From NCBI RefSeq assembly GCF_007671725.1, contig NZ_VCNM01000002.1:930001-994000 (forward strand): DNA of 64,000 bases, in the 5' to 3' direction. Position 1 is the first letter of the stretch. The number at the start of each line of letters is the position of its first letter. The stretch comes from Halorubrum depositum. GTDB lineage: Archaea; Halobacteriota; Halobacteria; Halobacteriales; Haloferacaceae. The notes below the pieces were generated by a model. That model did not search any database. It worked only from the letters and a program-made list of their open reading frames with translations, and had not been told where the DNA came from. The translations under genes were made by a program, and so were the position numbers. Shown here one piece after another: positions 1-64,000 of the stretch.

Positions 1-701
1 AACTCCTCGCCCGTGTCGATCGCCTCCTGGATGACCTCCCAGACCCGCTCGCTCTCGTCGGGATGAACGACGTCCGTCCCCCAGACGACCGCGTCGCTCG
101 CGAGCTCCTCCGCGGTGTATCCCGTGATCGACTCGGCCTCGCCGCGGACGAGCTCCATCGGCCATCCCGGCGTGTTCCGGCAGCGGTACACGATCCCGGG
201 GAGGTTGCCGATCAGCGTCTCCAGCCGCCGCCTGTCGCGGTCGCGGGCGCCGCCGCCGTCGCGGTCCCCGCCGCCGTCGTCCACCGCCGCGCGGACGCGG
301 TCGAGGAGCGCCTCGCCGTCGGCGGTCGGCCCCTCGTCGCCGTCCCCGTCGTCGCCGTCCGGCCTCCGCGACCGGTCGAGGGGAACGTACTCGGTGACGC
401 CGGCCGCGACGGCCTCGCTCGCGACGCGCTCTGACCCCGACGCGGTCGCGAGCACGAACGGCGTCGCGGGGGCGCGGTCGCGGACGTCTCTGAGCAGTTC
501 GACCCCGTCGCTTTCCGAGAGGTCGTACCCGGCGACGACGCAGTCGAACGGCTCCCGGCGCAGTCGCTCGATGGCCGAGTCCGGTCTCGGCTCGACCGCG
601 ATCTCGAACTCGTCGTCCGCCCGGTCCGTGCCGAAGAGACGGCGATCGTCGCTCTCCGGGACGCTGAGGACGCGGACCGTCTCCTCGGCGGCCTCCGGCA
701 T
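1..701 (-). CDS. Receiver/PAS sensor protein, 3' part cut by window edge
   Basis: The first 233 residues of a signal-transduction protein read leftward off the window. Residues about 10-105 resemble a response-regulator receiver, followed by an Asp/Gly-rich linker (about 111-150) and the start of a PAS domain (from about 155, with an LIGNLPGIVYR stretch). This is the usual build of haloarchaeal receiver-PAS histidine kinases or Bat-like activators; the output domain is outside the window. The phospho-acceptor position appears to be Gly58 instead of Asp (AGYDLSESDG where SDYDMPxxDG is typical), so the receiver is probably not phosphorylated. An ATTATA element 24-29 bases upstream supports this start and a leaderless transcript. 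Confidence 0.75.
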   Translation of the reverse strand, partial: MPEAAEETVRVLSVPESDDRRLFGTDRADDEFEIAVEPRPDSAIERLRREPFDCVVAGYDLSESDGVELLRDVRDRAPATPFVLATASGSERVASEAVAAGVTEYVPLDRSRRPDGDDGDGDEGPTADGEALLDRVRAAVDDGGGDRDGGGARDRDRRRLETLIGNLPGIVYRCRNTPGWPMELVRGEAESITGYTAEELASDAVVWGTDVVHPDESERVWEVIQEAIDTGEE

Positions 702-724
702 GTCCGCTTCTTACCGGTCGACGG

Positions 725-730
725 TATAAT
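725..730 (-). promoter_or_regulatory. TATA-like box of the receiver/PAS gene
   Basis: Read on the minus strand the sequence is ATTATA, centred about 27 bases before the ATG at 701. This is the spacing expected for a leaderless haloarchaeal transcript. Confidence 0.5.
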
Positions 731-852
731 GGTTGGGGAAGGGTCCCAATCCGCTTCGGGTCGGTTCGAACCCACCCCCGCTCCCGAGGGGGCCGGTCGC
801 ACCGCGTCCTTCCGCACGCTTTTCCCGTCTCGGCCGACTACGGACGGGTAAC

Positions 853-2730
853 ATGACCGATTCGCCCGCGGCCGGCCGCGGCTCCCTTCCGCCCGATCCG
901 GCCGATCTCTCCGTCACCGTCGTCGACGGCTACGTCGACGAGCCGGCGCACTTCGGGGTGCCGCCGTACATCTCGACGTACCCGCGGTACACGGCCGGCG
1001 CGCTCGTCGACGCGGGCGTCCCGGAGGGGCAGATCACCTACCACACGATCGACGAGCTGCGCGACGACCGAGGCAAGCGCGCCGACGTCGCCGACGCCGG
1101 CCTCATGGTGTACGTCGGCGGGATGACGGTCCCGGGGAAGTACGTCGGCGGGACGCCGGCCGAACCCGACGAGGTGCGGGAGCTGGGCTGGACCGCGGAC
1201 GGCGTCACCCTGCTCGGCGGGCCCGTGCGGTTCGGCGTCGGCGAGGAGAACGCGGGCGCGACCGAGACCGAGCGCGACGACCTCGACTACGACTTCGTCG
1301 CCATGGGCGACGTGGAGGCGGCCGCGTACGACCTCGTCAGCGAGGGGTTAGAGGGGTTCGGCAACCGGATGCGCGACAACGCCGAGATCGACCGGTGGGC
1401 CGAGAAGGGGGCGTTCGTCGTCGAGCAGCACCCCAACCACCCCGACTACCTCATCTGCGAGATGGAGACCTCTCGCGGCTGCGCCTACCGCTGCTCGTTC
1501 TGCACGGAGCCGCTGTACGGGAGCCCGGCGTTCCGCGAGGCGCGCTCCGTCGTCGACGAGGTCGACGCGCTCTCGGACCGCGGCGTCAGGCACTTCCGGC
1601 TCGGCCGGCAGGCCGACATCCTCGCGTTCGGCGGCGACGGCGAGGCGCCGAACCCCGACGCGCTCCGGGAGCTGTACGGCGGGATCCGGGAGGTCGCGCC
1701 CGACCTGCGAACGCTCCACCTCGACAACATGAACCCGGTGACGATCACCGACTACCCCGAGGCCTCCCGCGAGGCGATCCGGGTCATCGCCGCGCACAAC
1801 ACCCCGGGCGACACCGCCGCGTTCGGCCTAGAGTCGGCGGACCCGGTCGTGCAGGAGCAGAACAACCTGCTCGTCACCGCCGAGGAGTGCCTGGAGGCCG
1901 TCCGCGTCGTCAACGAGGAGGGCGGCTGGCGGCCGGGCGACACCGCGGCGGCGACGCCCGGCCCCGACGACCGGGTGACCGGCCCCTCGACCGGGCCGGA
2001 CGCCTCGCCGCGCCTCCCGAAGCTCCTCCCCGGGATCAACCTCGTTCACGGCCTCGCCGGCGAGCGCCCGGAGACGTACGAGCACAACAAGCGGTTCCTC
2101 CAGACCGTCTACGACGAGGGGCTCATGCTCCGCCGGATCAACATCCGCCAGGTGATGGCGTTCGCCGGCACGGAGATGGCCGAGACGGGCGCGGACATCG
2201 CCCAGGAGCACAAAGACCAGTTCCAGGCGTACAAGCGGGAGGTGCGCGAGACGGTCGACAACCCGATGCTCGACCGGGTCGTCCCGCCCGGGACGGTCCT
2301 CCCCGACGTGCACCTGGAGTACCACCAGGACGGGAAGACGTTCGGCCGCCAGCTCGGCACGTACGCCCTCCTCGTCGCCGTGCCCGGAGAGCGCGAGCTC
2401 GGCACCGCCATCGACGTGGCGATCACGGACCACGGCTACCGCTCAGTGACGGGCGTCCCGTACCCCCTCGACGTCAACGCGGCGTCGATGGACGAGCTGA
2501 CCGCGATCCCCGGGATCAACCGGAGCAAGGCCGGGGACGTCGTCGTCGGGCGCCCGTACGGCTCGGTCGACGAGGTCGACGCCGGCGTCGCCGACCTCTC
2601 CCGGTTCGCCGTCGCCGACGACGTCGACGTGCCGATCCCCGGGCGCGAGCGCGCCGGGTCCGGCCCCGGTCCGGCCGCTCGCTCCCTCCTCGACCGGCGC
2701 GACGGCTCCTCGGTCGGCCGCGGGGACTGA
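853..2730 (+). CDS. Radical SAM protein with C-terminal helix-hairpin-helix
   Basis: A 625-residue protein. Residues 210-217 carry the radical-SAM CxxxCxxC motif (Cys210, 214, 217 in SRGCAYRCSFC), which binds a 4Fe-4S cluster and S-adenosylmethionine. The N-terminal 200 residues resemble the cobalamin-binding-like region of the archaeal COG1031/YgiQ-like group, and residues about 537-565 form a helix-hairpin-helix (NAASMDELTAIPGINRSKA), a nucleic-acid-binding type of motif. The open frame extends upstream to 733, but the family N-terminus and the position after the promoter region favour the ATG at 853. The substrate is unknown. Four bases separate it from the MBL gene, so the two are probably co-transcribed. 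Confidence 0.88.
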   Translation: MTDSPAAGRGSLPPDPADLSVTVVDGYVDEPAHFGVPPYISTYPRYTAGALVDAGVPEGQITYHTIDELRDDRGKRADVADAGLMVYVGGMTVPGKYVGGTPAEPDEVRELGWTADGVTLLGGPVRFGVGEENAGATETERDDLDYDFVAMGDVEAAAYDLVSEGLEGFGNRMRDNAEIDRWAEKGAFVVEQHPNHPDYLICEMETSRGCAYRCSFCTEPLYGSPAFREARSVVDEVDALSDRGVRHFRLGRQADILAFGGDGEAPNPDALRELYGGIREVAPDLRTLHLDNMNPVTITDYPEASREAIRVIAAHNTPGDTAAFGLESADPVVQEQNNLLVTAEECLEAVRVVNEEGGWRPGDTAAATPGPDDRVTGPSTGPDASPRLPKLLPGINLVHGLAGERPETYEHNKRFLQTVYDEGLMLRRINIRQVMAFAGTEMAETGADIAQEHKDQFQAYKREVRETVDNPMLDRVVPPGTVLPDVHLEYHQDGKTFGRQLGTYALLVAVPGERELGTAIDVAITDHGYRSVTGVPYPLDVNAASMDELTAIPGINRSKAGDVVVGRPYGSVDEVDAGVADLSRFAVADDVDVPIPGRERAGSGPGPAARSLLDRRDGSSVGRGD

Positions 2731-2734
2731 GGCG

Positions 2735-3574
2735 ATGGCGCCGTCGGACCCGCACCCGTCGGTCGAGCGCGTTCCGGTCCCGGTCGACACCCGCGCGCCC
2801 GGCGGGACGACGAACGCGTACGTCGCCGGGGAACTCCTCGTCGACCCCGCGGCCCGCACCGAGGCGCTCGACGCGGCGGTCAGCGTTGGCGCTTCCGAGG
2901 AGGGAGGCGCCATCGACGCGGTCGCCGTCACGCACACCCACCCGGACCACGTGGGCGCGGTCGCCGAGTACGCCGACCTCGCGTCAGTTTCCGTCCTCGC
3001 GCACGCCGACGGCGTCGACCGGTTCGCGGACGCGACCGGCGTCGAGCCGGACGGGACGTTCGAGGGCGGAGAGACCGTGGGCGACACCGCCGTCCGCGCG
3101 GTCGACACGCCCGGCCACGCGCCGGATCACGTCGCCTTCGCGGTGAGGGAGGAAACCGACAGCGGGGTCCCCTCCCGCGCGCTGCTCTGCGGCGACCTCG
3201 CCGTCGCCGAGGGGAGCGTCGTCGTGGGCGCCCCGGAGGGCGACCTCCGCGACTACCTCGACAGTCTGGAACGCGTCCGTGATGGAGGCTACGACCGGCT
3301 CTACCCGGGTCACGGCCCCGTGATCGACGACCCCGAGACCGTCTGCGGCCGGCTGATCGACCACCGGCTCGACCGGGAGCGAGCGGTCCTCGCGGCGGTG
3401 GCGGATGGCGCGAGCGACGTGGACGATGTCGTCGAGGGCGCCTACGAGAAGGACCTGACCGGCGTCGCGGACCTCGCGCGGGCGACGGTCGCCGCGCATT
3501 TGGAGAAGCTCCTCGCGGAGGGACGGATCGACGGGGCGTGGACGGACCGGCTCGACAGCGAGCGCGCGGAGTGA
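2735..3574 (+). CDS. MBL-fold metallo-hydrolase
   Basis: A 279-residue metallo-beta-lactamase-fold enzyme. The metal-binding signature HTHPDHVG lies at residues 67-74 (His67, His69, Asp71, His72), with further ligand regions in GHAPDHVAF, LLCGDLA and LYPGHGP. The C-terminal helical part (from about residue 205) resembles the LACTB2-like subgroup, which includes endoribonucleases and glyoxalase II-like hydrolases. The substrate cannot be read from the sequence. It starts four bases after the radical SAM gene. Confidence 0.85.
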   Translation: MAPSDPHPSVERVPVPVDTRAPGGTTNAYVAGELLVDPAARTEALDAAVSVGASEEGGAIDAVAVTHTHPDHVGAVAEYADLASVSVLAHADGVDRFADATGVEPDGTFEGGETVGDTAVRAVDTPGHAPDHVAFAVREETDSGVPSRALLCGDLAVAEGSVVVGAPEGDLRDYLDSLERVRDGGYDRLYPGHGPVIDDPETVCGRLIDHRLDRERAVLAAVADGASDVDDVVEGAYEKDLTGVADLARATVAAHLEKLLAEGRIDGAWTDRLDSERAE

Positions 3575-3602
3575 GGGGCGCCGCCGCCCGGAGGGGCCGC
3601 GC

Positions 3603-4223
3603 TTACGGCTCGGCCTCGAGCTCGGACGCGACCCGCGGCAGCGGCGTCTCCGTCACGTCGACGAAGCGGCCGCCGACGTCCTCGACGCCGCCGTCGGTCG
3701 CGGGGTCGTCGCCGACGTGTATCAGGGTCTCGGGGGCGACGTCGAGCGCCTCGGCCGCGGCCTCGAACGCCTTGGGGTGGGGCTTGCGCCAGCCGCAGCC
3801 GACGCTGGTGGTGACCGCGTCGAACTCGCCGCGGAGCCCGGCGCGGATCAGCGTCTTGGAGACGAGCTCCGGCACGGCGCAGTTCGAGAGGAGGCCGACG
3901 GGCCCCTGCTCGCCGACGTCGCGGACGGCGTCGAGGGCGCCGTCGCGTCTGGTCACGTCGGGGTCGAACGCCGCGACGACGGCGTGCCGGACGACGTTCT
4001 CCGCGGCGTCGACGCCGCGGGAGTCGAGCGCGTGCGCGACGTGGGCCGGGAGGGGAACCTCGGCGCCCGCCGGGGCGTCCACGTGTCGCTCGCCGTACGC
4101 GACGTGCCAGTCGTCCGGCACCTCGACGCCGCGGGACTCCAGCTCGCGCGCGACGATCTCCGCGGGGTCCGAGGGGTACTCGACGTCGACGAGCGTCCCG
4201 AACAGGTCGAAGGTGACTGCCAC
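3603..4223 (-). CDS. HAD-superfamily hydrolase
   Basis: A 206-residue haloacid dehalogenase-type phosphohydrolase. All four HAD motifs are present: the nucleophile Asp6 in FDLFGTLVD, the Ser/Asn region LLSNCAVP, the Lys in GWRKPHPKAF and the acidic pair in IHVGDDPATDGG. DxFGT in place of DxDGT is typical of the dehalogenase/phosphatase subclass with a helical cap, here residues about 15-95. The substrate is unknown. It converges on the MBL gene and shares no operon with its neighbours. Confidence 0.85.
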   Translation of the reverse strand: MAVTFDLFGTLVDVEYPSDPAEIVARELESRGVEVPDDWHVAYGERHVDAPAGAEVPLPAHVAHALDSRGVDAAENVVRHAVVAAFDPDVTRRDGALDAVRDVGEQGPVGLLSNCAVPELVSKTLIRAGLRGEFDAVTTSVGCGWRKPHPKAFEAAAEALDVAPETLIHVGDDPATDGGVEDVGGRFVDVTETPLPRVASELEAEP

Positions 4224-4316
4224 GATACCCTCTCTTGGGGCAAAACGGGATTGAAGCTGTCGGTCGGCGAAACGGCGGCGAGACGAGGCGGAGAGACGAC
4301 CGCGCCGCTCACGTCC

Positions 4317-4799
4317 TCACAGCGCCGAAGCGACGTGGATCGAGTAGAACCGGTAGAGCCCAGTCACCCACGCGCAGAGCCAGAGGAGCATGAACCCGGC
4401 CACCCCGACGCGGAGCCGGGCGCGCCAGTGACCCATGTCCTCGTGGATCTCGTCGATGTCGACGTCGGGGTCCTCGTACGCGTCGGCGTTTCGCTTGGCC
4501 TGCAAGATACGGACGATACCCGTGAGTGCGAACGCCAGCAGCGCGTACGCCTGCAGCCCGAGGAACGCGTGGATCACGGCGAGGCCGGTCAGCCGCCGGA
4601 GGACCCGGGGGATCATCCACCCGACGATCGGGACGGTCGTCAGCGTCAGCCCCACGCCGATGTATCGGAGGTGGTGCGTGAGGACGTTCCAGCTCACGGT
4701 CTCGGCGTCGATCATGATCCACGCCCCGTACAGCAGGAAGGGGAGACTCGCCGTCACCGACAGTCCCGCGAGCGCCGCGAAGACCGACTCGTCTACCAT
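4317..4799 (-). CDS. Four-helix membrane protein next to the bc complex genes (DUF7321-like)
   Basis: A 160-residue protein with four predicted membrane helices (about residues 5-30, 43-68, 72-97 and 130-156) and a charged loop before the last one. The frame is open further upstream, but MVDESVFAALAGL is the likely N-terminus because everything before it is low-complexity reading of noncoding DNA. I associate it with a haloarchaeal family (DUF7321) found beside the cytochrome bc genes. It points away from the main cluster. No cofactor ligands are evident and the function is unknown. Confidence 0.7.
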   Translation of the reverse strand: MVDESVFAALAGLSVTASLPFLLYGAWIMIDAETVSWNVLTHHLRYIGVGLTLTTVPIVGWMIPRVLRRLTGLAVIHAFLGLQAYALLAFALTGIVRILQAKRNADAYEDPDVDIDEIHEDMGHWRARLRVGVAGFMLLWLCAWVTGLYRFYSIHVASAL

Positions 4800-4971
4800 C
4801 TGTCGGCGCTTCGGGCTCCGGCGCGTAAAACTCCCCGATCCGCTTCTCGCACCGGACCGCGTCCACTCCGATCCGATCGACGTCCCCTCCGATCCGGTCG
4901 GTGCGGTCGCCGCGTGCGGGGGCGGACGGAGGACGAAAACAGTTAGCGTCCGGAGCCCGTACGGGCGGACG

Positions 4972-5823
4972 ATGGAGGACACCTCGACGGGATCGGAGTC
5001 GGAGCCGAGACCGGACCGAGCGCGGGGCGCACCGGACGGCGACGAGGCGTCTCCCGGCGGGGAAACGTCCGGGAACGAGGGGGAACCGACCGTCGGAGAC
5101 GACCCCGACGACCTCGACGAGCTCAGGCGGCGCGTCGAGGAGGAGTACGACTTCGACGACTTCGGCCCGTCGGACATGGCCCGGATGAGCGCCGAGGAGT
5201 GGGACGCCGCCTTCGACCCCGACTCGTGGATCACGGGCGACCGCCTGCTCGAGCGCGCCGAGGCGGAGCTCAAGTCGCGGATCGCCCGCCGGGAGGTGTT
5301 CGGCGTCTTGGAACGAGTTCGGGCCGACGGCGAGGAGCGGGTCTTGGTCTACTCCGACGAGGGGTACGCCATCGTGAGGCCGACCGGCGAGGTGACCGGA
5401 CAGGGGACCGTGCTCCGGGACATCGAGCCGATCGTCGCGCTGGCGGCGATGGAGTCGTACGACGTGCCGGAGCCGCCCGAGGACTGGTCGCTCCCGCACC
5501 CGGACACCGTTCCTCAGGGCTCCGGCGAGTTCGGCAACCTGATGGTCCAAGTGATCGCTGTCGTGCAGGTGCTCGCCGGCGCGGCGCTGCTCGCCGCCAC
5601 GTTCCTCACCGACCTCGACACCATCGTGGCGCCGGCGATGGGGATCGTGTTTCTGCTCATCGGGCTGTTCCTCTTCGTGATGGTGGCGAACGCGCGGCTC
5701 TCGGACCGGTTCCGTTCGGAGGAGTACCGCGAGCGGCTGCGGGCCCTCCGCGAGGCGAAGGAGCGACCCGACTTCGTCCCCGTCGAAGGGGGGGCCGTGG
5801 ACGAGGAGGAGCTCGACGAGTAA
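4972..5823 (+). CDS. Acidic two-helix membrane protein of the bc cluster (DUF7319-like)
   Basis: A 283-residue protein. The first 60 residues are acidic and disordered, about 65-180 form a soluble domain, and two membrane helices follow at about 189-213 and 216-240 before a charged tail. Proteins of this type sit immediately upstream of the halocyanin and cytochrome b genes in haloarchaea. The longer upstream frame is not coding-like, so the ATG at 4972 was chosen. Its role is unknown; assembly factor or accessory subunit of the quinol-oxidising complex is an inference from context. Confidence 0.72.
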   Translation: MEDTSTGSESEPRPDRARGAPDGDEASPGGETSGNEGEPTVGDDPDDLDELRRRVEEEYDFDDFGPSDMARMSAEEWDAAFDPDSWITGDRLLERAEAELKSRIARREVFGVLERVRADGEERVLVYSDEGYAIVRPTGEVTGQGTVLRDIEPIVALAAMESYDVPEPPEDWSLPHPDTVPQGSGEFGNLMVQVIAVVQVLAGAALLAATFLTDLDTIVAPAMGIVFLLIGLFLFVMVANARLSDRFRSEEYRERLRALREAKERPDFVPVEGGAVDEEELDE

Positions 5824-5886
5824 AGCGCCGATATCGGGTGATAGAGGCCCTGTAAATGCCCCCGCGTCGACGGATTCAGTCGGTGG

Positions 5887-5893
5887 GTTTAAG
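5887..5893 (+). promoter_or_regulatory. TATA-like box of the bc complex operon
   Basis: GTTTAAG is centred about 29 bases before the halocyanin ATG at 5919, consistent with a leaderless transcript starting at or near the ATG. Confidence 0.5.
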
Positions 5894-5918
5894 CAGTCGC
5901 CGTCCTGAGTCAACCTGT

Positions 5919-6566
5919 ATGAAAAGGCGGGAATTCGTGCGGACGGCCGGGGGTGCGACCGCCGCGGTCGCGGCCGGTGCCGGCGCGACCGGGACGGCCG
6001 CCGCACAGGAGCAACAACCGGACTGGCCGAGCGGGGTCACGGGCGGGAACCTCGGATCGTATCAGGACGCCCGCAGCGAGAGCGAAGTGACCGTGCAGGT
6101 CGGCGGGGGCGACAGCGGCCTCGCGTTCGATCCGACCCAGCTGTGGGTCGACACGGGCACGACGATCACGTTCGAGTGGACCGGGAACGGCGGCGCGCAC
6201 AACGTCGTCACCGTCGAGGACGGCGGCCCGGCCAGCCTCGACAGCGGCGACCCGGTCGGCGAGGAGGGATACACCTACGAGTACGAGGTGACCGAGGAGG
6301 ACGCCGGCATCACCCACTACCACTGCGTCCCCCACACCGCGACGGGGATGCACGGCGGCATCGCCGTCGGTGGTGACGTCCCCACCGTCGAGGTCGGCGG
6401 GGCGTCCGACGGGTGGCCGGAGAACATCGCCCACGTCGGGGTGCCGCTCCACGCGCACTGGGTCGGGATCGCCGCGATCTTAGGCATCTCGCTCACGTTC
6501 GTGTTCACCTTCTACCTGCTGAAGTACGGCGAGTCCGCCCACACCGGTCACGGAGGGAACCAATGA
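5919..6566 (+). CDS. Membrane-anchored halocyanin (blue copper protein) of the bc complex
   Basis: A 215-residue exported copper protein. The N-terminus has a twin-arginine signal (KRREFVRTAGG, with an Ala-rich core up to about residue 30). The cupredoxin domain (about 55-155) has a full type 1 copper site: His94 (GAHNV), Cys136 and His139 (HYHCVPH) and Met144 (GMHGG). A membrane helix at about 181-202 anchors it, so the domain faces the outside. It is the first gene of a tight operon with the cytochrome b genes, in the place where a Rieske gene would be expected. The likely role is electron transfer from quinol. The ATG at 5919 gives the twin-arginine motif at the right distance. Confidence 0.88.
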   Translation: MKRREFVRTAGGATAAVAAGAGATGTAAAQEQQPDWPSGVTGGNLGSYQDARSESEVTVQVGGGDSGLAFDPTQLWVDTGTTITFEWTGNGGAHNVVTVEDGGPASLDSGDPVGEEGYTYEYEVTEEDAGITHYHCVPHTATGMHGGIAVGGDVPTVEVGGASDGWPENIAHVGVPLHAHWVGIAAILGISLTFVFTFYLLKYGESAHTGHGGNQ

Positions 6567-6952
6567 GCTCCGGCGGCTCCTCGTACGGCGACATCCACCG
6601 GTACGAGCCGGCCCGCGAGAGCACCGCCGCGGCGATCGCCATCGTGCTCCTCACCGTCATCGAGGTCGTCTTCGTCGGGCTGTTCGTCTACGGGCTCATG
6701 TCCGCGTGGGCGTCGACGGAGTTCGGCAACATGTACACCGGCGCGCTGCTGGCGATGATCTTCATCGACCTCGCCTTCATCCTCCTGTTGTACCGCAAGG
6801 AGTTCCTCCCCGACGTGATGATCGTGAAGAAGCGTCGTCGCAAGTGGGAGGACCTCTACGTCCGGGAAGACGAGAAGGACGGCGTCGGGATAGACACCGG
6901 CGGCGCGATGGACACCCTCAAGCGCGCGATCTACCCCTACTACAAGAAGTGA
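6563..6952 (+). CDS. Small membrane protein of the bc cluster (DUF7318-like)
   Basis: A 129-residue protein with two membrane helices (about residues 21-48 and 54-76) and a basic then acidic cytoplasmic tail (KKRRRKWEDLYVRED). Its ATG overlaps the halocyanin stop by four bases (ATGA), and cytochrome b follows seven bases after it, so it is translationally linked to the complex. No heme, copper or iron-sulfur ligands are visible. It is probably a structural or assembly subunit; this rests on context only. Confidence 0.75.
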   Translation: MSSGGSSYGDIHRYEPARESTAAAIAIVLLTVIEVVFVGLFVYGLMSAWASTEFGNMYTGALLAMIFIDLAFILLLYRKEFLPDVMIVKKRRRKWEDLYVREDEKDGVGIDTGGAMDTLKRAIYPYYKK

Positions 6953-6959
6953 TCCCCCA

Positions 6960-7769
6960 ATGAGCCTCAAGAAACAAGACGAGATGGACCACAACGCGTG
7001 GCTCAAAGAGCAGGACCTGACGGTCATCGAGACCGCGTTCCTCACCACGCTCATCTGGCTCGACAAGCGGCTCCGCATCGTCGACTACCTCGAGCTGCTG
7101 GAGACGATGTACTACCGCGCGAACCTCCAGATGCCGAAGAGCCACACGGAGCAGTACGACCTCGACAACAAGTTCTGGTACTGGTACCCGCTGTACTCGC
7201 TCGGGTCGCTGTCGATCATCGCGTACCTGGTCGCGGCGGTCTCCGGCGCGCTGCTCGGGTTCTACTACGCCCCGTCGACCGCCGGCGCCGCCGCGCAGGG
7301 CGACCCGACGGCCGCGTACGACTCCCTCGTGATGATCATGACGGACGTCCAGTTCGGATACATGCTCCGCTCGATCCACCGCTGGGCGGCGCAGTTCATG
7401 GTCGCCGCGGTGTTCCTGCACATGCTCCGCGTCTACTTCACCGGCTCCTACAAGGAGCCGCGCGAGGTCAACTGGATCCTCGGGATCGTCCTCATCGGTC
7501 TGACGCTTCTGTTCGGCTTCTCGGGGTACGTGCTCCCGTGGAAGCAGCTGTCGTTCTGGGCCGCACAGATCGGCGTCGAGATGGCGCTCGCGACGCCCAT
7601 CGTGGGCGAGTGGGCGGCGCAGCTCCTGTTCGGCGGCTTCACCCTCGGACAGGCGACGCTGGTGAGAATGTACATCCTGCACGTCTTCGTGCTGCCGTTC
7701 GTGGTGACCGGCCTCATCGCGCTCCACGTCGGCATCGTCTGGGTGCAGGGGATCGCCGAGCCGCACTAA
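6960..7769 (+). CDS. petB: Cytochrome b (b6-type) N-terminal subunit
   Basis: A 269-residue membrane subunit that carries the two b hemes of the quinol-oxidising complex. The heme ligand pairs are His140/His154 (14 apart) and His241/His256 (15 apart). The 14/15 spacing is that of cytochrome b6, not mitochondrial cytochrome b, and the split from the following subunit is also b6f-like. The RWAAQFMVAAVFLHMLR and GYVLPWKQLSFWA stretches are family hallmarks. A 50-residue soluble N-terminal extension precedes the first helix. The next subunit starts four bases downstream. Confidence 0.93.
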   Translation: MSLKKQDEMDHNAWLKEQDLTVIETAFLTTLIWLDKRLRIVDYLELLETMYYRANLQMPKSHTEQYDLDNKFWYWYPLYSLGSLSIIAYLVAAVSGALLGFYYAPSTAGAAAQGDPTAAYDSLVMIMTDVQFGYMLRSIHRWAAQFMVAAVFLHMLRVYFTGSYKEPREVNWILGIVLIGLTLLFGFSGYVLPWKQLSFWAAQIGVEMALATPIVGEWAAQLLFGGFTLGQATLVRMYILHVFVLPFVVTGLIALHVGIVWVQGIAEPH

Positions 7770-7773
7770 TCCA

Positions 7774-8562
7774 ATGACCGACGACACCACCCCCATGACG
7801 GACGGAGGCACCGACGAGGAGGCACGTACCGACGGCGGTCCGCCGGCGACCGTGCCGCCGGACGACGAGACGCCCACCTGGACCGAGCGCAAGGAGCAGT
7901 CCAGCGGGCTCGCTCAGCTCACGTATCAGTACTTCGAGCGCTCCCGCCGAGAGGACGAAGACCTTCGAGCGGAGTCGACGTACGTCGAGCGCGACGTGCT
8001 CGGCTTCCCGGCGTGGCCCCACGAGACGATCCGGAACCTCGCGATCACGAGCTTCTTCGTCGGGATCATGATCCTCGTCGCGGCGCTGATGCCCGCGCAC
8101 TTCGGGGAGCCGGCGAACCCCGGCTCGACGCCGGCGATCATCCTGCCGGACTGGTACCTCTACTGGTCGTTCGGCCTGCTGAAGCTCAACCCGATCAACC
8201 CGAGCCTCGAGGTGCTCGGCGGCAACATCGCCATCTCCAACGAGTTCCTCGGGATCATCGCTCACGGGATAGTCTTCGGCGTCATCACGCTCGTTCCGTT
8301 CCTCAACAAGGGGAGCGCCCGGCGTCCCGTCGAGCAGCCGTTCTGGGCGGCCGTCGGCGTGACCGGCGTCATCCTGTCGTTCACGCTCGCGGCGCTCGCG
8401 ATCCAGAACTTCTTCCCGATCTCGCTTGACCTGCTGCTCACGCTGACGTTCATGCTGCCGGTCGCCGGCGGCATCATCACCTACGCGGTGCTGAAGACGA
8501 TGCGTGAGGGGTACATGTACGACCTGAACCGGCGGTACTACATGCTGCGACCGCCGAAGTAA
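7774..8562 (+). CDS. petD: Cytochrome bc complex C-terminal (subunit IV-like) protein
   Basis: A 262-residue protein corresponding to the C-terminal half of cytochrome b (subunit IV). Residues 1-80 are a hydrophilic extension. Helices begin at about 88, and the quinol-site PEWY motif appears as PDWY at residues 125-128 (ILPDWYLYWSFGLLKL). Three more hydrophobic segments follow. It forms the quinol oxidation site with the preceding subunit. The Glu-to-Asp change in PEWY keeps the acid; whether it is common in haloarchaea cannot be checked here. Confidence 0.9.
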   Translation: MTDDTTPMTDGGTDEEARTDGGPPATVPPDDETPTWTERKEQSSGLAQLTYQYFERSRREDEDLRAESTYVERDVLGFPAWPHETIRNLAITSFFVGIMILVAALMPAHFGEPANPGSTPAIILPDWYLYWSFGLLKLNPINPSLEVLGGNIAISNEFLGIIAHGIVFGVITLVPFLNKGSARRPVEQPFWAAVGVTGVILSFTLAALAIQNFFPISLDLLLTLTFMLPVAGGIITYAVLKTMREGYMYDLNRRYYMLRPPK

Positions 8563-8622
8563 CGGCCGCCGACCGTCCGCCGGGCGAGCCGTCCGGTATC
8601 CCGCCCGTCGCACACTATTTCG

Positions 8623-9054
8623 ATGTCATCACCCACCGACCACGACGACGCACAGGCGGTCGACGAGACGGGCGACCCGATCGCCGCTGACGAACGGGAG
8701 GATCCCCGCAGCGAGCCGACCGGGCCCCGGATCGGGCCCGACGGACGCGAGGTCGTCGTCCCGTTCCGCCTCTACAAGGCCGTCACCGTCTTCTCGACGC
8801 TCGCGGCCGTGGTCGCGTACCTGATCGGATTCACGCTCGTCGACGCCGCGACGCTGCAGATCAGCTTCGTTCGGACGACGATCGTCTATCTCCTGAACAG
8901 CGCCGGACTCTACCCGTCGAACGACACGCTCGTCGCCGCGCTGGCGGTCACGGGCATCGCGTTCATCGTCGCGGGGACGGCGGTGTACGTGCTCGGGACG
9001 CGGTTCCGCGGCCGCGGGATGGGAAAGTCTCAAGACGACTCCGGCGAATCGTGA
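8623..9054 (+). CDS. Two-helix membrane protein of the bc cluster (DUF7315-like)
   Basis: A 143-residue protein with a 45-residue acidic N-terminus, two membrane helices (about residues 51-74 and 104-127) and a hydrophilic stretch between them that could lie outside the cell. It follows the subunit IV-like gene after 60 bases and precedes the next small membrane gene by four bases. No cofactor motif is visible. It is likely a small accessory subunit of the complex. Confidence 0.72.
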   Translation: MSSPTDHDDAQAVDETGDPIAADEREDPRSEPTGPRIGPDGREVVVPFRLYKAVTVFSTLAAVVAYLIGFTLVDAATLQISFVRTTIVYLLNSAGLYPSNDTLVAALAVTGIAFIVAGTAVYVLGTRFRGRGMGKSQDDSGES

Positions 9055-9058
9055 CGTA

Positions 9059-9337
9059 ATGGCAGACGAGTTCATGAAGGGCTTCGCCCTGTTCACGCTC
9101 GGTGGCCTCGGCTGGCTCACCTTCGGCGGCTGGTACCGGACGCCCTCGTACTACGACGTCGTGCAGCTGGTCAACCCGGCCGAAGGCATCGAAAGCGCCT
9201 ACGGCCAGGTCGGCCTCGTCGCCGGCGACGCGTTCTTCTGGGTGATGATACTCGGCGCGCTCACGTTCTGGGTGCTGATCCCGGCGAGCCGCGAGCTGCG
9301 CGACGCCCTCGACGACGACGCCGACGCGGCGAACTGA
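9059..9337 (+). CDS. Small membrane protein of the bc cluster (DUF7314-like)
   Basis: A 92-residue protein with two hydrophobic segments (about residues 5-25 and 54-76) joined by a polar loop with several Tyr residues (GWYRTPSYYDVVQL), and an acidic C-terminus. It is the last rightward gene of the cluster and starts four bases after its neighbour. The function is unknown; co-transcription suggests a role in the bc complex. Confidence 0.7.
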   Translation: MADEFMKGFALFTLGGLGWLTFGGWYRTPSYYDVVQLVNPAEGIESAYGQVGLVAGDAFFWVMILGALTFWVLIPASRELRDALDDDADAAN

Positions 9338-9643
9338 CGACCGCCCTCCCTCCGTCGGCCCGAAGCGGTTCTCGCCTCGCCCCTCGTTCTGCAGCCGCCT
9401 GAGTTCGCCGAGCGTCCGATCCGCGTCGACGCTGTCGGCGCTTTCCCGTGCCCGCACGGCTACCGGAGGTGAGCAGACGCGACGCCGAGAGGAGTCGGGG
9501 ATGGCAGGAGGGTCGACGTCGAGAACGACTCCGGGACGAAAAGAGAGCGGGACGCGGCGCGAACGCGACATCGGGCGCGGCACTGCGACTGCCGACGGTG
9601 ACGGGGAGAAGGCGCGTTTTCTCGCGGCTCCGGACGAGCCGGA
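9338..9643 (+). other. Intergenic stretch between convergent genes, nothing recognised
   Basis: These 306 bases separate the last rightward bc-cluster gene from the leftward DUF7313-like gene. The frames that stay open here are rich in Arg and low-complexity, as noncoding GC-rich DNA gives. No tRNA, repeat or clear terminator was seen. Confidence 0.4.
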
Positions 9644-10087
9644 CTACGCGACGACGAACTGGTTCCAGATGCCCGCGACGAGGAACCACAGGGCGTAGTA
9701 GGAGGCGAACACCATGACGAGCAGCGACGCGGCGATCGAGCTCTTCGGGGCCTCGATCGACATGTCGTTGCGCGCCTCGACGTTACGCGCCTCCAGCTCG
9801 AACAGGTCGGCGACCAGCATCGTGATCACGAGCACCGAGAGGATCACGCCGCTCACGGGCGCGTCGAGCACGAACAGGAGGCTCAACAGGAGCAGTCCGA
9901 TGTTCGTGACCGCGTGCGGCGTGTACGGTTCGACGTCGTCGCCGTCGGAGCCCTGTTCGACGTGTCGTCTGTGTTCGAGGTGACGCGTCGCGAGGTTCGC
10001 CACCGCCATCGTCAGTATCGCGTACGGCAGCACCGGTCCGACGGCGGACAGCCAGCCGAGGGGAACGAGGAACTGCAGTGGGTCCAT
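9644..10087 (-). CDS. Membrane protein next to the bc cluster (DUF7313-like)
   Basis: A 147-residue protein with four hydrophobic segments (about residues 4-26, 55-72, 74-95 and 120-143). MDPLQFLVPLGWL is the probable N-terminus; six extra residues are possible if translation starts at 10105. I associate it with a haloarchaeal family that travels with the cytochrome bc genes. It converges on the operon and so has its own promoter. The function is unknown. Confidence 0.68.
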   Translation of the reverse strand: MDPLQFLVPLGWLSAVGPVLPYAILTMAVANLATRHLEHRRHVEQGSDGDDVEPYTPHAVTNIGLLLLSLLFVLDAPVSGVILSVLVITMLVADLFELEARNVEARNDMSIEAPKSSIAASLLVMVFASYYALWFLVAGIWNQFVVA

Positions 10088-10111
10088 ACCGACACATCCG
10101 GTCACGAGTTA

Positions 10112-10888
10112 TTAGAGTGTTTCCGATCGCCGCGCTCGGCGCGGGTCCGCGAGCGTCACCAGCGCGACCGAGTCGACCGCCTCGATCGCGACCGGTCGGT
10201 GCGGCACGACGGAGCCGCGCTCCCGACCGTCGACCACGAGCGCGACCGACTCGGTCTCGCGCTCGACCGAGAGCGAGAGCCGCCCGGCGGCGACCCACGC
10301 GTCCGTCCGGGTGCTGAACGGAGCGATCGGCGCGACGGAGAGACCGCCGCCGGGCTCCACGACCGGGCCGCCGGCGGCGTTGGCGTACCCGTCGCTCCCG
10401 AGCGGGGTCGCGACGACGACGCCGTCCGCGCGGAACGACTCGTCCGGCCCTCCGACGAGACCGACCGCGAACTCGGAGATGCGGGCGGGCTCCGCGGTGA
10501 CGAGCGCGACGTCGAAGGCGGCTCGCCGCGTCTCCCCGTCTCCCGCGTCGACCGCGAGGACCGGGTGCGCGACGCGTCGGACGTCGTCGCCGAGAGGGTC
10601 GCCGTCGACGGGGGAGTGGCCGTCGGAGCGGAGGGCCGCGTCGAGCAGGGCGTTGACGCGTCGCTCCGCGACGTCGATATCGACCGCGATCCGCCGCGAG
10701 CCGACCGGGATCACCGGCGCGTCCGGCGCGTCGACGAGCGCGTCGCGGAGGGCCTCGTCGCCGACCGCGACGACCGCGTCCGCGGCGGACCGCTCGACGG
10801 ACCGATACGGGAGGCCCGCGAGGGCGCGCCGGAGCGCCGCCGCCCGGTCGTCGCCGACGACCGCGACGCGTCGTTCCGACGATTCCAT
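10112..10888 (-). CDS. NAD kinase-like protein with degenerate GGDG motif
   Basis: A 258-residue homologue of ATP-NAD kinases, which make NADP. The C-terminal NAD-binding part is recognisable: TPLGSDGYANAAGGPVV at residues 161-177 corresponds to the conserved TPTGSTAYxxSAGGP stretch. The GGDGT phosphate-binding motif expected near the N-terminus is reduced to AVGDEAL at residues 41-47. The protein may be a diverged paralogue with altered or lost kinase activity. A second, canonical copy elsewhere in the genome would be expected but cannot be seen. It reads leftward, 24 bases from the start of the DUF7313-like gene. Confidence 0.72.
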   Translation of the reverse strand: MESSERRVAVVGDDRAAALRRALAGLPYRSVERSAADAVVAVGDEALRDALVDAPDAPVIPVGSRRIAVDIDVAERRVNALLDAALRSDGHSPVDGDPLGDDVRRVAHPVLAVDAGDGETRRAAFDVALVTAEPARISEFAVGLVGGPDESFRADGVVVATPLGSDGYANAAGGPVVEPGGGLSVAPIAPFSTRTDAWVAAGRLSLSVERETESVALVVDGRERGSVVPHRPVAIEAVDSVALVTLADPRRARRSETL

Positions 10889-10940
10889 ACGCGAGGGGTG
10901 CGGCCGGCGCGCGTGAAAACCCCTCGGTTCGCGACGGCGG

Positions 10941-12263
10941 CTATCCCCCGAACGGCCAGTCGCCCGTGATCTTCATGCCGGTCGCCTTCCCCTCGCGATC
11001 GAGGGCGGCCGCTATCTCGTCGCGGTCCCGCCGCTCGGTCGTCACCGACGCGTCGGCGAGCTCGGCGACGAGTTCGGTGAGGAGGATCGCCTGCTCGCGG
11101 AGGTTCCGCGACTCCAGCTTGTCGAGCGTGTCGGCGCCGGTGTGACCCCAGCCGCGGCCGCGCCCCTCCGTCTCGCCGGAGACCATGTACCCCGGGATCC
11201 CGCGCTCGACGAACGGCCAGTGGTCGCTGTGGGGGACCAGTTCCGCGCCGAGCGAGACCGGGTGGTCGAACCGGTCTCTCACGCGCTCCGCGGCCGCCTC
11301 CAGCGCGTCGAACCCGTGGTGGTCGAGCTTCAGCGTGCGGCCGAACACGTTGCTGTCGACGTTGACGACGGCCGCGACCCGGTCGGGGTCGACCCCCTCG
11401 GCGAACAGCGAGGAGCCGACGAGCCCGACCTCCTCGGCGCCGAAGGCGACGAACCGGACCCGCCGGTCGAGCTCGTCCTCGCGGGCGGCGAGCGCGTTGG
11501 CGACCTCGACGAGCGTGGCGGTTCCGGCGCCGTTGTCCATCGCTCCCTGGGAGATGTCGTGGGCGTCGACGTGCGAGGAGACGACGAGGTAGTCGTCGGT
11601 CTCGGGGCCGAGTTCGGCCACCGCGTTCCCGCTCGTCGCGGCCGGCGTCTCGCAGTCGACGGCGACGGCCAGGTCGTCGCCCTCGTGTCGGCGGGCGAGG
11701 CGCGCGCCGGTCTCCTTCGAGACCCCGACCGCGGGGATGTCGCCCACGGGCGCGTCCGCGGTGCCGACGCTGCCGGTCGGCGGGAGCGTCCCCTCGACGT
11801 GGTTCGCGAAGACGAAGGCGGCGGCGCCGGCCTCGACGGCGTGGTAGTACTTCTCGCGGCGGTGGACGAACCGGTCGACGGAGTCGGGCGTGTCGGAGGA
11901 GACCATCACGACCTTTCCGTCGAGGTCGGCCTCGAAGTCCTCCGGGACGCCGTAGCCGAGGTCGACGAACTCGCCGGTCGCCTCGCCGCTCGGCGACCGG
12001 GGGAGCGCGATGCAGGCGTTCATCCCGCTCGCGACGGTCTCGTCGCCGGCGCGAATCGCGCTGTCGCCGCGCTCCCAGCCCTGTATCTCGAACGCCTCGA
12101 CCCGGGCGTTCCGCGCGCCGGCCTCGGCCAGCGCGTCGCGCGTTAGCTCCAGTCCCTCGTGCTCGCCGTCGCTGCCGGCCATGCGGTGTTCGAGGTCGAC
12201 GAGGGCTTCGAGGTGGTCCCAGCCGGCGTCGCTCGTGAAGGTGTCGCCGATCCAGTCGGTCAT
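10941..12263 (-). CDS. M28-family aminopeptidase
   Basis: A 440-residue zinc peptidase. The M28 metal ligands and catalytic acid are visible: His231 (SHVDAHD), Asp243 (AMDNGAG), Glu277/278 (AFGAEEVG), Asp303 (NVDSN) and a His in HSDHWPF further on. Residues about 140-205 look like an inserted protease-associated domain. No signal peptide is seen, so it is probably cytoplasmic and trims peptides. Its start lies about 80 bases from the end of the DUF420 gene. Confidence 0.88.
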   Translation of the reverse strand: MTDWIGDTFTSDAGWDHLEALVDLEHRMAGSDGEHEGLELTRDALAEAGARNARVEAFEIQGWERGDSAIRAGDETVASGMNACIALPRSPSGEATGEFVDLGYGVPEDFEADLDGKVVMVSSDTPDSVDRFVHRREKYYHAVEAGAAAFVFANHVEGTLPPTGSVGTADAPVGDIPAVGVSKETGARLARRHEGDDLAVAVDCETPAATSGNAVAELGPETDDYLVVSSHVDAHDISQGAMDNGAGTATLVEVANALAAREDELDRRVRFVAFGAEEVGLVGSSLFAEGVDPDRVAAVVNVDSNVFGRTLKLDHHGFDALEAAAERVRDRFDHPVSLGAELVPHSDHWPFVERGIPGYMVSGETEGRGRGWGHTGADTLDKLESRNLREQAILLTELVAELADASVTTERRDRDEIAAALDREGKATGMKITGDWPFGG

Positions 12264-12340
12264 GGCCGAAGGTGCGGTGGCGGCGGGTCAAGCGTTTCGG
12301 TGGCGGCGGCCGGTGCCGGCGGTCGAACGGGGATGTCCGC

Positions 12341-13003
12341 TCAGAAGCCGGGCACGACCGGGAGCAGGACCGTCGCGGCCTCGGCGGCCGCGAACGTCGA
12401 GTCGTACAGGTGGTTCAAGAGGAGGTAGGTGAAGACGCCGAGAACGAGCGAGAGGATCCACGCGCTCGCCGCGATCCGACCGACCCGACGGTGGGGCGTC
12501 TCGGTCCGCAGCTCGCGTTCCGTGTGCGTGAGCCCGAGGACGATCGCGTAGAGGACGACGGGCACGGAGACGACGGAGAGGACGATGTGGATCGCGAGCA
12601 TGATCAGGTACGCCGGGTACACCCAGTCCCACAGGGGCACCCACGAGTACGCGGAGTCGAGGACGAACTCCTTCGTGCCGCCGCCCGCGACCTTCGGGAG
12701 GTACATCCCGAGGAACAGGAGGATGAGGGCGAAGGAGGTCGTCATCGCCGCCGCGTGCTTTTTCACCTCGTCGTTGCGGATCCAGTACCAGCCGAGCGAG
12801 AGCGCGACGACGGTGACGGTGTTGACCGCGGCGATGGCGTGCGCGAGCAGGTCGACGGTGCCGCGGGAGAGCGTCGGGAACAGCGCCTGGAACTCGGGGA
12901 CCAGGAAGACGCCGCCGACGGCCCCGTAGCCGACGATCGTGAGGAGCACGGTGATCGCGCCGGCCCGCTCCTTGGCCCGGTCGCGAACGCTGGCGGTGGA
13001 CAT
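12341..13003 (-). CDS. DUF420 membrane protein (CtaM-like)
   Basis: A 220-residue integral membrane protein with about six predicted helices and conserved His residues in LLAHAIAAVN, VKKHAAAM and MLAIHIVLS. It matches the DUF420 family. In Firmicutes a member (CtaM/YozB) is needed for maturation of aa3-type heme-copper oxidase, so a role in terminal oxidase assembly is plausible here; this is inference from the family. No oxidase genes are adjacent. Confidence 0.8.
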   Translation of the reverse strand: MSTASVRDRAKERAGAITVLLTIVGYGAVGGVFLVPEFQALFPTLSRGTVDLLAHAIAAVNTVTVVALSLGWYWIRNDEVKKHAAAMTTSFALILLFLGMYLPKVAGGGTKEFVLDSAYSWVPLWDWVYPAYLIMLAIHIVLSVVSVPVVLYAIVLGLTHTERELRTETPHRRVGRIAASAWILSLVLGVFTYLLLNHLYDSTFAAAEAATVLLPVVPGF

Positions 13004-13087
13004 ATCGGGAGGAGGGAACGGAGCGATAAGTCGGCTTCGGGTGCTCCCGTCGGTCGGGACGCGTCGCCCCCGGCGACGCCGCCTCGG

Positions 13088-14140
13088 CTATCGCTCGATG
13101 ACGCCGGTCGCCGTCGCGACCTCGATCGCCGCCTCCTCGTTGATCCCGCCCTGGAGGATCGTGTAGCGGTCGCGGATTTCGTGAGCGGTCGTCAGCGCGG
13201 CGAGCAGCTCCTCGTCGTCGACGCCGAGCTCGGCCGCGGTCGTCGGGGCGTCGAGCTCCGCGAGCGCGTCGCGGATCGCGCTCCACCGCCCGTTCTCGCC
13301 GCTGTGGAGGTACTCCGTCATGACCGAGGCGACGCCGACCTGGTGGCCGTGGAGCGCCTTCCCCGGGGCGATCCGGTCGAGCTGGTGGGAGATGAGGTGT
13401 TCCGCGCCGGAGGCGGGCCGCGAGGAGCCCGCGATCGACATCGCGACGCCGGAGGAGACGAGCGCCTTCACGACGACCCACGACGACTCCTCTAAGCCGG
13501 GCCGGATCATGTCTGCGTTCTCGACGAGCAGCTCCGCGGTCATCTCCGAGAGCGCGCCGGCGTACTCGCTGTACTCGACGTTCCGCAGGCGACGGGCGAG
13601 CCGCCAGTCCTTCACCGCGGTGTAGTTGGAGATGATATCGGCACAGCCGGCGGTGGTGAGCCGCCACGGGGCGTTCGCGAGCAGCGTGGTGTCCGCGACG
13701 ACCGCCAGCGGCGGGTCGGCGGCGACCGAGTGGCGCGTGTCGCCCTCGGGGATGGAGGAGCGCCCGGAGACGATCCCGTCGTGGGAGGCGACCGTGGGGA
13801 CGGAGACGAAGCCGACGTCGAGGTGGTCGGCCGCCATCTTCGCGATGTCGATCGGCTTCCCGCCGCCCAGCGCGATCAGGTAGCCGGGGTCTATCGCCTC
13901 CGCGGTCGCGGTGAGCTCCTCGACCGCCTCGAAGGAGGCGTCCTCGACGACGGCGGTCGCGGGGTCGTCGAACTGCGCGCGCACCCGGTCGCCGGCGATC
14001 TCGTTCGGCGTCGGGCTCGTGACGATGAGCGGCCGCCCCGTGAGGTACAGCTCGCCGACCGCGGCGCCGAGGTCGTCGATCACGTCGTGACCGACGAGCA
14101 CGTTGCGCGGGAGCTTGATCCACGTGGACTTGTCGAACAT
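13088..14140 (-). CDS. egsA: sn-Glycerol-1-phosphate dehydrogenase
   Basis: A 350-residue NAD(P)-dependent enzyme that reduces dihydroxyacetone phosphate to sn-glycerol 1-phosphate, the backbone of archaeal ether lipids. Family marks are the Rossmann glycine stretch ALGGGKPIDIAKMAAD (about residues 90-105), PTVASHDGIVSGRSS, and the zinc-site region AGCADIISNYTAVKDW with SGAEHLISHQLDR and KALHGHQVGVASV. The length is normal. It is a cytoplasmic lipid biosynthesis enzyme transcribed alone. The repeat element at 14247-14476 lies upstream of its start. Confidence 0.95.
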   Translation of the reverse strand: MFDKSTWIKLPRNVLVGHDVIDDLGAAVGELYLTGRPLIVTSPTPNEIAGDRVRAQFDDPATAVVEDASFEAVEELTATAEAIDPGYLIALGGGKPIDIAKMAADHLDVGFVSVPTVASHDGIVSGRSSIPEGDTRHSVAADPPLAVVADTTLLANAPWRLTTAGCADIISNYTAVKDWRLARRLRNVEYSEYAGALSEMTAELLVENADMIRPGLEESSWVVVKALVSSGVAMSIAGSSRPASGAEHLISHQLDRIAPGKALHGHQVGVASVMTEYLHSGENGRWSAIRDALAELDAPTTAAELGVDDEELLAALTTAHEIRDRYTILQGGINEEAAIEVATATGVIER

Positions 14141-14246
14141 GGCTCAGATACGCGACCGGAGGGTCTAGAAGATGCGGATTTCCGAACGGATCACCGACAC
14201 GACGCCGGACGCAGCGCGACGGACCAAGCGGGAGCGCGACGGCAGT

Positions 14247-14476
14247 CTATAAACAGATCGCGGTGCGGTGGCGCGATCCGGTGAGCGCCCGCCGGGGCGC
14301 GAACCCGAGCGCGAGGGAGTCGGTGGTCCGGAGCGAAGTGGAGGACCACCGACGAGGCTGGGGAGGAATGAGGTGCGGAGCGGTGGTGGGCGGGACTCAA
14401 AGGGACAGACGCGAGTCCTCGCAACGGGGGTGTTGGCGCCGTTGGACGCCGATCCGAGATCGATTGCTCATAAATG
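14247..14476 (+). repeat. Dispersed structured element, copy A (internally deleted)
   Basis: One of three related noncoding elements. It shares with the others the left box GCGGTGCGGTGGCGCG, then GAGGCTGGGGAGG, GGGACTCAAAGGG and the right box CGATCC, and has AT-rich ends (CTATAAAC and CATAAATG). Its second hairpin has an 11-bp perfect stem, GTCGGTGGTCC pairing with GGACCACCGAC. The first hairpin (GCGCCC/GGGCGC) is flanked by GA on both sides and GGT/ACC. The long arm is nearly gone: left and right arm remnants are joined as GCGAGTCCTCGC. It lies between egsA and the LysE gene in the opposite orientation to both. Confidence 0.85.
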
Positions 14477-14517
14477 TATACTGCAGCTTCCGAGTCAGCC
14501 ACTGTGCTATCGGCTGT

Positions 14518-15204
14518 TTATAAGAACGTCGTCGCCGCGTCGTAGAGGAAGAAGACGCCGAACCCGGCGAGCACGACCGCCGAGGCCACCGCGACGAGCG
14601 GCGCGAACGTCTCGGTCCGGTTCTCGGCGGCGACGAGCCCCGCGGGGAATCCGGTGATCCAGATCAGTACACCGAGGAAGAAGCCGCCGATCAGCGCGGG
14701 GGAGCCGGTGGTGACGACGAACGTGCCGGCGAGGTCGGCGCCGACGACCGGCAGCCGGGCCAGCACGTCGAGCTCGCCCGGGCGCAGCAGGCCGACGCCG
14801 ACGGTGAGCCAGAACAGCACCTGGTACGGGTTCGTCAGCGCGAGCACCAGCGCCTTGCGGAACCCCTTCCCCTCGTCGATCGAGGGTTCGTCGCCCGATG
14901 TCGGGCGGAACGACGCGCGCGCTCCGCGGGCCGCGCCGACGGCGAAGTATAACATGAGGACGCCGCCGGCCGCGACCATCGCGGCACGGAGCAGCGGGAG
15001 CGCGTCGACGACGGCGACGACGCCGAGGTACGCGAGGACGAAGAAGATCGCGTCGGCGGTCGCGGCGCCGAGTCCCGCCCGGAAGCCGGCGGTCCGGCCG
15101 CGGAGCACGGACTCCTCGGCGATGACGGCGTTCATCGGACCGGGCGGGGCCGCGAGCGCGAGGCCGAAGACGACCCCCGCACCGAGCGTCACGAGGAGGT
15201 TCAC
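14518..15204 (-). CDS. LysE-family amino acid exporter
   Basis: A 228-residue membrane protein with six hydrophobic segments. The N-terminal GLALAAPPGPMNAVIAEESV (about residues 15-34) is the LysE/RhtB family signature (PGP followed by a small-residue helix). The family exports amino acids or other small solutes. The exact substrate cannot be assigned; lysine genes in this window are 22 kb away. It is transcribed alone and ends next to repeat copy A. Confidence 0.85.
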   Translation of the reverse strand: MNLLVTLGAGVVFGLALAAPPGPMNAVIAEESVLRGRTAGFRAGLGAATADAIFFVLAYLGVVAVVDALPLLRAAMVAAGGVLMLYFAVGAARGARASFRPTSGDEPSIDEGKGFRKALVLALTNPYQVLFWLTVGVGLLRPGELDVLARLPVVGADLAGTFVVTTGSPALIGGFFLGVLIWITGFPAGLVAAENRTETFAPLVAVASAVVLAGFGVFFLYDAATTFL

Positions 15205-15375
15205 GCGCTTCGAAACGGGCGTTTTCGTGAAAAAGTCCGCGAAGGACGGGTGGACGTTACGGTCGGAAAGCGGGCATCGATGGTCGGAACTGGCGGGTGG
15301 TGCGGTCGCGACGGGCGGATGACGCGTACGCCTACGGCCCGAGCCGGGGCGACGCGTACGCCGACGGCTCCGCGC

Positions 15376-16035
15376 TCAGTCGGTGTCCTCGACGCGGATC
15401 GACCGGGCTATCGCCGCCGGCAGGCTCTGCTCGCCGGTCGGCGTCGCGACGGTCACCATGCCGAAGGGGGCGACGTCGACGACCTCGAGCTCGGTGCCCG
15501 GCGTGATCCCGGCGTCGGCGAGGTAGTCGAGCTCGTCCTCGTCGCGGTCGGAGACGCGCGTGACGACGACGCGGTCGCCCTCGATGTGGTCGGAGAGCCG
15601 CGGCCCGCTCCCCTCGTCGACGGGTTCGAGGTCGGCCCCCGGGATCGGGTCGCCGTGGGGGTCGACGGCGGGGTCGCCCAGCGCCTCGGCGACGCGGCGC
15701 TCGAACTCCTCGGAGATGTGGTGTTCCAGGGCGTCGGCCTCGTCGTGGACCTCGCTCCAGTCGTAGTCGAGCCGGTCGGCGAGGAACGCCTCCAGCAGCC
15801 GGTGGTGGCGGACGACCTCCAGCGCGACGGCCTCGCCCTCCGCCGTGAGCTCCGCGCCCTGATACGGCTCGCGCTCGACGAGCCCGCGGTCCTCCAGCTT
15901 CCCCAGCATGTCCGTGACCGACGGGGCGGTCTTGCCGAGGTACTCCGCGATCGCGGACGTCGAGACGGGCGGCCCCTGCTCGGACTGGAGGACGTAGATC
16001 GCCTTCAGATAATCCTCCATGACGTCGCTCAGCAT
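15376..16035 (-). CDS. sirR: DtxR/SirR-family metal-dependent transcription regulator
   Basis: A 219-residue regulator. Residues 1-65 form the winged helix (MLSDVMEDYLKAIYVLQ, then SAIAEYLGKTAPSVTDMLGKL as recognition helix). Residues about 70-125 are the metal-binding dimerisation domain, with His in VVRHHRLLEAFL and ALEHHISEEFERR. The C-terminal 70 residues form a FeoA/SH3-like domain. Members repress iron or manganese uptake genes when loaded with metal. No transporter is adjacent, so it probably acts on distant genes. The gap upstream of its stop holds two copies of GACGCGTACGCC. Confidence 0.9.
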   Translation of the reverse strand: MLSDVMEDYLKAIYVLQSEQGPPVSTSAIAEYLGKTAPSVTDMLGKLEDRGLVEREPYQGAELTAEGEAVALEVVRHHRLLEAFLADRLDYDWSEVHDEADALEHHISEEFERRVAEALGDPAVDPHGDPIPGADLEPVDEGSGPRLSDHIEGDRVVVTRVSDRDEDELDYLADAGITPGTELEVVDVAPFGMVTVATPTGEQSLPAAIARSIRVEDTD

Positions 16036-16125
16036 TTATAAGCGATCGCGGCCGACGGCGGAAATACCTACCGGGAGTGGTCGACGGTCGGACGCGGCGT
16101 CCGCGGAACTCCTGCGGATCCGCAG

Positions 16126-16893
16126 TCACTCGTCTTGGAGCTCCGCCTCCCGCAGCGCCTCGTTGAGGTCCTCGCGGATGCGCTCACCCGTCTCGCGGTC
16201 CATCGCGGTGGTGACGATCCGGTTCTCCTGCACGCTGGAGCCGTCTCGGAGAAGGAGTCGGACGTTGCCGTTGGTCCCGGCGCGCGTCGCCTTCGCGCGG
16301 AGTCCGGTCCGCGAGCCGGTGCCCCCGGCGTCGATGGGACCGGGGACGATCTTCTTGACGTGCGGGTGCTGCGCGACCGTGCTCACCGCCTTCCGCCCCT
16401 TTCGGTCGCCGATCAGCGTCGAGTGGGAGCCGCCGATCTTCTCGCGCGGCGGCGTCTCGACCACCTCCAGCGCGCGGTCGCCGCGCCGGTCGAGCACCCA
16501 CGAGACGACGGGACTCGCACGCTCGCGACCGTCGTCGTCCCCCGCGTCGACGTCGGCGTCGGGAACGCGGTAGAACTCGTGGTGGACCTGCGCGCGCGTC
16601 TCGCGGAGCGGCTTCCGGGCGCCGGCGGCGTAGACGGTGTCGGGGCGCTTCCGGCGGATCTCGTCGGCGACCCGGCCCGCGAAGTTGCGGAGCTGGACCT
16701 CGGTGAGCCGCTCGTCGCTCTCCGGCCGGGTCGTCACCGTCGTCTCGCCGACGACCGCGTCCTCGTCGAGCATCGTCAGGCGGGCGCGGTCCTCGGCGAA
16801 CTCGGCGACGACGGCGTCGGCGTTGGCGGTGTTGCAGGTGAGACAGTAGTCCCCGGGCTTGCGGAGGGGGGTGCCGCACCGCCGGCAGTTCAT
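16126..16893 (-). CDS. Zinc-ribbon protein of the DUF2103 type
   Basis: A 255-residue protein. An N-terminal zinc ribbon is formed by Cys4, Cys7, Cys17 and Cys20 (CRRCGTP, CLTCNT). The C-terminal half contains GGSHSTLIGDRKGRKAVSTV and HPHVKKIVPGPI, which I associate with DUF2103, a family of predicted metal-binding proteins. The function is unknown; a nucleic-acid role is a guess from the ribbon and the basic patches. The ATG at 16893 puts the ribbon at the very N-terminus, so the in-frame upstream extension is not used. Confidence 0.7.
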   Translation of the reverse strand: MNCRRCGTPLRKPGDYCLTCNTANADAVVAEFAEDRARLTMLDEDAVVGETTVTTRPESDERLTEVQLRNFAGRVADEIRRKRPDTVYAAGARKPLRETRAQVHHEFYRVPDADVDAGDDDGRERASPVVSWVLDRRGDRALEVVETPPREKIGGSHSTLIGDRKGRKAVSTVAQHPHVKKIVPGPIDAGGTGSRTGLRAKATRAGTNGNVRLLLRDGSSVQENRIVTTAMDRETGERIREDLNEALREAELQDE

Positions 16894-16982
16894 ACCGGAC
16901 GGAGGCGCGTGTCGGGTAAAAGGCCGTCCGTTCGACGTGCCGCGGAGGTAACCCATATCAGTGGGCGCCGGTCAAAGGGGGT

Positions 16983-17645
16983 ATGGACACCGACGGATCC
17001 GACGGCGAGGCCCCGGGCGAGCGGGGGCCGGAGGTCCCGGACGGCGACGCCATCGAGGACCGGGTGGCGCGGCTGTTCCGCAGCGGCCGGACGAACGCGC
17101 TGGTCGCGTGGGCGATGGTGGCGGTGCTCGTCGGGGCCTTCGTCGAGAGCCTGCTCGGGTTCGACCTCCTTCCGATGGCCCTCGTCGCCGCGATCACGGC
17201 GGTCGTGGTCGCGCCGGCGGTCGCGGCGCGGGATCCGCGGGTGATGCTCCCGTGGGAGGTGCTCGGGCTCGCGCTGTTGCCGATCCTCGTGCGCGCGCTC
17301 CTCGGTGGAGAACTCGGGACGTTCGCGACGTACCTCGCGATCGCCGCGTTCGCGCTGATCGTCACCGTCGAGCTCCACATGTTCACCTCGCTGCGGGTCA
17401 CCCACTGGTTCGCGGTGCTGTTCGTCGTGCTGACCACGATGGCGACGGCGGCCGCGTGGACGGTGCTCCGGTGGAACGCCGACCGGCTGCTCGGAACCGG
17501 CTACCTGACGACGAACGAGGCGCTGATGATCGAGTGGATCTACGTGACGCTGGCCGGGCTCGCCGCCGGCGTCCTCTTCGACGCCTACTTCCGGCGGCGG
17601 GGCGCGCGGCTCCGCCGGAGCATCTGGCGGGTGGTGCGCCGATGA
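16983..17645 (+). CDS. Multi-helix membrane protein, unknown function
   Basis: A 220-residue protein with a polar 40-residue N-terminus and about six hydrophobic helices from residue 41 to 205, ending in a basic tail. It is not recognised. Its stop overlaps the ATG of the next membrane gene (ATGA), so the two are translationally coupled and probably work together. Confidence 0.65.
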   Translation: MDTDGSDGEAPGERGPEVPDGDAIEDRVARLFRSGRTNALVAWAMVAVLVGAFVESLLGFDLLPMALVAAITAVVVAPAVAARDPRVMLPWEVLGLALLPILVRALLGGELGTFATYLAIAAFALIVTVELHMFTSLRVTHWFAVLFVVLTTMATAAAWTVLRWNADRLLGTGYLTTNEALMIEWIYVTLAGLAAGVLFDAYFRRRGARLRRSIWRVVRR

Positions 17646-18295
17646 GCGTCCGCGGCGCCTTCCGAGCTCGCCCATCGCTGCGGACGCAGCGCCGGCTCAC
17701 AAGGGGGATGCAGCTCCTGCTCGCCGCCATCGTCGTCTACGGCGTGGTCTTCGGCCAGCCGAAGGCGATCACCAACGGCGGGATCGGGCTGTTCGTCACG
17801 TTCGTTCCGGCGCTGCTCGAACGCAACTACGACATCCCGCTCGACCCCTGGCTCGGCGTGTGGATCACGACGGCGGTGCTGTTACACACCGTCGGATCCG
17901 CCGGGTTCTACGCCCGCGTCCCGTGGTGGGACCACCTCACGCACGCGCTGTCGGCGTCGCTGATCGCGGGCGCGGGGTACACGACGCTCCGCGCTATCGA
18001 CCTTCACAGCGACGAGATCCGGATCCCGTCGCGCTTCGCGTTCGTCTTCATCTTCGTCGTGGTGCTCGCGTTCGGCGTCGTCTGGGAGCTGTTCGAGTTC
18101 GCGCTCGACATCGTCGCCGACGAGACGGGGATCTCGATGCCGCTCGCGCAGTTCGGACTCGACGACACCGTGGCCGATCTGACGTACAACTCGATCGGCG
18201 CGCTGGTCGTGGCGCTCTTCGGCCAGGCGCACCTCACCGGCGTCGCGGAGCGGGTCCGCGAGGGGCTGTACGGCGCGTTAGACGAGCGGTCCTAG
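17642..18295 (+). CDS. DUF2238/YjdF-like membrane protein
   Basis: A 217-residue protein with five or six membrane helices. PWWDHLTHALSAS (about residues 100-112) and VVWELFEFALDIVAD (about 147-161) resemble the conserved His- and Glu-bearing helices of YjdF-like (DUF2238) proteins. The function of that family is not established. It overlaps the upstream membrane gene by four bases and the ArsA gene by four bases tail to tail; the two stop codons share the palindrome CTAG at 18292-18295. Confidence 0.7.
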   Translation: MSVRGAFRARPSLRTQRRLTRGMQLLLAAIVVYGVVFGQPKAITNGGIGLFVTFVPALLERNYDIPLDPWLGVWITTAVLLHTVGSAGFYARVPWWDHLTHALSASLIAGAGYTTLRAIDLHSDEIRIPSRFAFVFIFVVVLAFGVVWELFEFALDIVADETGISMPLAQFGLDDTVADLTYNSIGALVVALFGQAHLTGVAERVREGLYGALDERS

Positions 18296-19479
18296 CGCAG
18301 ACACGCCGCGACGACCCGCAGCGCGGCCTCGCCGCGGACCTCGTTCGCGAGCAGCGGGACGCGCTTCACGTCGCGGCCGCGGAACAGCTCCGTCGCCCGC
18401 CGGAGCGCGCCCTGCTGGACCTCCCAGCGCCGCGCGCAGAAGTCGCAAGTGTCGGGGTTCGGCTCGACGATCCACGCGGGGTCGACGTCTGCCACGTCGC
18501 CGACGCCCTCCATCACCCGATTGACGACGAGCGTGCTCACCGGAATCCCGAACTCGTCGAGGCGGGAGACCAGCCGCTCGGACTCGACGACGCTCATCTC
18601 CTCGGGGATCGTCACGACGCGGAAGTCGGTCTGCGCGGGGTCGCGCAGCACGGCCCGGAGGCGCTCGATCCGCTCTTGGAGCTCGTCGAGGTCGGCGGTG
18701 GGGTCGGCGTCGTCGTCCCCGCCGCCGAACATCCCCTTGAGCCCGTCCATCATCCCGGAGAAGCGGTTTCGAAGTTTCATCACGCGCCCGATCATCGAGT
18801 CCATGATCTCGGGAAGCTGGAGCAGCCGGAGCGTGTGCCCGGTCGGCGCGGTGTCGACGATCACCCGGTCGAAGCGCGGGTCGTCGAGGTACTCCAGCAG
18901 CTGGCGCATCGCGGCCGCCTCGTCGGCGCCGGGCATCGTCCCGCCGAGCAGCGAACCGAGCCCCTCCTCGCCGTCGGGGTCGCCGCCCGCGGCGCCGGCA
19001 TCGCCGCCCATCATCCCGCCCATCGCGTCGCCCATCTCGCCCATCCCGCCGAGCGGGTCGCCCTCGGCGCCGAACATCCCCTCCTCCATCGCGTCGTCGG
19101 GGTCGATCTCGGCGGCGAACAGGGGCACGTCCTCGCGGATTCGCGTCGGTTCGGCGGGGATATCGGTCTCGTACGTGTCGGAAAGGGAGTGGGCCGGGTC
19201 GGTCGAGACGACGAGGGTCCGGACCCCGCCGGCGGCCGAGGAGAGCCCGGTCGCGGCCGCCATCGTCGTCTTGCCGACCCCGCCCTTCCCGCCGTAGAGG
19301 ACGTATTCGGGCGCGTCGACGCCCTCCGGGAGGGCCGTGGCGTCCGTCTCGGCCGGGAGGTCGGCGTCGGTGGCGTCGGTCTCGTGACCGCCGGCTCCGT
19401 GCTCGCCGTCGTCCGCGGCCTCGTCGTCGCTCTCGGGCTCCTCGACGCGATCCACGGGTTCGACGTCGATGTCGTCCAT
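18292..19479 (-). CDS. ArsA/Get3-type ATPase
   Basis: A 395-residue deviant P-loop ATPase. The P-loop GGKGGVGKT is at residues 63-71, switch motifs are VSTDPAHSLSD (91-101) and VDTAPTGHTLRLLQ, and a Cys345-x-x-Cys348 pair near the C-terminus matches the zinc site of Get3/TRC40. A Met/Gly-rich stretch at about 131-180 (GMGEMGDAMGGMMGG) sits where eukaryotic Get3 has its client-binding helices. Get3 targets tail-anchored membrane proteins, while ArsA drives arsenite export. No arsenic genes are near, and the CxxC favours a Get3-like role. The first 55 residues are an acidic extension. Confidence 0.85.
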   Translation of the reverse strand: MDDIDVEPVDRVEEPESDDEAADDGEHGAGGHETDATDADLPAETDATALPEGVDAPEYVLYGGKGGVGKTTMAAATGLSSAAGGVRTLVVSTDPAHSLSDTYETDIPAEPTRIREDVPLFAAEIDPDDAMEEGMFGAEGDPLGGMGEMGDAMGGMMGGDAGAAGGDPDGEEGLGSLLGGTMPGADEAAAMRQLLEYLDDPRFDRVIVDTAPTGHTLRLLQLPEIMDSMIGRVMKLRNRFSGMMDGLKGMFGGGDDDADPTADLDELQERIERLRAVLRDPAQTDFRVVTIPEEMSVVESERLVSRLDEFGIPVSTLVVNRVMEGVGDVADVDPAWIVEPNPDTCDFCARRWEVQQGALRRATELFRGRDVKRVPLLANEVRGEAALRVVAACLR

Positions 19480-19611
19480 ACCGGGTCGTGCGTGCGGCGC
19501 GTACGTGTACCCGTCGGTATTGCGAGGAAGATGAAGCGTGAGCGGTTGATAATGAGACGAGCCGAGACGCCAGTCTTGCTGCGACGAACGCCCCTAAGCT
19601 CTCAGTCGCTC

Positions 19612-19910
19612 GTTTATAACTAGTCGACTCCGGATCGTCGGTGAGGACATCCAAAGCCCCAGCCGCGACGACTCGCGTGGCTCGCTGCGCGCTTCAGTCG
19701 CTCGCGTTGCTCGCTCCTTGCAGTGCTTGCGTCGCCAAGCGTCGTCCTCGCGGCTGCCCCTTTGAGTCCCACCCGGCCGCACAGCAACCGCACCTCACGC
19801 CTCCCCAGCCTCGCGGCTCCCTACGGTCGCCGCGTCCCTCGCGCGTGCTCCTCCCGGCCTATCGGCCGCTCGGAGGCACGCGCCACCGCACCGCCGTTTA
19901 TTCATATATA
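19612..19910 (-). repeat. Dispersed structured element, copy B
   Basis: A full-length copy in the minus orientation between aroA and the ArsA gene. Read on the minus strand it runs GGCGGTGCGGTGGCGCG, hairpin 1 (CGGCC-GATA-GGCCG), hairpin 2 (GCGGC/GCCGC), CGAGGCTGGGGAGGCGTGAGG, GGGACTCAAAGGGGCAG, the long arm, GGGGCTTTGGATG and CGACGATCC. The arm CAGCCGCGA pairs with TCGCGGCTG, where copy C has CAGTCGCGA and TCGCGACTG: a compensatory change. The ends are TATATGAATAAAC and GTTATAAAC. No gene is present; short open frames inside are spurious. Confidence 0.85.
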
Positions 19911-19947
19911 ATTACCGTCGCAGTCTGGCGGTCTTTATATATCTCGT

Positions 19948-21342
19948 CTACTCGCTCGCGCCGTCGCGTTCGACGGCCATCCCGAGGTCGGCCATCGCGT
20001 CGAAGAAGTCCGGGAAGGAGACGTCGACGTGCTCGCCGCCCCGGATCGTCGTGGTGCCCTCGGCGGCGAGGGCGGCCACGGCGAGCGCCATCACGATCCG
20101 GTGGTCGGCGCGGCCGTCGACGGTCGCGCCCCGCAGGTCGCTCTCGGAGCCGTGAATCGTCAGGACGTCCGGCTCCTCGGTCGTCTCGGCGCCCAGCGTC
20201 GTCAGCTCCTCGGCCATCGCGGCGACGCGGTCCGTCTCCTTGTACCGGACGTGCTCGCAGTTCGTGATGCGGGTGTCGCCCTCGGCGACCGCCCCGAGCG
20301 TGGCGATGGTGGGGAGCAGGTCGGGCGTGTCGCCCACGTCGACCTCGACGCCGGAGAGGTCGGAGCGCCGGACGGTGATGACGCCCCCGTCGCGGTCCCA
20401 CTCGACGTCTGCGCCCATGCGCTCCGCGATCCCGACGATCGCGGAGTCGCCCTGCGCGCTCGGACGGGCGCCCTCGATCCGGACCGCCTCTCCGGGCTCG
20501 GCGGCGATCGCCCCGGCGGCGACGAGGTAGGAGATCGAGGAGAAGTCGCCGGGGACGGCGTAGCTCCCGCCGGCCGGCGTGTACGACTGGCCGCCCTCGA
20601 CGACAAACCCCGCCGCGCCGGCGGCGCCGTCGAGCGCCTCGCCGTCGTCGCCGACCGGCGTCGCCTCCACCCCAAAGTCGTCGAGCAGTTCGAGCGTGAT
20701 GTCGACGTACGGCGCCGACTTGAGGGGGGTCGTCAACTCGACGTCGATCCCCCGGTCGGTGACCGCGCCGGCCATCAGCAGCGCGGTGACGTACTGCGAG
20801 GAGACGTCGCCCGGGATCGCCACCTCGCCGCCCGCGAGGGGGCCGGAAACGACCAGCGGCGCCTGCCCGTTGCCGCGGGTCGACTCCGCGCGCACGCCGA
20901 GGTCGCCGAGGGCCGTCAGGAGCGGTCCCTGCGGGCGCGACCGGAGCGACCCGTCTCCCGTCAGCACCGTCGCGCCGTCCGCGAGCGCGGCTGCGGCCGT
21001 GACCAGCCGCATCGTCGTCCCGGAGTTCGCGCAGTCGATCACGTCGTCGGGAACCGACGGGCGACCGCCGAAGCCGTCGACGGCGAGCGCCTCGGCATCG
21101 TCGGGGACGAGCGCGTCGGCGGTGTCGGCGGCATCGGCGTCCCCGCCGGATTCCGGCCCGACCGCGCCGCCGAAGGCGGTCACGGCGCGGGCGGTCGCCC
21201 GCGTGTCCGCGGAGACGAGGGGGGACCGCACGGTCGCGCCGTCGCTGTACCCCGCGGCGAGCAGCGCGCGGTGCGTGTAGCTCTTCGAGGGCGGCGCGCG
21301 AGCGGTCCCCCGAACGGTCGAGTTGGTGACGTGGGCGTCCAT
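19948..21342 (-). CDS. aroA: 3-Phosphoshikimate 1-carboxyvinyltransferase (EPSP synthase)
   Basis: A 464-residue enzyme of the shikimate pathway that joins shikimate 3-phosphate and phosphoenolpyruvate. Family motifs are [15 protein letters not shown] near the N-terminus (about residues 14-28), [57 protein letters not shown] and [11 protein letters not shown] near the C-terminus. The Met at 21342 starts [22 protein letters not shown], the normal N-terminus; the 136-codon upstream extension is noncoding. A short Asp/Ala-rich insertion (about residues 50-75) makes it slightly long. It is transcribed alone here; aroE is 27 kb away. Confidence 0.93.
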
Positions 21343-21453
21343 ACCGTCCCTGCCGTCCCCGGCGACAAGTCGGTACCGGACGCGGCACGATTGGGCGGGC
21401 GGGCGCCGTCCACGGTGCGAGCCGAATCGGCCGGCGGAGCGCCCCGGCGCACC

Positions 21454-21461
21454 CTTTATAC
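21454..21461 (+). promoter_or_regulatory. TATA box of the MBF1 gene
   Basis: CTTTATAC is centred about 27 bases before the ATG at 21485, giving a leaderless transcript. Confidence 0.6.
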
Positions 21462-21484
21462 CACCGGGAGCGTTACCGTCGCGT

Positions 21485-22012
21485 ATGCCCCAGTGTGAGA
21501 TGTGCGGCGCCGACCAGGCCTCGCTGACGACGACGAAGGTCGAAGGCGCCGAGCTGGAGCTGTGTAGCTCCTGTACGGACTTCGGCACCGAGGTCCGCGA
21601 CGAGTCCACCGGCTCCGGCGGCGGCAAGTACTCCACGAGCTCGAGCACCGGGAAGTCGTCCTCCTCGTCGTCGTCCTCCGGGTCCGGCGGCTCCTCGGGC
21701 GGCTCGACGCGGCCGCGCGACATGTTCGACGACATGGACGAGATCGCCACCGACTACGACGATCAGATCCGGAACGCCCGCGAGTCCCGCGGGCTGAGCC
21801 AGGAGGAGCTGGCCGACCAGCTGAACGAGAAGGCCAGCCTCATCCGCAAGCTCGAACGCGGCGACACCCTCCCGACCGACGAGGTCCAGCGGAAGCTGGA
21901 GCGCGCGCTCGACGTCTCGCTCGTCGAGGGCGAGTCGGTCGAGGACGCCGATTGGGACAGCGGCGACTCCGGGACGATGACGCTCGGCGACGTGGTCAAG
22001 CGGAAGGACTGA
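21485..22012 (+). CDS. Multiprotein-bridging factor 1-type HTH regulator
   Basis: A 175-residue protein of the archaeal MBF1 family. An N-terminal zinc ribbon uses Cys4, Cys7, Cys27 and Cys30 (CEMC, CSSC). A Ser/Gly-rich linker spans about 42-76 (a run of Ser), then a Cro/C1-type helix-turn-helix covers about 95-150 ([26 protein letters not shown]). Archaeal MBF1 is thought to act at transcription or on the ribosome. The strong TATA box sets the start at 21485; the longer in-frame extension upstream would contain that TATA box. Confidence 0.88.
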
Positions 22013-22045
22013 AGCGGTCGCCTCGCGACGTTCGCCGCTCCGCTC

Positions 22046-22459
22046 TTATTCGACGCGCAGCCACGTCCCGCCGAGAAGCACCGCGAGCAGCGCGAACGCG
22101 ACGAGCGAGAGGTTCGGGATCGTGAGCCCGAGCGCCGGGCTCTGCCACTGGACCGTCGCGCACGGGCCGCCGAGCGTGCACTGCGCCTGCGTCGCCTGGA
22201 GGTAGGAGTGGTACGTCGAGAGGCCGAGTCCGAGCCCCGCGAGCGGCAGTGCGGTCCGCGCGACCGCCGGCCTCCCCTCGATCGCCGCGACGCCGATCAC
22301 GACGACGAGGGGATACATGAGGATCCGCTGGTACCAGCACAGGTCACAGGGCGCGAGCCCGAGCCCGAGGCTGAACCAGAGGCTCCCCGCGGTCGCGACC
22401 GTCGCGACGAGCGTCGCGGCCGACAGCCAGACGGCCGCCTCCGGGAAACGGCTATTCAC
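22046..22459 (-). CDS. dsbB: DsbB-type disulfide bond formation protein
   Basis: A 137-residue membrane protein with four helices. It has the DsbB cysteine pairs Cys38/Cys41 (APCDLCWYQR) and Cys94/Cys100 (QCTLGGPC). DsbB passes electrons from dithiol oxidases to quinone and so makes disulfides in exported proteins. The start is GTG at 22459; GTGA overlaps the stop of the upstream DICT gene by four bases, so the two are translationally coupled. No DsbA-like partner is adjacent. Confidence 0.88.
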   Translation of the reverse strand: MNSRFPEAAVWLSAATLVATVATAGSLWFSLGLGLAPCDLCWYQRILMYPLVVVIGVAAIEGRPAVARTALPLAGLGLGLSTYHSYLQATQAQCTLGGPCATVQWQSPALGLTIPNLSLVAFALLAVLLGGTWLRVE

Positions 22460-23259
22460 ACCGTCGCTCCCCCCTCGTCCGTCCGTTCGGAATCCCCGTA
22501 CTGCTCGGTCAGGTAGCCGATGATGTAGTCGACGGTCTCGGGGTCGTAGCTCCAGAAGCCGAAGAACTCGCCCGGGGCGCGCTCCTCGGCGAGCAGCGCG
22601 CACTTCGCGTCGTCGTAGCCGCCGCCGTCGTACGCGACGAACCAGGTCTCGCGGATCTCCGCGGTCTCGCCGACGTGCACGGTGTAGTGTTCCACGTCGG
22701 GCGGGTTGCCCTCGTTCGCCGCGTACGCGTGGACGTCGAGCCGCTCTTTGCCGCCCAGCAGGTCGTAGGTGTCCGCCTCTCCGGTGAGTACATCGAGGGT
22801 CTGGAAGCCGGCGTGGAGCTCACCGTCGCCGACGCGCCACGCGCGGTCCTCGATCTCCCGAGACGCGGCGACCATGTCGGCGTGGGAGTAGGAGGTGAAC
22901 ATCGTCTCGTCGAGGTGATCGAGGATCGGTTCGCCGACCCGTCGCCGGTAGCCGGCTCCGACCTCGGCGGTCGCGTCGTCGCCGGCCGCGTCCCCTTCGG
23001 CCGAGCCGTCGTCGGCCGCCCCCGTCTCCCCGCCGACGCCGGGGAGGAGTTCGTCGACCGTGGCGGCCGTGACGAACTCGCCGTCGCGCGAGAGGACGGC
23101 GTACCCGTCCGGCCCCCCGTCGGTCCGCTCCTCGACGATCCGGACGTTGCGGTCGGCGAAGTGCTCGCGGAGCTCCTCCGTGACCGCCGGGTCGGCGTTG
23201 AAGACGGTCAGCGTGGCCTCGCGAGCCTCCACGCCGGCGATGAGCTCGATGAGGGACAT
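22456..23259 (-). CDS. DICT-domain sensory protein
   Basis: A 267-residue soluble protein. The N-terminus MSLIELIAGVEAREATLTVFN and the body (SYSHADMVAASREIEDRAWRVG, then HAGFQTLDVL) resemble the DICT domain, a sensory domain often linked to two-component or light-related signalling. It has no attached DNA-binding or kinase output. An acidic linker lies at about 75-105. It overlaps the DsbB gene by four bases. The ligand is unknown. Confidence 0.75.
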   Translation of the reverse strand: MSLIELIAGVEAREATLTVFNADPAVTEELREHFADRNVRIVEERTDGGPDGYAVLSRDGEFVTAATVDELLPGVGGETGAADDGSAEGDAAGDDATAEVGAGYRRRVGEPILDHLDETMFTSYSHADMVAASREIEDRAWRVGDGELHAGFQTLDVLTGEADTYDLLGGKERLDVHAYAANEGNPPDVEHYTVHVGETAEIRETWFVAYDGGGYDDAKCALLAEERAPGEFFGFWSYDPETVDYIIGYLTEQYGDSERTDEGGATV

Positions 23260-23408
23260 CGTTCGTTCCGACCCACAGCACCGGGGTATAAGGACGTTTA
23301 TGCTCCCTGCGGTGTGACGGGGCGAGTCGGCGGGCGGAACCGCGTCGATCTCCGGCGCAGCGTCGCCGGAGCATGAAGGTATTTGCGCCCGCGGCCCCGA
23401 GCCCGGAT

Positions 23409-24053
23409 ATGTTCATTCTGGTGAACCTCAAGGCGTACCCGTGCGATCCGATCGAAGTCGCGACCGCCGCCCGCGACGTCGCCGAGGCGGCCGGCGCCCG
23501 GATCGCGGTCTCGCCGCAGGCGGCCGACCTCGCCCGTGTCGCCGACACCGGCGTCGAGACGTGGGCCCAGCACGTCTCGCCGAACGACCACGGCTCCCAC
23601 ACCGGGTCGACGCTCGCCGAGGCCGTCGCCGCCAACGGCGCCGAGGGGACGCTGATCAACCACTCGGAGAAGCGGCTGAAGCTCGCCGACGTCGACGGCG
23701 CCGTCCGCGCCGCCGAGCGCGCCGACCTGGAGACGATCGTCTGCGCGAACAACCCCGCACAGGTGGGCGCGGCCGCCGCGCTCGGCCCCGACGCCGTCGC
23801 CGTCGAACCCCCCGAGCTCATCGGCGGCGACGTCTCCGTCTCGACGGCCGACCCGGGGATCGTCGAGGACGCGGTCGCGGCCGCCGACGCGGTCGACCCC
23901 GCGGTCGACGTGTTCTGCGGCGCCGGCGTCTCGACCGGCGAGGACGTGGCCGCCGCGGGCGACCTCGGCGCGTCCGGGATCCTGCTGGCCTCCGGCGTGG
24001 CGAAGGCCGACGACCCGCGGGCGGCGCTGGAGGACCTCGTCTCCGGGCTCTGA
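23409..24053 (+). CDS. tpiA: Triose-phosphate isomerase
   Basis: A 214-residue glycolytic enzyme that interconverts dihydroxyacetone phosphate and glyceraldehyde 3-phosphate. Catalytic residues are Lys8 (VNLKAY), His85 (INHSEKRL) and Glu133 ([10 protein letters not shown]); the phosphate-binding loop is [11 protein letters not shown] near residue 175-185. It is short, as usual for archaeal enzymes. [10 protein letters not shown] is the conserved N-terminus, so the start is 23409 and not the in-frame ATG at 23373. Confidence 0.95.
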
Positions 24054-24129
24054 GCGCGGCGAGGGCCGCTGGAACCGCTCGATCGTACCACACCGGCGAC
24101 CGTCGCGGGTCCCTGCGCTTGCGGATCTG

Positions 24130-24135
24130 TATAAA
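24130..24135 (+). promoter_or_regulatory. Distal TATA box upstream of dnaK
   Basis: TATAAA lies 123-128 bases before the dnaK ATG. A transcript from here would carry a leader of about 98 bases or be a small separate RNA. The proximal element at 24224-24229 suggests that dnaK has two promoters, as might suit basal plus heat-induced expression; this is inference. Confidence 0.35.
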
Positions 24136-24223
24136 GACACCGGTGCGAGCGGTTCACACGATCGTCGAAACCGCACGACGTGAGCGGGATCGGCTGTCCG
24201 GTGAGATCGCGCCGTCTAGTAAC

Positions 24224-24229
24224 CTTTAA
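24224..24229 (+). promoter_or_regulatory. Proximal TATA-like box of dnaK
   Basis: CTTTAA is about 31 bases before the ATG at 24258, the usual spacing for a short or absent leader. Confidence 0.5.
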
Positions 24230-24257
24230 CCGACACAAGCCGCTAACTTTGGCTAAG

Positions 24258-26189
24258 ATGGCGAGCAACAAGATCCTCGGTATCGACCTCGGTACCACCA
24301 ACTCCGCGTTCGCGGTGATGGAGGGCGACGAGCCCGAGATCATCGCGAACGCGGAGGGCGACCGGACGACGCCCTCCGTCGTCGCCTTCGCCGACGACGG
24401 CGAGCGGCTCGTCGGGAAGCCGGCGAAGAACCAGGCCGTCCAGAACCCCGACCGCACGATCCAGTCGATCAAGCGGCACATGGGCGAGGACGACTACACG
24501 GTCGAGATCGGGGACGACGACTACACGCCGGAGCAGGTCTCGGCGATGATCCTCCAGAAGATCAAGCGCGACGCCGAGGAGTACCTCGGCGACGACGTCG
24601 AGAAGGCGGTCATCACCGTCCCTGCGTACTTCAACGACAAGCAGCGCCAGGCGACGAAGGACGCCGGCGAGATCGCCGGCTTCGACGTCGAGCGCATCGT
24701 CAACGAGCCGACCGCCGCCTCCATGGCGTACGGCCTCGACGACGAGTCCGACCAGACCGTCCTCGTGTACGACCTCGGGGGCGGCACGTTCGACGTCTCG
24801 GTCCTCGACCTGGGCGGCGGCGTCTACGAGGTCGTCGCCACGAACGGGGACAACGACCTCGGCGGCGACGACTGGGACGAGGCGCTCATCGACCACATCG
24901 CCGACGAGTTCCGGAACGACCACGGGATCGACCTCCGCGAGGACCGGCAGGCGCTCCAGCGCCTGAAGGACGCCGCCGAGGAGGCGAAGATCGAGCTGTC
25001 GAACAAGAAGGAGACCACCGTCAACCTCCCCTTCATCACCGCGACCGACAGCGGCCCGGTCCACCTCGAGCAGTCGATCACCCGCGCGACGTTCGAGAAC
25101 CTCACCTCGGACCTCATCGGGCGCACCGTCGAACCGACCGAGCAGGCGCTCTCCGACGCCGGCTACGGCAAGGGCGACATCGACGAGGTCATCCTCGTCG
25201 GCGGGTCGACCCGGATGCCGCAGGTCCAAGAGCAAGTCGAGGAGCTCGTCGGCCAGGAGCCGAAGAAGAACGTCAACCCCGACGAGGCGGTCGCGCTCGG
25301 CGCGGCGGTCCAGGGCGGCGTCCTCTCCGGCGACGTCGACGACATCGTCCTGCTGGACGTCACCCCGCTCTCGCTCGGGATCGAGGTGAAGGGCGGCCTC
25401 TTCGAGCGGCTCATCGAGAAGAACACCACCATCCCGACCGAGGAGTCGAAGGTGTTCACGACGGCCGCCGACAACCAGACGTCGGTGAACGTCCGCGTCT
25501 TCCAGGGCGAGCGCGAGATCGCCGAGGAGAACGAGCTGCTCGGCGCGTTCCAGCTCTCCGGCATCCCGCCGGCGCCCGCGGGCACCCCGCAGATCGAGGT
25601 CTCGTTCAACATCGACGAGAACGGCATCGTCAACGTGGAGGCCGAAGACCAGGGCTCGGGCAACGCCGAGTCGATCACCATCGAGGGCGGCGTCGGCCTC
25701 TCGGACGAGGAGATCGACCAGATGCAGGAAGAGGCCGAGAAGCACAAGGAGGAGGACGAGGCCCGCCGCGAGCGGATCGAGGCCCGCAACGAGGCCGAGA
25801 CGACGATCCAGCGCGCCGAGACCCTCTTAGAGGAGAACGAGGAGGAGCTCGACGACGACGAGCTCGTCGCCGACATCGAGGCGGCCATCGAGGACGTCGA
25901 GGAGGTCCTCGAAGACGAGGACGCCGACACCGACGAGATCGAATCGGTCACCGAGGCGCTCACCGAGCAGCTCCAGGAGATCGGCAAGCAGATGTACGAG
26001 GGACAGGCCGCGCAGGCCGGTCCGGGCGGCGCCGGCGGCGCTGCCGGCGGTCCGGGCGGTCCCGGCGGCATGGGCGGCGCGGCAGGTCCGGGCGGTGCGG
26101 CCGGCCCCGGCGGCGCGGGCGCCGACGGCGACGGAGACGAGTACGTCGACGCCGACTTCGAGGACGTGGACGACGACGACGAGGAGTAG
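24258..26189 (+). CDS. dnaK: Molecular chaperone DnaK (Hsp70)
   Basis: A 643-residue ATP-dependent chaperone. The nucleotide-binding domain begins [16 protein letters not shown] (about residues 9-24) and includes [15 protein letters not shown] and [13 protein letters not shown]. The substrate-binding domain starts near residue 390 ([14 protein letters not shown]), followed by a helical lid. The C-terminal 55 residues are Gly/Pro/Ala-rich with an acidic end ([16 protein letters not shown]). dnaJ follows by 81 bases; grpE is not in the window. The start ATG at 24258 matches the family N-terminus; the longer upstream frame is not coding. Confidence 0.97.
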
Positions 26190-26270
26190 CGTCGACCACG
26201 CGTCGGCCGTCGGGAGGACGGGCCCCTTAACACGACCCAGCCACGAACGACTCAACAACGAACGTAACGC

Positions 26271-27434
26271 ATGAGCGAAGATTTCTACGACGTCCTCGGC
26301 GTGTCGCGGGACGCCAGCGAGGAGGAGATCAAGAAGGCGTACCGCAAGCAGGCCGCCGAACACCACCCGGACGTCAGCGACGACGACGACGCCGAGGAGC
26401 GGTTCAAGAAGATCCAGAAGGCCAAGGAGGTGCTCACCGACGAGGAGAAGCGCCGCCAGTACGACCAGCTCGGCCACGACCGCTTCACCGAGGCCGACAA
26501 GCGCGGCGCGACGGGCGGCGGCCCCGGCGGCGCCGGCGGGCCTTTCGGCGGCGCCGGCGGTGCGGGAGGAGCCGGCGGCTTCGAGGACATCTTCAACCAG
26601 TTCTTCGGCGGGGGCGGGGGCCGCGGCGGCCGCGGCGGCCGCGACGATCGCCCGCGGCAGGGCCAAGACCTCCGGACGGGACTCACGATCGACCTCGAGG
26701 AGGCGTTCGAGGGCGCCACGAAGGAGGTCACGCTCACCCGACCCACGGCGTGTAGCACCTGCGACGGCGCGGGGCACCCGCCGGACGCCGACGTGGAGAC
26801 CTGTCCGCAGTGTAACGGGCGCGGGCAGGTCCAGCAGGTCCAGCAGACGCCGCTCGGCCGCGTCCAGCAGACCTCGACGTGCCCGCGCTGCGAGGGCGAG
26901 GGCGAGCTGTACAGCGAGGACTGCGCCGACTGCGGCGGCGACGGCGTCGTCCGCGAGGAGGCGACGCTCTCCGTGGAGATCCCGCCGGGGATCCGCTCCG
27001 GGCAGAGCCTCCGGATGGAGCGCGAGGGCGCCCCCGGCGAGAACGGCGGGCCCAACGGCGACCTGCTGATCGAGGTCGACGTCGACGTGGGCGACCGGTA
27101 CGAGCGCGACGGCGACGACCTCCGCGTCAGCGAGGCGATCTCCTTCCCGCAGGCCGTCTTCGGCGACACGGTCGAGGTCGAGACCGTCGACGGCACCGTG
27201 GAGATGGACGTTCCCGCCGGCACCCAGAGCGGCGAGACGTTCCGGCTCGAGGGGAAGGGGATGCCTCGGCTGCGTCGGCGCGGCCGCGGCGACCTCTACG
27301 TGCAGGTCGGCGTCGTGATCCCGGACTCGCTCAACGAGGAGCAGCGCGAGGCGCTGGAGGCGTTCGCCGAGGCCGGCGGCGAGGACATCGACGTCGGCGG
27401 CGGCTTCTTCGAGCGGCTGAAGAGCTCCTTCTGA
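26271..27434 (+). CDS. dnaJ: Co-chaperone DnaJ (Hsp40, type I)
   Basis: A 387-residue DnaK partner. The J domain has the HPD motif in EHHPDVSDD (about residues 31-39). A Gly-rich linker spans about 82-125. The zinc-finger region has four CxxCxGxG repeats ([32 protein letters not shown]) at about 163-220, followed by two beta-sandwich client-binding domains. It stimulates DnaK ATP hydrolysis. It lies directly downstream of dnaK, possibly also with its own promoter (CCCTTAAC at about 26223-26230). Confidence 0.97.
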
Positions 27435-27481
27435 CCGCTCTCGTCCCGTAGTTTTTCCAACACGCGCCACGTACTGCGGAT

Positions 27482-27802
27482 ATGGGCTACGACACCACCG
27501 CCTACGACGACGTCGAACCGCGCGCGCCGGGGATGTACTTCCTCCGCGACGCGCTCGACTGCGAGAAGCTCGGCGTGACCGTCGTGGAGGCCGACGACGG
27601 CTGGGAGGGGATGGAACACGACCACGCCGACGCCGACCACGAGGAGGTGTACGTGCTGCTCCACGGCGCGGCGACGCTGACGGTCGACGGCGAGCCCGTC
27701 GAGCTCGGCCCCGGCGACGCGGTCCGGGTCGACGCCGACTCCACGCGCGACCTCGCCTTCTCCGCCGACGGCTCGCGGATGGTCGTCGCCGGCGCGCCCT
27801 GA
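27482..27802 (+). CDS. Small cupin-domain protein
   Basis: A 106-residue single-domain cupin. Its metal-binding residues lie in EHDHADADHEEVYVLLHG (about residues 42-59), with the second motif ELGPGDAVRVDADSTR after the turn. Such proteins can be isomerases, dioxygenases or sensors; no specific role can be given. A TTTTT stretch about 27 bases upstream of the ATG suggests a leaderless transcript. The 3' end of the gene forms the first unit of a 17-base tandem repeat. Confidence 0.8.
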   Translation: MGYDTTAYDDVEPRAPGMYFLRDALDCEKLGVTVVEADDGWEGMEHDHADADHEEVYVLLHGAATLTVDGEPVELGPGDAVRVDADSTRDLAFSADGSRMVVAGAP

Positions 27803-27833
27803 CGCGGGGCGCGCCCTGACACGAGGCGCGCCC
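27791..27833 (+). repeat. 17-base tandem repeat over the cupin stop codon
   Basis: Units start at 27791, 27808 and 27825 (GGCGCGCCCTGACGCGG, GGCGCGCCCTGACACGA, then GGCGCGCCC). The first unit contains the stop codon TGA of the cupin gene, so the array is a local duplication of the gene's end. Confidence 0.6.
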
Positions 27834-27909
27834 CCGGCCTCCCACGGGATCGGCGCGCCCGACCGCGCCACTCCTCGTTTTTAAGTCTCGGCCGCTCCGA
27901 GCCCCGGAT

Positions 27910-28653
27910 ATGGATGTGGTCGGGGACCTCCTCGCGCGGGATCGACGGAGCCGGGACGTCGCGCTCGTCACGCCCGACGGGCGCGAGCGCACGTACCGCG
28001 ACCTGATCACCAACGCGTACAAGGCGGCGAACGTGCTCCGCTACCTCGGCGCGCGCGAGGGGTCGACCGTCGCCGTCGAGCCGGCGCCGGGGCTCCACAC
28101 GACGCTCGCCTTCCTCGGCGCCGCCGGACTCGGCGCGCCGGTCCGGTTCGACCCCGCGGCGGGGATCGTGCGCGGCGACCGCGTCGTCCTCGTCGACGTC
28201 GCCGACGAGTCGACGACCGAGCCGGCGCCCGGTACCAGCCTCGCCGCCTTCGGCGGCCCGCCGGAGCGACCGGAGACGACCCACTGGGAGCAGGAGCTGT
28301 GGAGCGAGAACCCGGGAATGCCCCCGAGCGGAGTCGGCCCGGACGATCCCGTCCTCCGCGGAGCGAACGGCGACGAGCCGGACGAGGCCGGCGACGTCTC
28401 CCACCGCGCGCTCCTCGACGCCGCCGGGTCGGTCGTCGACGAACTGAGGCTCGAACAGGGCGACAGGGCCGTTCTCCGCGGCGACCTCGCGGACTCCCGG
28501 GCGCTGGCCGCGGGCGTCGTCGCGCCGCTCGCGGCGGGCGCGACGTCGGTCCTCGCGGGCGAGGCGACGGACGACGGTGAACCGACCGTGACCGTCGAGC
28601 GGGAGGACGGCGACTCGCCTCGGGTGACGCTCCCGACGGTCGGCGATCGCTAG
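27910..28653 (+). CDS. Truncated AMP-binding-like protein
   Basis: A 247-residue protein whose first 90 residues resemble the N-terminus of adenylate-forming enzymes such as acyl-CoA synthetases (DVALVTPDGRERTYRDLITNAYKAANVLRYLG). The rest is short and acidic, and the phosphate-binding SSGTTGxPK signature of the family is missing, as is the C-terminal lid domain. It is either a decayed synthetase or a haloarchaeal stand-alone domain with another role. A TTTTTAAG box 28 bases upstream of the ATG suggests that it is still transcribed. Confidence 0.6.
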   Translation: MDVVGDLLARDRRSRDVALVTPDGRERTYRDLITNAYKAANVLRYLGAREGSTVAVEPAPGLHTTLAFLGAAGLGAPVRFDPAAGIVRGDRVVLVDVADESTTEPAPGTSLAAFGGPPERPETTHWEQELWSENPGMPPSGVGPDDPVLRGANGDEPDEAGDVSHRALLDAAGSVVDELRLEQGDRAVLRGDLADSRALAAGVVAPLAAGATSVLAGEATDDGEPTVTVEREDGDSPRVTLPTVGDR

Positions 28654-28684
28654 GACGAAGCGGGCGAGAACGGCGGCGATCGCC

Positions 28685-30025
28685 TCAGTCGTCGGCCGGG
28701 TTCAACGGCGCCGACCGGTCCCGCTCGTGGAGGAGACACGCCGACTCGTGACCGGCCCCGTGGTCGGTCCGCTCCGGAACGGTCTCCTCGCAGGGCGTGG
28801 TGACGCGCTCGGAGAGCGTCGCGGCCGCGCCCTCGGGGTCGCCGTCGAGCGCCTCGTCGAGCGCCGCGTCGAGCAGCGACTCCATCTCGGCGGCGGGTAC
28901 CGCCTCCTCGACGTCGAACTCTCGGCGGATCTGGCCTTTCACGGCCTCGGGCGTCGCCTCGGCGTCGCTCCCGGTCCGGAAGTTCTCGCGGATCTGCTCG
29001 ACGTCGACGCTGCCGGCGGCGAGCGCGTCCCGGAGGTTCAGGAGTCCCCGCCAGCTCGACTGGTCGAGGTCGACGTCATCCGGCTGGATCACCTTGTGGC
29101 ATCGGGTGTGGAACCGACAGCCGGAGGGCGGGTCCTCCGGACTCGGCACGGTCCCCGTCAGTTCGATGCCCTTCGCGGTCGAGCGCGGGTCCGGCGTCGG
29201 GATCGCCGAGAGCAACGCCTCCGTGTACGGGTGCTGCGGGTCGGCGAACACCCGGTCCGTCGGTCCGATCTCGACGATCTCGCCGAGGTACATGACCGCC
29301 ACCCGGTCGCATATCTCACGGATGACGGACATGTCGTGGCTGATGAACAGAAGCGAGAGGTCGAACTCCGCCTGGAGGTCGGCGATCAGGTCGAGGATCT
29401 CCGCCTGGATCGAGACGTCGAGCGCGGAGACCGGCTCGTCGGCGACGATGAGCTCCGGGTTCAACACCAAGGCGCGGGCCAGCGCGATCCGCTGCTTCTG
29501 GCCGCCGGAGAACTCGTGCGGGTAGCGGTCGTAATCCGCGGGCGAGAGCCCGACCCGCTCGAGCAGGTCCTCCACGATGGCCCGCCGCCGGTGGCGGTCG
29601 GACATCCCGTGGATCTGGAGCATCTCCGCGACCGCGCTCCCGACCGACATCCGCGGGTCGAAGCTGGAGGAGGGGTCCTGGAAGATCATCTGGGCGTCGC
29701 GGCGGAACGCCTTCAGCTCCCGGTCGTCGAAGCGCGTCACGTCGTTCGGGTGCGTGCCGTCGGCGTTCCGGGTCGCGCCGCCTCGCCCGCCGCCGTTGAA
29801 GATCACCTCGCCGCCCGTCGGATCCTCCAGCCGGACGATGGAGGTCGCCGCCGTGGACTTCCCGCAGCCGGACTCGCCGACGAGCCCGAGCGTCTCCCCG
29901 GGCGCGATGTCGAAGCTGATGCCGTCGACGGCGCGAGCGGCGCCGACCCGCCGATTCAACAGGCCCTTCCGGATCGGGTAGTGCTTCTCGAGGTCCCGCA
30001 CGGAGAGGAGCGGCTCCTCAGTCAT
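28685..30025 (-). CDS. Oligopeptide/dipeptide ABC transporter ATP-binding protein (second ATPase)
   Basis: A 446-residue ATPase of a peptide-type importer. Walker A is GESGCGKST (about residues 53-61), the signature is [15 protein letters not shown] and Walker B is [13 protein letters not shown]. The C-terminal oligopeptide-transporter domain starts with CRFHTRC, but about 110 residues separate these two Cys from the next pair (CEET, then HESACLLH); the usual gap is short. The insertion is acidic and helical. It is the last gene of the operon and overlaps the other ATPase gene by eight bases. Confidence 0.88.
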
Positions 30026-31058
30026 CGGCGGAGCGCACCCCCTCGTCGTCGGCGCCCGCGTCCGGAATCCCGTCGCGGACGACGGAGTCGTCGCGGCCCG
30101 GACGGTAGTGAACGCAAGAGGCGCGCTGTCCCGGGTTGATCTCGATCTCCTCCGGCTGGTCGCCGGTCACGCAGGCGTCGACCGCGTGCTCGCACCGCGG
30201 GGCGAACCGGCAGCCGTCCGGGGGGTCGAGGGGATCGGGGAGCGTCCCCGGGATCCCGCCCTTCTTTCCGCCGATCTCGGGCAGGCAGTTGAGGAGCCGC
30301 TGGGTGTACGGGTGCGCGGGGCGCTCGAAGACGTCGAGCACGTCGCCCCGCTCCATCACCTTGCCAGCGTACATCACGACGATGCGGTCGGCGATCTCGG
30401 CGACGACGCCGAGGTCGTGGGTGACGAAGAGGACCCCCATGTCGAACTCCGCCTGGAGGTCCTCGAGGAGCCGGAGGATCTGCGCCTGCACCGTCACGTC
30501 CAGCGCCGTCGTCGGCTCGTCGGCGATCAGCAGGTCGGGGTCGCCGACGAGCGCCATCGCGATCATCACGCGCTGCTTCTGCCCGCCGGAGAACTCGTGC
30601 GGGTAGTCGTCGAACCGGGAGCTGGCGTTCGCGATCCCCACCCTGTCCATCAGGTCGATCGCCTTCGCCCGCGCCTCGTCGTCGGAGACGTCGCGGTGGA
30701 TCTGCAGCGCCTCGACGATCTGCCACCCGACCGTGTAACAGTGATTCATCGCCTCCTGCGGGTTCTGGAAGATGTGCGCGATCTCGTAGCCGCGGATCTC
30801 GCGGAGCTCCGGCTCGCTCATCTCCAGGAGGTCGCGGCCCTTGAACCGGACCGACCCCTCGACGCGCCCCGGCGGCTCCTTGACGATCCGCGTCACCGAC
30901 TCCGTCGCCACCGTCTTCCCGGAGCCCGATTCGCCGACGATACAGACGGTCTCGCCCTCGTCGACCGAGAAGTCGATCCCGTCGACCGCCGTGAGTTCGC
31001 CGCTGTCGGTGCTGAACGTCGTCGTGAGGCCTTCGACCTCGAGCAGTGGGGTGGACAT
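30018..31058 (-). CDS. Oligopeptide/dipeptide ABC transporter ATP-binding protein (first ATPase)
   Basis: A 346-residue ATPase of the importer. Walker A is GESGSGKTV (about residues 40-48), the signature [15 protein letters not shown] and Walker [14 protein letters not shown]. The C-terminal domain has the four-Cys pattern [14 protein letters not shown] and RASC, known in some members of the family to hold an iron-sulfur cluster. [15 protein letters not shown] is the normal N-terminus; the frame upstream is the shadow of the permease gene. Its ATG overlaps the stop of the permease gene. Confidence 0.9.
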
Positions 31059-32242
31059 TACGCGTTCTCCGCCTCCGCTTCGGGGTTTAAGGCGTCCAGC
31101 AGCGCGTCGCCGATGAAGTTGAACGCCAGGATGGTCAGGAACAGCACGATGCCGGGAGCCAACACGATCCACGGGGCGAACGCCAGGTCGCTCCGCCCGG
31201 CGGAGATCAGCTGTCCCCACGAGGGGACCGCCGAGTCGCCGATCCCGAGGAACGCGAGCTGCGCCTCGGCGAGCAGGAAGCCGGGAATGAGCAGCGTGAG
31301 CTGCGTGATGATGCTGCTCGCCACGTTGGGGACGACGTGTTTCCGGACGACGCGGTACGTGCTCGCGCCGCTGATCCGGGTCGCCTTGATGAACTCCTCC
31401 TCGGAGACGGACAGCGACTTGCTGCGCACGTACCGCGCGGTGCCGCCCCACGCGAACGCCGAGAAGACGAGGATGAACATCCCCAGCCCGGCGCCGTAGA
31501 TGTACAGGATGAGCAGGAACATCAGGAACGTCGGGAACGAGAGGATGATGTCGACGAACCGCATCATCACCTCGTCGACCCAGCCGCCCGCGTACGCGCT
31601 GACGGTGCCGAACGTGATGCCGATCGCCGCGACGATCGTCGTCGTGATGAAGGCGATCTGCATGCTGATCGTCATCCCGTAGACGACCCCGGCGAACACG
31701 TCCTTCCCGCCGCGGGTGGTCCCGAGCGGGTGCTGCCACGTCCCCTGACACCGGCCGTTCGCGACCTCGCCGACGCAGTTCGCGACGTTCGCCGCGTCGA
31801 TCGAGAGGAACACCGGCGGCTGGTGGCCGGTGAGGATGCTCTGTTCCGGCGCGCTGATGAGGAGCGGACCGACGAGCCCGCCGACGAACACGATCCCCAG
31901 CCACCCGAGACTGACGACAGCGGGGCGGTTCCGCCTGAACTCCGTCCAGTAGTACCGCGTCATCCGCGGGTTCTGGTACAGCGGGAGGAGTAGGTAGAAG
32001 ACGAACAGGAACAGCGTGAAGACGAAGGCGTAGTCCAGCGGGTCGAGGTTCCTGCCGAGGCCGATGGCCTGGAACGTCGCCTCGCGCTCGCCGACGAACA
32101 GGTAGTCGTACAGCCAGAGGAGCGCCAGCGGCAGCGTCGCCGCCAGCATGCCGATCGAGTTTATCGACAGGTCGAACCGGCCCGACTGAGAGAGCTCGCT
32201 CCAGTCGACGCGGTCGAACTGCTCCGGTTTCTCGGTTGCCAT
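31058..32242 (-). CDS. Peptide-type ABC transporter permease (DppC/OppC-like)
   Basis: A 394-residue permease. The first 120 residues carry two helices and extra loops, longer than in bacterial OppC. The transport domain from about residue 175 has about five helices and the ATPase-contact EAA-type loop ARYVRSKSLSVSEEEFIKATRISGAS. It forms the membrane channel with the other permease. The stop codon and the next ATG share one base. Confidence 0.88.
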   Translation of the reverse strand: MATEKPEQFDRVDWSELSQSGRFDLSINSIGMLAATLPLALLWLYDYLFVGEREATFQAIGLGRNLDPLDYAFVFTLFLFVFYLLLPLYQNPRMTRYYWTEFRRNRPAVVSLGWLGIVFVGGLVGPLLISAPEQSILTGHQPPVFLSIDAANVANCVGEVANGRCQGTWQHPLGTTRGGKDVFAGVVYGMTISMQIAFITTTIVAAIGITFGTVSAYAGGWVDEVMMRFVDIILSFPTFLMFLLILYIYGAGLGMFILVFSAFAWGGTARYVRSKSLSVSEEEFIKATRISGASTYRVVRKHVVPNVASSIITQLTLLIPGFLLAEAQLAFLGIGDSAVPSWGQLISAGRSDLAFAPWIVLAPGIVLFLTILAFNFIGDALLDALNPEAEAENA

Positions 32243-32249
32243 GTGTGAG

Positions 32250-33224
32250 TTATCTGTCGTCGTAGTTGATCCGCGGGTCGAGCACGGTGAACACCAGGTC
32301 CTCCAGCAGGTTGCCGACGACGGCGACGAACGTGAACACGAGCGTCGACCCCAACACGAGGTTGGTGTCCTGCGAGAGGAGCGCCTCGAAGGTCAGTCTG
32401 CCGAGTCCGGGGATGCCGAAGACGACCTCCACGAGCAGCGACGAGCCGATGAAAAGCGCCAGGAGCTGTCCGACGAGCGTCGTCGACACCGGCACCATCG
32501 TCGGCCGCATCACGTGGTAGGCGTACGCGCGAAGCGGCGAGACGCCCTTCGCCTTCGCCGTCTTCATGAAGTCGGAGTTCTGGAACTCCGCGGACTCGTT
32601 CCGCGAGACCCGCATCGTCGCGCCGATCGAACCCGTCACGAGCACGAACACCGGTAATATCAGCTGTCTGGCGTTCTCCAAGCTGAACACCGGGGCGCTC
32701 GTGTCGTACGAGATGGGGACCGCCTCGAACCAGACCCCGAAGACCAGAAGCAGGATGATCCCGAAGAAGAAGTTCGGGATGGCGTAGCCGAAGAACGCGA
32801 ACCCGGTCGCGACGTGGTCCCGCCAGCTGTACATGTTCGCCGCGGAGTAGACGCCGACGAGCGGCCCGAGGGTTATCGTGAGGACGGTCCACGGGATCGA
32901 GTACTGCGCGGTGTAGTAGAGCGCCTGTCCCATCGCCTCGATCACCGGCTGGCTGCGGCTCTCCGACCAGCCCCAGTCGAGGGTGTAGACGCTCCGGATG
33001 AAGTCCATGTACCGGACGTACAGCGGCTGGTTGAGGCCGCGGAGCTCGCGTTCCCGCTCGACCGCGGCCGCCGGGTCACCGCCCTGCAGCGCGGCCTGCG
33101 TCGCCGCCTCGCGGATCGCCGGGTTGGGCGCGGCCGCGAGCAGGAGGAACGTGATCGTGGTGATGATCAGCGAGACGACGACTGCCCACAGCACGCGCGC
33201 GCCGACGTACTTTCCGAATCCCAT
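32250..33224 (-). CDS. Peptide-type ABC transporter permease (DppB/OppB-like)
   Basis: A 324-residue permease with the typical N-terminal helix (about residues 10-30), a large external loop (about 33-95, with RYMDFIRSVYTLDWGWS) and five more helices. The ATPase-contact loop lies near RVSRNESAEFQNSDFMKTAKAKGVS. It pairs with the OppC-like permease. It is the second gene of the operon after the binding protein. Confidence 0.88.
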   Translation of the reverse strand: MGFGKYVGARVLWAVVVSLIITTITFLLLAAAPNPAIREAATQAALQGGDPAAAVERERELRGLNQPLYVRYMDFIRSVYTLDWGWSESRSQPVIEAMGQALYYTAQYSIPWTVLTITLGPLVGVYSAANMYSWRDHVATGFAFFGYAIPNFFFGIILLLVFGVWFEAVPISYDTSAPVFSLENARQLILPVFVLVTGSIGATMRVSRNESAEFQNSDFMKTAKAKGVSPLRAYAYHVMRPTMVPVSTTLVGQLLALFIGSSLLVEVVFGIPGLGRLTFEALLSQDTNLVLGSTLVFTFVAVVGNLLEDLVFTVLDPRINYDDR

Positions 33225-33257
33225 TATGATAGTCTAGGAGGTGTGGTGGGGGCGGCG

Positions 33258-35210
33258 TTACTGATCGTATCTCCACGCCGGCAGGTTCCACCCGTTCGAG
33301 AAGTTCTCGATCGGGCCCTCGAGCCCCTCGCGGTAGCCGACCGTGCTGTCGGGGAACGCGAGCATGATGTACGGCTGTTCCTCCGCGAGGTTGGCGAACA
33401 GCTCGACGAGCGCGTCCGCCAGCTCCTCCTCGCTCGTCGCCTGCTGCGCGTTGTCGAACAGCTCCTGCGCGTCGAATCCGGGGTAGTAGCCGACCGGGTT
33501 GTAGAACGCGGTCGCCCCGTCGAAGAAGGCGTTGTTGGTGATCGGGTTCCGCGGGTACGTGTTCAGGCCGAACACGATCTCCATGTCCCACTCCTCGTTG
33601 GCCGTGACGTTGCGCGGCCCGGGGTTCGTCGCGCTCGGCGACGTCCACTCGACCTCCTCGCCGTTCACGGTGTCGACGAGCTCGTCGGGGACCTCGGTGA
33701 CCTCTCCCTCCTCGTTGCGCTCAGGCGTCGGGAACTCGGTCGTGGTCCAGTACTCGTTGTTGAACCGGGTGCCGTCGATGGCCTCGACGCTCACGTCGAT
33801 GCCGAGGTTGTTCCCGAGCTCCTGCGCGATGAACTCGCCCATCAGCTGCTCGGTCTCCTGTCCGGCGCTGTGGTAGATGCTGAGCTGGACCTGGTTGCCG
33901 TCCGGGTCGACCATCGTCTCGCCGTCGAAGCCGTAGTCGTACTCCGACTGTTCGAAGGCGTCCTCGGCCAGTCCGCGAGCGAACTCGCTGCCGTAGCGGT
34001 CGCCGACGCCGAACTGCGGGATCTCCTCTTCCGGCGGGTAGAACTCGCTGAAGCGGGGCTGCCAGGTGAAGTGGGTCTCGGCGAAGCCGCGGAACACGCC
34101 GTCTATCAGGCTCTGCTTGTCGATCGCGGCGGCCATCGCCTGCCGGAACGCCGTGTGCCGGAACATGTTGCCCGGCCCCGTCGTCCAGCCGTTGTCCCGC
34201 ATGTTGACCGAGATCTTCTCGTTGTACGGCTGCGGGATCTGGTTGACGTATATCTCGTCGTTGTTGCGGTACTCCTGTACCCGCTCCGGAGGGATGGCCG
34301 CTTGGTCGACCTCGCCGGTCTCCAACGCGCCGAGCCGGGAGGCCTGTTCGCCAAGTACCCGGATCTCCGCGGAGTCGAAGTACGGGGCCTCGTTGAACAC
34401 GTCCGGGAGGTCGTCGGCGTCCCGCAGGTAGTAGTCGTCGTTGCGGCTGTACTGGGTGCCGCCGTCGCGCTGCCACTCGTCGAGCACGTACGGCCCGAGG
34501 TTCCCCGAGAACTGGAGCTCGAGGAGCTCCTCGTCCTGCCGGAGCCCCTCGGTGTCCTCCTCCGCGACGTACGGTTCGAGGAGGGCCTGCGGGATCGGGT
34601 ACAGGAGCGGGTCGTAGCTCTCGGGCCAGAGGAGCGACGGGCTCTCCAGGGTGGCCTGGAACTCGTACTCGCCCGTCTCCTCGACCGTGACGCCTCGCCA
34701 GCTCGTCGTCGCCGCCGAGCTCGCCCAACCGCCCTGGTGGATCTCCTGGATCAGGTAGACGAAGTCGCTCGCGGTCACCTCGCCGTACGGGTCGCTGAAC
34801 CGGAGCCCCTCGCGGACCTCGAACGTCCACACCTCGCCGTCCTCGGTGGACATGTCGTAGAGGAGCGGGACGTACTCGTTCTCCGCGTCGAACGTGTACC
34901 CCTGATCGAGCGCGCGAGCGATCGCGTTGCCGGCGCCGTTCTCGGTGTTGTAGATCGGATTGAGCGTCGTGAACGAGGCCGCCGCGGCCGTCGCGTACGT
35001 CGACGTGTCGGTCCCGCCGTCGTCGCCGTCCGTCCCGTCGCCGCCGTCGGTCCCGTTCCCGGTTCCCCCGTCGCCGCCGTCGCCGCCGTCGCCGCCGTTA
35101 CCCGAGCAGCCGGCGAGCGCGGTCGCGCCGCCGATACCGAGCATGGAGAGCCACTGCCGACGTCCGAGACGCCGACCGTCGTTGTTGCCGTCAGTGTGTC
35201 GCCGTGACAT
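33258..35210 (-). CDS. Extracellular solute-binding protein, family 5 (lipoprotein)
   Basis: A 650-residue substrate-binding protein for the ABC importer. The N-terminus has a twin-arginine-type signal (GRRLGRRQWLSMLG) and a lipobox ending at Cys (ALAGCSGN, about residues 31-38), then a Gly/Asp linker of about 30 residues, so it is exported folded and tethered by lipid. The mature part has family SBP_bac_5 features (VWTFEVREGLRFSDPYGEVTASDFVY). The ligand is probably peptides or another oligomer; a specific one cannot be given. The ATG at 35210 places the signal correctly, not the in-frame one four codons earlier. Confidence 0.9.
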   Translation of the reverse strand: MSRRHTDGNNDGRRLGRRQWLSMLGIGGATALAGCSGNGGDGGDGGDGGTGNGTDGGDGTDGDDGGTDTSTYATAAAASFTTLNPIYNTENGAGNAIARALDQGYTFDAENEYVPLLYDMSTEDGEVWTFEVREGLRFSDPYGEVTASDFVYLIQEIHQGGWASSAATTSWRGVTVEETGEYEFQATLESPSLLWPESYDPLLYPIPQALLEPYVAEEDTEGLRQDEELLELQFSGNLGPYVLDEWQRDGGTQYSRNDDYYLRDADDLPDVFNEAPYFDSAEIRVLGEQASRLGALETGEVDQAAIPPERVQEYRNNDEIYVNQIPQPYNEKISVNMRDNGWTTGPGNMFRHTAFRQAMAAAIDKQSLIDGVFRGFAETHFTWQPRFSEFYPPEEEIPQFGVGDRYGSEFARGLAEDAFEQSEYDYGFDGETMVDPDGNQVQLSIYHSAGQETEQLMGEFIAQELGNNLGIDVSVEAIDGTRFNNEYWTTTEFPTPERNEEGEVTEVPDELVDTVNGEEVEWTSPSATNPGPRNVTANEEWDMEIVFGLNTYPRNPITNNAFFDGATAFYNPVGYYPGFDAQELFDNAQQATSEEELADALVELFANLAEEQPYIMLAFPDSTVGYREGLEGPIENFSNGWNLPAWRYDQ

Positions 35211-35436
35211 ACCAAGAGACAACGAGTGTACCTACTAAAAACTTCAGATGTTCAGACGGAATCGGTGTATATCCGCCAAATTCGACCGTTAAGGGCGGAT
35301 AAACTCACCACAAAATGTCAATTTGTAAACGGACAGGCACATCTTTCGGTCGCGACGGCTCGTTCGGGCGGTACGGGCCGTCCGGTCGGCGACGCGGATC
35401 CCAAAGCCCCTAAGCCGCGCCGGAGAACGGGACGGT

Positions 35437-35934
35437 ATGACCGAGATCCATCCCGACCAGCGCGTCGCGGTGCTCGCGGATTCGCAGAACCTGTATCACT
35501 CCGCACAGAGCTTTTACTCCCGCAACATCGACTACTCGGGCCTGTTGGAGAGCGCCGTCGACGACCGCGCGCTCGTCCGGGCGATCGCGTACGTGATCCG
35601 GGCCGACTCGCCGGAGGAGGAGAGCTTCTTCGAGGCGCTGCGCGACATCGGCTTCGAGACGAAGATCAAGGAGATCAAGACGTTCGCCGACGGCTCGAAG
35701 AAGGCCGACTGGGACCTCGGGATGAGCCTCGACGCCGTCTCGCTCGCGAGCCACGTCGACACCGTCGTGCTCTGTACCGGCGACGGCGACTTCGCCCGGC
35801 TCTGCTCGCACCTCCGCCACGAGGGCGTCCGCGTCGAGGCGATGGGATTCGGCAACTCCGCGGCCGACGAGCTGATCGAGGCGGCCGACGAGTTCGTCGA
35901 CCTCTCGGAGGAAGAGGAGACGTTCCTGCTCTAG
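35437..35934 (+). CDS. NYN-domain (LabA/DUF88-like) protein
   Basis: A 165-residue PIN-like nuclease fold of the NYN family. Conserved acidic residues lie in VAVLADSQNLY (Asp15), KADWDLGMSLDAV (Asp89/91 region) and VLCTGDGDFARL (about 108-119). NYN proteins are candidate ribonucleases acting on structured RNA. It is transcribed alone with a CCCTAAG element about 27 bases upstream. The neighbours give no hint of its substrate. Confidence 0.82.
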   Translation: MTEIHPDQRVAVLADSQNLYHSAQSFYSRNIDYSGLLESAVDDRALVRAIAYVIRADSPEEESFFEALRDIGFETKIKEIKTFADGSKKADWDLGMSLDAVSLASHVDTVVLCTGDGDFARLCSHLRHEGVRVEAMGFGNSAADELIEAADEFVDLSEEEETFLL

Positions 35935-35943
35935 ACGACGGCG

Positions 35944-37164
35944 TCAATCGGACCGGTTTCGCGCCTCGGCGTCGCCGAGCAGCGCCGCCATCGACCGCTC
36001 GACCGTCGCCGCGGCCGCCTCCACCTCCCGCACGCGGACGTACTCGCGCTCGGCGTGCGCGACCGCGCCGGCGTCGTCGGCGAGGTCGCCGGGGCCGAAC
36101 ACGACGGTCGGCGCCGGCGCGAAGTACGACGCCTCCGTCGCCGCCCCGAACGGGCGCACCGCGCCGCCGCGGTCCGCCGGAAGCCCGACCGAATCGGCCG
36201 CCGTCCGCGCCGCGTTCGCGACCGCCTCCACCAGCTCGTGGTCGGGGTCAGTCGAGAACGCCTCGAAGAAGGGCGATTCGCGGTCGGTGAGCGCGACGTC
36301 GACGCCGACGTCGTCGGGGACGCGCGATCGCACCGCGGCCGCGAGCGACGAGCGGAACCCCTCGGCCGTCTCCGGCGGGACGCTCCGTCGGTCGACGGTG
36401 ATCGCGCAGTCCGCGGGCACCTGGTTCGTCGCCTCGCCGCCCTCGATGACGGTCGGCGTGAGCTTCGGCGGGCCGAGCTGCGGGTGTTCGTCGGCGTCCG
36501 CGTCGAACGTCCGGATCGCGGCGAGCGCGCCCTCGGCGGCCGCGACGGCGTTCGCGCCGGCGAACTCCGCGGCGTGAGCCGCGGTGCCCGACAGCTCGAC
36601 GGTCCCCTGGAACCGTCCCTTCGCGGCGGTGCAGGCGTCGAGGCCGGTGGGCTCGCCGACTAAGTACAGGTCGCCGTCGAGGCGGTCCTCGGTCCCCGGC
36701 AGCTTCCCCGTCAGCGCCGCCGCGCCGAGCGACAGCGCCTCCTCGTCGGGCGTGAGCGCGAGCGTGAGCCGGCCGCGCTCCGGGTCGGCGGCGAGGAATC
36801 CAGACAGGAGCGCCGCGAGCGGTCCCTTCGCGTCGCAGGCGCCGCGTCCACGGATCACTTCCTCGGAGGGCGCGTCGCCCGGCTCGGCCCCGGTCCGCTC
36901 GCCCTCGCGGGCCGCTCCCCGCTCGAAGGGGACGTGCGGCGTCACCGTGTCGAGGTGGGTGTTCGCCACGAGGTGGGGCCCGGCGTCCGGCGCGGGCGAC
37001 CGCTTCTCGGCGAGCACGCAGCCGCCGGCGACGACCTCGCTCTCGACGCCGAACCGGTCCAGCGTCTCGACGACGAGCTCGCGGGTCCCGTCGACGGACT
37101 CGTGAGAGGGCGTCCGGACGGCGCGGTCGAGGAAGGAGACGGGGTCGAACGACGGGTCGCTCAT
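35944..37164 (-). CDS. dapE: Succinyl-diaminopimelate desuccinylase-type M20 peptidase
   Basis: A 406-residue zinc amidohydrolase. The M20 metal ligands are visible in VANTHLDTVTPH (His), GRGACDAKGPLAAL (Asp) and LTPDEEALSLGAAALTG (Glu pair), with a dimerisation domain at about 190-310. In this operon it removes succinate from N-succinyl-LL-diaminopimelate. It is the last gene, and its ATG overlaps the dapF stop by four bases. The family also includes acetylornithine and lysine deacylases; the operon argues for DapE. Confidence 0.87.
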   Translation of the reverse strand: MSDPSFDPVSFLDRAVRTPSHESVDGTRELVVETLDRFGVESEVVAGGCVLAEKRSPAPDAGPHLVANTHLDTVTPHVPFERGAAREGERTGAEPGDAPSEEVIRGRGACDAKGPLAALLSGFLAADPERGRLTLALTPDEEALSLGAAALTGKLPGTEDRLDGDLYLVGEPTGLDACTAAKGRFQGTVELSGTAAHAAEFAGANAVAAAEGALAAIRTFDADADEHPQLGPPKLTPTVIEGGEATNQVPADCAITVDRRSVPPETAEGFRSSLAAAVRSRVPDDVGVDVALTDRESPFFEAFSTDPDHELVEAVANAARTAADSVGLPADRGGAVRPFGAATEASYFAPAPTVVFGPGDLADDAGAVAHAEREYVRVREVEAAAATVERSMAALLGDAEARNRSD

Positions 37165-38111
37165 CGGGGGTCGGCCGGCAGCGTGCCGGTGAACTCGTGA
37201 GCGACGGGCCCGGTCAGCGTCGCGTGGCCCGCGTCGGGCACCGTGATCTCCAGTTCACCGCCCGGCGGGCGGCTCACGGCGGACTCACCGTCGATCAGGT
37301 CGAGCCGGCGCGCGGCGGCGACGACCGCCACCGCGCCGGTCCCGCAGGAGCGGGTCTCGCCCTCGACGCCGCGCTCGAAGGTGCGCTGGTCGAGGACCGC
37401 CGGCCCGTCGCCGCTCCCGTCGTCGACGACCGCCGCGAGGTTCACGTTCGCGCCCTCGGGGAAGACGTCGGCGTGACGGACCGGCGGGGCGACGGCGTCG
37501 AGGTCGACCGCGTCGATGCCGTCGGGGTCGTCGCGCCCGCCGTCGACGAACGCGACCGCGTGCGGGACGCCGGTGTTGACCGCCGTGACGGTCAGCCCCG
37601 CGACCGGCTCGTCGATCAGGGGCTCGTCGCGGGCGACCGGCACCCGCCGCGGGTCGAACGTCGGCTCGCCCATCTCGATGGTCGCGGCGGTCGCGTCGGC
37701 GTTCACCGAGGCGCGGCGGGTGCCGGCCTGCGTGTCGATCATGAACTCGCGGTCGCCGGTCCGGTCGTGGGCCCACCGGGCGACGACGCGCGCGCCGTTG
37801 CCGCACATCGTCGCCGTCGAGCCGTCGGGCTGGACCAGCGTCATCACGACGCGCGTCGGGTCGAACCGCTCCTCGACGCTTAAAAAGAGGACGCCGTCGG
37901 CGCCGCGGCGGTCGGCGTTCCCGTCGGGGCCGGTGACGCCGTCGCCCTCGACGCCGGCGCCGAAGTCCGCCCCGTTTACGCCCGTCTCTCGGTCGCAGTG
38001 GGCGCGCGCGAACGCCGCGCGGTCGCCGACGCTCTCCGCGCTCGCGTCCACGACGAGGAAGTCGTTGCCCGTGCCGTGGTACTTCTCGACCGGGACGGCG
38101 TGGGTGCTCAT
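37161..38111 (-). CDS. dapF: Diaminopimelate epimerase
   Basis: A 316-residue enzyme converting LL- to meso-diaminopimelate. The two catalytic cysteines are in ATMCGNGARVVARW and ETRSCGTGAVAV, and the N-terminal YHGTGNDFLVVDA is conserved. It has an extra Gly/Asp-rich stretch at about residues 44-75. The gene overlaps lysA and dapE by four bases each. Confidence 0.94.
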   Translation of the reverse strand: MSTHAVPVEKYHGTGNDFLVVDASAESVGDRAAFARAHCDRETGVNGADFGAGVEGDGVTGPDGNADRRGADGVLFLSVEERFDPTRVVMTLVQPDGSTATMCGNGARVVARWAHDRTGDREFMIDTQAGTRRASVNADATAATIEMGEPTFDPRRVPVARDEPLIDEPVAGLTVTAVNTGVPHAVAFVDGGRDDPDGIDAVDLDAVAPPVRHADVFPEGANVNLAAVVDDGSGDGPAVLDQRTFERGVEGETRSCGTGAVAVVAAARRLDLIDGESAVSRPPGGELEITVPDAGHATLTGPVAHEFTGTLPADPR

Positions 38112-39517
38112 CGCTCTCCCCCCGTCTCCGGTTCGGTGGGCGTTCCGGGCTCCGTCGCCGTCTCCGGCCGGTCGGCCGCTCGCTCGGCGGCCGTCACGTC
38201 GGCGAGGCTCTCCCGGCGTCGGGCGATCGTCGCGGTTCCGTCGTCGAGCGCGACCTCCGCCGGCCGCGGTCGTGAGTTGTATTGGCTCGCCATCTCGTAT
38301 CCGTACGCGCCCGCGATCCCGACCGCGAGGAGGTCCCCGCGGACCGGGTCGGCGAGCGCTCGGTCCCTACAGAGGGTATCGCCGGTCTCACAGATAGGTC
38401 CGGCGACCGTGACAGCGGTTGCCTCCCGCTCCTCGGGGGCCGGCGCGTCGCTCCCGTCGGCTCCCCGTCCCCCGCCGAGGTTCCTGATCGGGTGGTACGC
38501 GTCGTACATCGCCGGGCGAAGCAGGTCCGTCATCCCGGCGTCGACGCCGACGACGCGCTCGTCGGGCGTCGGCTTCACCGTGTTCACGCGCGTCAGGAGG
38601 AGGCCCGCGTCGGCGACGACGTACCGGCCGGGCTCGATCGCGAGGTCGACGCCCGCGGGCAGCGGCGCGACGGCCTCGCGGGTCGCCTCGGCGACCGCCG
38701 AGAGGTCGAGCGGGGGATCCGCCTCCTCGTAGGGGACGCCGAACCCGCCGCCGACGTCGACGTACTCGAGGTCGAGGGGGGCGGCGTCGCCGGTCGGATC
38801 GGTCAGGTCGCGCGCCAGCTCGCCCATCCGCGCGACCATCTCGCGGTGGCTGTCCAGCTGGTCGGGGTCGATGCCGGATCCGGCGTGGGCGTGGATCCCG
38901 ACCACGTCGAAGCGCTCGGCGGCCGCGCGGGCCGCGTCGGCCGCGCGGTCGTACGGGATCCCGAACTTCGCCGCGCCGCCGGTCCGGACCTTCGCGTGGT
39001 GGCCGGCGCCGACGCCGGGATTCACCCGGACGCAGACGCGCCCGTCGTAGCCGCGCTCGGCGAGGCGGTCGAGGGTGTCGACCGCGCCGACGGTGACAGT
39101 GAGGTCGGGCTCCGCCTCGGCGACGCCGACGACGTAGTCGAGGTCGCGGGCGGGCGGGTTGACCGCGGTGTAGTGGAGGCGGTCGCCGCCGAAGCCGGCC
39201 GCCAGCGCGCGGTCGACCTCGCCCGCCGAGGCGCACTCGGCGTCGAGCCCGGCCTCGCGGACCGCTTCGAGGACCGCCCGTCCGGTGTGGGCCTTCACGG
39301 CGTACCGGACGTCGGCGTCCGGGAAGGCGTCGCGCAGGCGCTCGCAGTTCTCGCGCACGCGGTCGAGGTCCTGCACGTAGAGGGGCGTGCCGTGCTCGGC
39401 CGCGAGGGCGGCGAGGCGGTCCGCGTCCCAGTCGCTCACGCGCCGGACCGGGGGGTCGCCGTCGGCGGGATCGTCGCCGCCGGAGTCGGCCGCCGCCCCC
39501 GCGTCGCGGTCGCTCAT
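38108..39517 (-). CDS. lysA: Diaminopimelate decarboxylase
   Basis: A 469-residue PLP enzyme that makes lysine from meso-diaminopimelate. The PLP lysine is in DVRYAVKAHTGRAV (about residues 70-83), the glycine loop is YVDVGGGFGVPYEE, the PLP-phosphate contact is EPGRYVV and the substrate-site Cys is GPICETGD. Acidic tails flank both ends. It overlaps dapD and dapF by four bases. Confidence 0.94.
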   Translation of the reverse strand: MSDRDAGAAADSGGDDPADGDPPVRRVSDWDADRLAALAAEHGTPLYVQDLDRVRENCERLRDAFPDADVRYAVKAHTGRAVLEAVREAGLDAECASAGEVDRALAAGFGGDRLHYTAVNPPARDLDYVVGVAEAEPDLTVTVGAVDTLDRLAERGYDGRVCVRVNPGVGAGHHAKVRTGGAAKFGIPYDRAADAARAAAERFDVVGIHAHAGSGIDPDQLDSHREMVARMGELARDLTDPTGDAAPLDLEYVDVGGGFGVPYEEADPPLDLSAVAEATREAVAPLPAGVDLAIEPGRYVVADAGLLLTRVNTVKPTPDERVVGVDAGMTDLLRPAMYDAYHPIRNLGGGRGADGSDAPAPEEREATAVTVAGPICETGDTLCRDRALADPVRGDLLAVGIAGAYGYEMASQYNSRPRPAEVALDDGTATIARRRESLADVTAAERAADRPETATEPGTPTEPETGGER

Positions 39518-40353
39518 TCGCGGAGGGCGTCCTCGCGCCGCGTCGCCTCCAGCGTGTCCTCCTCGACGTGGGTCGCGACGACCGCGGGCTTGTACGCGCC
39601 GCCCTCGAACAGCTCGTGGTCGCCGACGGACGACTCGACCATCCGGGTGAACGCCCGGCGGTCGGCCGGGAGGTGGCCGTAGAGGACCTCCTCCTCGACG
39701 AGGTCGTAGACCGGGATCCGCGGCGTGAGGAGGGTGTTCTCACCGACGATCGAGTTCTCGCCGACGCGGAAGCCCGAGGTGACCCGACAGCCGGCGCCGA
39801 GCGAGACGCCGTCCTCGACCACGACCGGCGCGTCCTCGACGGGTTCGAGGACGCCGCCGATCAGCGTGTTGGCGCCGAGCTTCACGTTCTCGCCGAGCTG
39901 CGCGCAGGAGCCGACCGTGTCGCAGGAGTCGACGAGGGTGCCGTCGCCGACGTGCGCGCCCATGTTGACGAACGAGGGGCTCATCATGATGCAGTCGCTC
40001 CCGAGGTACGCGCCGCGGCGGATGACGGTGCCGTCGGGGGTGTTGCGGGTGCCGCGCTCGCCGAGGTCGGCGGTGTCGCGCAACGGGAGCACGTCGTAGT
40101 AGGTGACGCCGCCGTGCTCGCGGGGCTCCGTCTCGCGCAGGCCGAAGTTCAGCAGGATGCCTCGCTTGACCCACTCGTTGGCCTCCCAGGTGGTCACGTC
40201 GTCGCCGGTCTTCTCGGCGGCGCGGACCTCGCCAGCCTCCAGCGCCGAGAGGAACGACTCGAGGACCTCGGCGTCCTCGCTCGTCGCGTCGGCGACGGTC
40301 AGTCCCTCCTGATAGCGGTCCCACAGGTCGGATACGTCGGATTCGAGCGTCAT
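39514..40353 (-). CDS. dapD: Tetrahydrodipicolinate N-succinyltransferase
   Basis: A 279-residue left-handed beta-helix acyltransferase. Hexapeptide repeats run from about residue 115 to 215 (VIRRGAYLGSDCIMMSPSFVNMGAHVGDGTLVD and on). It adds succinyl groups to tetrahydrodipicolinate, so the operon uses the succinylase variant of the pathway. It starts 57 bases after dapB with its own TATA-like element upstream. Its stop overlaps the lysA ATG. Confidence 0.93.
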   Translation of the reverse strand: MTLESDVSDLWDRYQEGLTVADATSEDAEVLESFLSALEAGEVRAAEKTGDDVTTWEANEWVKRGILLNFGLRETEPREHGGVTYYDVLPLRDTADLGERGTRNTPDGTVIRRGAYLGSDCIMMSPSFVNMGAHVGDGTLVDSCDTVGSCAQLGENVKLGANTLIGGVLEPVEDAPVVVEDGVSLGAGCRVTSGFRVGENSIVGENTLLTPRIPVYDLVEEEVLYGHLPADRRAFTRMVESSVGDHELFEGGAYKPAVVATHVEEDTLEATRREDALRE

Positions 40354-40378
40354 TGGGTGAAGTATGGATGAGTGTCGG

Positions 40379-40388
40379 TATTTATTCG
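40379..40388 (-). promoter_or_regulatory. Internal TATA-like box before dapD
   Basis: Read on the minus strand the sequence is CGAATAAATA, centred about 30 bases before the dapD ATG at 40353. It lies in the only sizeable gap of the dap operon (57 bases) and could start a dapD-lysA-dapF-dapE transcript. Confidence 0.45.
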
Positions 40389-40410
40389 TCGATATGTGTA
40401 TGTTCTGCGG

Positions 40411-41205
40411 TTATTCGCTCCCGGCGTCGAGCACGTCGTCGAAGCCGTACCAGCCGGGGTCGCGGCCGGCGAGCCAGTCGGCGGCGTCGAGCGCGCCCTC
40501 GGCGAACACCCCGCGGTCGCCCGCGCGGTGCGTGAGCGAGAGCGTCTCGCGGTTCCCGGCCACGAGCACCTCGTGCTCGCCGGTGACGTCGCCCGCGCGC
40601 CGGGCGTGGACCCCGATCTCGCCGGCCTCGCGGGGCGCGTCGCCCTCGCGGCCGTGGACCCGCTCGTCGAGGTCGTCGCGGACCGACTCCACGTCGTCGA
40701 GAATCGACTTCGCGGTGCCCGAGGGGGCGTCGCGCTTCCCGTTGTGGTGCGTCTCCGTCAGCTCCACGTCGTAGCCGGGGAGCGCGGCCGCGGCCTCGCG
40801 GACCGCGCGGCGGAGCGCGGCGACGCCGCGTGCGAAGTTCGACGCCTTGAGCACCGGGACCGCGTCGCTCGCGGCCCGGAGGCCGTCGAGCTGCCCGCCC
40901 TCGAAGCCGGTCGTCCCGGTGACCAGCGGGACGCCCGCGTCGGCGCAGGCCTCGGCGTAGGCGACCGCCGAGGCCGGCCCGGTGAAGTCGACGAGGACGT
41001 CCGCGGACTCGGCCGCGAGCAGCTCCCCCAGCCGGTCGGCGTCGTCGACCGCGACGCCCGCGACGGGCTCTGTCGCGGTGCGGTTGACCGCGACCGCGAC
41101 GGCGACGCCCTCGCGGTCGACCGCGGCCTCGATCACCTCGCGGCCCATGCGACCGCCCGCGCCGGTGACGGCGACGGACAGGGGGTCGGTCGGGCCGTCG
41201 CTCAT
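40411..41205 (-). CDS. dapB: 4-Hydroxy-tetrahydrodipicolinate reductase
   Basis: A 264-residue NAD(P)H-dependent reductase. The nucleotide-binding loop VTGAGGRMGREV is at about residues 13-24, and the substrate motif ETHHNGKRDAPSGTA at about 151-165 holds the catalytic His pair and Lys. It acts after DapA. Its ATG overlaps the dapA stop by four bases. Confidence 0.95.
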   Translation of the reverse strand: MSDGPTDPLSVAVTGAGGRMGREVIEAAVDREGVAVAVAVNRTATEPVAGVAVDDADRLGELLAAESADVLVDFTGPASAVAYAEACADAGVPLVTGTTGFEGGQLDGLRAASDAVPVLKASNFARGVAALRRAVREAAAALPGYDVELTETHHNGKRDAPSGTAKSILDDVESVRDDLDERVHGREGDAPREAGEIGVHARRAGDVTGEHEVLVAGNRETLSLTHRAGDRGVFAEGALDAADWLAGRDPGWYGFDDVLDAGSE

Positions 41206-42203
41206 TCCGCGTCCCCCGCCGCCGCGGGCTCGACGGCCTCGGGGTCGACGGTGCCGGGCGCGCTCTCGTCGTACTCGGCCAGCAGCTCGCGGAGGACTTC
41301 GCGGCGCTCGGCGGAGAGCCGCGAGAGCGGCGAGCGGACCAGCGGCCCGCCCTGGCCGCGGATGTGCATCGCCTCCTTCACCGGGATCGGGTTCGTCTCG
41401 GCGAACAGCTCGCGGACGAGCGGCGAGAGCTCGTGGTGGAGCGCGCGGGCGCGGTCGTAATCCCCTGAGAGCGCGGCGCCGACCATCGCGCAGGAGCGCT
41501 CCGGCTCGACGTTGCCGACGACGCTGATCGTGCCGGTCCCGCCGATGGAGATGACTGGTAAGGTGAGCCCGTCGTCGCCGGAGAGCACGGAGAACGCCTC
41601 GCCGCGGGTGCGCTCGATAACCTCGCTGATCAGGTTCAGGTCGCCCGAGGCCGCCTTGTACCCCTGGATGTTCGGGTGTTCCGCGAGCTCGGCCGTGACG
41701 TCGACGGGGATCGACTGGCCGGTCCGGCTCGGGACGTTGTAGACGATCTGCGGGAGGTCGACCTCGTCGGCGATGGTGCGGTAGTGGTTCAGGAAGCCCT
41801 GCGCCTCCGGCTTGTTGTAGTACGGGGAGATGAGGAGGAGGCCGTCCGCGCCCGCGTCGGCGGCGCGCCGGGAGAGCGAGAGCGCCTCGGCGGTGTTGTT
41901 CGATCCGGTGCCGGCGATCACGGGGATGTCGTCGAGGGCGTCACGGACCGTCTCGATCACGTCGACGTGCTCGTCGTGGCTCATCGTCGCCGACTCGCCG
42001 GTGGAGCCGACGGGGACGACCCCGTCGACGCCCGCGCGTTCGAGGTAGCGAGCGTTGTCGGCGAGCTGCTCGTGGTCGACCTCGTCGTCCTCGGTGAACG
42101 GGGTCGTCATCGCCGGGTACACCCCCTCGAAGGGCTCGTCGGTCTGTTCTCGGTCCGTCTCGGTCTGTGCTCCGTAGGGCGTCGTGGTGGTCGCGTCTGT
42201 CAT
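41202..42203 (-). CDS. dapA: 4-Hydroxy-tetrahydrodipicolinate synthase
   Basis: A 333-residue Schiff-base aldolase that condenses aspartate semialdehyde and pyruvate, the first step of the lysine branch. Catalytic residues are Lys183 (GYKAASGD), Tyr155 (VYNVPSR) and the GSTGES loop at 67-72; Arg160 in PSRTG binds the substrate carboxylate. An N-terminal extension of about 25 residues (Thr-rich) is unusual; a later start is possible. First gene of the dap operon. Upstream are two copies of ATCGCAGACACC and a distant TATA box. Confidence 0.93.
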   Translation of the reverse strand: MTDATTTTPYGAQTETDREQTDEPFEGVYPAMTTPFTEDDEVDHEQLADNARYLERAGVDGVVPVGSTGESATMSHDEHVDVIETVRDALDDIPVIAGTGSNNTAEALSLSRRAADAGADGLLLISPYYNKPEAQGFLNHYRTIADEVDLPQIVYNVPSRTGQSIPVDVTAELAEHPNIQGYKAASGDLNLISEVIERTRGEAFSVLSGDDGLTLPVISIGGTGTISVVGNVEPERSCAMVGAALSGDYDRARALHHELSPLVRELFAETNPIPVKEAMHIRGQGGPLVRSPLSRLSAERREVLRELLAEYDESAPGTVDPEAVEPAAAGDAE

Positions 42204-42524
42204 GGGTGAGTGCGGGTGTCTGCGATTCGTCGGTGTCTGCGATCGGTCGAACGGACTGCGCGCGGGTCGGGGGTCGTCCGGGACGGGGTCGCCACTCCCG
42301 CCGGCGGACGGCTCACGCGCGTTTTTTCGAGAAGAGCCGCGTCGCTGACGGCGTCGGCGAGCCGCGTCCGGACGCGGGTCGGGTCACACCCGTACTGGAC
42401 GCCTGTACCGCTTATAAGTTGTGTCTCTGGTCGAAACTGCCGGTCGACGGACGGGCTCCCGGAGCGCCGTCCACGGGTCGAGCACGCACACCTTTTAGGT
42501 CGCCGACGCGTCTTCACCGATCTC
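42204..42524. other. Divergent regulatory region between dapA and the HD gene
   Basis: These 321 bases hold no gene. For dapA the only good TATA (CTTATAAG, 42411-42418) is 208-215 bases before the ATG, so its transcript would have a leader of about 185 bases. Two copies of ATCGCAGACACC (minus strand, 17 bases apart, at about 42213-42242) lie just before the dapA ATG. For the HD gene a CTTTTAG element (42492-42498) sits 27-33 bases before its ATG. The run of six T at 42322-42327 lies within the possible dapA leader, but on the opposite strand. Confidence 0.45.
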
Positions 42525-43379
42525 ATGACCGACCCGGCCGAGTCTCCGAGCAACCCGGACATCGATCCCGACACCGACGCCGACCGCCACGAGTACGACC
42601 CCGACGCCGAGCACGCCTTCCCCGACGACCGGCTCAACGAGATGCTCGACCGGATCGCCTCGGACGCGGAGATCACCGCGTACCTGGCGGCGCAGAACGT
42701 CAACCCCGTCGACCGGAAGGGGTACAACGACCACGGCGCGAAGCATATCGAGATCGTGCGGGACCGCGCGCTCCGGCTGTACGACCTGCTGAAGGCCGGC
42801 GGCGTCGAGTTCAACGGCGCCCGCCAGCAGGGGCTCGACGAGGCCGACGAGGCGGTCGTCATCGCGCTCGCGGCGACGCTCCACGACATCGGCCACGTCG
42901 TCCACCGCCACGACCACCCGTACTACTCGATCCCGCTCGCGGCCGACCTGCTCGACGACCTCCTTCCCTCCTTCTACGACGTGACCGAGCAGGTGCGCGT
43001 GAAGGCGGAGGTGCTCCACGCGATCCTCTGTCACCACACCGAGGAGCAGCCGCTGACGCTGGAGGCCGGCGTCGTCCGGATCGCCGACGGGCTCGACATG
43101 GAGCGCGGGCGCTCGCGGGTCCCCTACGAGGAGGGCGGCCGCGGGATCAACACCGTCTCCTCGCAGGCGATCGAGCGCGTCTCGCTACGCCAGGGCGAGG
43201 AGACGCCCGTGCAGATCGTGATCCGGATGAACAACGCCGCGGGCGTCTACCAGGTGGACTCCCTGCTGAAGGCGAAGATGGAGGGGTCCCTGCTGGAAGA
43301 CCGGATCCAGACGATCGCGATCAACACCCACAGCAACGGCGACGGGACGGAGTCGATCGTCGACCGGATCGAGCTGTGA
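42525..43379 (+). CDS. HD-domain phosphohydrolase-like protein
   Basis: A 284-residue protein. The HD domain has metal-ligand candidates at His74 (GAKHIEIV), His120/Asp121 (ATLHDIGHVVHRHDH), CHHTEE near residue 171, and an Asp in RIADGLDMERG. The C-terminal 75 residues form a separate beta domain. HD enzymes cleave nucleotides or phosphodiesters. The substrate is unknown. The leaderless start at 42525 is supported by the TTTTAG element upstream; the first 35 residues are acidic and probably disordered. Confidence 0.82.
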   Translation: MTDPAESPSNPDIDPDTDADRHEYDPDAEHAFPDDRLNEMLDRIASDAEITAYLAAQNVNPVDRKGYNDHGAKHIEIVRDRALRLYDLLKAGGVEFNGARQQGLDEADEAVVIALAATLHDIGHVVHRHDHPYYSIPLAADLLDDLLPSFYDVTEQVRVKAEVLHAILCHHTEEQPLTLEAGVVRIADGLDMERGRSRVPYEEGGRGINTVSSQAIERVSLRQGEETPVQIVIRMNNAAGVYQVDSLLKAKMEGSLLEDRIQTIAINTHSNGDGTESIVDRIEL

Positions 43380-43479
43380 GCGGACCGTCCCGTCTCGTGC
43401 GGCCCGGGCCGCTCGGTGTCGGGCGGTCAGGACCGTCCCGTGTCGTAACGGCTTTGCGCGTGGCCGGGACAGTGCGGGT

Positions 43480-44001
43480 ATGACCGACGCCGACGCGCTC
43501 GCGGACTTACGGACCGGCGCCGACTACCAGTTCGGCGCCGCCGCCGGCCGCGCCCTCTTCCCCCCGGACGAGCCCCTGACGGTCCGCCGGTCGAGCGGCG
43601 GCCGCCCGCGACAGGTGATCGTCGGCGACGTCGACGACACGCCCGGGAGCTCCGAGGGCGACCGCCTCGTCTCGTACGGCACCGACGGGCGCTTCACGCT
43701 CGGGGTCGCCGGCGGCCGGCGGCTGCGCGAGGCGCTCGCCCCGCCGCGACACCGGATGGTCGTCGGCGAGGAGAGCGAGCCGTTCGTCCGCGAGGGGCGC
43801 AACGCCTTCGCGAAGTTCGTGACCGCGGCCGACGACGGGATCCGCCCCGGCGACGAGGTGCTCGTCGTCGACGAGGCGGACGCGCTGTTCGCGGTCGGCC
43901 GCGCGGAGCTCTCCGGCGCGGAGGCCGAGGCGTTCGCGAGCGGCGTCGCGGTGAAGGTGCGGAACGGGGTCGGCGGCGACGGCGCCGGCGACGTGGAATA
44001 G
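43480..44001 (+). CDS. PUA-domain RNA-binding protein
   Basis: A 173-residue protein whose C-terminal half (about residues 75-165) reads as a PUA domain (HRMVVGEESEPFVREGRNAFAKFVTAADDGIRPGDEVLVVD). The N-terminal part resembles the small domain that precedes PUA in archaeal tRNA-guanine transglycosylase or archaeosine synthase. It has no catalytic domain of its own, so it may be an accessory factor for tRNA or rRNA modification. Confidence 0.78.
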   Translation: MTDADALADLRTGADYQFGAAAGRALFPPDEPLTVRRSSGGRPRQVIVGDVDDTPGSSEGDRLVSYGTDGRFTLGVAGGRRLREALAPPRHRMVVGEESEPFVREGRNAFAKFVTAADDGIRPGDEVLVVDEADALFAVGRAELSGAEAEAFASGVAVKVRNGVGGDGAGDVE

Positions 44002-44062
44002 CCGGCGTCGACGCGGAGTAGTCGACCGAAACGACCATTCCCCGCCCCCGTCACGCACGCGT

Positions 44063-44749
44063 ATGCACGTCGTCGTCAACGCCGCCCAGAGCGTCGACGG
44101 GAAGCTCGCGACGCGGTGCCGGGAGCAGCTCCGCATCTCGGGGCCGGAAGACTTCGACCGGGTCGACCGGGTCAGGGCCGCCGCCGACGCGGTGCTCGTC
44201 GGCGTCGGGACGGTGCTCGCCGACGACCCGCACCTCACGCTCGACGAGGAGGACCGCCGGGTCCAGCGCCTGCGGAACGGGCGCCCCGGCCACCCGGCCC
44301 GCGTCGTCGTCGACTCGGAGGGACGCACGCCGACCGACGCCCGGATCCTCGACGACGCGGCGACGACGTACCTGCTCGTCTCGCCGGCGACGGCCGAGGA
44401 GCGCCGCGAGGCGCTGACCGCGGCCGGCGCGGAGGTCGTCGCGGTCGATGAGGAGACCGACGGGGGGCACGTCGACCTCGCGGCCGGGTTCGCGGCGCTG
44501 GCCGACCGCGGCGTCGACCGCCTGATGGTCGAGGGGGGCGGCGAGGTGATCTACTCCTGTTTCGCGGCGGGGCTCGTCGACGAGCTCCACGTGTACGTCG
44601 GGTCATTGGTGGTCGGCGGCCGCGACGCGCCGACGCTCGCCGACGGCGAGGGGTTCACCGAGGCGTTCCCGCGGCTGGACCTGGTCGACGCGGAGCGGCT
44701 CGACGACGGGATCGTGCTCTCGTACGAGGTCCGGGGCGACGCCGAGTGA
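44063..44749 (+). CDS. 2,5-Diamino-6-ribosylamino-pyrimidinone 5'-phosphate reductase
   Basis: A 228-residue reductase of the RibD C-terminal/dihydrofolate reductase-like fold, acting in archaeal riboflavin and F420 precursor synthesis. Hallmarks are VNAAQSVDGKLA at the N-terminus, DAVLVGVGTVLADDPHL (about residues 41-57) and LMVEGGGEVIYSCF (about 153-166), which bind NADPH and substrate. The length matches archaeal ArfC/RIB7 proteins. It follows the PUA gene by 61 bases and is probably separately transcribed. Confidence 0.9.
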   Translation: MHVVVNAAQSVDGKLATRCREQLRISGPEDFDRVDRVRAAADAVLVGVGTVLADDPHLTLDEEDRRVQRLRNGRPGHPARVVVDSEGRTPTDARILDDAATTYLLVSPATAEERREALTAAGAEVVAVDEETDGGHVDLAAGFAALADRGVDRLMVEGGGEVIYSCFAAGLVDELHVYVGSLVVGGRDAPTLADGEGFTEAFPRLDLVDAERLDDGIVLSYEVRGDAE

Positions 44750-44921
44750 GGCCCCGGCGCCGCCCCCGAGACCCCGCGGGCGACGCCCGGTAGCGCCCGC
44801 GAACGGTGACCGGCGGTGCTCCGAGGAACGTTTCATAAATAGCGATGGGTGTGTGATCGTTCGCCACGGATCGGCGGGTATACGGCCCGTGCTACCGGGT
44901 TACACCCGATCCACCGAAGTC

Positions 44922-44929
44922 TTTATATG
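44922..44929 (+). promoter_or_regulatory. TATA box and leader of the coiled-coil gene
   Basis: TTTATATG lies 143-150 bases before the ATG at 45072, so transcription from about 44952 would give a leader of about 120 bases. The leader holds the palindrome CTGGTACCAG (44947-44956), a hairpin ACCGCT/AGCGGT just before the gene, and GGTGAT (45053-45058), complementary to the 16S rRNA 3' end. A second AT-rich motif (TTTCATAAATA, 44831-44841) lies further up. Nothing else was seen in the 322-base gap 44750-45071. Confidence 0.5.
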
Positions 44930-45071
44930 TCGGCCTGCGGTAGGATCTGGTACCAGAACGCCTCCGGCGCTGGTGGGATCGCACGCTGAAATGAACGGGA
45001 GCTCTTGTGAACGGCCCGACGCACGACGGCGAGCGACCGCTACCCCCGGAGCGGTGATGGAGAGATAAAAA

Positions 45072-45995
45072 ATGGTAACGAAAGACGAAGTCATCGATCA
45101 GTACGACATCGAACCGATGGACGAGGCGGACAACGTGGACCTTTCCGAGGACGACCTCGAGAACGGGTCGAAGGGACAGCTCATCAAGCGCGCCGGTCAG
45201 CTGCGAGACCGACGCAACGAGCTGAACCAGATGGCCTCCGAGCGCGCCTCCAAGCGCGACGATCTCAACGCGAAGACGCGCGAGAAGGTCGACGAGGCCC
45301 AGGAACACCGCGAGAAGCGCGACGAGCTCAACGAGCAGGTCCAGGAGCACAAGGACAAGCGCAACGAGCTCAACGCCGAGGCCAACGAGCTGTTCGACGA
45401 GGTCGAGGACCTCAAACAGGACATGGAGCTCGGCTCCGGCAAGTCCATCGAGGAGCTCAAAGAGGAGATCGAAGACCTCGAGTTCCGGCAGCAGACCGAA
45501 GTCCTCGACGCCGAGGACGAGCGCGAGCTCATCGAGAAGATCGACGAGAAGCGCGAGAAGCTCGCCGAGAAGAAGGACAAGGTCGACGACACCAGCGAGC
45601 TCGACGAGCTGGTCGAGGAGGCCGAGGAGGTCCGGTCCGAGGCGTCCCAGCACCACCAGAAGGTGACGGAGCTCGCGGACAAGGCCCAGGAGCACCACAA
45701 CCAGATGATCGAGGCCTACCGCGAGGCCGACGACATCCGCGACGAGGCCGACGAGATGCACGAGCTGTTCGTGGAGGCCCAGGAGGCCGCCGACCGACAC
45801 CACGAGGACTTCGTGCGCGTCCAGAAGCGCCTGCGCGAGCTCGACAAGGAAGAGGAGCGCGAGCGCAAGGACGAGCGCGCGGAGAAGCGCGAGGAGGAGA
45901 AGGAGGAGGCCGAGGAGATCTACCAGAAGTTCAAGGAGGGCGAGACGCTCGACACCGAAGACCTGATGAAGCTCCAGAAGACCGGCCTGCTGTAA
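45072..45995 (+). CDS. Long coiled-coil protein (DUF7121/COG1340-like)
   Basis: A 307-residue, highly charged protein that is almost all heptad coiled coil from about residue 35 to 285 (Glu/Lys/Arg/Asp-rich, with repeated RDELNEQVQEHKDKRNELNAEA-like units). The C-terminal 25 residues (YQKFKEGETLDTEDLMKLQKTGLL) look conserved and less repetitive. It belongs with archaeal COG1340-type proteins of unknown function. It is cytoplasmic, with no signal or membrane segment. Unlike most genes here it appears to have a long leader and a ribosome-binding sequence. Confidence 0.8.
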   Translation: MVTKDEVIDQYDIEPMDEADNVDLSEDDLENGSKGQLIKRAGQLRDRRNELNQMASERASKRDDLNAKTREKVDEAQEHREKRDELNEQVQEHKDKRNELNAEANELFDEVEDLKQDMELGSGKSIEELKEEIEDLEFRQQTEVLDAEDERELIEKIDEKREKLAEKKDKVDDTSELDELVEEAEEVRSEASQHHQKVTELADKAQEHHNQMIEAYREADDIRDEADEMHELFVEAQEAADRHHEDFVRVQKRLRELDKEEERERKDERAEKREEEKEEAEEIYQKFKEGETLDTEDLMKLQKTGLL

Positions 45996-46106
45996 GTCGG
46001 ACCCCGATTTCCCCCGGTTTTGCGGTCTTTCCAATTCCGCCAGCGACGGCGTCGGGCTCAGTCGGGCCGACGAATCGCCGCCCGACGCCGATCCCCGCAG
46101 CGCCAC

Positions 46107-46114
46107 CATATAAA
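46107..46114 (+). promoter_or_regulatory. TATA box of sppA
   Basis: CCATATAAAC is centred about 27 bases before the ATG at 46138, indicating a leaderless transcript. Confidence 0.55.
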
Positions 46115-46137
46115 CGGCCGCGCCCCCAACCGACGGT

Positions 46138-47073
46138 ATGGAGAGCGACGCGCGTTCGGACGGACGGAACCTCCTCGCGGCCGCCGTGGTCGGCGCGACG
46201 GCGACGGTGGCCGGCAGGCGGCTCGTGGCCCGGCTCACCCGCGGGCGGTTCGGCGAGAGCGAAGAGTACAACGCGGGGAAGGTGACGGTCTCGGGACCGA
46301 TCCGACGCGACAAGGGGCGTCCCTCGCCGCTGTCGGGACCGGGGGGCACGACCGCCGACGACGTCGTCGAGCAGATCGAGGCGGCCGACGAGGACGAGGA
46401 CGTCGAGGCGCTCGTCGTCGAGCTCAACACGCCCGGCGGCGAGGTGCTCCCGAGTGACGACATCCGGCGCGCGGCCGCCGACTTCGACGGCCCCACGGTC
46501 GCGTACGCGACCGACACCTGCGCGTCCGGCGGCTACTGGATCGCGAGCGGCTGCGACGAGCTGTGGGCGCGCGACGCGAGCCTCGTCGGGTCCATCGGCG
46601 TCGTCGGCTCCCGGCCGAACGCCGCCGGGCTCGCCGACAAGCTCGGGATCTCCTACGAGCAGTTCACCGCCGGCGAGTACAAGGACGCCGGCGTCCCGCT
46701 GCGCGAGATCGAGGAGGACGAGCGGGAGTACCTCCAGGGGATCATCGACGGCTACTACGAGCAGTTCGTCGAGACCGTCAGCGAGGGACGCGACATGGAC
46801 CCCGAGGCGATCCGGGAGACGGAGGCGCGGGTGTACCTCGGCACCGACGCCCTCGAGATCGGGCTCGTCGACGAGCTCGGCACCGAGGGCGACGTCGAGG
46901 ATCGGCTCGGGGAGCTGATCGACGCGGAGCCGGAGGTCCGCGAGTTCACGCCCGACCGGGGGCTCGCGGAGCGGCTCGGCATCGGCGCGGAGCGCGTGGC
47001 GTTCGCCGCCGGCAGCGGCGTCGCGAGCGTCTTCGCGAGCGAAGGCGGCGACGTGGACGTCGAGCTGCGGTAG
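46138..47073 (+). CDS. sppA: Signal peptide peptidase SppA (S49 family)
   Basis: A 311-residue membrane-linked serine protease with the Ser-Lys dyad of the family: Ser130 in CASGGYWIA and Lys182 in GEYKDAG. The NTPGGEV loop (97-103) forms the oxyanion region, and GSIGVVGSRPN follows. A hydrophobic N-terminal stretch (about residues 11-30) may anchor it. It degrades leftover signal peptides or membrane protein fragments. It is one domain long, as in short archaeal/bacterial SppA. Confidence 0.9.
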   Translation: MESDARSDGRNLLAAAVVGATATVAGRRLVARLTRGRFGESEEYNAGKVTVSGPIRRDKGRPSPLSGPGGTTADDVVEQIEAADEDEDVEALVVELNTPGGEVLPSDDIRRAAADFDGPTVAYATDTCASGGYWIASGCDELWARDASLVGSIGVVGSRPNAAGLADKLGISYEQFTAGEYKDAGVPLREIEEDEREYLQGIIDGYYEQFVETVSEGRDMDPEAIRETEARVYLGTDALEIGLVDELGTEGDVEDRLGELIDAEPEVREFTPDRGLAERLGIGAERVAFAAGSGVASVFASEGGDVDVELR

Positions 47074-47155
47074 GGCGCGTGCCCGCCGCAGTGGGTCGAT
47101 CGGCGGCTCCGGCGGGCAGGGGACCCGCCCCCGGCGACCCCCTCGCCGACGGGGA

Positions 47156-47163
47156 GCTTTTTA
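47156..47163 (+). promoter_or_regulatory. TATA-like box of the DUF373 gene
   Basis: The T-rich CTTTTTATCC stretch is centred about 28 bases before the GTG at 47188, which supports GTG as the start and a leaderless transcript. Confidence 0.45.
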
Positions 47164-47187
47164 TCCGGGCGGATCGAGAGTCGAGGC

Positions 47188-48315
47188 GTGACGACGCTGG
47201 TCATCTGCATCGACCGCTCGGGGGCGATCGGGCGGGCCACCAACGTCCCGATGCCGGTCGCCGGCTGGGAGGCGGTCCGCTCGCTCGTCACCGACGCCGG
47301 GCTCAGCGACCCGGAGGACGCCAGCGTCAACTGTCTGCTCGAGTCGCTGCGGGTCGCCCGCGACCTCCGCGACGAGCGCGAGGAGGCGGTCGTCGCGGTC
47401 GTGTCGGCCGAGAGCGACACCGCCGTCGGCGCCGACCGCTCGATCGCCGCCCAGCTCGACGACCTCGTGGACCGGTACGACCCCCGCGCGGCGGTCGTCG
47501 TCGTCGACTCCGCGGAGGACGAGCAGGTGCTCCCGATCGTGGAGTCGCGGATGCCGGTCGACTCCGTCGACCGCGTCGTCGTCCGTCAGGCCCGCGACAT
47601 CGAGTCAACGTACTACCTCCTGAAGCAGTTCCTCGCCGACGAGCAGCTCCGGTCGACGATCCTCGTCCCGTTCGGCGTCGCCCTCCTGCTGTTGCCGGCG
47701 CTGTTCTACTGGTTCTCTCCCGCCGAGGCGGTCGCGGGCGTCGCGGGGCTGCTCGGCGCGGCGCTCCTCTACAAGGGGCTCGCGATCGACCGGTTCGTCG
47801 CCGGGATGCCGGAGCGGGTCCGGGAGGCGCTGTACGCCGGGCAGGTGTCGATCGTCACGTACGTCGTCGCCGCCGGGCTCGCGCTCGTGGGCGGCTTCTT
47901 CGGCGTGCTGTCGGCCTCGGAGCTCGCGAGCGCCCCCCGGATCGTGGAGGCGATGGAGTTCACCCACGCCGCCGTCCCGTGGTTCGCGGTCGCGGGCGTC
48001 ACCGCGGCCGTGGGGCGGCTCCTCGACGAGCTGATCCGCGACGAGGGGATCCGGACCCCCTACCTCAACCTCCCGTTCGTCATCGTCGCCGTCTCGCTCG
48101 TCGTCCGCGGGTTCGCGGGCTACTTCCTCGCGCAGGAGTCGGTGATCGACCCGTTCGAGCCGATCGGCGTCGGGGTGACCCCCGTCCAGCGGCTCGCGGG
48201 GTTCATCGTCGCGGGGATCGTCGTCTCGCTCGTCGGCGTCAAGCTCGCGAGCGACGTCGGGACGGAGACGCTGGAGGACGTCATCGACGCGGACCGAGAG
48301 ACGGACGGGAAGTGA
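47188..48315 (+). CDS. DUF373 family membrane protein
   Basis: A 375-residue protein. Residues 1-150 are a soluble domain (TTLVICIDRSGAIGR and RAAVVVVDSAEDEQVLPIVESRM); six or seven membrane helices follow from about 155 to 362. This layout is DUF373, an archaeal family of unknown function. The start is GTG. It is transcribed separately from sppA and ends 63 bases before aroE. Confidence 0.85.
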   Translation: MTTLVICIDRSGAIGRATNVPMPVAGWEAVRSLVTDAGLSDPEDASVNCLLESLRVARDLRDEREEAVVAVVSAESDTAVGADRSIAAQLDDLVDRYDPRAAVVVVDSAEDEQVLPIVESRMPVDSVDRVVVRQARDIESTYYLLKQFLADEQLRSTILVPFGVALLLLPALFYWFSPAEAVAGVAGLLGAALLYKGLAIDRFVAGMPERVREALYAGQVSIVTYVVAAGLALVGGFFGVLSASELASAPRIVEAMEFTHAAVPWFAVAGVTAAVGRLLDELIRDEGIRTPYLNLPFVIVAVSLVVRGFAGYFLAQESVIDPFEPIGVGVTPVQRLAGFIVAGIVVSLVGVKLASDVGTETLEDVIDADRETDGK

Positions 48316-48378
48316 GGGAAGGGACGACGCGGTGAGGGGATCGCGCCACTTTTCTCGGTCGCGGCCGCGTGAGCGCCC

Positions 48379-49203
48379 ATGGACGTGTACGGACTGATCG
48401 GGAACCCGGTCGAGCACTCGCTGTCGCCGCCGCTCCACGAGGCCGGCTACGAGGCGCTCGGGATCGACGCGCGCTACGTCACCTTCGAGCCCGAGGCCGA
48501 CGCGGCGGCCGCGGCGGTCGCGGGCGCCGCCGACCTCGGCGTCGCCGGGCTCAACGTCACGGTGCCGTTCAAGCGCGACGTCCTCGACGCGGTGGACGCC
48601 GCCCCCCTCGCCGAGCGCATCGGCGCGGTCAACACGGTCGACTTCGGGCCGCTGCGCGACGGCGACGCCGACCGCCCCCGCGGTCACAACACGGACGCGG
48701 CGGGCGTGCAGCGAGCGTTCGCGCGCCACGACGTGGAACTCGACGGCCGGGCGGCGGTCGTCGTCGGGGCCGGCGGTGCGGGACGGGCGGCGGCGTTCGC
48801 GCTGGCGGACGCGGGCGCGAACGTCCACGTGGCGAACCGCACCGCCGAGCGAGCCGTCTCGCTGGCCGAGGCGGTTCCCCGGGCGACCGGCGGCGGCCTC
48901 GACGACCTCGGCGAGCGCGTCGCCGGCGCGGACGTGCTGGTCAACGCGACCAGCGTCGGCATGGAGGCCCCCGGGGAGACGCCGGTGCCCGCGGCGCACC
49001 TCCACGGCGACCTAGCCGTCCTCGACGCGGTGTACGCGCCGATCGAGACGCGGCTCCTGCGGGAGGCCGCCGACGCGGGCGCGACGACGGTCGACGGGGC
49101 GTGGATGCTGCTGTTCCAAGGCGTCGAGGCGTTCGAGATCTGGACCGACCGGGAGGCGCCCGTCGACGCGATGAACGCGGCGCTGCGGGCCGAGTTGGAG
49201 TAG
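48379..49203 (+). CDS. aroE: Shikimate dehydrogenase
   Basis: A 274-residue NADP-dependent enzyme of the shikimate pathway. Substrate residues lie in [18 protein letters not shown] (7-24), [14 protein letters not shown] (catalytic Lys about residue 64) and [11 protein letters not shown]. The NADP-binding loop is [13 protein letters not shown] (about 131-143), followed by ANRTAERA; the C-terminal [14 protein letters not shown] motif is conserved. It acts two steps before the aroA product of this window. Confidence 0.95.
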
Positions 49204-49231
49204 GCGCGGAGCGTCCGAGAGCGTCGGTCTT

Positions 49232-49690
49232 CTAGATGAGTCCGGGGGTCGCCAGCAGCCCGGCGGTGACGACGAGCGCCACGGAGAGCCCGGCGGCGCC
49301 GTAGAGGAACGGCTTCGCCTCGCGCGCGGGCTCGCGGAGCTTCCCGGCGTCGAGCCCGTCGGTCAGCTTCCCGCTCGCGACCTCGACGAGCCCGGTGATC
49401 AGGAACCAGAGCGCGATCATCGTCAGGACGAGGTGGCCGCGGCCGGTCCCGGTGAGCGACTCGAAGGTGTACAGCGTCCCCGCCATGTGGCCGCCGGACG
49501 CGAGGAAGGCGAGGGCCGCGATCCGGGTGATCCATCGGAGTCGGCCGACGATCGCCCCGAGGGCGTCGCCGTCCACGTCGCCGCGGAGCGCCGGCGGGAG
49601 CACGGCGAGGGTGACGAACAACACGCTGCCGGTCCAGAGGACCGCGAAGCCGACGTGGAGCGACCACACGACCGGGTTGACGATATCCAT
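49232..49690 (-). CDS. Four-helix membrane protein (CopD-like)
   Basis: A 152-residue protein with four hydrophobic helices. His residues in WSLHVGFAVLWTGSVLFVTLAVLPPAL and SGGHMAGTLY resemble those of CopD/DUF4149-type membrane domains that may bind metal or heme. MDIVNPVVWSLH is the likely N-terminus, since a TATA box sits 28 bases upstream of that ATG; eight more residues are possible from 49714. The function is uncertain. Confidence 0.68.
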   Translation of the reverse strand: MDIVNPVVWSLHVGFAVLWTGSVLFVTLAVLPPALRGDVDGDALGAIVGRLRWITRIAALAFLASGGHMAGTLYTFESLTGTGRGHLVLTMIALWFLITGLVEVASGKLTDGLDAGKLREPAREAKPFLYGAAGLSVALVVTAGLLATPGLI

Positions 49691-49713
49691 ATCCGTCGGA
49701 AGGACCGACGCCA

Positions 49714-49722
49714 CTTATAAAC
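49714..49722 (-). promoter_or_regulatory. TATA box of the CopD-like gene
   Basis: On the minus strand GTTTATAAG is centred about 28 bases before the ATG at 49690. It decides the start in favour of 49690 over 49714. Confidence 0.6.
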
Positions 49723-49786
49723 AGGCGAGACGGGGTCGCCGGACGCCGGGGGCGGCCAGGGACGGGGAACGGGCGACGGCGAGGGT

Positions 49787-49796
49787 TTTTAAATAT
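49787..49796 (+). promoter_or_regulatory. TATA box of the helix-hairpin-helix gene
   Basis: TTTTAAATAT is centred about 28 bases before the ATG at 49819, indicating a leaderless transcript. Confidence 0.6.
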
Positions 49797-49818
49797 CCCA
49801 CGTTCGTATGCTTCGTCG

Positions 49819-50352
49819 ATGGCCCTACTGCAGAAAATCAAGGAGAAACTCGGGTTCGGGACCGGCCGCGCCGAACGCGACGAAACGGAGACGGAAGTGA
49901 CCGTCGAGAGCGACCCCGAGCAGGGATCGGAGTCGGAGCCGGAACCGGCGAGCGACGCCGGTGAGGCGGCCCCGGACGAGGGAGCGGACGGCGACGAACC
50001 GGTCGCCGCGGAGACTGAGGCGGCCGCATCGACCGATTCGCTGGTCGACGAGGAGGGCGCCGCCGAGGATCCGTCCCAGGCGGCCGAGCCGGCGGAAGCG
50101 GCGGGGGTCGCAGACGAGGAGGTTGACGACGAGGAAGTCGAGGTCGACGACGAAGAGGTCGAGGTCGACCAGCCGGGCACCGACGTCGAGGAACTCAAGG
50201 GGATCGGCCCGGCGTACGCCGAGCGGCTGGCCGAGATCGGGATCGGGAGCGTCGAGGACCTCGCGGCCGCCGACGTCGACGCGGTCGCGGAGGGCGCCAG
50301 CGTCGGCGAGAGCCGCGCCGCGACGTGGATCGAACGGGCGAACGAGTTCTGA
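49819..50352 (+). CDS. Acidic protein with C-terminal helix-hairpin-helix domain
   Basis: A 177-residue protein. The N-terminus [14 protein letters not shown] is a short amphipathic helix, followed by about 100 residues of Glu/Asp/Ala-rich, probably disordered sequence with a duplicated DDEEVEV motif. The last 60 residues form a HhH_5-like DNA-binding fold ([34 protein letters not shown]). The function is not known; such modules often bind DNA or other HhH proteins. It lies 46 bases before pabB. Confidence 0.75.
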
Positions 50353-50398
50353 GGCCGCCGACCGCAACTGTTTCGTCGCGCCCGCCGAACCGACCCAC

Positions 50399-52174
50399 AT
50401 GCAGCGATCGGTACACACCGACCGGGACCGCTTCCGCGAGGTCGCCGCCGCGGCGCCCGCGGGGACTCGGGTCCCGGTCGAGCGCCGGGTCGCCGTCGAC
50501 GACCCCTTCGCGGCCTACCGCCGGGCCCGCGACGGCCCCGGCGGCTTCTGCTACGAGACCACCGGCGGGCAGTCCGGGTGGGGGTACTTCGGCGTCGACC
50601 CGGTCGAGCGGCTGACCGTCTCGGGCGAGGCGGTCGTCGCGGCGGGGGGCGACGAGGACGGCGCGTCGCTCGGCGGCGCATCCGACGGCTCGGACGCCGG
50701 CGGCCGGAGCCCGACCGGCGACTACCGCCGCCCGAGCCCAACGCTCGCGGCGCTCCAAGGGCTCCTCGACGGGGAGCGCCTCGCGCGCGGCGACTGCGAC
50801 GTCCCCTACCCCTGCGGCGCGTTCGGCTGGCTCTCCTACGACGTCGCCCGCGAGCTGGAGTCGTTCCCGGCCCCCGCACCGACGGGTCCCGGCGCGGTCG
50901 ACGACCGTGATCTCCCGCGACTCCAAGTCGGCGTCTTCGACCGGGTCGCGGCGTGGGAGTGTCCGGTCGCCGGGAGGGACGAAGGGGACGGCGACGACGC
51001 CGAGACCGAGACTTCGGGCGCGGACGAGGCACCACCCGTCACGCTCCGCGTGACCGCCTGTCCGCGCGTCCCCGCTGGCCTCGACGACCCGGCCGCCGAC
51101 CGCGACGCCCTCGACGCGCTGTTCGACGCGGGGGCGTCGCGGGCGGGCGACCTGATCGACCGGATCGAGACCGGCGACCCCGGCGTCGGCCCGGCGCCCG
51201 ATCCGGACGCGTCGACGGCGACCTTCGAGAGCGACGTGGGCCGCGAGGGGTACGCCGAGGCGGTCCGCCGGGTGAAGGGGTACGTCCGCGACGGCGACAC
51301 CTTCCAGGCGAACGTCTCGCAGCGCCTCCGGGCGCCGGCCGCGGTCCACCCGGTGGAGGCGTACGACGCGCTCCGGACGGTGAACCCGGCGCCGTACTCC
51401 GGGCTGATCGAGTTCTCGCGGGAGGCGGACGAGGGCGGTGGCGGCGACGTCCCATCCGGGGTCGACCTCGTGAGCGCGAGCCCGGAGCTCCTCTTGGAGC
51501 GCGTCCCGACCGACGACTCCGACCGGGGCGCCCGACTCGTGACGGAGCCCATCGCCGGGACGCGGCCGCGGGGGGCGACGGCCGACGACGACGACGCACT
51601 CGAAGCGGAGCTGACCGACGACGCGAAGGAGCGCGCGGAGCACGCGATGCTCGTTGACTTGGAGCGCAACGACCTCGGGAAGGTCTCCCGGTTCGGCACG
51701 GTCGACGTCGCGGAGTACCGCCGCGTCGACCGGTACAGCGAGGTGATGCACCTCGTGAGCGTCGTCGAGGGCGAGGCGCGCCCGGACGTGGGGGTCGCCG
51801 ACGCGGTCGCGGCCTGTTTCCCCGGCGGGACGATCACGGGCGCCCCGAAGCCGCGGACGATGGAGATCATCGACGAGCTGGAGGCGACGCGACGGGGGCC
51901 GTACACCGGCTCGATGCTCGCCGCCGGCTTCGACGGCCGCGCGACGCTGAACATCGTCATCCGGACGCTGGTCCGGCACGCCGCGGCGTACCACCTGCGC
52001 GTCGGCGCCGGGATCGTCCACGACTCCGAGCCCGACGCGGAGTACGAGGAGACGCTCGACAAGGCGCGAGCGCTCGTGACCGCCATCGACGAGGCGCTCG
52101 CGGCGGGCGAGATGGCGGTGAACGAAGCCCGAGCCGCGAGCGACGCGGAGGGACCGGAGGCGAGCGATGACTGA
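50399..52174 (+). CDS. pabB: Aminodeoxychorismate synthase component I
   Basis: A 591-residue chorismate-using enzyme. The C-terminal chorismate-binding domain (about 270-570) has [13 protein letters not shown], the catalytic region [50 protein letters not shown] and RGPYTGSM. It makes 4-amino-4-deoxychorismate with PabA. The relative TrpE is excluded by context: pabA and pabC follow, with eight-base overlaps. Two acidic low-complexity inserts (about residues 80-115 and 178-205) make it long. The ATG at 50399 starts [10 protein letters not shown]; the upstream frame is the shadow of the HhH gene. Confidence 0.88.
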
Positions 52175-52847
52175 CGCGTCGTGGCCCGATCCCGGCGGGG
52201 CCGCCGATGCCGCGGGCGGCACGGCCGACGCCGCGACCGGCTGGCGACCCGGCGCCGGCGACGCCGACGCCCGGGTGCTCGTCGTCGACAACTACGACTC
52301 GTTCGCGTACAACCTCGTCCAGTACGTGGGCGAGGTCGCCGGCGCGGTCGCGGTCCGGCGGAACGACGCGGTCGACCTCGCCGGGATCCGCGCGCTCGAT
52401 CCCGACGGCGTCGTCGTCTCGCCGGGGCCGGGCACCCCGGCGGAGGCGGGCGTCTCGACCGCCGTCTTCGACCTTGCTCGTCCCGTCCTCGGCGTCTGTC
52501 TCGGCCACCAGGCGCTGTGCGCGAACCGCGGGAGCCGGGTGCGCCACGCCCCGGAGGTCGTCCACGGGAAGCCGTCGACGATCACCCACGACGGCTCTGG
52601 CGTCTTCGCCGGGCTCCCAGACCGGCTCCGGGTCGGGCGGTATCACTCGCTGTGCGTCGAGCGCGGCGACCTCCCCGACGAGCTCGTCGAGACGGCTCGC
52701 ACCGAGGACGAACGGGAGGTCGTGATGGGCGTGCGCGACCGCAAGCGCCCCCACATCGGCGTGCAGTTCCACCCCGAGAGCATCCTCACGCCGCGGGGGA
52801 AGGCGATGGTGGCGAACTTCGTGGAGGGGTGCGAGACGCATGAGTGA
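52167..52847 (+). CDS. pabA: Aminodeoxychorismate synthase component II (glutamine amidotransferase)
   Basis: A 226-residue class I glutamine amidotransferase. The nucleophile is Cys111 ([10 protein letters not shown]) and the other catalytic residues are His202 and Glu204 (VQFHPES). [16 protein letters not shown] at 38-53 is the family N-terminus, preceded by a 35-residue Ala/Gly/Asp-rich extension. It supplies ammonia to PabB. It overlaps pabB by eight bases and pabC by eight bases. Confidence 0.9.
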
Positions 52848-53745
52848 GGAACTTCAATACCACGTCGACGGCGAGGTCGTGCCCGCCAGCGAGGCGACGG
52901 TCTCGGTCGAGGACCGCGGGTTCGCCTACGGCGACGCCGCCTTCGAGACGATGCGCGCGTACGGCGGCGCCGTCTTCCGGTGGGAGGACCACGCCACCCG
53001 GCTCGCCGACACCTGCGACACCCTCGGGCTCGATCACGATCTCGCGGACGCGGACCTGAAGGCCCGGATCGACGAGACGCTCGCCGCGAACGACCTCGCC
53101 GACGCCTACGTGAAGCTCTCGATCACCCGCGGCGTCCAGCCCGGCACGCTCGACCCGAAACCGGCGGTCGACCCGACCGTCGTCGTCATCGCGAAGCCGC
53201 TCCCCCGGGGGGGCATCGACTCGGAGCCGGTCCACGACGGGCCGGCCGCCGTCCAGACGACGAAGACGCGCAAGCCCTCCTCTCGCGCGCTCCCGGCCGA
53301 CGCGAAGACGCACAACTACCTCAACGGAATCCTCGCACGGCTGGAGCTCCGGGTCACCGGCGCCGACGAGGCGCTCATGCTCGACCCCGCCGGCGACGTC
53401 GCGGAGGGCGCGACCGCGAACGTCTTCTTCGCGGACGGGACCGCCCTCAAGACGCCCTCGCTCGACGGGCCGATCCTCCCCGGCGTCACCCGCCGGACCG
53501 TGATCGAGATCGCCGAGGAGGAGGGGATCCCGGTGGAGGAGGGGACGTACGCGCCGGACGCGGTCCGCGAGGCCGACGAGGTCTTCCTCACCAACTCGAC
53601 GTGGGAGATCCGGCCCGTCGAGACGGTCGACGGCCTCGCGGTCGACGGCGACGGCGAGGGCGTCGAGGGGCCCCTGACGACCCTGCTCTCGCGGCTGTTC
53701 GACCGACGCGTGGAGGAGCGCTACTACGACGGCGAGCGGCTGTAG
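52840..53745 (+). CDS. pabC: Aminodeoxychorismate lyase (class IV aminotransferase fold)
   Basis: A 301-residue PLP enzyme. The PLP lysine is Lys156 (DAKTHNYLNG); other class IV marks are VSVEDRGFAYGDAAFETMRAY at the N-terminus, EGATANVFF and LPGVTRRTVIEIA. The family includes branched-chain aminotransferases; the overlap with pabA and the pabB-pabA-pabC order point to release of 4-aminobenzoate for folate or pterin cofactors. Confidence 0.85.
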   Translation: MSEELQYHVDGEVVPASEATVSVEDRGFAYGDAAFETMRAYGGAVFRWEDHATRLADTCDTLGLDHDLADADLKARIDETLAANDLADAYVKLSITRGVQPGTLDPKPAVDPTVVVIAKPLPRGGIDSEPVHDGPAAVQTTKTRKPSSRALPADAKTHNYLNGILARLELRVTGADEALMLDPAGDVAEGATANVFFADGTALKTPSLDGPILPGVTRRTVIEIAEEEGIPVEEGTYAPDAVREADEVFLTNSTWEIRPVETVDGLAVDGDGEGVEGPLTTLLSRLFDRRVEERYYDGERL

Positions 53746-53757
53746 TCGGCGGCGTTT

Positions 53758-54050
53758 GTTTATATGAACACAGCGGTGGCGCGCCCCGGTGAGCGGCCCG
53801 GAGGGCCGCGAACCGACGGTGCGAGGGAGTCGGTCGCCGTAGGCGACCGACGAGGCTGGGGAGGCGTGAGGCGCGGTTGCGGTGCGGTCGGGCGGGACTC
53901 AAAGGGGCAGTCGCGAGGCGGTCGCAGGCGACGTAAGCACCGCAGGGAGCGAACGGAGTGAGCGACTGAGGGCACAGCGAGCGTGCGACCGCCTCGCGAC
54001 TGGGGCTTTGGAGGTGTTCGCCGTCGATCCAGTATCAATCATTTATAAGC
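53758..54050 (+). repeat. Dispersed structured element, copy C (full length)
   Basis: A noncoding element between pabC and the Rieske gene. Hairpin 1 is GCGGCCC-GGA-GGGCCGC (53793-53809), flanked by GA on both sides and then GGT/ACC. Hairpin 2 is GTCGGTCGCC-GTA-GGCGACCGAC (53829-53851), perfect. The long arm pairs 53908-53926 with 53984-54002, 19 perfect bases, extended after a GGG/GGG internal loop by CAAAG/CTTTG. The right box CGATCC is followed by ATTTATAA. It has no gene; frames inside are spurious. Copies A and B share all the boxes. Confidence 0.88.
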
Positions 54051-54167
54051 GATTGGTTGGAGCTTCGGGGGTGCTCTCTGTGGGTCACCGCTCGGCAACA
54101 CCCGACGTTCGAGCCCGGTCCCAGCCGCTATCACAGCGTTCAAACCCGGCGCAGGCCACGAAAATAT

Positions 54168-54638
54168 ATGAACGCGGACCGTCGGATCGCCGCCGTCGAG
54201 GAGGTTCCCGAGGACAGCACGCTGCTCGTGACGCTGCGGCCCGTCGACCCCGAGAGCGTCGACGACGGCGAGGGCGACGTGGGCGAGTCTGAGGACGGGA
54301 CGCCCGAGGTCGAGGCGATTCTCACCCGCGCGGCCGGCGAGATGCGCGCGTTCCGCAACTACTGCCAGCACTGGACCGACGTGCGCCTCGACAAGGACGA
54401 CGGGGCGTTCGTCCGCAACGGCGAGGTGTTCTGTCAGAAGCACGGCGCCACCTTCGAGGCCGACGGCGGCTACTGCAACTTCGGCCCCTGCGAGGGGGCC
54501 GTGCTGGAGGGCGTCGACGTGACCGTCGACGGCGACGGCGTGTACCTCACCGACGCCGCCTACGAGTTCGTCAGGCTCGGTCCCGCCCGACGCGACGGCG
54601 ACGCCGGCGACTCGCGGATCGACTTCACCGGGAACTGA
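54168..54638 (+). CDS. Stand-alone Rieske-type 2Fe-2S protein
   Basis: A 156-residue soluble protein with the Rieske signature: Cys66-x-His68 (NYCQHW) and Cys89-x-x-His92 (FCQKHG), which bind a 2Fe-2S cluster. There is no signal peptide or membrane helix, so it is a cytoplasmic Rieske ferredoxin-like protein. Two further Cys follow (YCNFGPCEG). An acidic insertion spans about residues 27-50. The partner enzyme is unknown. The ATG at 54168 is preceded directly by AAAATAT, with no good TATA at the usual distance. Confidence 0.85.
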   Translation: MNADRRIAAVEEVPEDSTLLVTLRPVDPESVDDGEGDVGESEDGTPEVEAILTRAAGEMRAFRNYCQHWTDVRLDKDDGAFVRNGEVFCQKHGATFEADGGYCNFGPCEGAVLEGVDVTVDGDGVYLTDAAYEFVRLGPARRDGDAGDSRIDFTGN

Positions 54639-54675
54639 GGCGGAGACGACAGCGGCTGTTTGTGCAACGCCGGCG

Positions 54676-54683
54676 CATTTATG
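54676..54683 (+). promoter_or_regulatory. TATA-like box of the lipoprotein gene
   Basis: CATTTATG is centred about 26 bases before the ATG at 54705. Confidence 0.45.
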
Positions 54684-54704
54684 TCGGGGCGATGAAAGAC
54701 GGGT

Positions 54705-55709
54705 ATGAGCGATCCGAAGCCCTCCAGACGCCGAGTGCTCGCCACCGGTCTCGCCGCGGCGGCAGGCGCGGTCGCCGGCTGTCTCGACGGATCAGTGACG
54801 GGCGGTCCCGCGAACGACGACGGCGACGGCCGAGTCCTGAGACTCTCGCTCGACGACGCGGGAGAGACCCTCCGAGACGGCGCCGTCATCGACCCCGCGG
54901 AGAGCGATCCGAGGTGGAACCAGGCGGCGTTCGCGGCCGCCCGCGACGGAGAGCGGTACACCGCTCAGTACCGGAAACCGCTCCCGGCCGCGACCGACGA
55001 TCCGACGTACGCCGTCCACGAGGAGACGTACTACCGGCTGGACTCCGTCGTCGTCAACGAGGCGGTCGAGACACGACCCGTGCTCCGCCTGTTCGAGGCC
55101 GACGACGACGGTGAGACCGACAATGACGACGAGACCGACGCCGTCGAGACACAGACGCTCCCGGAAAGCGACCGCAACGCCGTGGAAATCGCGCACAAGT
55201 CGACGCGGGCGCGAGGGAATCCGGGCGGCGTCCCGGTCGGATTGGTGGAACGCGGCGGCTACGTCTACCGCGACGCGGACGCGGTCGACGCGAGCGAACT
55301 GCCCGCGGCGGACGGACCAGACCGCGTCACCTACCGAGACTCGGCCTATCGGGTCGAAGTCACCCGCGAGCAGTTCTACGAGCCCGTCTACCGCGCCGTC
55401 GCCGAGCCGGTCGCGGAGTCGACGGAGGGGATGGAGGCGATCCTCCGAGCGCAGACGGTCGGCGCGCGGATCGACGACGACGACCTCTCGGCCGACGCGA
55501 GGGAGGTGATCGAGGCCGCCAGACACGGCGGGTACGAGGAGTCACACCCGTACTCGGACGGCTACGCGGAGCTGCTTCGGGCGTTGCACGAGCGCCCGTA
55601 CATCGACGGCAACGTTCGGAAAGACGCGGCGTGGACCGAATCGGGATCCGAGCGGATCCGCTACGGGGACCGATACTACGACTACCGGCTCCGGTTCGAG
55701 TCGGCCTGA
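54705..55709 (+). CDS. Twin-arginine lipoprotein, unknown function
   Basis: A 334-residue exported protein. The signal has SRRRVLATGLAAAAGAVAGC, a twin-arginine signal with a lipobox Cys at about residue 27, so it is tethered to the outer face of the membrane. The mature part is soluble, acidic, and rich in Tyr and Arg (YRDSAYRVEVTREQFYEPVYRAV, then IRYGDRYYDYRLRFES). No known domain is recognised. It is probably a haloarchaea-specific family. Confidence 0.75.
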   Translation: MSDPKPSRRRVLATGLAAAAGAVAGCLDGSVTGGPANDDGDGRVLRLSLDDAGETLRDGAVIDPAESDPRWNQAAFAAARDGERYTAQYRKPLPAATDDPTYAVHEETYYRLDSVVVNEAVETRPVLRLFEADDDGETDNDDETDAVETQTLPESDRNAVEIAHKSTRARGNPGGVPVGLVERGGYVYRDADAVDASELPAADGPDRVTYRDSAYRVEVTREQFYEPVYRAVAEPVAESTEGMEAILRAQTVGARIDDDDLSADAREVIEAARHGGYEESHPYSDGYAELLRALHERPYIDGNVRKDAAWTESGSERIRYGDRYYDYRLRFESA

Positions 55710-55752
55710 GGCGCGCCGTCGGAACCGCCTCCGGTTCCGGACGCCGCTCCCG

Positions 55753-56199
55753 TCAGAACCGCGTCCGCCCGCTCGCTCCGCCGGCGTCGTCGCGCCCGAG
55801 CGCCTTCTTCAGGAAGCTCATCCAGCGCTTGCGGTCGGCGGCCTTCTGGCGCTGCTCCTCCGTCTCCGGGTCGGGAGCGTCGAGCCCCTCTAACGCCTCC
55901 AGCGCGCGGTCGATCCCGATGATCGACGCCGCGAGCTCCTCGCCCTCCTCGTAGCTCACCTCGTTCTCCTCGATGGGTTCGAGCCGCTCTAACCGCTCGC
56001 GGCGGAGGTTCCGCTTCGCGCGCTCGACGCGGTCGCGCTCGCCCGAGGGGATCGAGTCGCGCCGCTTGATCTCGAAGACGAACGACCGCAGTTCGATCGG
56101 CTCCCCCTGGACCTCGATCTCCTCGGGGATGTCCGCGCCCACCGTCGCGGCCTCGCGGTTCACGCGTTCGAGGAGCCCCTTCCGCTCGTACTTCTTCAC
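55753..56199 (-). CDS. Small charged helical protein (DUF5788-like)
   Basis: A 148-residue cytoplasmic protein rich in Arg and Glu. KKYERKGLLERVNREAATVGADIPEEI at the N-terminus and a central helical block (GERDRVERAKRNLRRERLERLEP) are its main features; IGIDRALEALEGLDAPDPETEEQ follows. I associate it with haloarchaeal DUF5788. The function is unknown. It is transcribed alone, divergent from the YkgJ-type gene. A CGCTCC-TTCGGC-GGAGCG hairpin lies upstream at about 56225-56242. Confidence 0.65.
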   Translation of the reverse strand: MKKYERKGLLERVNREAATVGADIPEEIEVQGEPIELRSFVFEIKRRDSIPSGERDRVERAKRNLRRERLERLEPIEENEVSYEEGEELAASIIGIDRALEALEGLDAPDPETEEQRQKAADRKRWMSFLKKALGRDDAGGASGRTRF

Positions 56200-56327
56200 G
56201 GCCGCGGGTAGGGAGCGGTCGCACTTCGCTCCTTCGGCGGAGCGGGACTCGCGGCCCTCGGGAGGCGCCGCGGTCGCTGTCTCCGAGAAGGGACGACGTT
56301 AACCCGACCGCGCCGCAACCGACCCCC

Positions 56328-57086
56328 ATGGAACCGCTCGAAGCCGAGCTCTCGCGGGCCCGCGGGCTCGCCGTCGACGACCTCGCCGACGCCATCGAGG
56401 CGATGGGCTTCGAGTGCACGCGCTGCGGGGGCTGCTGTACGGGGTACGCCCCCGACGAGCCGGGCGGCGCGCCGGCGGGGGAGGGGGCGGACGACCCCGA
56501 AGACGATTCCGCCGCTCCCGAGCGCGAGCCCCACACGGCGACCGTCTTCCCGGACGAGGTCCGCGCGGTCGCGACCGCGGCCGAGAAGCGGTTCGGCGAG
56601 TCGTACGACTGGCGCGACGTCGCCCGTCCGATGCCGTTCGGGCTCTCCGAGGGCGACGACGGCGAGCCGACGGGCGAGACGTTCGAGTGGGCGCTCGCGA
56701 CCGACGACTGCGGGGACTGCACCTTCTACGAGGAGACGGACGGTGTGGGCGCCTGCGCGGTCCACGATTCCAGACCGCTCATCTGCCGGACCTACCCGTT
56801 CAGCGTCGCGCTCGACGGGACGAGCCAGCCGATGGGAGAGGCGGTCGACGAGGCCGGAATCGTCCGCGCCCACGAGTGCGAGGGGCTCGATCGCGATATC
56901 TCCCGCGAAGACGCCGAGGCGCTCGCCGCGTCGCTCAAAGAGCGCGCGGTCCGCGAGCTGGAGGAGGCGATCGGCGTGCGCGACGGCTACGACCCGGCGG
57001 CCGCGGAGCGCGCCGACGGCGACGTCGTCGTCTTCGACTCGGAAGGACCGAAGGAGGGCGACGGGACGCCAGTCGACGGGGAGTGA
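56328..57086 (+). CDS. YkgJ-family cysteine-cluster protein
   Basis: A 252-residue protein with a Cys-rich cluster that probably binds zinc or iron-sulfur: CTRCGGCCTGY near residues 27-37, then DCGDCTFYE, GACAVHDSRPLICRTYPF (about 141-158) and HECEGLD. The RxCRxYPF stretch is the family hallmark. The role is not established. An acidic insertion follows the first cluster (about 40-65), and the last 40 residues are Asp/Glu-rich. It is transcribed alone. Confidence 0.82.
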   Translation: MEPLEAELSRARGLAVDDLADAIEAMGFECTRCGGCCTGYAPDEPGGAPAGEGADDPEDDSAAPEREPHTATVFPDEVRAVATAAEKRFGESYDWRDVARPMPFGLSEGDDGEPTGETFEWALATDDCGDCTFYEETDGVGACAVHDSRPLICRTYPFSVALDGTSQPMGEAVDEAGIVRAHECEGLDRDISREDAEALAASLKERAVRELEEAIGVRDGYDPAAAERADGDVVVFDSEGPKEGDGTPVDGE

Positions 57087-57116
57087 GACCTGAGACTCAT
57101 CGCCGGTCGACGGCCT

Positions 57117-58022
57117 TCAGACGACGTCGAGCGCCGCGTCCACGTCGGCGACGATCTCCTCTCGGGCCGCGTCGTCGGGGAGCGTGAGCGGCGGGCGGAC
57201 CCGGGCGTCCGGGATGAACCCGCGGTGCGCGGCCGCGACCTTCGTCGCGGGCGCGAACCCGTGGTCCCCGCACCGGTCGAACAGCGGCGCGATCGCCCGG
57301 CGGTGGAGCGTCAGCGCGCGGTCGTCGTCGCCGTCGCGGAGCGCCTCGCCGAGGGCGACGAATACCTCCGGGATCACCTGCGAGAGGGCGTGGATCCCGC
57401 CGTCGACGCCGAGCGACGCGCTCGGATACAGCAGGGCGTCGACGCCCTGGAAGACGGTGAACTCCTCGGGGGTCCGGTCGACGGCGACGTCGACCGCTGA
57501 GATGTCGCCGCTCGTGTCCTTCAGCCCGACGACCGACTCGCGCTCGGCCACGGCGGCGAGGACGTCGGGGTCGATCGCCTCGCCGACCGTCGACGGGATG
57601 TCGTAGAGGACGAGCGGCAGGGGCGTCTCGTCGGCGACCGCGTCGAGGAACGCCCGCTGGCCGGCCGGCGCTGTCGAGTTGTGGTAGTACGGGAGCGTGA
57701 TCAGCCCCGCGTCCGCGCCGGCCGCGTCGGCGGCCCGGAGCGAGTCGAGGACGCCCGACACCGTCGTGTCCGCCGCGCCCGCGATCACGGGGATCCGGCC
57801 GTCGGCCGCCTCGACCGTCGTCTCGACGACCGTCCGGCGCTCCGCGTCGGTGAGGCTGGCGAACTCCCCCGTGGTGCCGCAGGGGACCATCCCGTCGAGG
57901 CCGGCGTCGACGAGAGTCGAGACGTGGCTCGCGAGCGCGTCGGCGTCGACGTCGCCGTCGGCGTCGAACGGGGTCACGATCGGGGGCGAGACGGCGCCGT
58001 ACCGGAAGTCGAGGTCGGTCAT
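57117..58022 (-). CDS. Dihydrodipicolinate synthase-family aldolase (KDG aldolase-like)
   Basis: A 301-residue Schiff-base aldolase. Catalytic residues are Lys168 (VGLKDTSGD), Tyr140 (VLYDIPS) and the CGTTGEF loop (48-54). The DapA Arg that binds a second carboxylate is missing (PSTVG instead of PSRTG). It is therefore likely a sugar-acid aldolase such as 2-keto-3-deoxygluconate aldolase or a relative, not a second DapA. It is 15 kb from the dap operon. The ATG at 58022 starts MTDLDFRYG; the upstream frame is noncoding. Confidence 0.82.
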   Translation of the reverse strand: MTDLDFRYGAVSPPIVTPFDADGDVDADALASHVSTLVDAGLDGMVPCGTTGEFASLTDAERRTVVETTVEAADGRIPVIAGAADTTVSGVLDSLRAADAAGADAGLITLPYYHNSTAPAGQRAFLDAVADETPLPLVLYDIPSTVGEAIDPDVLAAVAERESVVGLKDTSGDISAVDVAVDRTPEEFTVFQGVDALLYPSASLGVDGGIHALSQVIPEVFVALGEALRDGDDDRALTLHRRAIAPLFDRCGDHGFAPATKVAAAHRGFIPDARVRPPLTLPDDAAREEIVADVDAALDVV

Positions 58023-58147
58023 GATCCCGGGTTCGGCGGGCCGGGAGAAAGGCGTTGCCCAACGGCGGCGGTCGACGTGAGGACGCGCGCCGGAACGGGC
58101 CGGAGCCCGGAGGTCCGAACCGGGACCCCCGCTCACGAGCGCCGCGG

Positions 58148-59245
58148 TCACTCCGCGGTGACCGACCCCGGCTCGGAGGCGACTCCGGAGCCGCCGCGGT
58201 ACCGGTCCAGCAGCGCGATTCCGAGCGCCCCGAGCCCGAGCAGCAGCACGACGAAGTCGACGAGACCGCCGACCCACGGAACGAGCCCGATCGCGGCGAC
58301 GCCGAGGACGCCGACGAGGAGAGCGATCCACCGATTCGGCCTGTCGAGCCGGTCGAGGACCAACGATCCGAGGGCGTACCGACCGTACACGGAGCCGACC
58401 CAGATCGCGACGATGTACGCCCCGATCCCAACGAGCGCGAGGGGAATCCCGACGACCGTGATCGCCACGAGGACGAGGAGGATCGGCGTCACGATCAGTG
58501 CGATCAGGCCGACGCCGCCGCTGCGGAGCGCGTCGCCGCCGACGCGGTCGGCGACACCGCGCGAGAATCGGGGGAAGGCGAGCAGGAGCACGGCGCCCAG
58601 CGCGAGGTTGACGGCGACGCCGTACGCGGAGCCGGCCCACGAGGGCACGAGGTCAGGTCCGAACGCGATCCCGGTGTCGCCGCGGAGGCCGTCGTCCTCG
58701 ACCACGCCGCCGGCGACCGTCGCGTCCGGACTCTCGGTGAACGTCTCGGCGTCGTACCGGAACTCCCCGCCGACGTCCGCGTTCGGGCCGAGGACGACCG
58801 AATCGGCGGCCGCCCGAACGTCGCCGCCGACCGCGCCGTCGACGGTTATCGAGCCGGCGCCGATGTCGAGCGAGCCGTCGATCCGACCGGTGTCGGTCAG
58901 TTCGAACGAGCCGGCGCCGGCCTCGACGTTCCCGCCGACCGTTCCGTCGACGGTTATCGTCCCGGCGGCGGCCCGAACGTTTCCGGCGACGCGACCGGTC
59001 TCCGCGACGCGGATCGAACCGGCCGCGCCGGAGAGATCGCCGTCGACGGTGCCGCGGACGACGATCGTCCCGGCGACGCCTTCGATCCCGTCGACCGTCT
59101 CGCCCTCGTCGACGACGATCGTTCCGGACGCCCCCTGAGCAGACTGGGCCGCCGCGATCCCAGTCGCGAGCGGGAAGAGGAGCGCGACGATCGCGAGGGC
59201 GACGGCGATACGACGGCGTCTGGCGGTGCCGAACGGAGGGTTCAT
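58148..59245 (-). CDS. Exported polymer-forming-type repeat protein with membrane domain
   Basis: A 365-residue protein. After a signal peptide (about residues 1-33) come about 135 residues of short beta repeats (GTVDGDLSGAAGSIRV, GRVAGNVRAAAGTITV, GTVGGNVEAGAGS) like those of bactofilin/polymer-forming proteins. From about residue 195 there are four or five membrane helices. Bactofilin-like repeats form filaments; here the repeat domain would face outward because of the signal, which is unusual. TATA-like ATAAACATATATC lies about 27 bases upstream. It is transcribed separately from the aldolase gene 125 bases away. Confidence 0.75.
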   Translation of the reverse strand: MNPPFGTARRRRIAVALAIVALLFPLATGIAAAQSAQGASGTIVVDEGETVDGIEGVAGTIVVRGTVDGDLSGAAGSIRVAETGRVAGNVRAAAGTITVDGTVGGNVEAGAGSFELTDTGRIDGSLDIGAGSITVDGAVGGDVRAAADSVVLGPNADVGGEFRYDAETFTESPDATVAGGVVEDDGLRGDTGIAFGPDLVPSWAGSAYGVAVNLALGAVLLLAFPRFSRGVADRVGGDALRSGGVGLIALIVTPILLVLVAITVVGIPLALVGIGAYIVAIWVGSVYGRYALGSLVLDRLDRPNRWIALLVGVLGVAAIGLVPWVGGLVDFVVLLLGLGALGIALLDRYRGGSGVASEPGSVTAE

Positions 59246-59267
59246 AGCGGAAACGTCGGCGCCGACC

Positions 59268-59280
59268 GATATATGTTTAT
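59268..59280 (-). promoter_or_regulatory. TATA box of the polymer-forming protein gene
   Basis: On the minus strand ATAAACATATATC is centred about 27-29 bases before the ATG at 59245. Confidence 0.5.
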
Positions 59281-59400
59281 TCGTTAACTGGTATCGAGGG
59301 CCGTTCGAACGTCGTCGACCGCGAGGCGCTCGGCGCCGCGCGGATCCGGGCCGGCGGTACAACTATACTGGTCCGTCGCCACGTACGGGTGAACTCTACT

Positions 59401-59817
59401 ATGGAGATCTCAGAGAAGCTCCTCTGTCTGTTCAGCGCCGACGTTCGCGAGGCGGACGGCGAGTACGTCGTCGACGTCCCGCGCCGCGAGATCGAGACCG
59501 GATCGCTGGAACCGGGCGAGACGTACCGGGTCGCGCTCATCTCGCGCTCGGAGACCGAGGCGGGCGACGACGCCGACGGGGGCACCGACGTCTCGGCGTC
59601 CCGCGACGACGACGGGCCGCAGCCCCCGGTCGAGCCGGGCGAGATGCGCTACGTGGAGATCGAAGATCTCGGCAAGCAGGGCGACGGCATCGCCCGCGTC
59701 GAGCGAGGCTACGTGATCATCGTCCCCGACACGGAGGTCGGCGAGCGCGTGAAGATCGAGATCACGGAGGTCAAGTCCAACTTCGCGGTCGGCGAGGTCG
59801 TCGAGGAGTCGGCGTAA
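59401..59817 (+). CDS. TRAM-domain protein
   Basis: A 138-residue protein. The C-terminal 70 residues are a TRAM domain (RYVEIEDLGKQGDGIARVERGYVIIVPDTEVGERVKIEITEV), a small beta-barrel that binds RNA. The N-terminal MEISEKLLCLFSADVRE is typical of haloarchaeal TRAM proteins; an acidic linker lies between. Such proteins may act as RNA chaperones or tRNA-modification helpers. A GTG at 59389 in the same frame is an alternative start, better placed for the TATA-like AACTATACT at about 59361-59369. Confidence 0.85.
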   Translation: MEISEKLLCLFSADVREADGEYVVDVPRREIETGSLEPGETYRVALISRSETEAGDDADGGTDVSASRDDDGPQPPVEPGEMRYVEIEDLGKQGDGIARVERGYVIIVPDTEVGERVKIEITEVKSNFAVGEVVEESA

Positions 59818-59950
59818 CGACGACGCCGAGCGAGAGGGAACCGAGGGCGGCCGGGACGACCCGAACCGTCGTGGCTACTATGTGCGATCCGCGCGTATCC
59901 CGTCACATGACGTCGACGAGCGTCGCCGACGAGCGGTTCTCCCGACGACC

Positions 59951-62035
59951 ATGCCGAACATGAGCGTTCGACTGCCGGTCGCGGACGTCCCCGAATCGGT
60001 CGGGGACCGCCGAGTCGGGCTCTCCCCCTCCGTCTTGGCGGAACTCGGCATCGAGGACGGCGACCCCGTGAGCGTCCGGGGCGGCCGGACGACCGTCGCG
60101 GTCGCGGCTCGCGTCGACGGCGATCCCGACGGGGCCCGGCTGCCCGAGCCGATCCGCCGGAACGCGGACGCCGAGATCGGCGACGCGGTGACGCTCGATC
60201 CGGTCGACGCCGTCTCGGCGTCCGCGGTCACGCTCCGGCTCGACGAGGCGATGGACCTCACCCGCGCGGCGGCCGCCATCCGGCGGCGTCTCGACGGGAC
60301 AGCCGTCTCGGTCGGCGACGAGGTGGGGGCGGCGCTGCTCGGCGGCGCGCTGCGGCTGACGTTCGTCGTCGACGACGTGGCGCCGTCCTCGCCCGGGATC
60401 GTGGGCGAGGAGACCGAGATCGAGGTCGAGACGGAGGAGGGGACGGCGGCGGTCGTCAGCGAGCCCGACGCGTCCGGGATCGACGGTGCCGTGCCCGCCG
60501 AGACGTTCCGTGAGCTTCGCGAGGCCGCCGCGACCCGGCTCGACGGGCGCGAGTCGTTCGCGGCGGCCGGCCGGCCGACGACGCTCGGGCTCCTGCTGTG
60601 CGGACCGCGGGGAGCCGGGAAGACGACGCTCGTCGAGGCGGTCGCGGCCGCGGTCGACGCGACCCTCGTTCGGGCCTCGGCCGCACGGCTGCGCGGCGAG
60701 GGCGCGAGCGACCGCGAGCGCCGGCTCGACCGCGTCGTCGAGGCCGCGAGCGACGCCGACCGGGCGGTGGTCCTGCTCGACGACCTCGAGGTCCTCGGCG
60801 ACGACGGCGCCGCCGCGACGCTCGGCGACCGCCTCCGCGAGACGCTCGACGGGCTACGGGCCACCGACGGGACGGTGGCGATCGGGGTGACCACGGACGC
60901 CGACCGCGTCCCCGAGGCGCTGCGGCGCGGTGGGCGGTTCGACCGCGAGGTCGAGCTCGCGCCGCTGAGCGTCGAGGACCGGCGGGCGGCCTTAGAGAGC
61001 GTCGCGCGCGACGTCCCGCTCGCGGCGGACGTCGACTTCGCGGAGACGGCGACGCGGATCAACGGGTTCGTCCTCGCCGACGTCGCGGTGCTCGTCGACG
61101 CCGCGCTGGAGCGGGCGGTGCGGCGCGAGGAGGACACCGCGGTCCGGCGGGCCGACCTCGACGCCGCGATGGCGTCGATCGACCCCGGCGGGCTCAGGGA
61201 CGTCGCCGTCGACGTCCCGTCGGTCTCGTGGGACGAGGTCGGGGGGCTGGAGGCGGCGAAACGCGAGATCGTCCGCGCCGTCTACTGACCCCTGGAGTAC
61301 GCCGACCGCTTCGAGCGCGCCGGCATCGAGCCGCCCTCCGGCGTGCTGCTGTACGGGCCGCCCGGCACCGGGAAGACGCTGCTTGCTCGGGCCGCGGCCA
61401 GCCTCAGCGACGCGAACTTCATCTCCGTGAACGGGCCGGAGCTGCTCAACCGCTACGTCGGGGCGAGCGAGCGGGCGGTCCGGGACCTGTTCGCGACGGC
61501 GCGGGAGAACGCTCCGGCGGTCGTCTTCTTCGACGAGGTCGACGCCATTTCCCCGAAGCGGAGCGGCGACGACACGGGCGCCGGCGAGCGCGTCGTCTCC
61601 CAGCTGCTGACGGAGCTCGACGGGCTCGAGCCCCTGACCGACGTGGTCGTCGTCGCGGCGACCAACCGCCCCGACTCGATCGACGAGGCGCTGCTGCGGC
61701 CGGGGCGGATCGAGAAGGCGGTCGAGACCCCGCTGCCCGACGAGGCGGCCCGCCGGGAGATCCTCGGGATCCACGCCCGCGACACGCCGACGACCCCGTC
61801 GGTCGACCTCGACGCGCTGGCGGCGCGGACCTCGGGCTACAGCGGCGGCGACATCGCCGCCCTGGTCCGCGAGGCCGCGATGCTCGCCATCGAGGAGACG
61901 ATCGTCGACGGGGGCGGTGCCGACGGGCCGAGCGAGGCGATCGCGGTCGACGTCGACCACTTCGAGCGCGCGATCGCCGAGACCGCGCCCTCGGTGAGCG
62001 ACGGCGAGGGGCGGGCCGTTCCGCCCCGGGACTGA
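59951..62035 (+). pseudogene. CDC48-type AAA ATPase gene with in-frame TGA
   Basis: The frame codes for a 694-codon two-ATPase-domain protein of the CDC48/VAT group. A CDC48-N-like domain (VGDRRVGLSPSVLAELGIEDGDPV) is followed by D1 with Walker A CGPRGAGKT (about residue 217) and D2 with GPPGTGKT (about 469) and FFDEVD. A TGA at 61286-61288 (codon 446) interrupts [10 protein letters not shown] at the start of D2, where the family has Trp (TGG); the frame is intact on both sides. D1's Walker B is LLDDLE, lacking the usual Glu. It is a single-base nonsense mutation, a read-through site or a sequencing error. The upper product would be D1 alone. Confidence 0.8.
61286..61288 (+). other. In-frame TGA replacing a conserved Trp codon
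   Basis: The codons read TAC TGA CCC CTG GAG. CDC48-family proteins have Trp-Pro-Leu at this place, so the ancestral codon is almost surely TGG and one G-to-A change explains the stop. Confidence 0.85.
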
Positions 62036-62078
62036 GCGTCGGCGCCGACCGACCGCGTCCTCGGTGAGCGGGAGCGGA

Positions 62079-62303
62079 TTACCCGCGCTCCTCGTGGAGG
62101 TTGTGGACGAAGTAGGCGATGCCGATCGCCGCGAGCAGCTCCACGGCCGAGACGGTCCAGAACGCGGCGGTGAACCCGAGCCCGTACCGCCGGAGCGTCG
62201 GCAGCGCGAACATCCCGACGGCCGCCAGAACGGCGCAGACCCCGATCCCGACGACCGACCCGATGTTCAGTACGGCGACGGGGTCGTACGAGTCGTCAGA
62301 CAT
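62079..62303 (-). CDS. Small two-helix membrane protein downstream of bacteriorhodopsin
   Basis: A 74-residue protein with two hydrophobic segments (about residues 13-35 and 43-66) and a charged C-terminus (HNLHEERG). It starts 65 bases after the bacteriorhodopsin gene ends, on the same strand. It is not recognised. A T-rich CCTTTTTGT element about 20 bases upstream may be its own promoter. Its position suggests a link with the proton pump, but this is inference only. Confidence 0.6.
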   Translation of the reverse strand: MSDDSYDPVAVLNIGSVVGIGVCAVLAAVGMFALPTLRRYGLGFTAAFWTVSAVELLAAIGIAYFVHNLHEERG

Positions 62304-62368
62304 ACCCGTTGAGTCGTACAAAAAGGTGCTACAACGATTCTTCGGTCGGTTCGAAGGGGCGAGAGCCC

Positions 62369-63145
62369 TCAGTCGGCGGCCGACGCCTCGCCGGCGGACG
62401 GCTCCGGCGCCTCGGTGTCACCGAGGATGGCGCGGCTGCGCAGCAGGACGAACCCGAACCCGACCTTCGCGGTCACGTCGAGCACCATGAACGCGAGCGT
62501 CTCGACGCCGAGGCCGACGACGGCCGCGCCCTCGGTCCCGAGGATCCACAGGATCGGGTAGGCCGTCCAGAGGACCGCCACCAGCGCGGTCAGGGTGTTG
62601 AACGTGCTCTGTACCTCTTCCGAGCGCTGCTTCGCCGCGCTGCGGAGGCTCGTCAGGAGGTAGTACAGCACGAAGACGAACGCGATCGTGCTGAACAGCC
62701 ACCAGGAGTACCGCGCGAGCATCGTCTCCGAGAGGGCGCCGATGAGGCCGGTGACGATCATCAGCGCGTCGACGCCGATGAGCGTCCCGGTGGTGACCCG
62801 GTCGACCTTGGCGAGGAGACACAGGTCGAGCAGCAGCAGCGGCGTGGTGAACAGCCAGTCGGCGTACCGCGCGTAGTAGATTTCGAGCGTCCCGCGCCCG
62901 ACGACTTCGACCTCCGACAACCCGATGCCGAAGAACATCGACAGGTACGCGGCCGACGCGATGCCCGGCACGAGGATCGTGATCGCGTAGTACTCACGGG
63001 CCTCCTTGTCCGTGACCCCCCAGCCCTTGGCGATGAAGTAGAAGGTCCCGACGAGCATGAATAGCGTCCCGATACCTAGCCACAGCGTTTCGGGCCGGCC
63101 GTCCCCGAGGACGTCGAACCCTGCCTGTAGTACTGTCGGATCCAT
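62369..63145 (-). CDS. bop: Bacteriorhodopsin (archaerhodopsin-type proton pump)
   Basis: A 258-residue seven-helix light-driven proton pump. Key residues match bacteriorhodopsin with an offset of 11: Arg93, Asp96 (Schiff-base counter-ion; [16 protein letters not shown]), Asp107 (proton donor), Glu205 and Glu215 (release group), Asp223, and Lys227, which binds retinal ([10 protein letters not shown]). With both Asp96 and Asp107 present it should pump protons outward. The sequence ([31 protein letters not shown]) is very like archaerhodopsins of Halorubrum. TATA and a candidate Bat site lie upstream. The short tail before GDGRPETLW is probably cleaved. Confidence 0.97.
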
Positions 63146-63164
63146 ACGCAGTTACGGATACCGC

Positions 63165-63172
63165 CCATAAAA
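63165..63172 (-). promoter_or_regulatory. TATA box of bop
   Basis: On the minus strand TTTTATGG is centred about 23 bases before the bop ATG, compatible with a very short leader, as known for bop in Halobacterium. Confidence 0.55.
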
Positions 63173-63187
63173 CAATCAACTTCGACA

Positions 63188-63201
63188 CAGCATAGTAAGG
63201 T
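63188..63201 (-). promoter_or_regulatory. Candidate Bat-type upstream activating element of bop
   Basis: On the minus strand ACCTTACTATGCTG matches 9 of 14 bases of the Halobacterium bop element ACCTGACTAGTTGG, mostly in its left half. It lies 15 bases upstream of the TATA box. The match is partial, so it is a candidate only. Confidence 0.35.
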
Positions 63202-63227
63202 ACGCGTTCTCGCCGGATCGGAACGAG

Positions 63228-63239
63228 ATTTTATATTAA
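63228..63239 (+). promoter_or_regulatory. AT-rich promoter-like element of the divergent zinc-ribbon gene
   Basis: ATTTTATATTAA stands out in GC-rich surroundings. If used rightward, transcription would start near 63262, giving the zinc-ribbon gene a leader of about 130 bases, or about 55 bases if it starts at the in-frame GTG 63318. On the other strand it might mark an upstream bop promoter element. Confidence 0.35.
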
Positions 63240-63392
63240 TAGTGAAGCCTAGAAAGAAACACCGGTTCCGCGGGTCTGAGCGCGCTCGGCGCCGCGAACG
63301 ACCGCGGTCTCCGTCCGGTGTCGACCGTCGCCGACGGCGCGGACCTTACCAGTGACCCGAAACGAAACCGCTCTGGCGTCCGTAGTACCCGC

Positions 63393-63737
63393 ATGGCGAA
63401 CGACGAGACCGAGACGGCGACCCGAACGGCGGACGACACGGAAGAGGGGACGGAGCGGACGACGGAGACGGAACCCGCGGGGACGACGGCCATCGACGTG
63501 GAGGCGCTCGACACGTACGAGGACCGCGTCGAGGCGCTCGAGTCCGTGGTCGAAGAGCAGTCCGAGCGGATCGAGACGCTGGAGAACCGGTTCCTCGACC
63601 TCTCCGCGCGCGTCGCGGACGGGCGGAATCTCGGTGTCTGCCCCGAGTGTAACGGGCCGACGGAGAAGAAGGAGCGGCTGTTCCGGAGCGACACGATCGA
63701 GTGTCTCCGGTGCGGCGAGGTCGTCCACACGTACTGA
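63393..63737 (+). CDS. Coiled-coil zinc-ribbon protein divergent from bop
   Basis: A 114-residue protein. The first 35 residues are Thr/Glu-rich and disordered, about 36-76 form a coiled coil (YEDRVEALESVVEEQSERIETLENRFLDL), and the end is a zinc ribbon with Cys83, Cys86, Cys104 and Cys107 (CPEC, CLRC). In Halobacterium a small zinc-finger protein (Brz) encoded beside bop regulates bop transcription; this gene is in a comparable place but larger, so a role in bop control is only suggested. An in-frame GTG at 63318 would add 25 residues. Confidence 0.7.
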   Translation: MANDETETATRTADDTEEGTERTTETEPAGTTAIDVEALDTYEDRVEALESVVEEQSERIETLENRFLDLSARVADGRNLGVCPECNGPTEKKERLFRSDTIECLRCGEVVHTY

Positions 63738-63744
63738 GTCGCGC

Positions 63745-63820
63745 GGGACGCGGTCGCGCGGGGGCGTTCGGCGGGACGCGGTCGCGCTGGGGCGTTGGGC
63801 GGGACGCGGTCGCGCGGGAC
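63745..63820 (+). repeat. 28-base tandem repeat, 2.7 units
   Basis: Units begin at 63745, 63773 and 63801, each starting GGGACGCGGTCGCGC; the second differs from the first at two positions (CGTTCGGC versus CGTTGGGC and one G/T). It lies between two converging genes and may be a simple local duplication. Confidence 0.7.
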
Positions 63821-63886
63821 GGGAGGCTGTCGGGCGGCGGTGACGTCGAGGGGAAGGGAGTCGGTCGTCGCCGTCGGCGGGGCAGA

Positions 63887-64000
63887 TCAGTCGTCGCCGT
63901 CGGCGGAGACGCGGGCGTCCCAGTAGGAGACCGACGCCACGTAGTCGCCCGGAATCGTGTCGCCGACGAACTCGTCGAGGACGCGGAAGGGCTTCGCGAC
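63887..64000 (-). CDS. C-terminal end of an unrecognised gene, cut by window edge
   Basis: The last 37 codons of a leftward gene, ending with TGA at 63887-63889. The visible peptide has an aromatic/acidic character (RVLDEFVGDTIPGDYVASVS and then YWDARVSADGDD). It is too short to assign a family. Codon bias favours G/C at third positions, as in true genes here. Confidence 0.55.
   Translation of the reverse strand, partial: VAKPFRVLDEFVGDTIPGDYVASVSYWDARVSADGDD

Follow-up and report, generated by a model that had tools for sequence, protein, structure and literature searches.

A family of folded, dispersed intergenic elements in haloarchaeal genomes

Three intergenic intervals in a 64,000-nucleotide stretch of the Halorubrum depositum genome (here called the window) carry the same sequence boxes in the same order, at 53758-54050 (+), 19612-19910 (-) and 14247-14476 (+). 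The question they raise is what has been copied: a non-autonomous mobile element, the gene of a structured RNA, or a unit that acts within the DNA itself. The initial annotation had described the order of the boxes, which was borne out in all three copies, and had offered two readings, a PATE- or REP-like derivative of IS200/IS605 transposons and a structured RNA family.

Copies and anatomy of the element

Exact matches to GAGGCTGGGGAGG, GGGACTCAAAGGG and GCGGTGGCGCG in the window are each confined to the three copies. Single boxes are weak evidence, as illustrated by GCGGTGGCGCG, which with one mismatch allowed gives 11 matches against 15.8 expected, not above chance. The decisive evidence that the element is real is the ordered pair GAGGCTGGGGAGG...GGGACTCAAAGGG, which has 31 exact matches in the 3.18-Mb genome and none in a reversed control. 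A covariance model search, which the initial annotation had proposed as a check, yielded 64 copies of the core in this genome (E up to 0.001), exactly three of them in the window. The suggestion of many copies per genome is thus confirmed both by the exact pairs and by the model, and the view that the three copies are not a recent duplication was right. All three belong to the family, but they are not equivalent: the 19612-19910 (-) copy is full, with its hairpin-3 core at 19644-19774 (-) scoring 121.6 bits, whereas the copy at 14247-14476 (+) is decayed, with a truncated hairpin 3 and a core match at 14388-14443 (+) of only 24.7 bits.

The copy at 53758, read on the + strand throughout, serves as reference. 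A TATA-like motif, TTTATAT, can be read from the sequence at 53759-53765, 7 nt 5' of box 1, GCGGTGGCGCG (53773-53783), the end of which forms the 5' strand of hairpin 1. Hairpin 1 (53778-53823), which belongs to the Halorubrum-type part of the element, is backed by an RNAalifold consensus in which many pairs carry double changes; it is followed by hairpin 2 (53829-53851), a perfect stem that varies strongly among copies, and by box 2, GAGGCTGGGGAGG (53852-53864). G-tracts 1-3 and box 3 together read GGGCGGGACTCAAAGGGG (53890-53907), GGGN standing directly 5' of box 3, and lie at the start of the class-wide hairpin-3 core module (53890-54018), which shows covariation and is matched by covariance model R1 with 98.8 bits (E 3.5e-19). 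G-tract 4 and the closing strand, GGGGCTTTG (54002-54010), pair with CAAAG, with a compensatory C-G/G-C switch between types. In the 3' tail (54011-54048), 31 nt precede a TTTATAA motif (54042-54048); this spacing recurs in 47 of 60 motif-bearing copies, and a second, tandem tail unit is present in 42 of 88.

The 5' half of a Halorubrum copy accordingly consists of the TATA-like motif, 7-18 nt, GCGGTGGCGCG with hairpin 1, GCGAGGGA, hairpin 2 and GAGGCTGGGGAGG, and the 3' half of a variable G-rich linker, GGGN-GGGACTCAAAGGGG, the long hairpin 3, GGGGCTTTG, 31 nt and TTTATAA. The initial annotation had listed two hairpins, both of which are present; its list missed a third, larger one between GGGACTCAAAGGGG and GGGGCTTTGG. 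This hairpin 3 is the most widely conserved part of the element, with a core of about 110 nt that follows the formula GGGN-GGGACTSAAAGGGG...stem...GGGGCTTTS. SAAAG and CTTTS form its closing helix, a GGG/GGG loop lies beside that helix, and GGGN stands just upstream. From box 1 to the start of the tail, copies measure about 180-460 nt, usually about 250, and are too short for a transposase gene. The left TATA-like motif lies at most 30 nt from the element in 62 of 96 copies from four genomes, at a modal distance of 9-11 nt upstream, compared with 3.5% of control intergenic windows. Inspection of the ends (TATA-like motif/GCGGTGGCGCG against tail/TTTATAA) revealed no terminal inverted repeats, and no clear conserved hairpin was found in the right tail, whereas hairpin 1 lies near the left end.

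Some copies depart from this plan in hairpin 3. A variant with another tip (CCCCTAT...ATATGTC) occurs at L120, L122, L145, L146, L211 and L220, and three of these loci (L122, L145 and L146) also have a repeated 3' strand.

Fold, strand and G-tracts

The predicted fold of the 53758 copy is more stable on the given strand (-156.2 kcal/mol, z -6.46) than on the other (-127.8 kcal/mol, z -5.18). Among 30 class-wide core sequences, 24 of 34 pairs carry double changes and 89.2% of cells are paired, giving a covariation score of 0.492, as compared with 0.151 +/- 0.013 in shuffles, none of which (0/500) reached it. Shuffle tests can be inflated by the relatedness of the sequences; when the structure was slid, a control that retains relatedness, the score dropped to 0.05-0.09. 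The core therefore covaries beyond both its shuffled and its slid controls, as a functional structured RNA would. Double changes also affect 30 of 55 pairs in the full Halorubrum alignment. The closing pair, which in 198 distinct hairpin-3 sequences is G-C in 98, C-G in 95, C-A in 4 and G-T in 1, has undergone a compensatory switch by which the Halorubrum type differs from all others. Over the first nine stem pairs, G.T outnumbers A.C by 54 to 19 (p 5e-5), and this excess, together with the better folding of the given strand, shows that selection acts on one folded strand. That strand is RNA or single-stranded DNA, and the evidence is compatible with either.

These observations bear directly on the main rival to the explanation we prefer, namely a functional structured haloarchaeal RNA that is usually present in few copies but underwent gene amplification in Halorubrum and in some other lineages. 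Such a molecule would act as RNA, for example by being bound by protein through its putative hairpin-quadruplex fold, and we hold it to be a tentative possibility. It is favoured by the heavy compensatory change in a core conserved across the class, by the strand asymmetry of the wobble pairs and by internal loops in the hairpin tip that are short and non-canonical. The position of the left TATA-like motif argues against it: in Halorubrum a mere 7-18 nt separate the end of this motif from box 1, so that by ordinary archaeal spacing a transcript would start inside hairpin 1, and a promoter-driven RNA from this motif is doubtful given so short a distance. A search of Rfam 15 gave no match in the window at the gathering cut-off, and none in the loci of five copies at E up to 1.

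Four G-tracts are conserved (alignment A2), two of which belong to the GGG/GGG loop, and GGGN stands directly 5' of GGGACTSAAAGGGG in 70 of 79 copies that had not been selected for GGGN, against a GGG background of 3.3%. Because haloarchaeal cells are high in potassium, a quadruplex is a natural reading of the four tracts, and their conservation suggests that they may form one. A G-rich hairpin or putative quadruplex could also work at the level of DNA, either in chromosome structure or by starting recombination or gene conversion between dispersed copies, for which the quadruplex at the gonococcal pilin locus offers a comparison in principle. Besides the four G-tracts, this proposal can draw on the replacement of modules at orthologous sites. 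In one shared-site mosaic, hairpin 1 is identical at 51/51 positions beside a hairpin 2 that matches at 24/37; in another, hairpin 3 is identical at 104/104 and hairpin 1 matches at only 17/51, between flanks that are about 92% identical. An identical hairpin 2 accompanies a differing hairpin 1 in 10 of 11 cases, and one Halobellus salinus copy (L229) has a hairpin-3 tip that seems to be flipped in comparison with the remaining copies, as though its two stem arms had recombined. The quadruplex is, however, a prediction from the letters, four-gamete tests for module exchange found no case, and the model does not require the strand asymmetry or the non-canonical loops. Gene conversion is the simplest reading of the mosaics, yet re-insertion could also produce them, and overall we consider an element acting at the DNA level to be quite improbable.

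Distribution and genomic context

The exact Halorubrum form was found in 43 of 391 Halobacteria genomes, only in this genus, at 0-121 copies per Halorubrum genome. A second type, with GGGACTGAAAGGGGC, occurs in 104 of 194 genomes and 41 of 65 genera. In a sample of 148 genomes from the phylum, the core model matched 21 of 24 Halobacteria and none of the non-Halobacteria genomes. Among the matches listed for public genome contigs, nearly all are from Halobacteria; the only non-halobacterial one, on a Bacteroidales contig (L165), is accompanied by no other part of the element and appears to be fortuitous. Records named as Halorubrum carry the exact form, a plasmid of this genus gave a weaker match (75%), and the viral contigs and phages searched gave none. 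Outside Halorubrum the element is often hairpin 3 alone, sometimes in head-to-head pairs. At L158, L161, L192, L218 and L243 such cores are about 30 nt apart, in several cases with a TGATCA-type centre.

This distribution can be read in two ways. It would be unusual for a purely selfish element to have a fold that is conserved throughout a class and yet, in many genera, is present in few copies; this counts against the explanation we prefer. Conversely, a range of 0-121 copies within a single genus is hard to explain by one cellular role. A haloarchaea-wide structured RNA with a hairpin-quadruplex fold, low in copy number in many genera and amplified to more than 100 exact copies in some Halorubrum species, seems to us a tentative possibility. 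By analogy, its amplification might resemble the origin of SINEs from cellular RNA genes, only without a reverse transcriptase.

In a comparison of two genomes, all 34 copies lie between predicted genes, and all four classes of gene orientation occur. Larger samples lean in different directions, the upstream gene being co-directional in 24 of 30 Halorubrum copies and the downstream gene in 30 of 47 non-Halorubrum copies. As all four classes occur and the leans are inconsistent, a UTR or terminator element can be rejected, and the same inconsistency of orientation to neighbouring genes weighs against a cellular RNA. Pointing the other way, the core lies about 70-95 nt after the same gene in three species of one genus (L130, L132 and L133), which suggests vertical inheritance there and is in keeping with an RNA gene.

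The initial annotation had staked its proposal on further copies and on empty sites in related genomes, and unoccupied sites were found alongside the further copies. The aminotransferase-Rieske interval beside the 53758 copy is occupied in four species, and in three others 24-75 nt separate the aligned blocks. Of the 35 copies that genome G153 has within 400 kb, the present genome lacks 17 at the corresponding positions and shares 4. Two other comparisons show most positions shared: 20 of 25 mapped G153 copies with G027 (400 kb), and 11 of 14 mapped copies of this genome with G372 (400 kb, 93% gene identity), the latter implying that movement is not frequent now, a point against the explanation we prefer. 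Intergenic flanks diverge too far between species for a clean empty/occupied junction to be readable in these comparisons, and insertion and its target sequence are therefore matters that we infer. As a measure of purifying selection, 80-nt windows with at least 78 matches were sought; 4 of the 9 elements contained one, as did 13 of the 91 control intergenic regions, which was not decisive. We also observed that in nine Halorubrum loci (L051, L056, L057, L058, L060, L062, L064, L065 and L066) the aminotransferase and Rieske genes are separated by an additional open reading frame, in the place where this genome has the element.

Dispersal is supported by presence and absence at orthologous sites, by the occurrence of all gene orientations, by the lack of visible terminal inverted repeats and by a TTTATAA-like motif at both ends. 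The explanation that we prefer, and to which we assign about an even chance, is an ancient haloarchaeal family of gene-less, non-autonomous dispersed elements, most likely mobile over evolutionary time by means of a trans-acting factor. The unit is a folded single strand with one orientation under selection. In Halorubrum its core is joined by two 5' hairpins and the 31-nt 3' tail ending in TTTATAA, many species have come to possess dozens of copies or more, and the copies are present or absent at orthologous intergenic sites and differ from module to module. A trans-acting factor may recognise the sense strand in its folded state, whether this is RNA or single-stranded DNA; TTTATAA could mark the insertion site or end; the G-tracts might form a quadruplex; and the mosaics may arise by gene conversion between copies through their shared boxes.

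Candidate mobilisers and known systems

No mobiliser emerged from the PF01797, PF00078 and copy-number comparisons, which likewise counts against the preferred explanation. Reverse transcriptase (PF00078) is present in 0 of 52 genomes of the genus, so spread by such an enzyme was rejected and the moving factor is probably not a reverse transcriptase; a SINE-like retroelement, which would depend on one in trans, fits no better. The Y1 transposase (PF01797) occurs in 41 of the 52 genomes, is absent from this nearly complete genome, and does not track the element: Y1 number and copy number are uncorrelated (rho 0.09, p 0.56). Y1 was rejected as mobiliser on that ground, and a Y1 transposase encoded in this genome is probably not the moving factor either.

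The one TnpB gene in this genome, at L031 (G000:C2:654575-654784), has GC-rich palindromes at both ends. Across 13 IS200/IS605-type loci (12 Y1 loci and this TnpB locus) the covariance model found no match, and sequence comparison by blast gave a single weak one, between the hairpin tip and the left palindrome of TnpB (E = 0.003). That resemblance, together with the hairpin near the left end, a length too short for a gene, the lack of visible terminal inverted repeats and the likeness of TTTATAA at both ends to a target or terminal signature, is what would favour a PATE, an IS200/IS605 derivative moved as single-stranded DNA by the Y1 (TnpA) transposase in trans. Set against a nearly complete genome that has no Y1 gene, the uncorrelated numbers and the 13 loci that the model does not match, we judge this unlikely. 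Of the two readings first offered, then, the structured single strand is strongly supported and non-autonomous dispersal is supported, while the link to IS200/IS605, whether of PATE or REP kind, is not supported in view of these same three observations.

PATEs and REPs are nearest to the family in behaviour, but their defining features fail. Like the PATEs of Haloquadratum walsbyi, the element is gene-less and dispersed, shows no terminal inverted repeats, has a palindromic stretch, hairpin 1, near its left end, and forms a heterogeneous family with presence and absence between genomes (PMC3119063). PATEs are defined by palindromes related to IS605-type transposons (PMC3119063), whereas the ends of this element were not found in the IS200/IS605-type loci tested, where the one weak blast match was the only likeness; it is also a much larger structured unit with a class-wide covarying core, and it reaches high copy number without need of Y1. 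Bacterial REPs and BIMEs are likewise high-copy intergenic palindromes, REPs being recognised as a single strand; REPs are, however, 20-50 nt long, are preceded by a GTAG-type tetranucleotide and are accompanied by a Y1-type TnpA-REP (PMC8266576), as opposed to about 250 nt in Halorubrum, other boxes, no GTAG palindrome and no enzyme of the TnpA-REP type, PF01797 being absent from this genome. The TnpB omega-RNAs of haloarchaeal IS200/IS605 elements are similarly structured, with hairpins of GC-rich type, and are tied to mobile elements (PMC12558985), but one TnpB gene stands against 64 copies, and the TnpB locus has no model match. MITEs have transposon-related terminal inverted repeats, of which none were seen here.

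Searches of the open-access literature by sequence strings and by topic returned no description and no name for the family. We regard it as a new haloarchaeal family whose members are folded and dispersed. Within one archaeal class it recurs as an intergenic structure that has evolved with strong compensatory change and lies outside the coverage of Rfam, and it explains dozens of intergenic positions in each genome that are blank in annotations. The alternatives are a new dispersed element and a functional RNA of wide occurrence, and both can be tested in genetically tractable haloarchaea.

Finally, some copies contain extra two-hairpin modules of about 40-65 nt nested within hairpin 3 (L001, L003, L014 and L018) or hairpin 2 (L008 and L009). 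One of these was seen in both orientations, and they resemble small mobile repeats, much as the SMR-A short mobile repeats of Haloquadratum are small units inside the palindromes of other elements (PMC3119063); unlike SMR-A, the main element here has no terminal inverted repeats.
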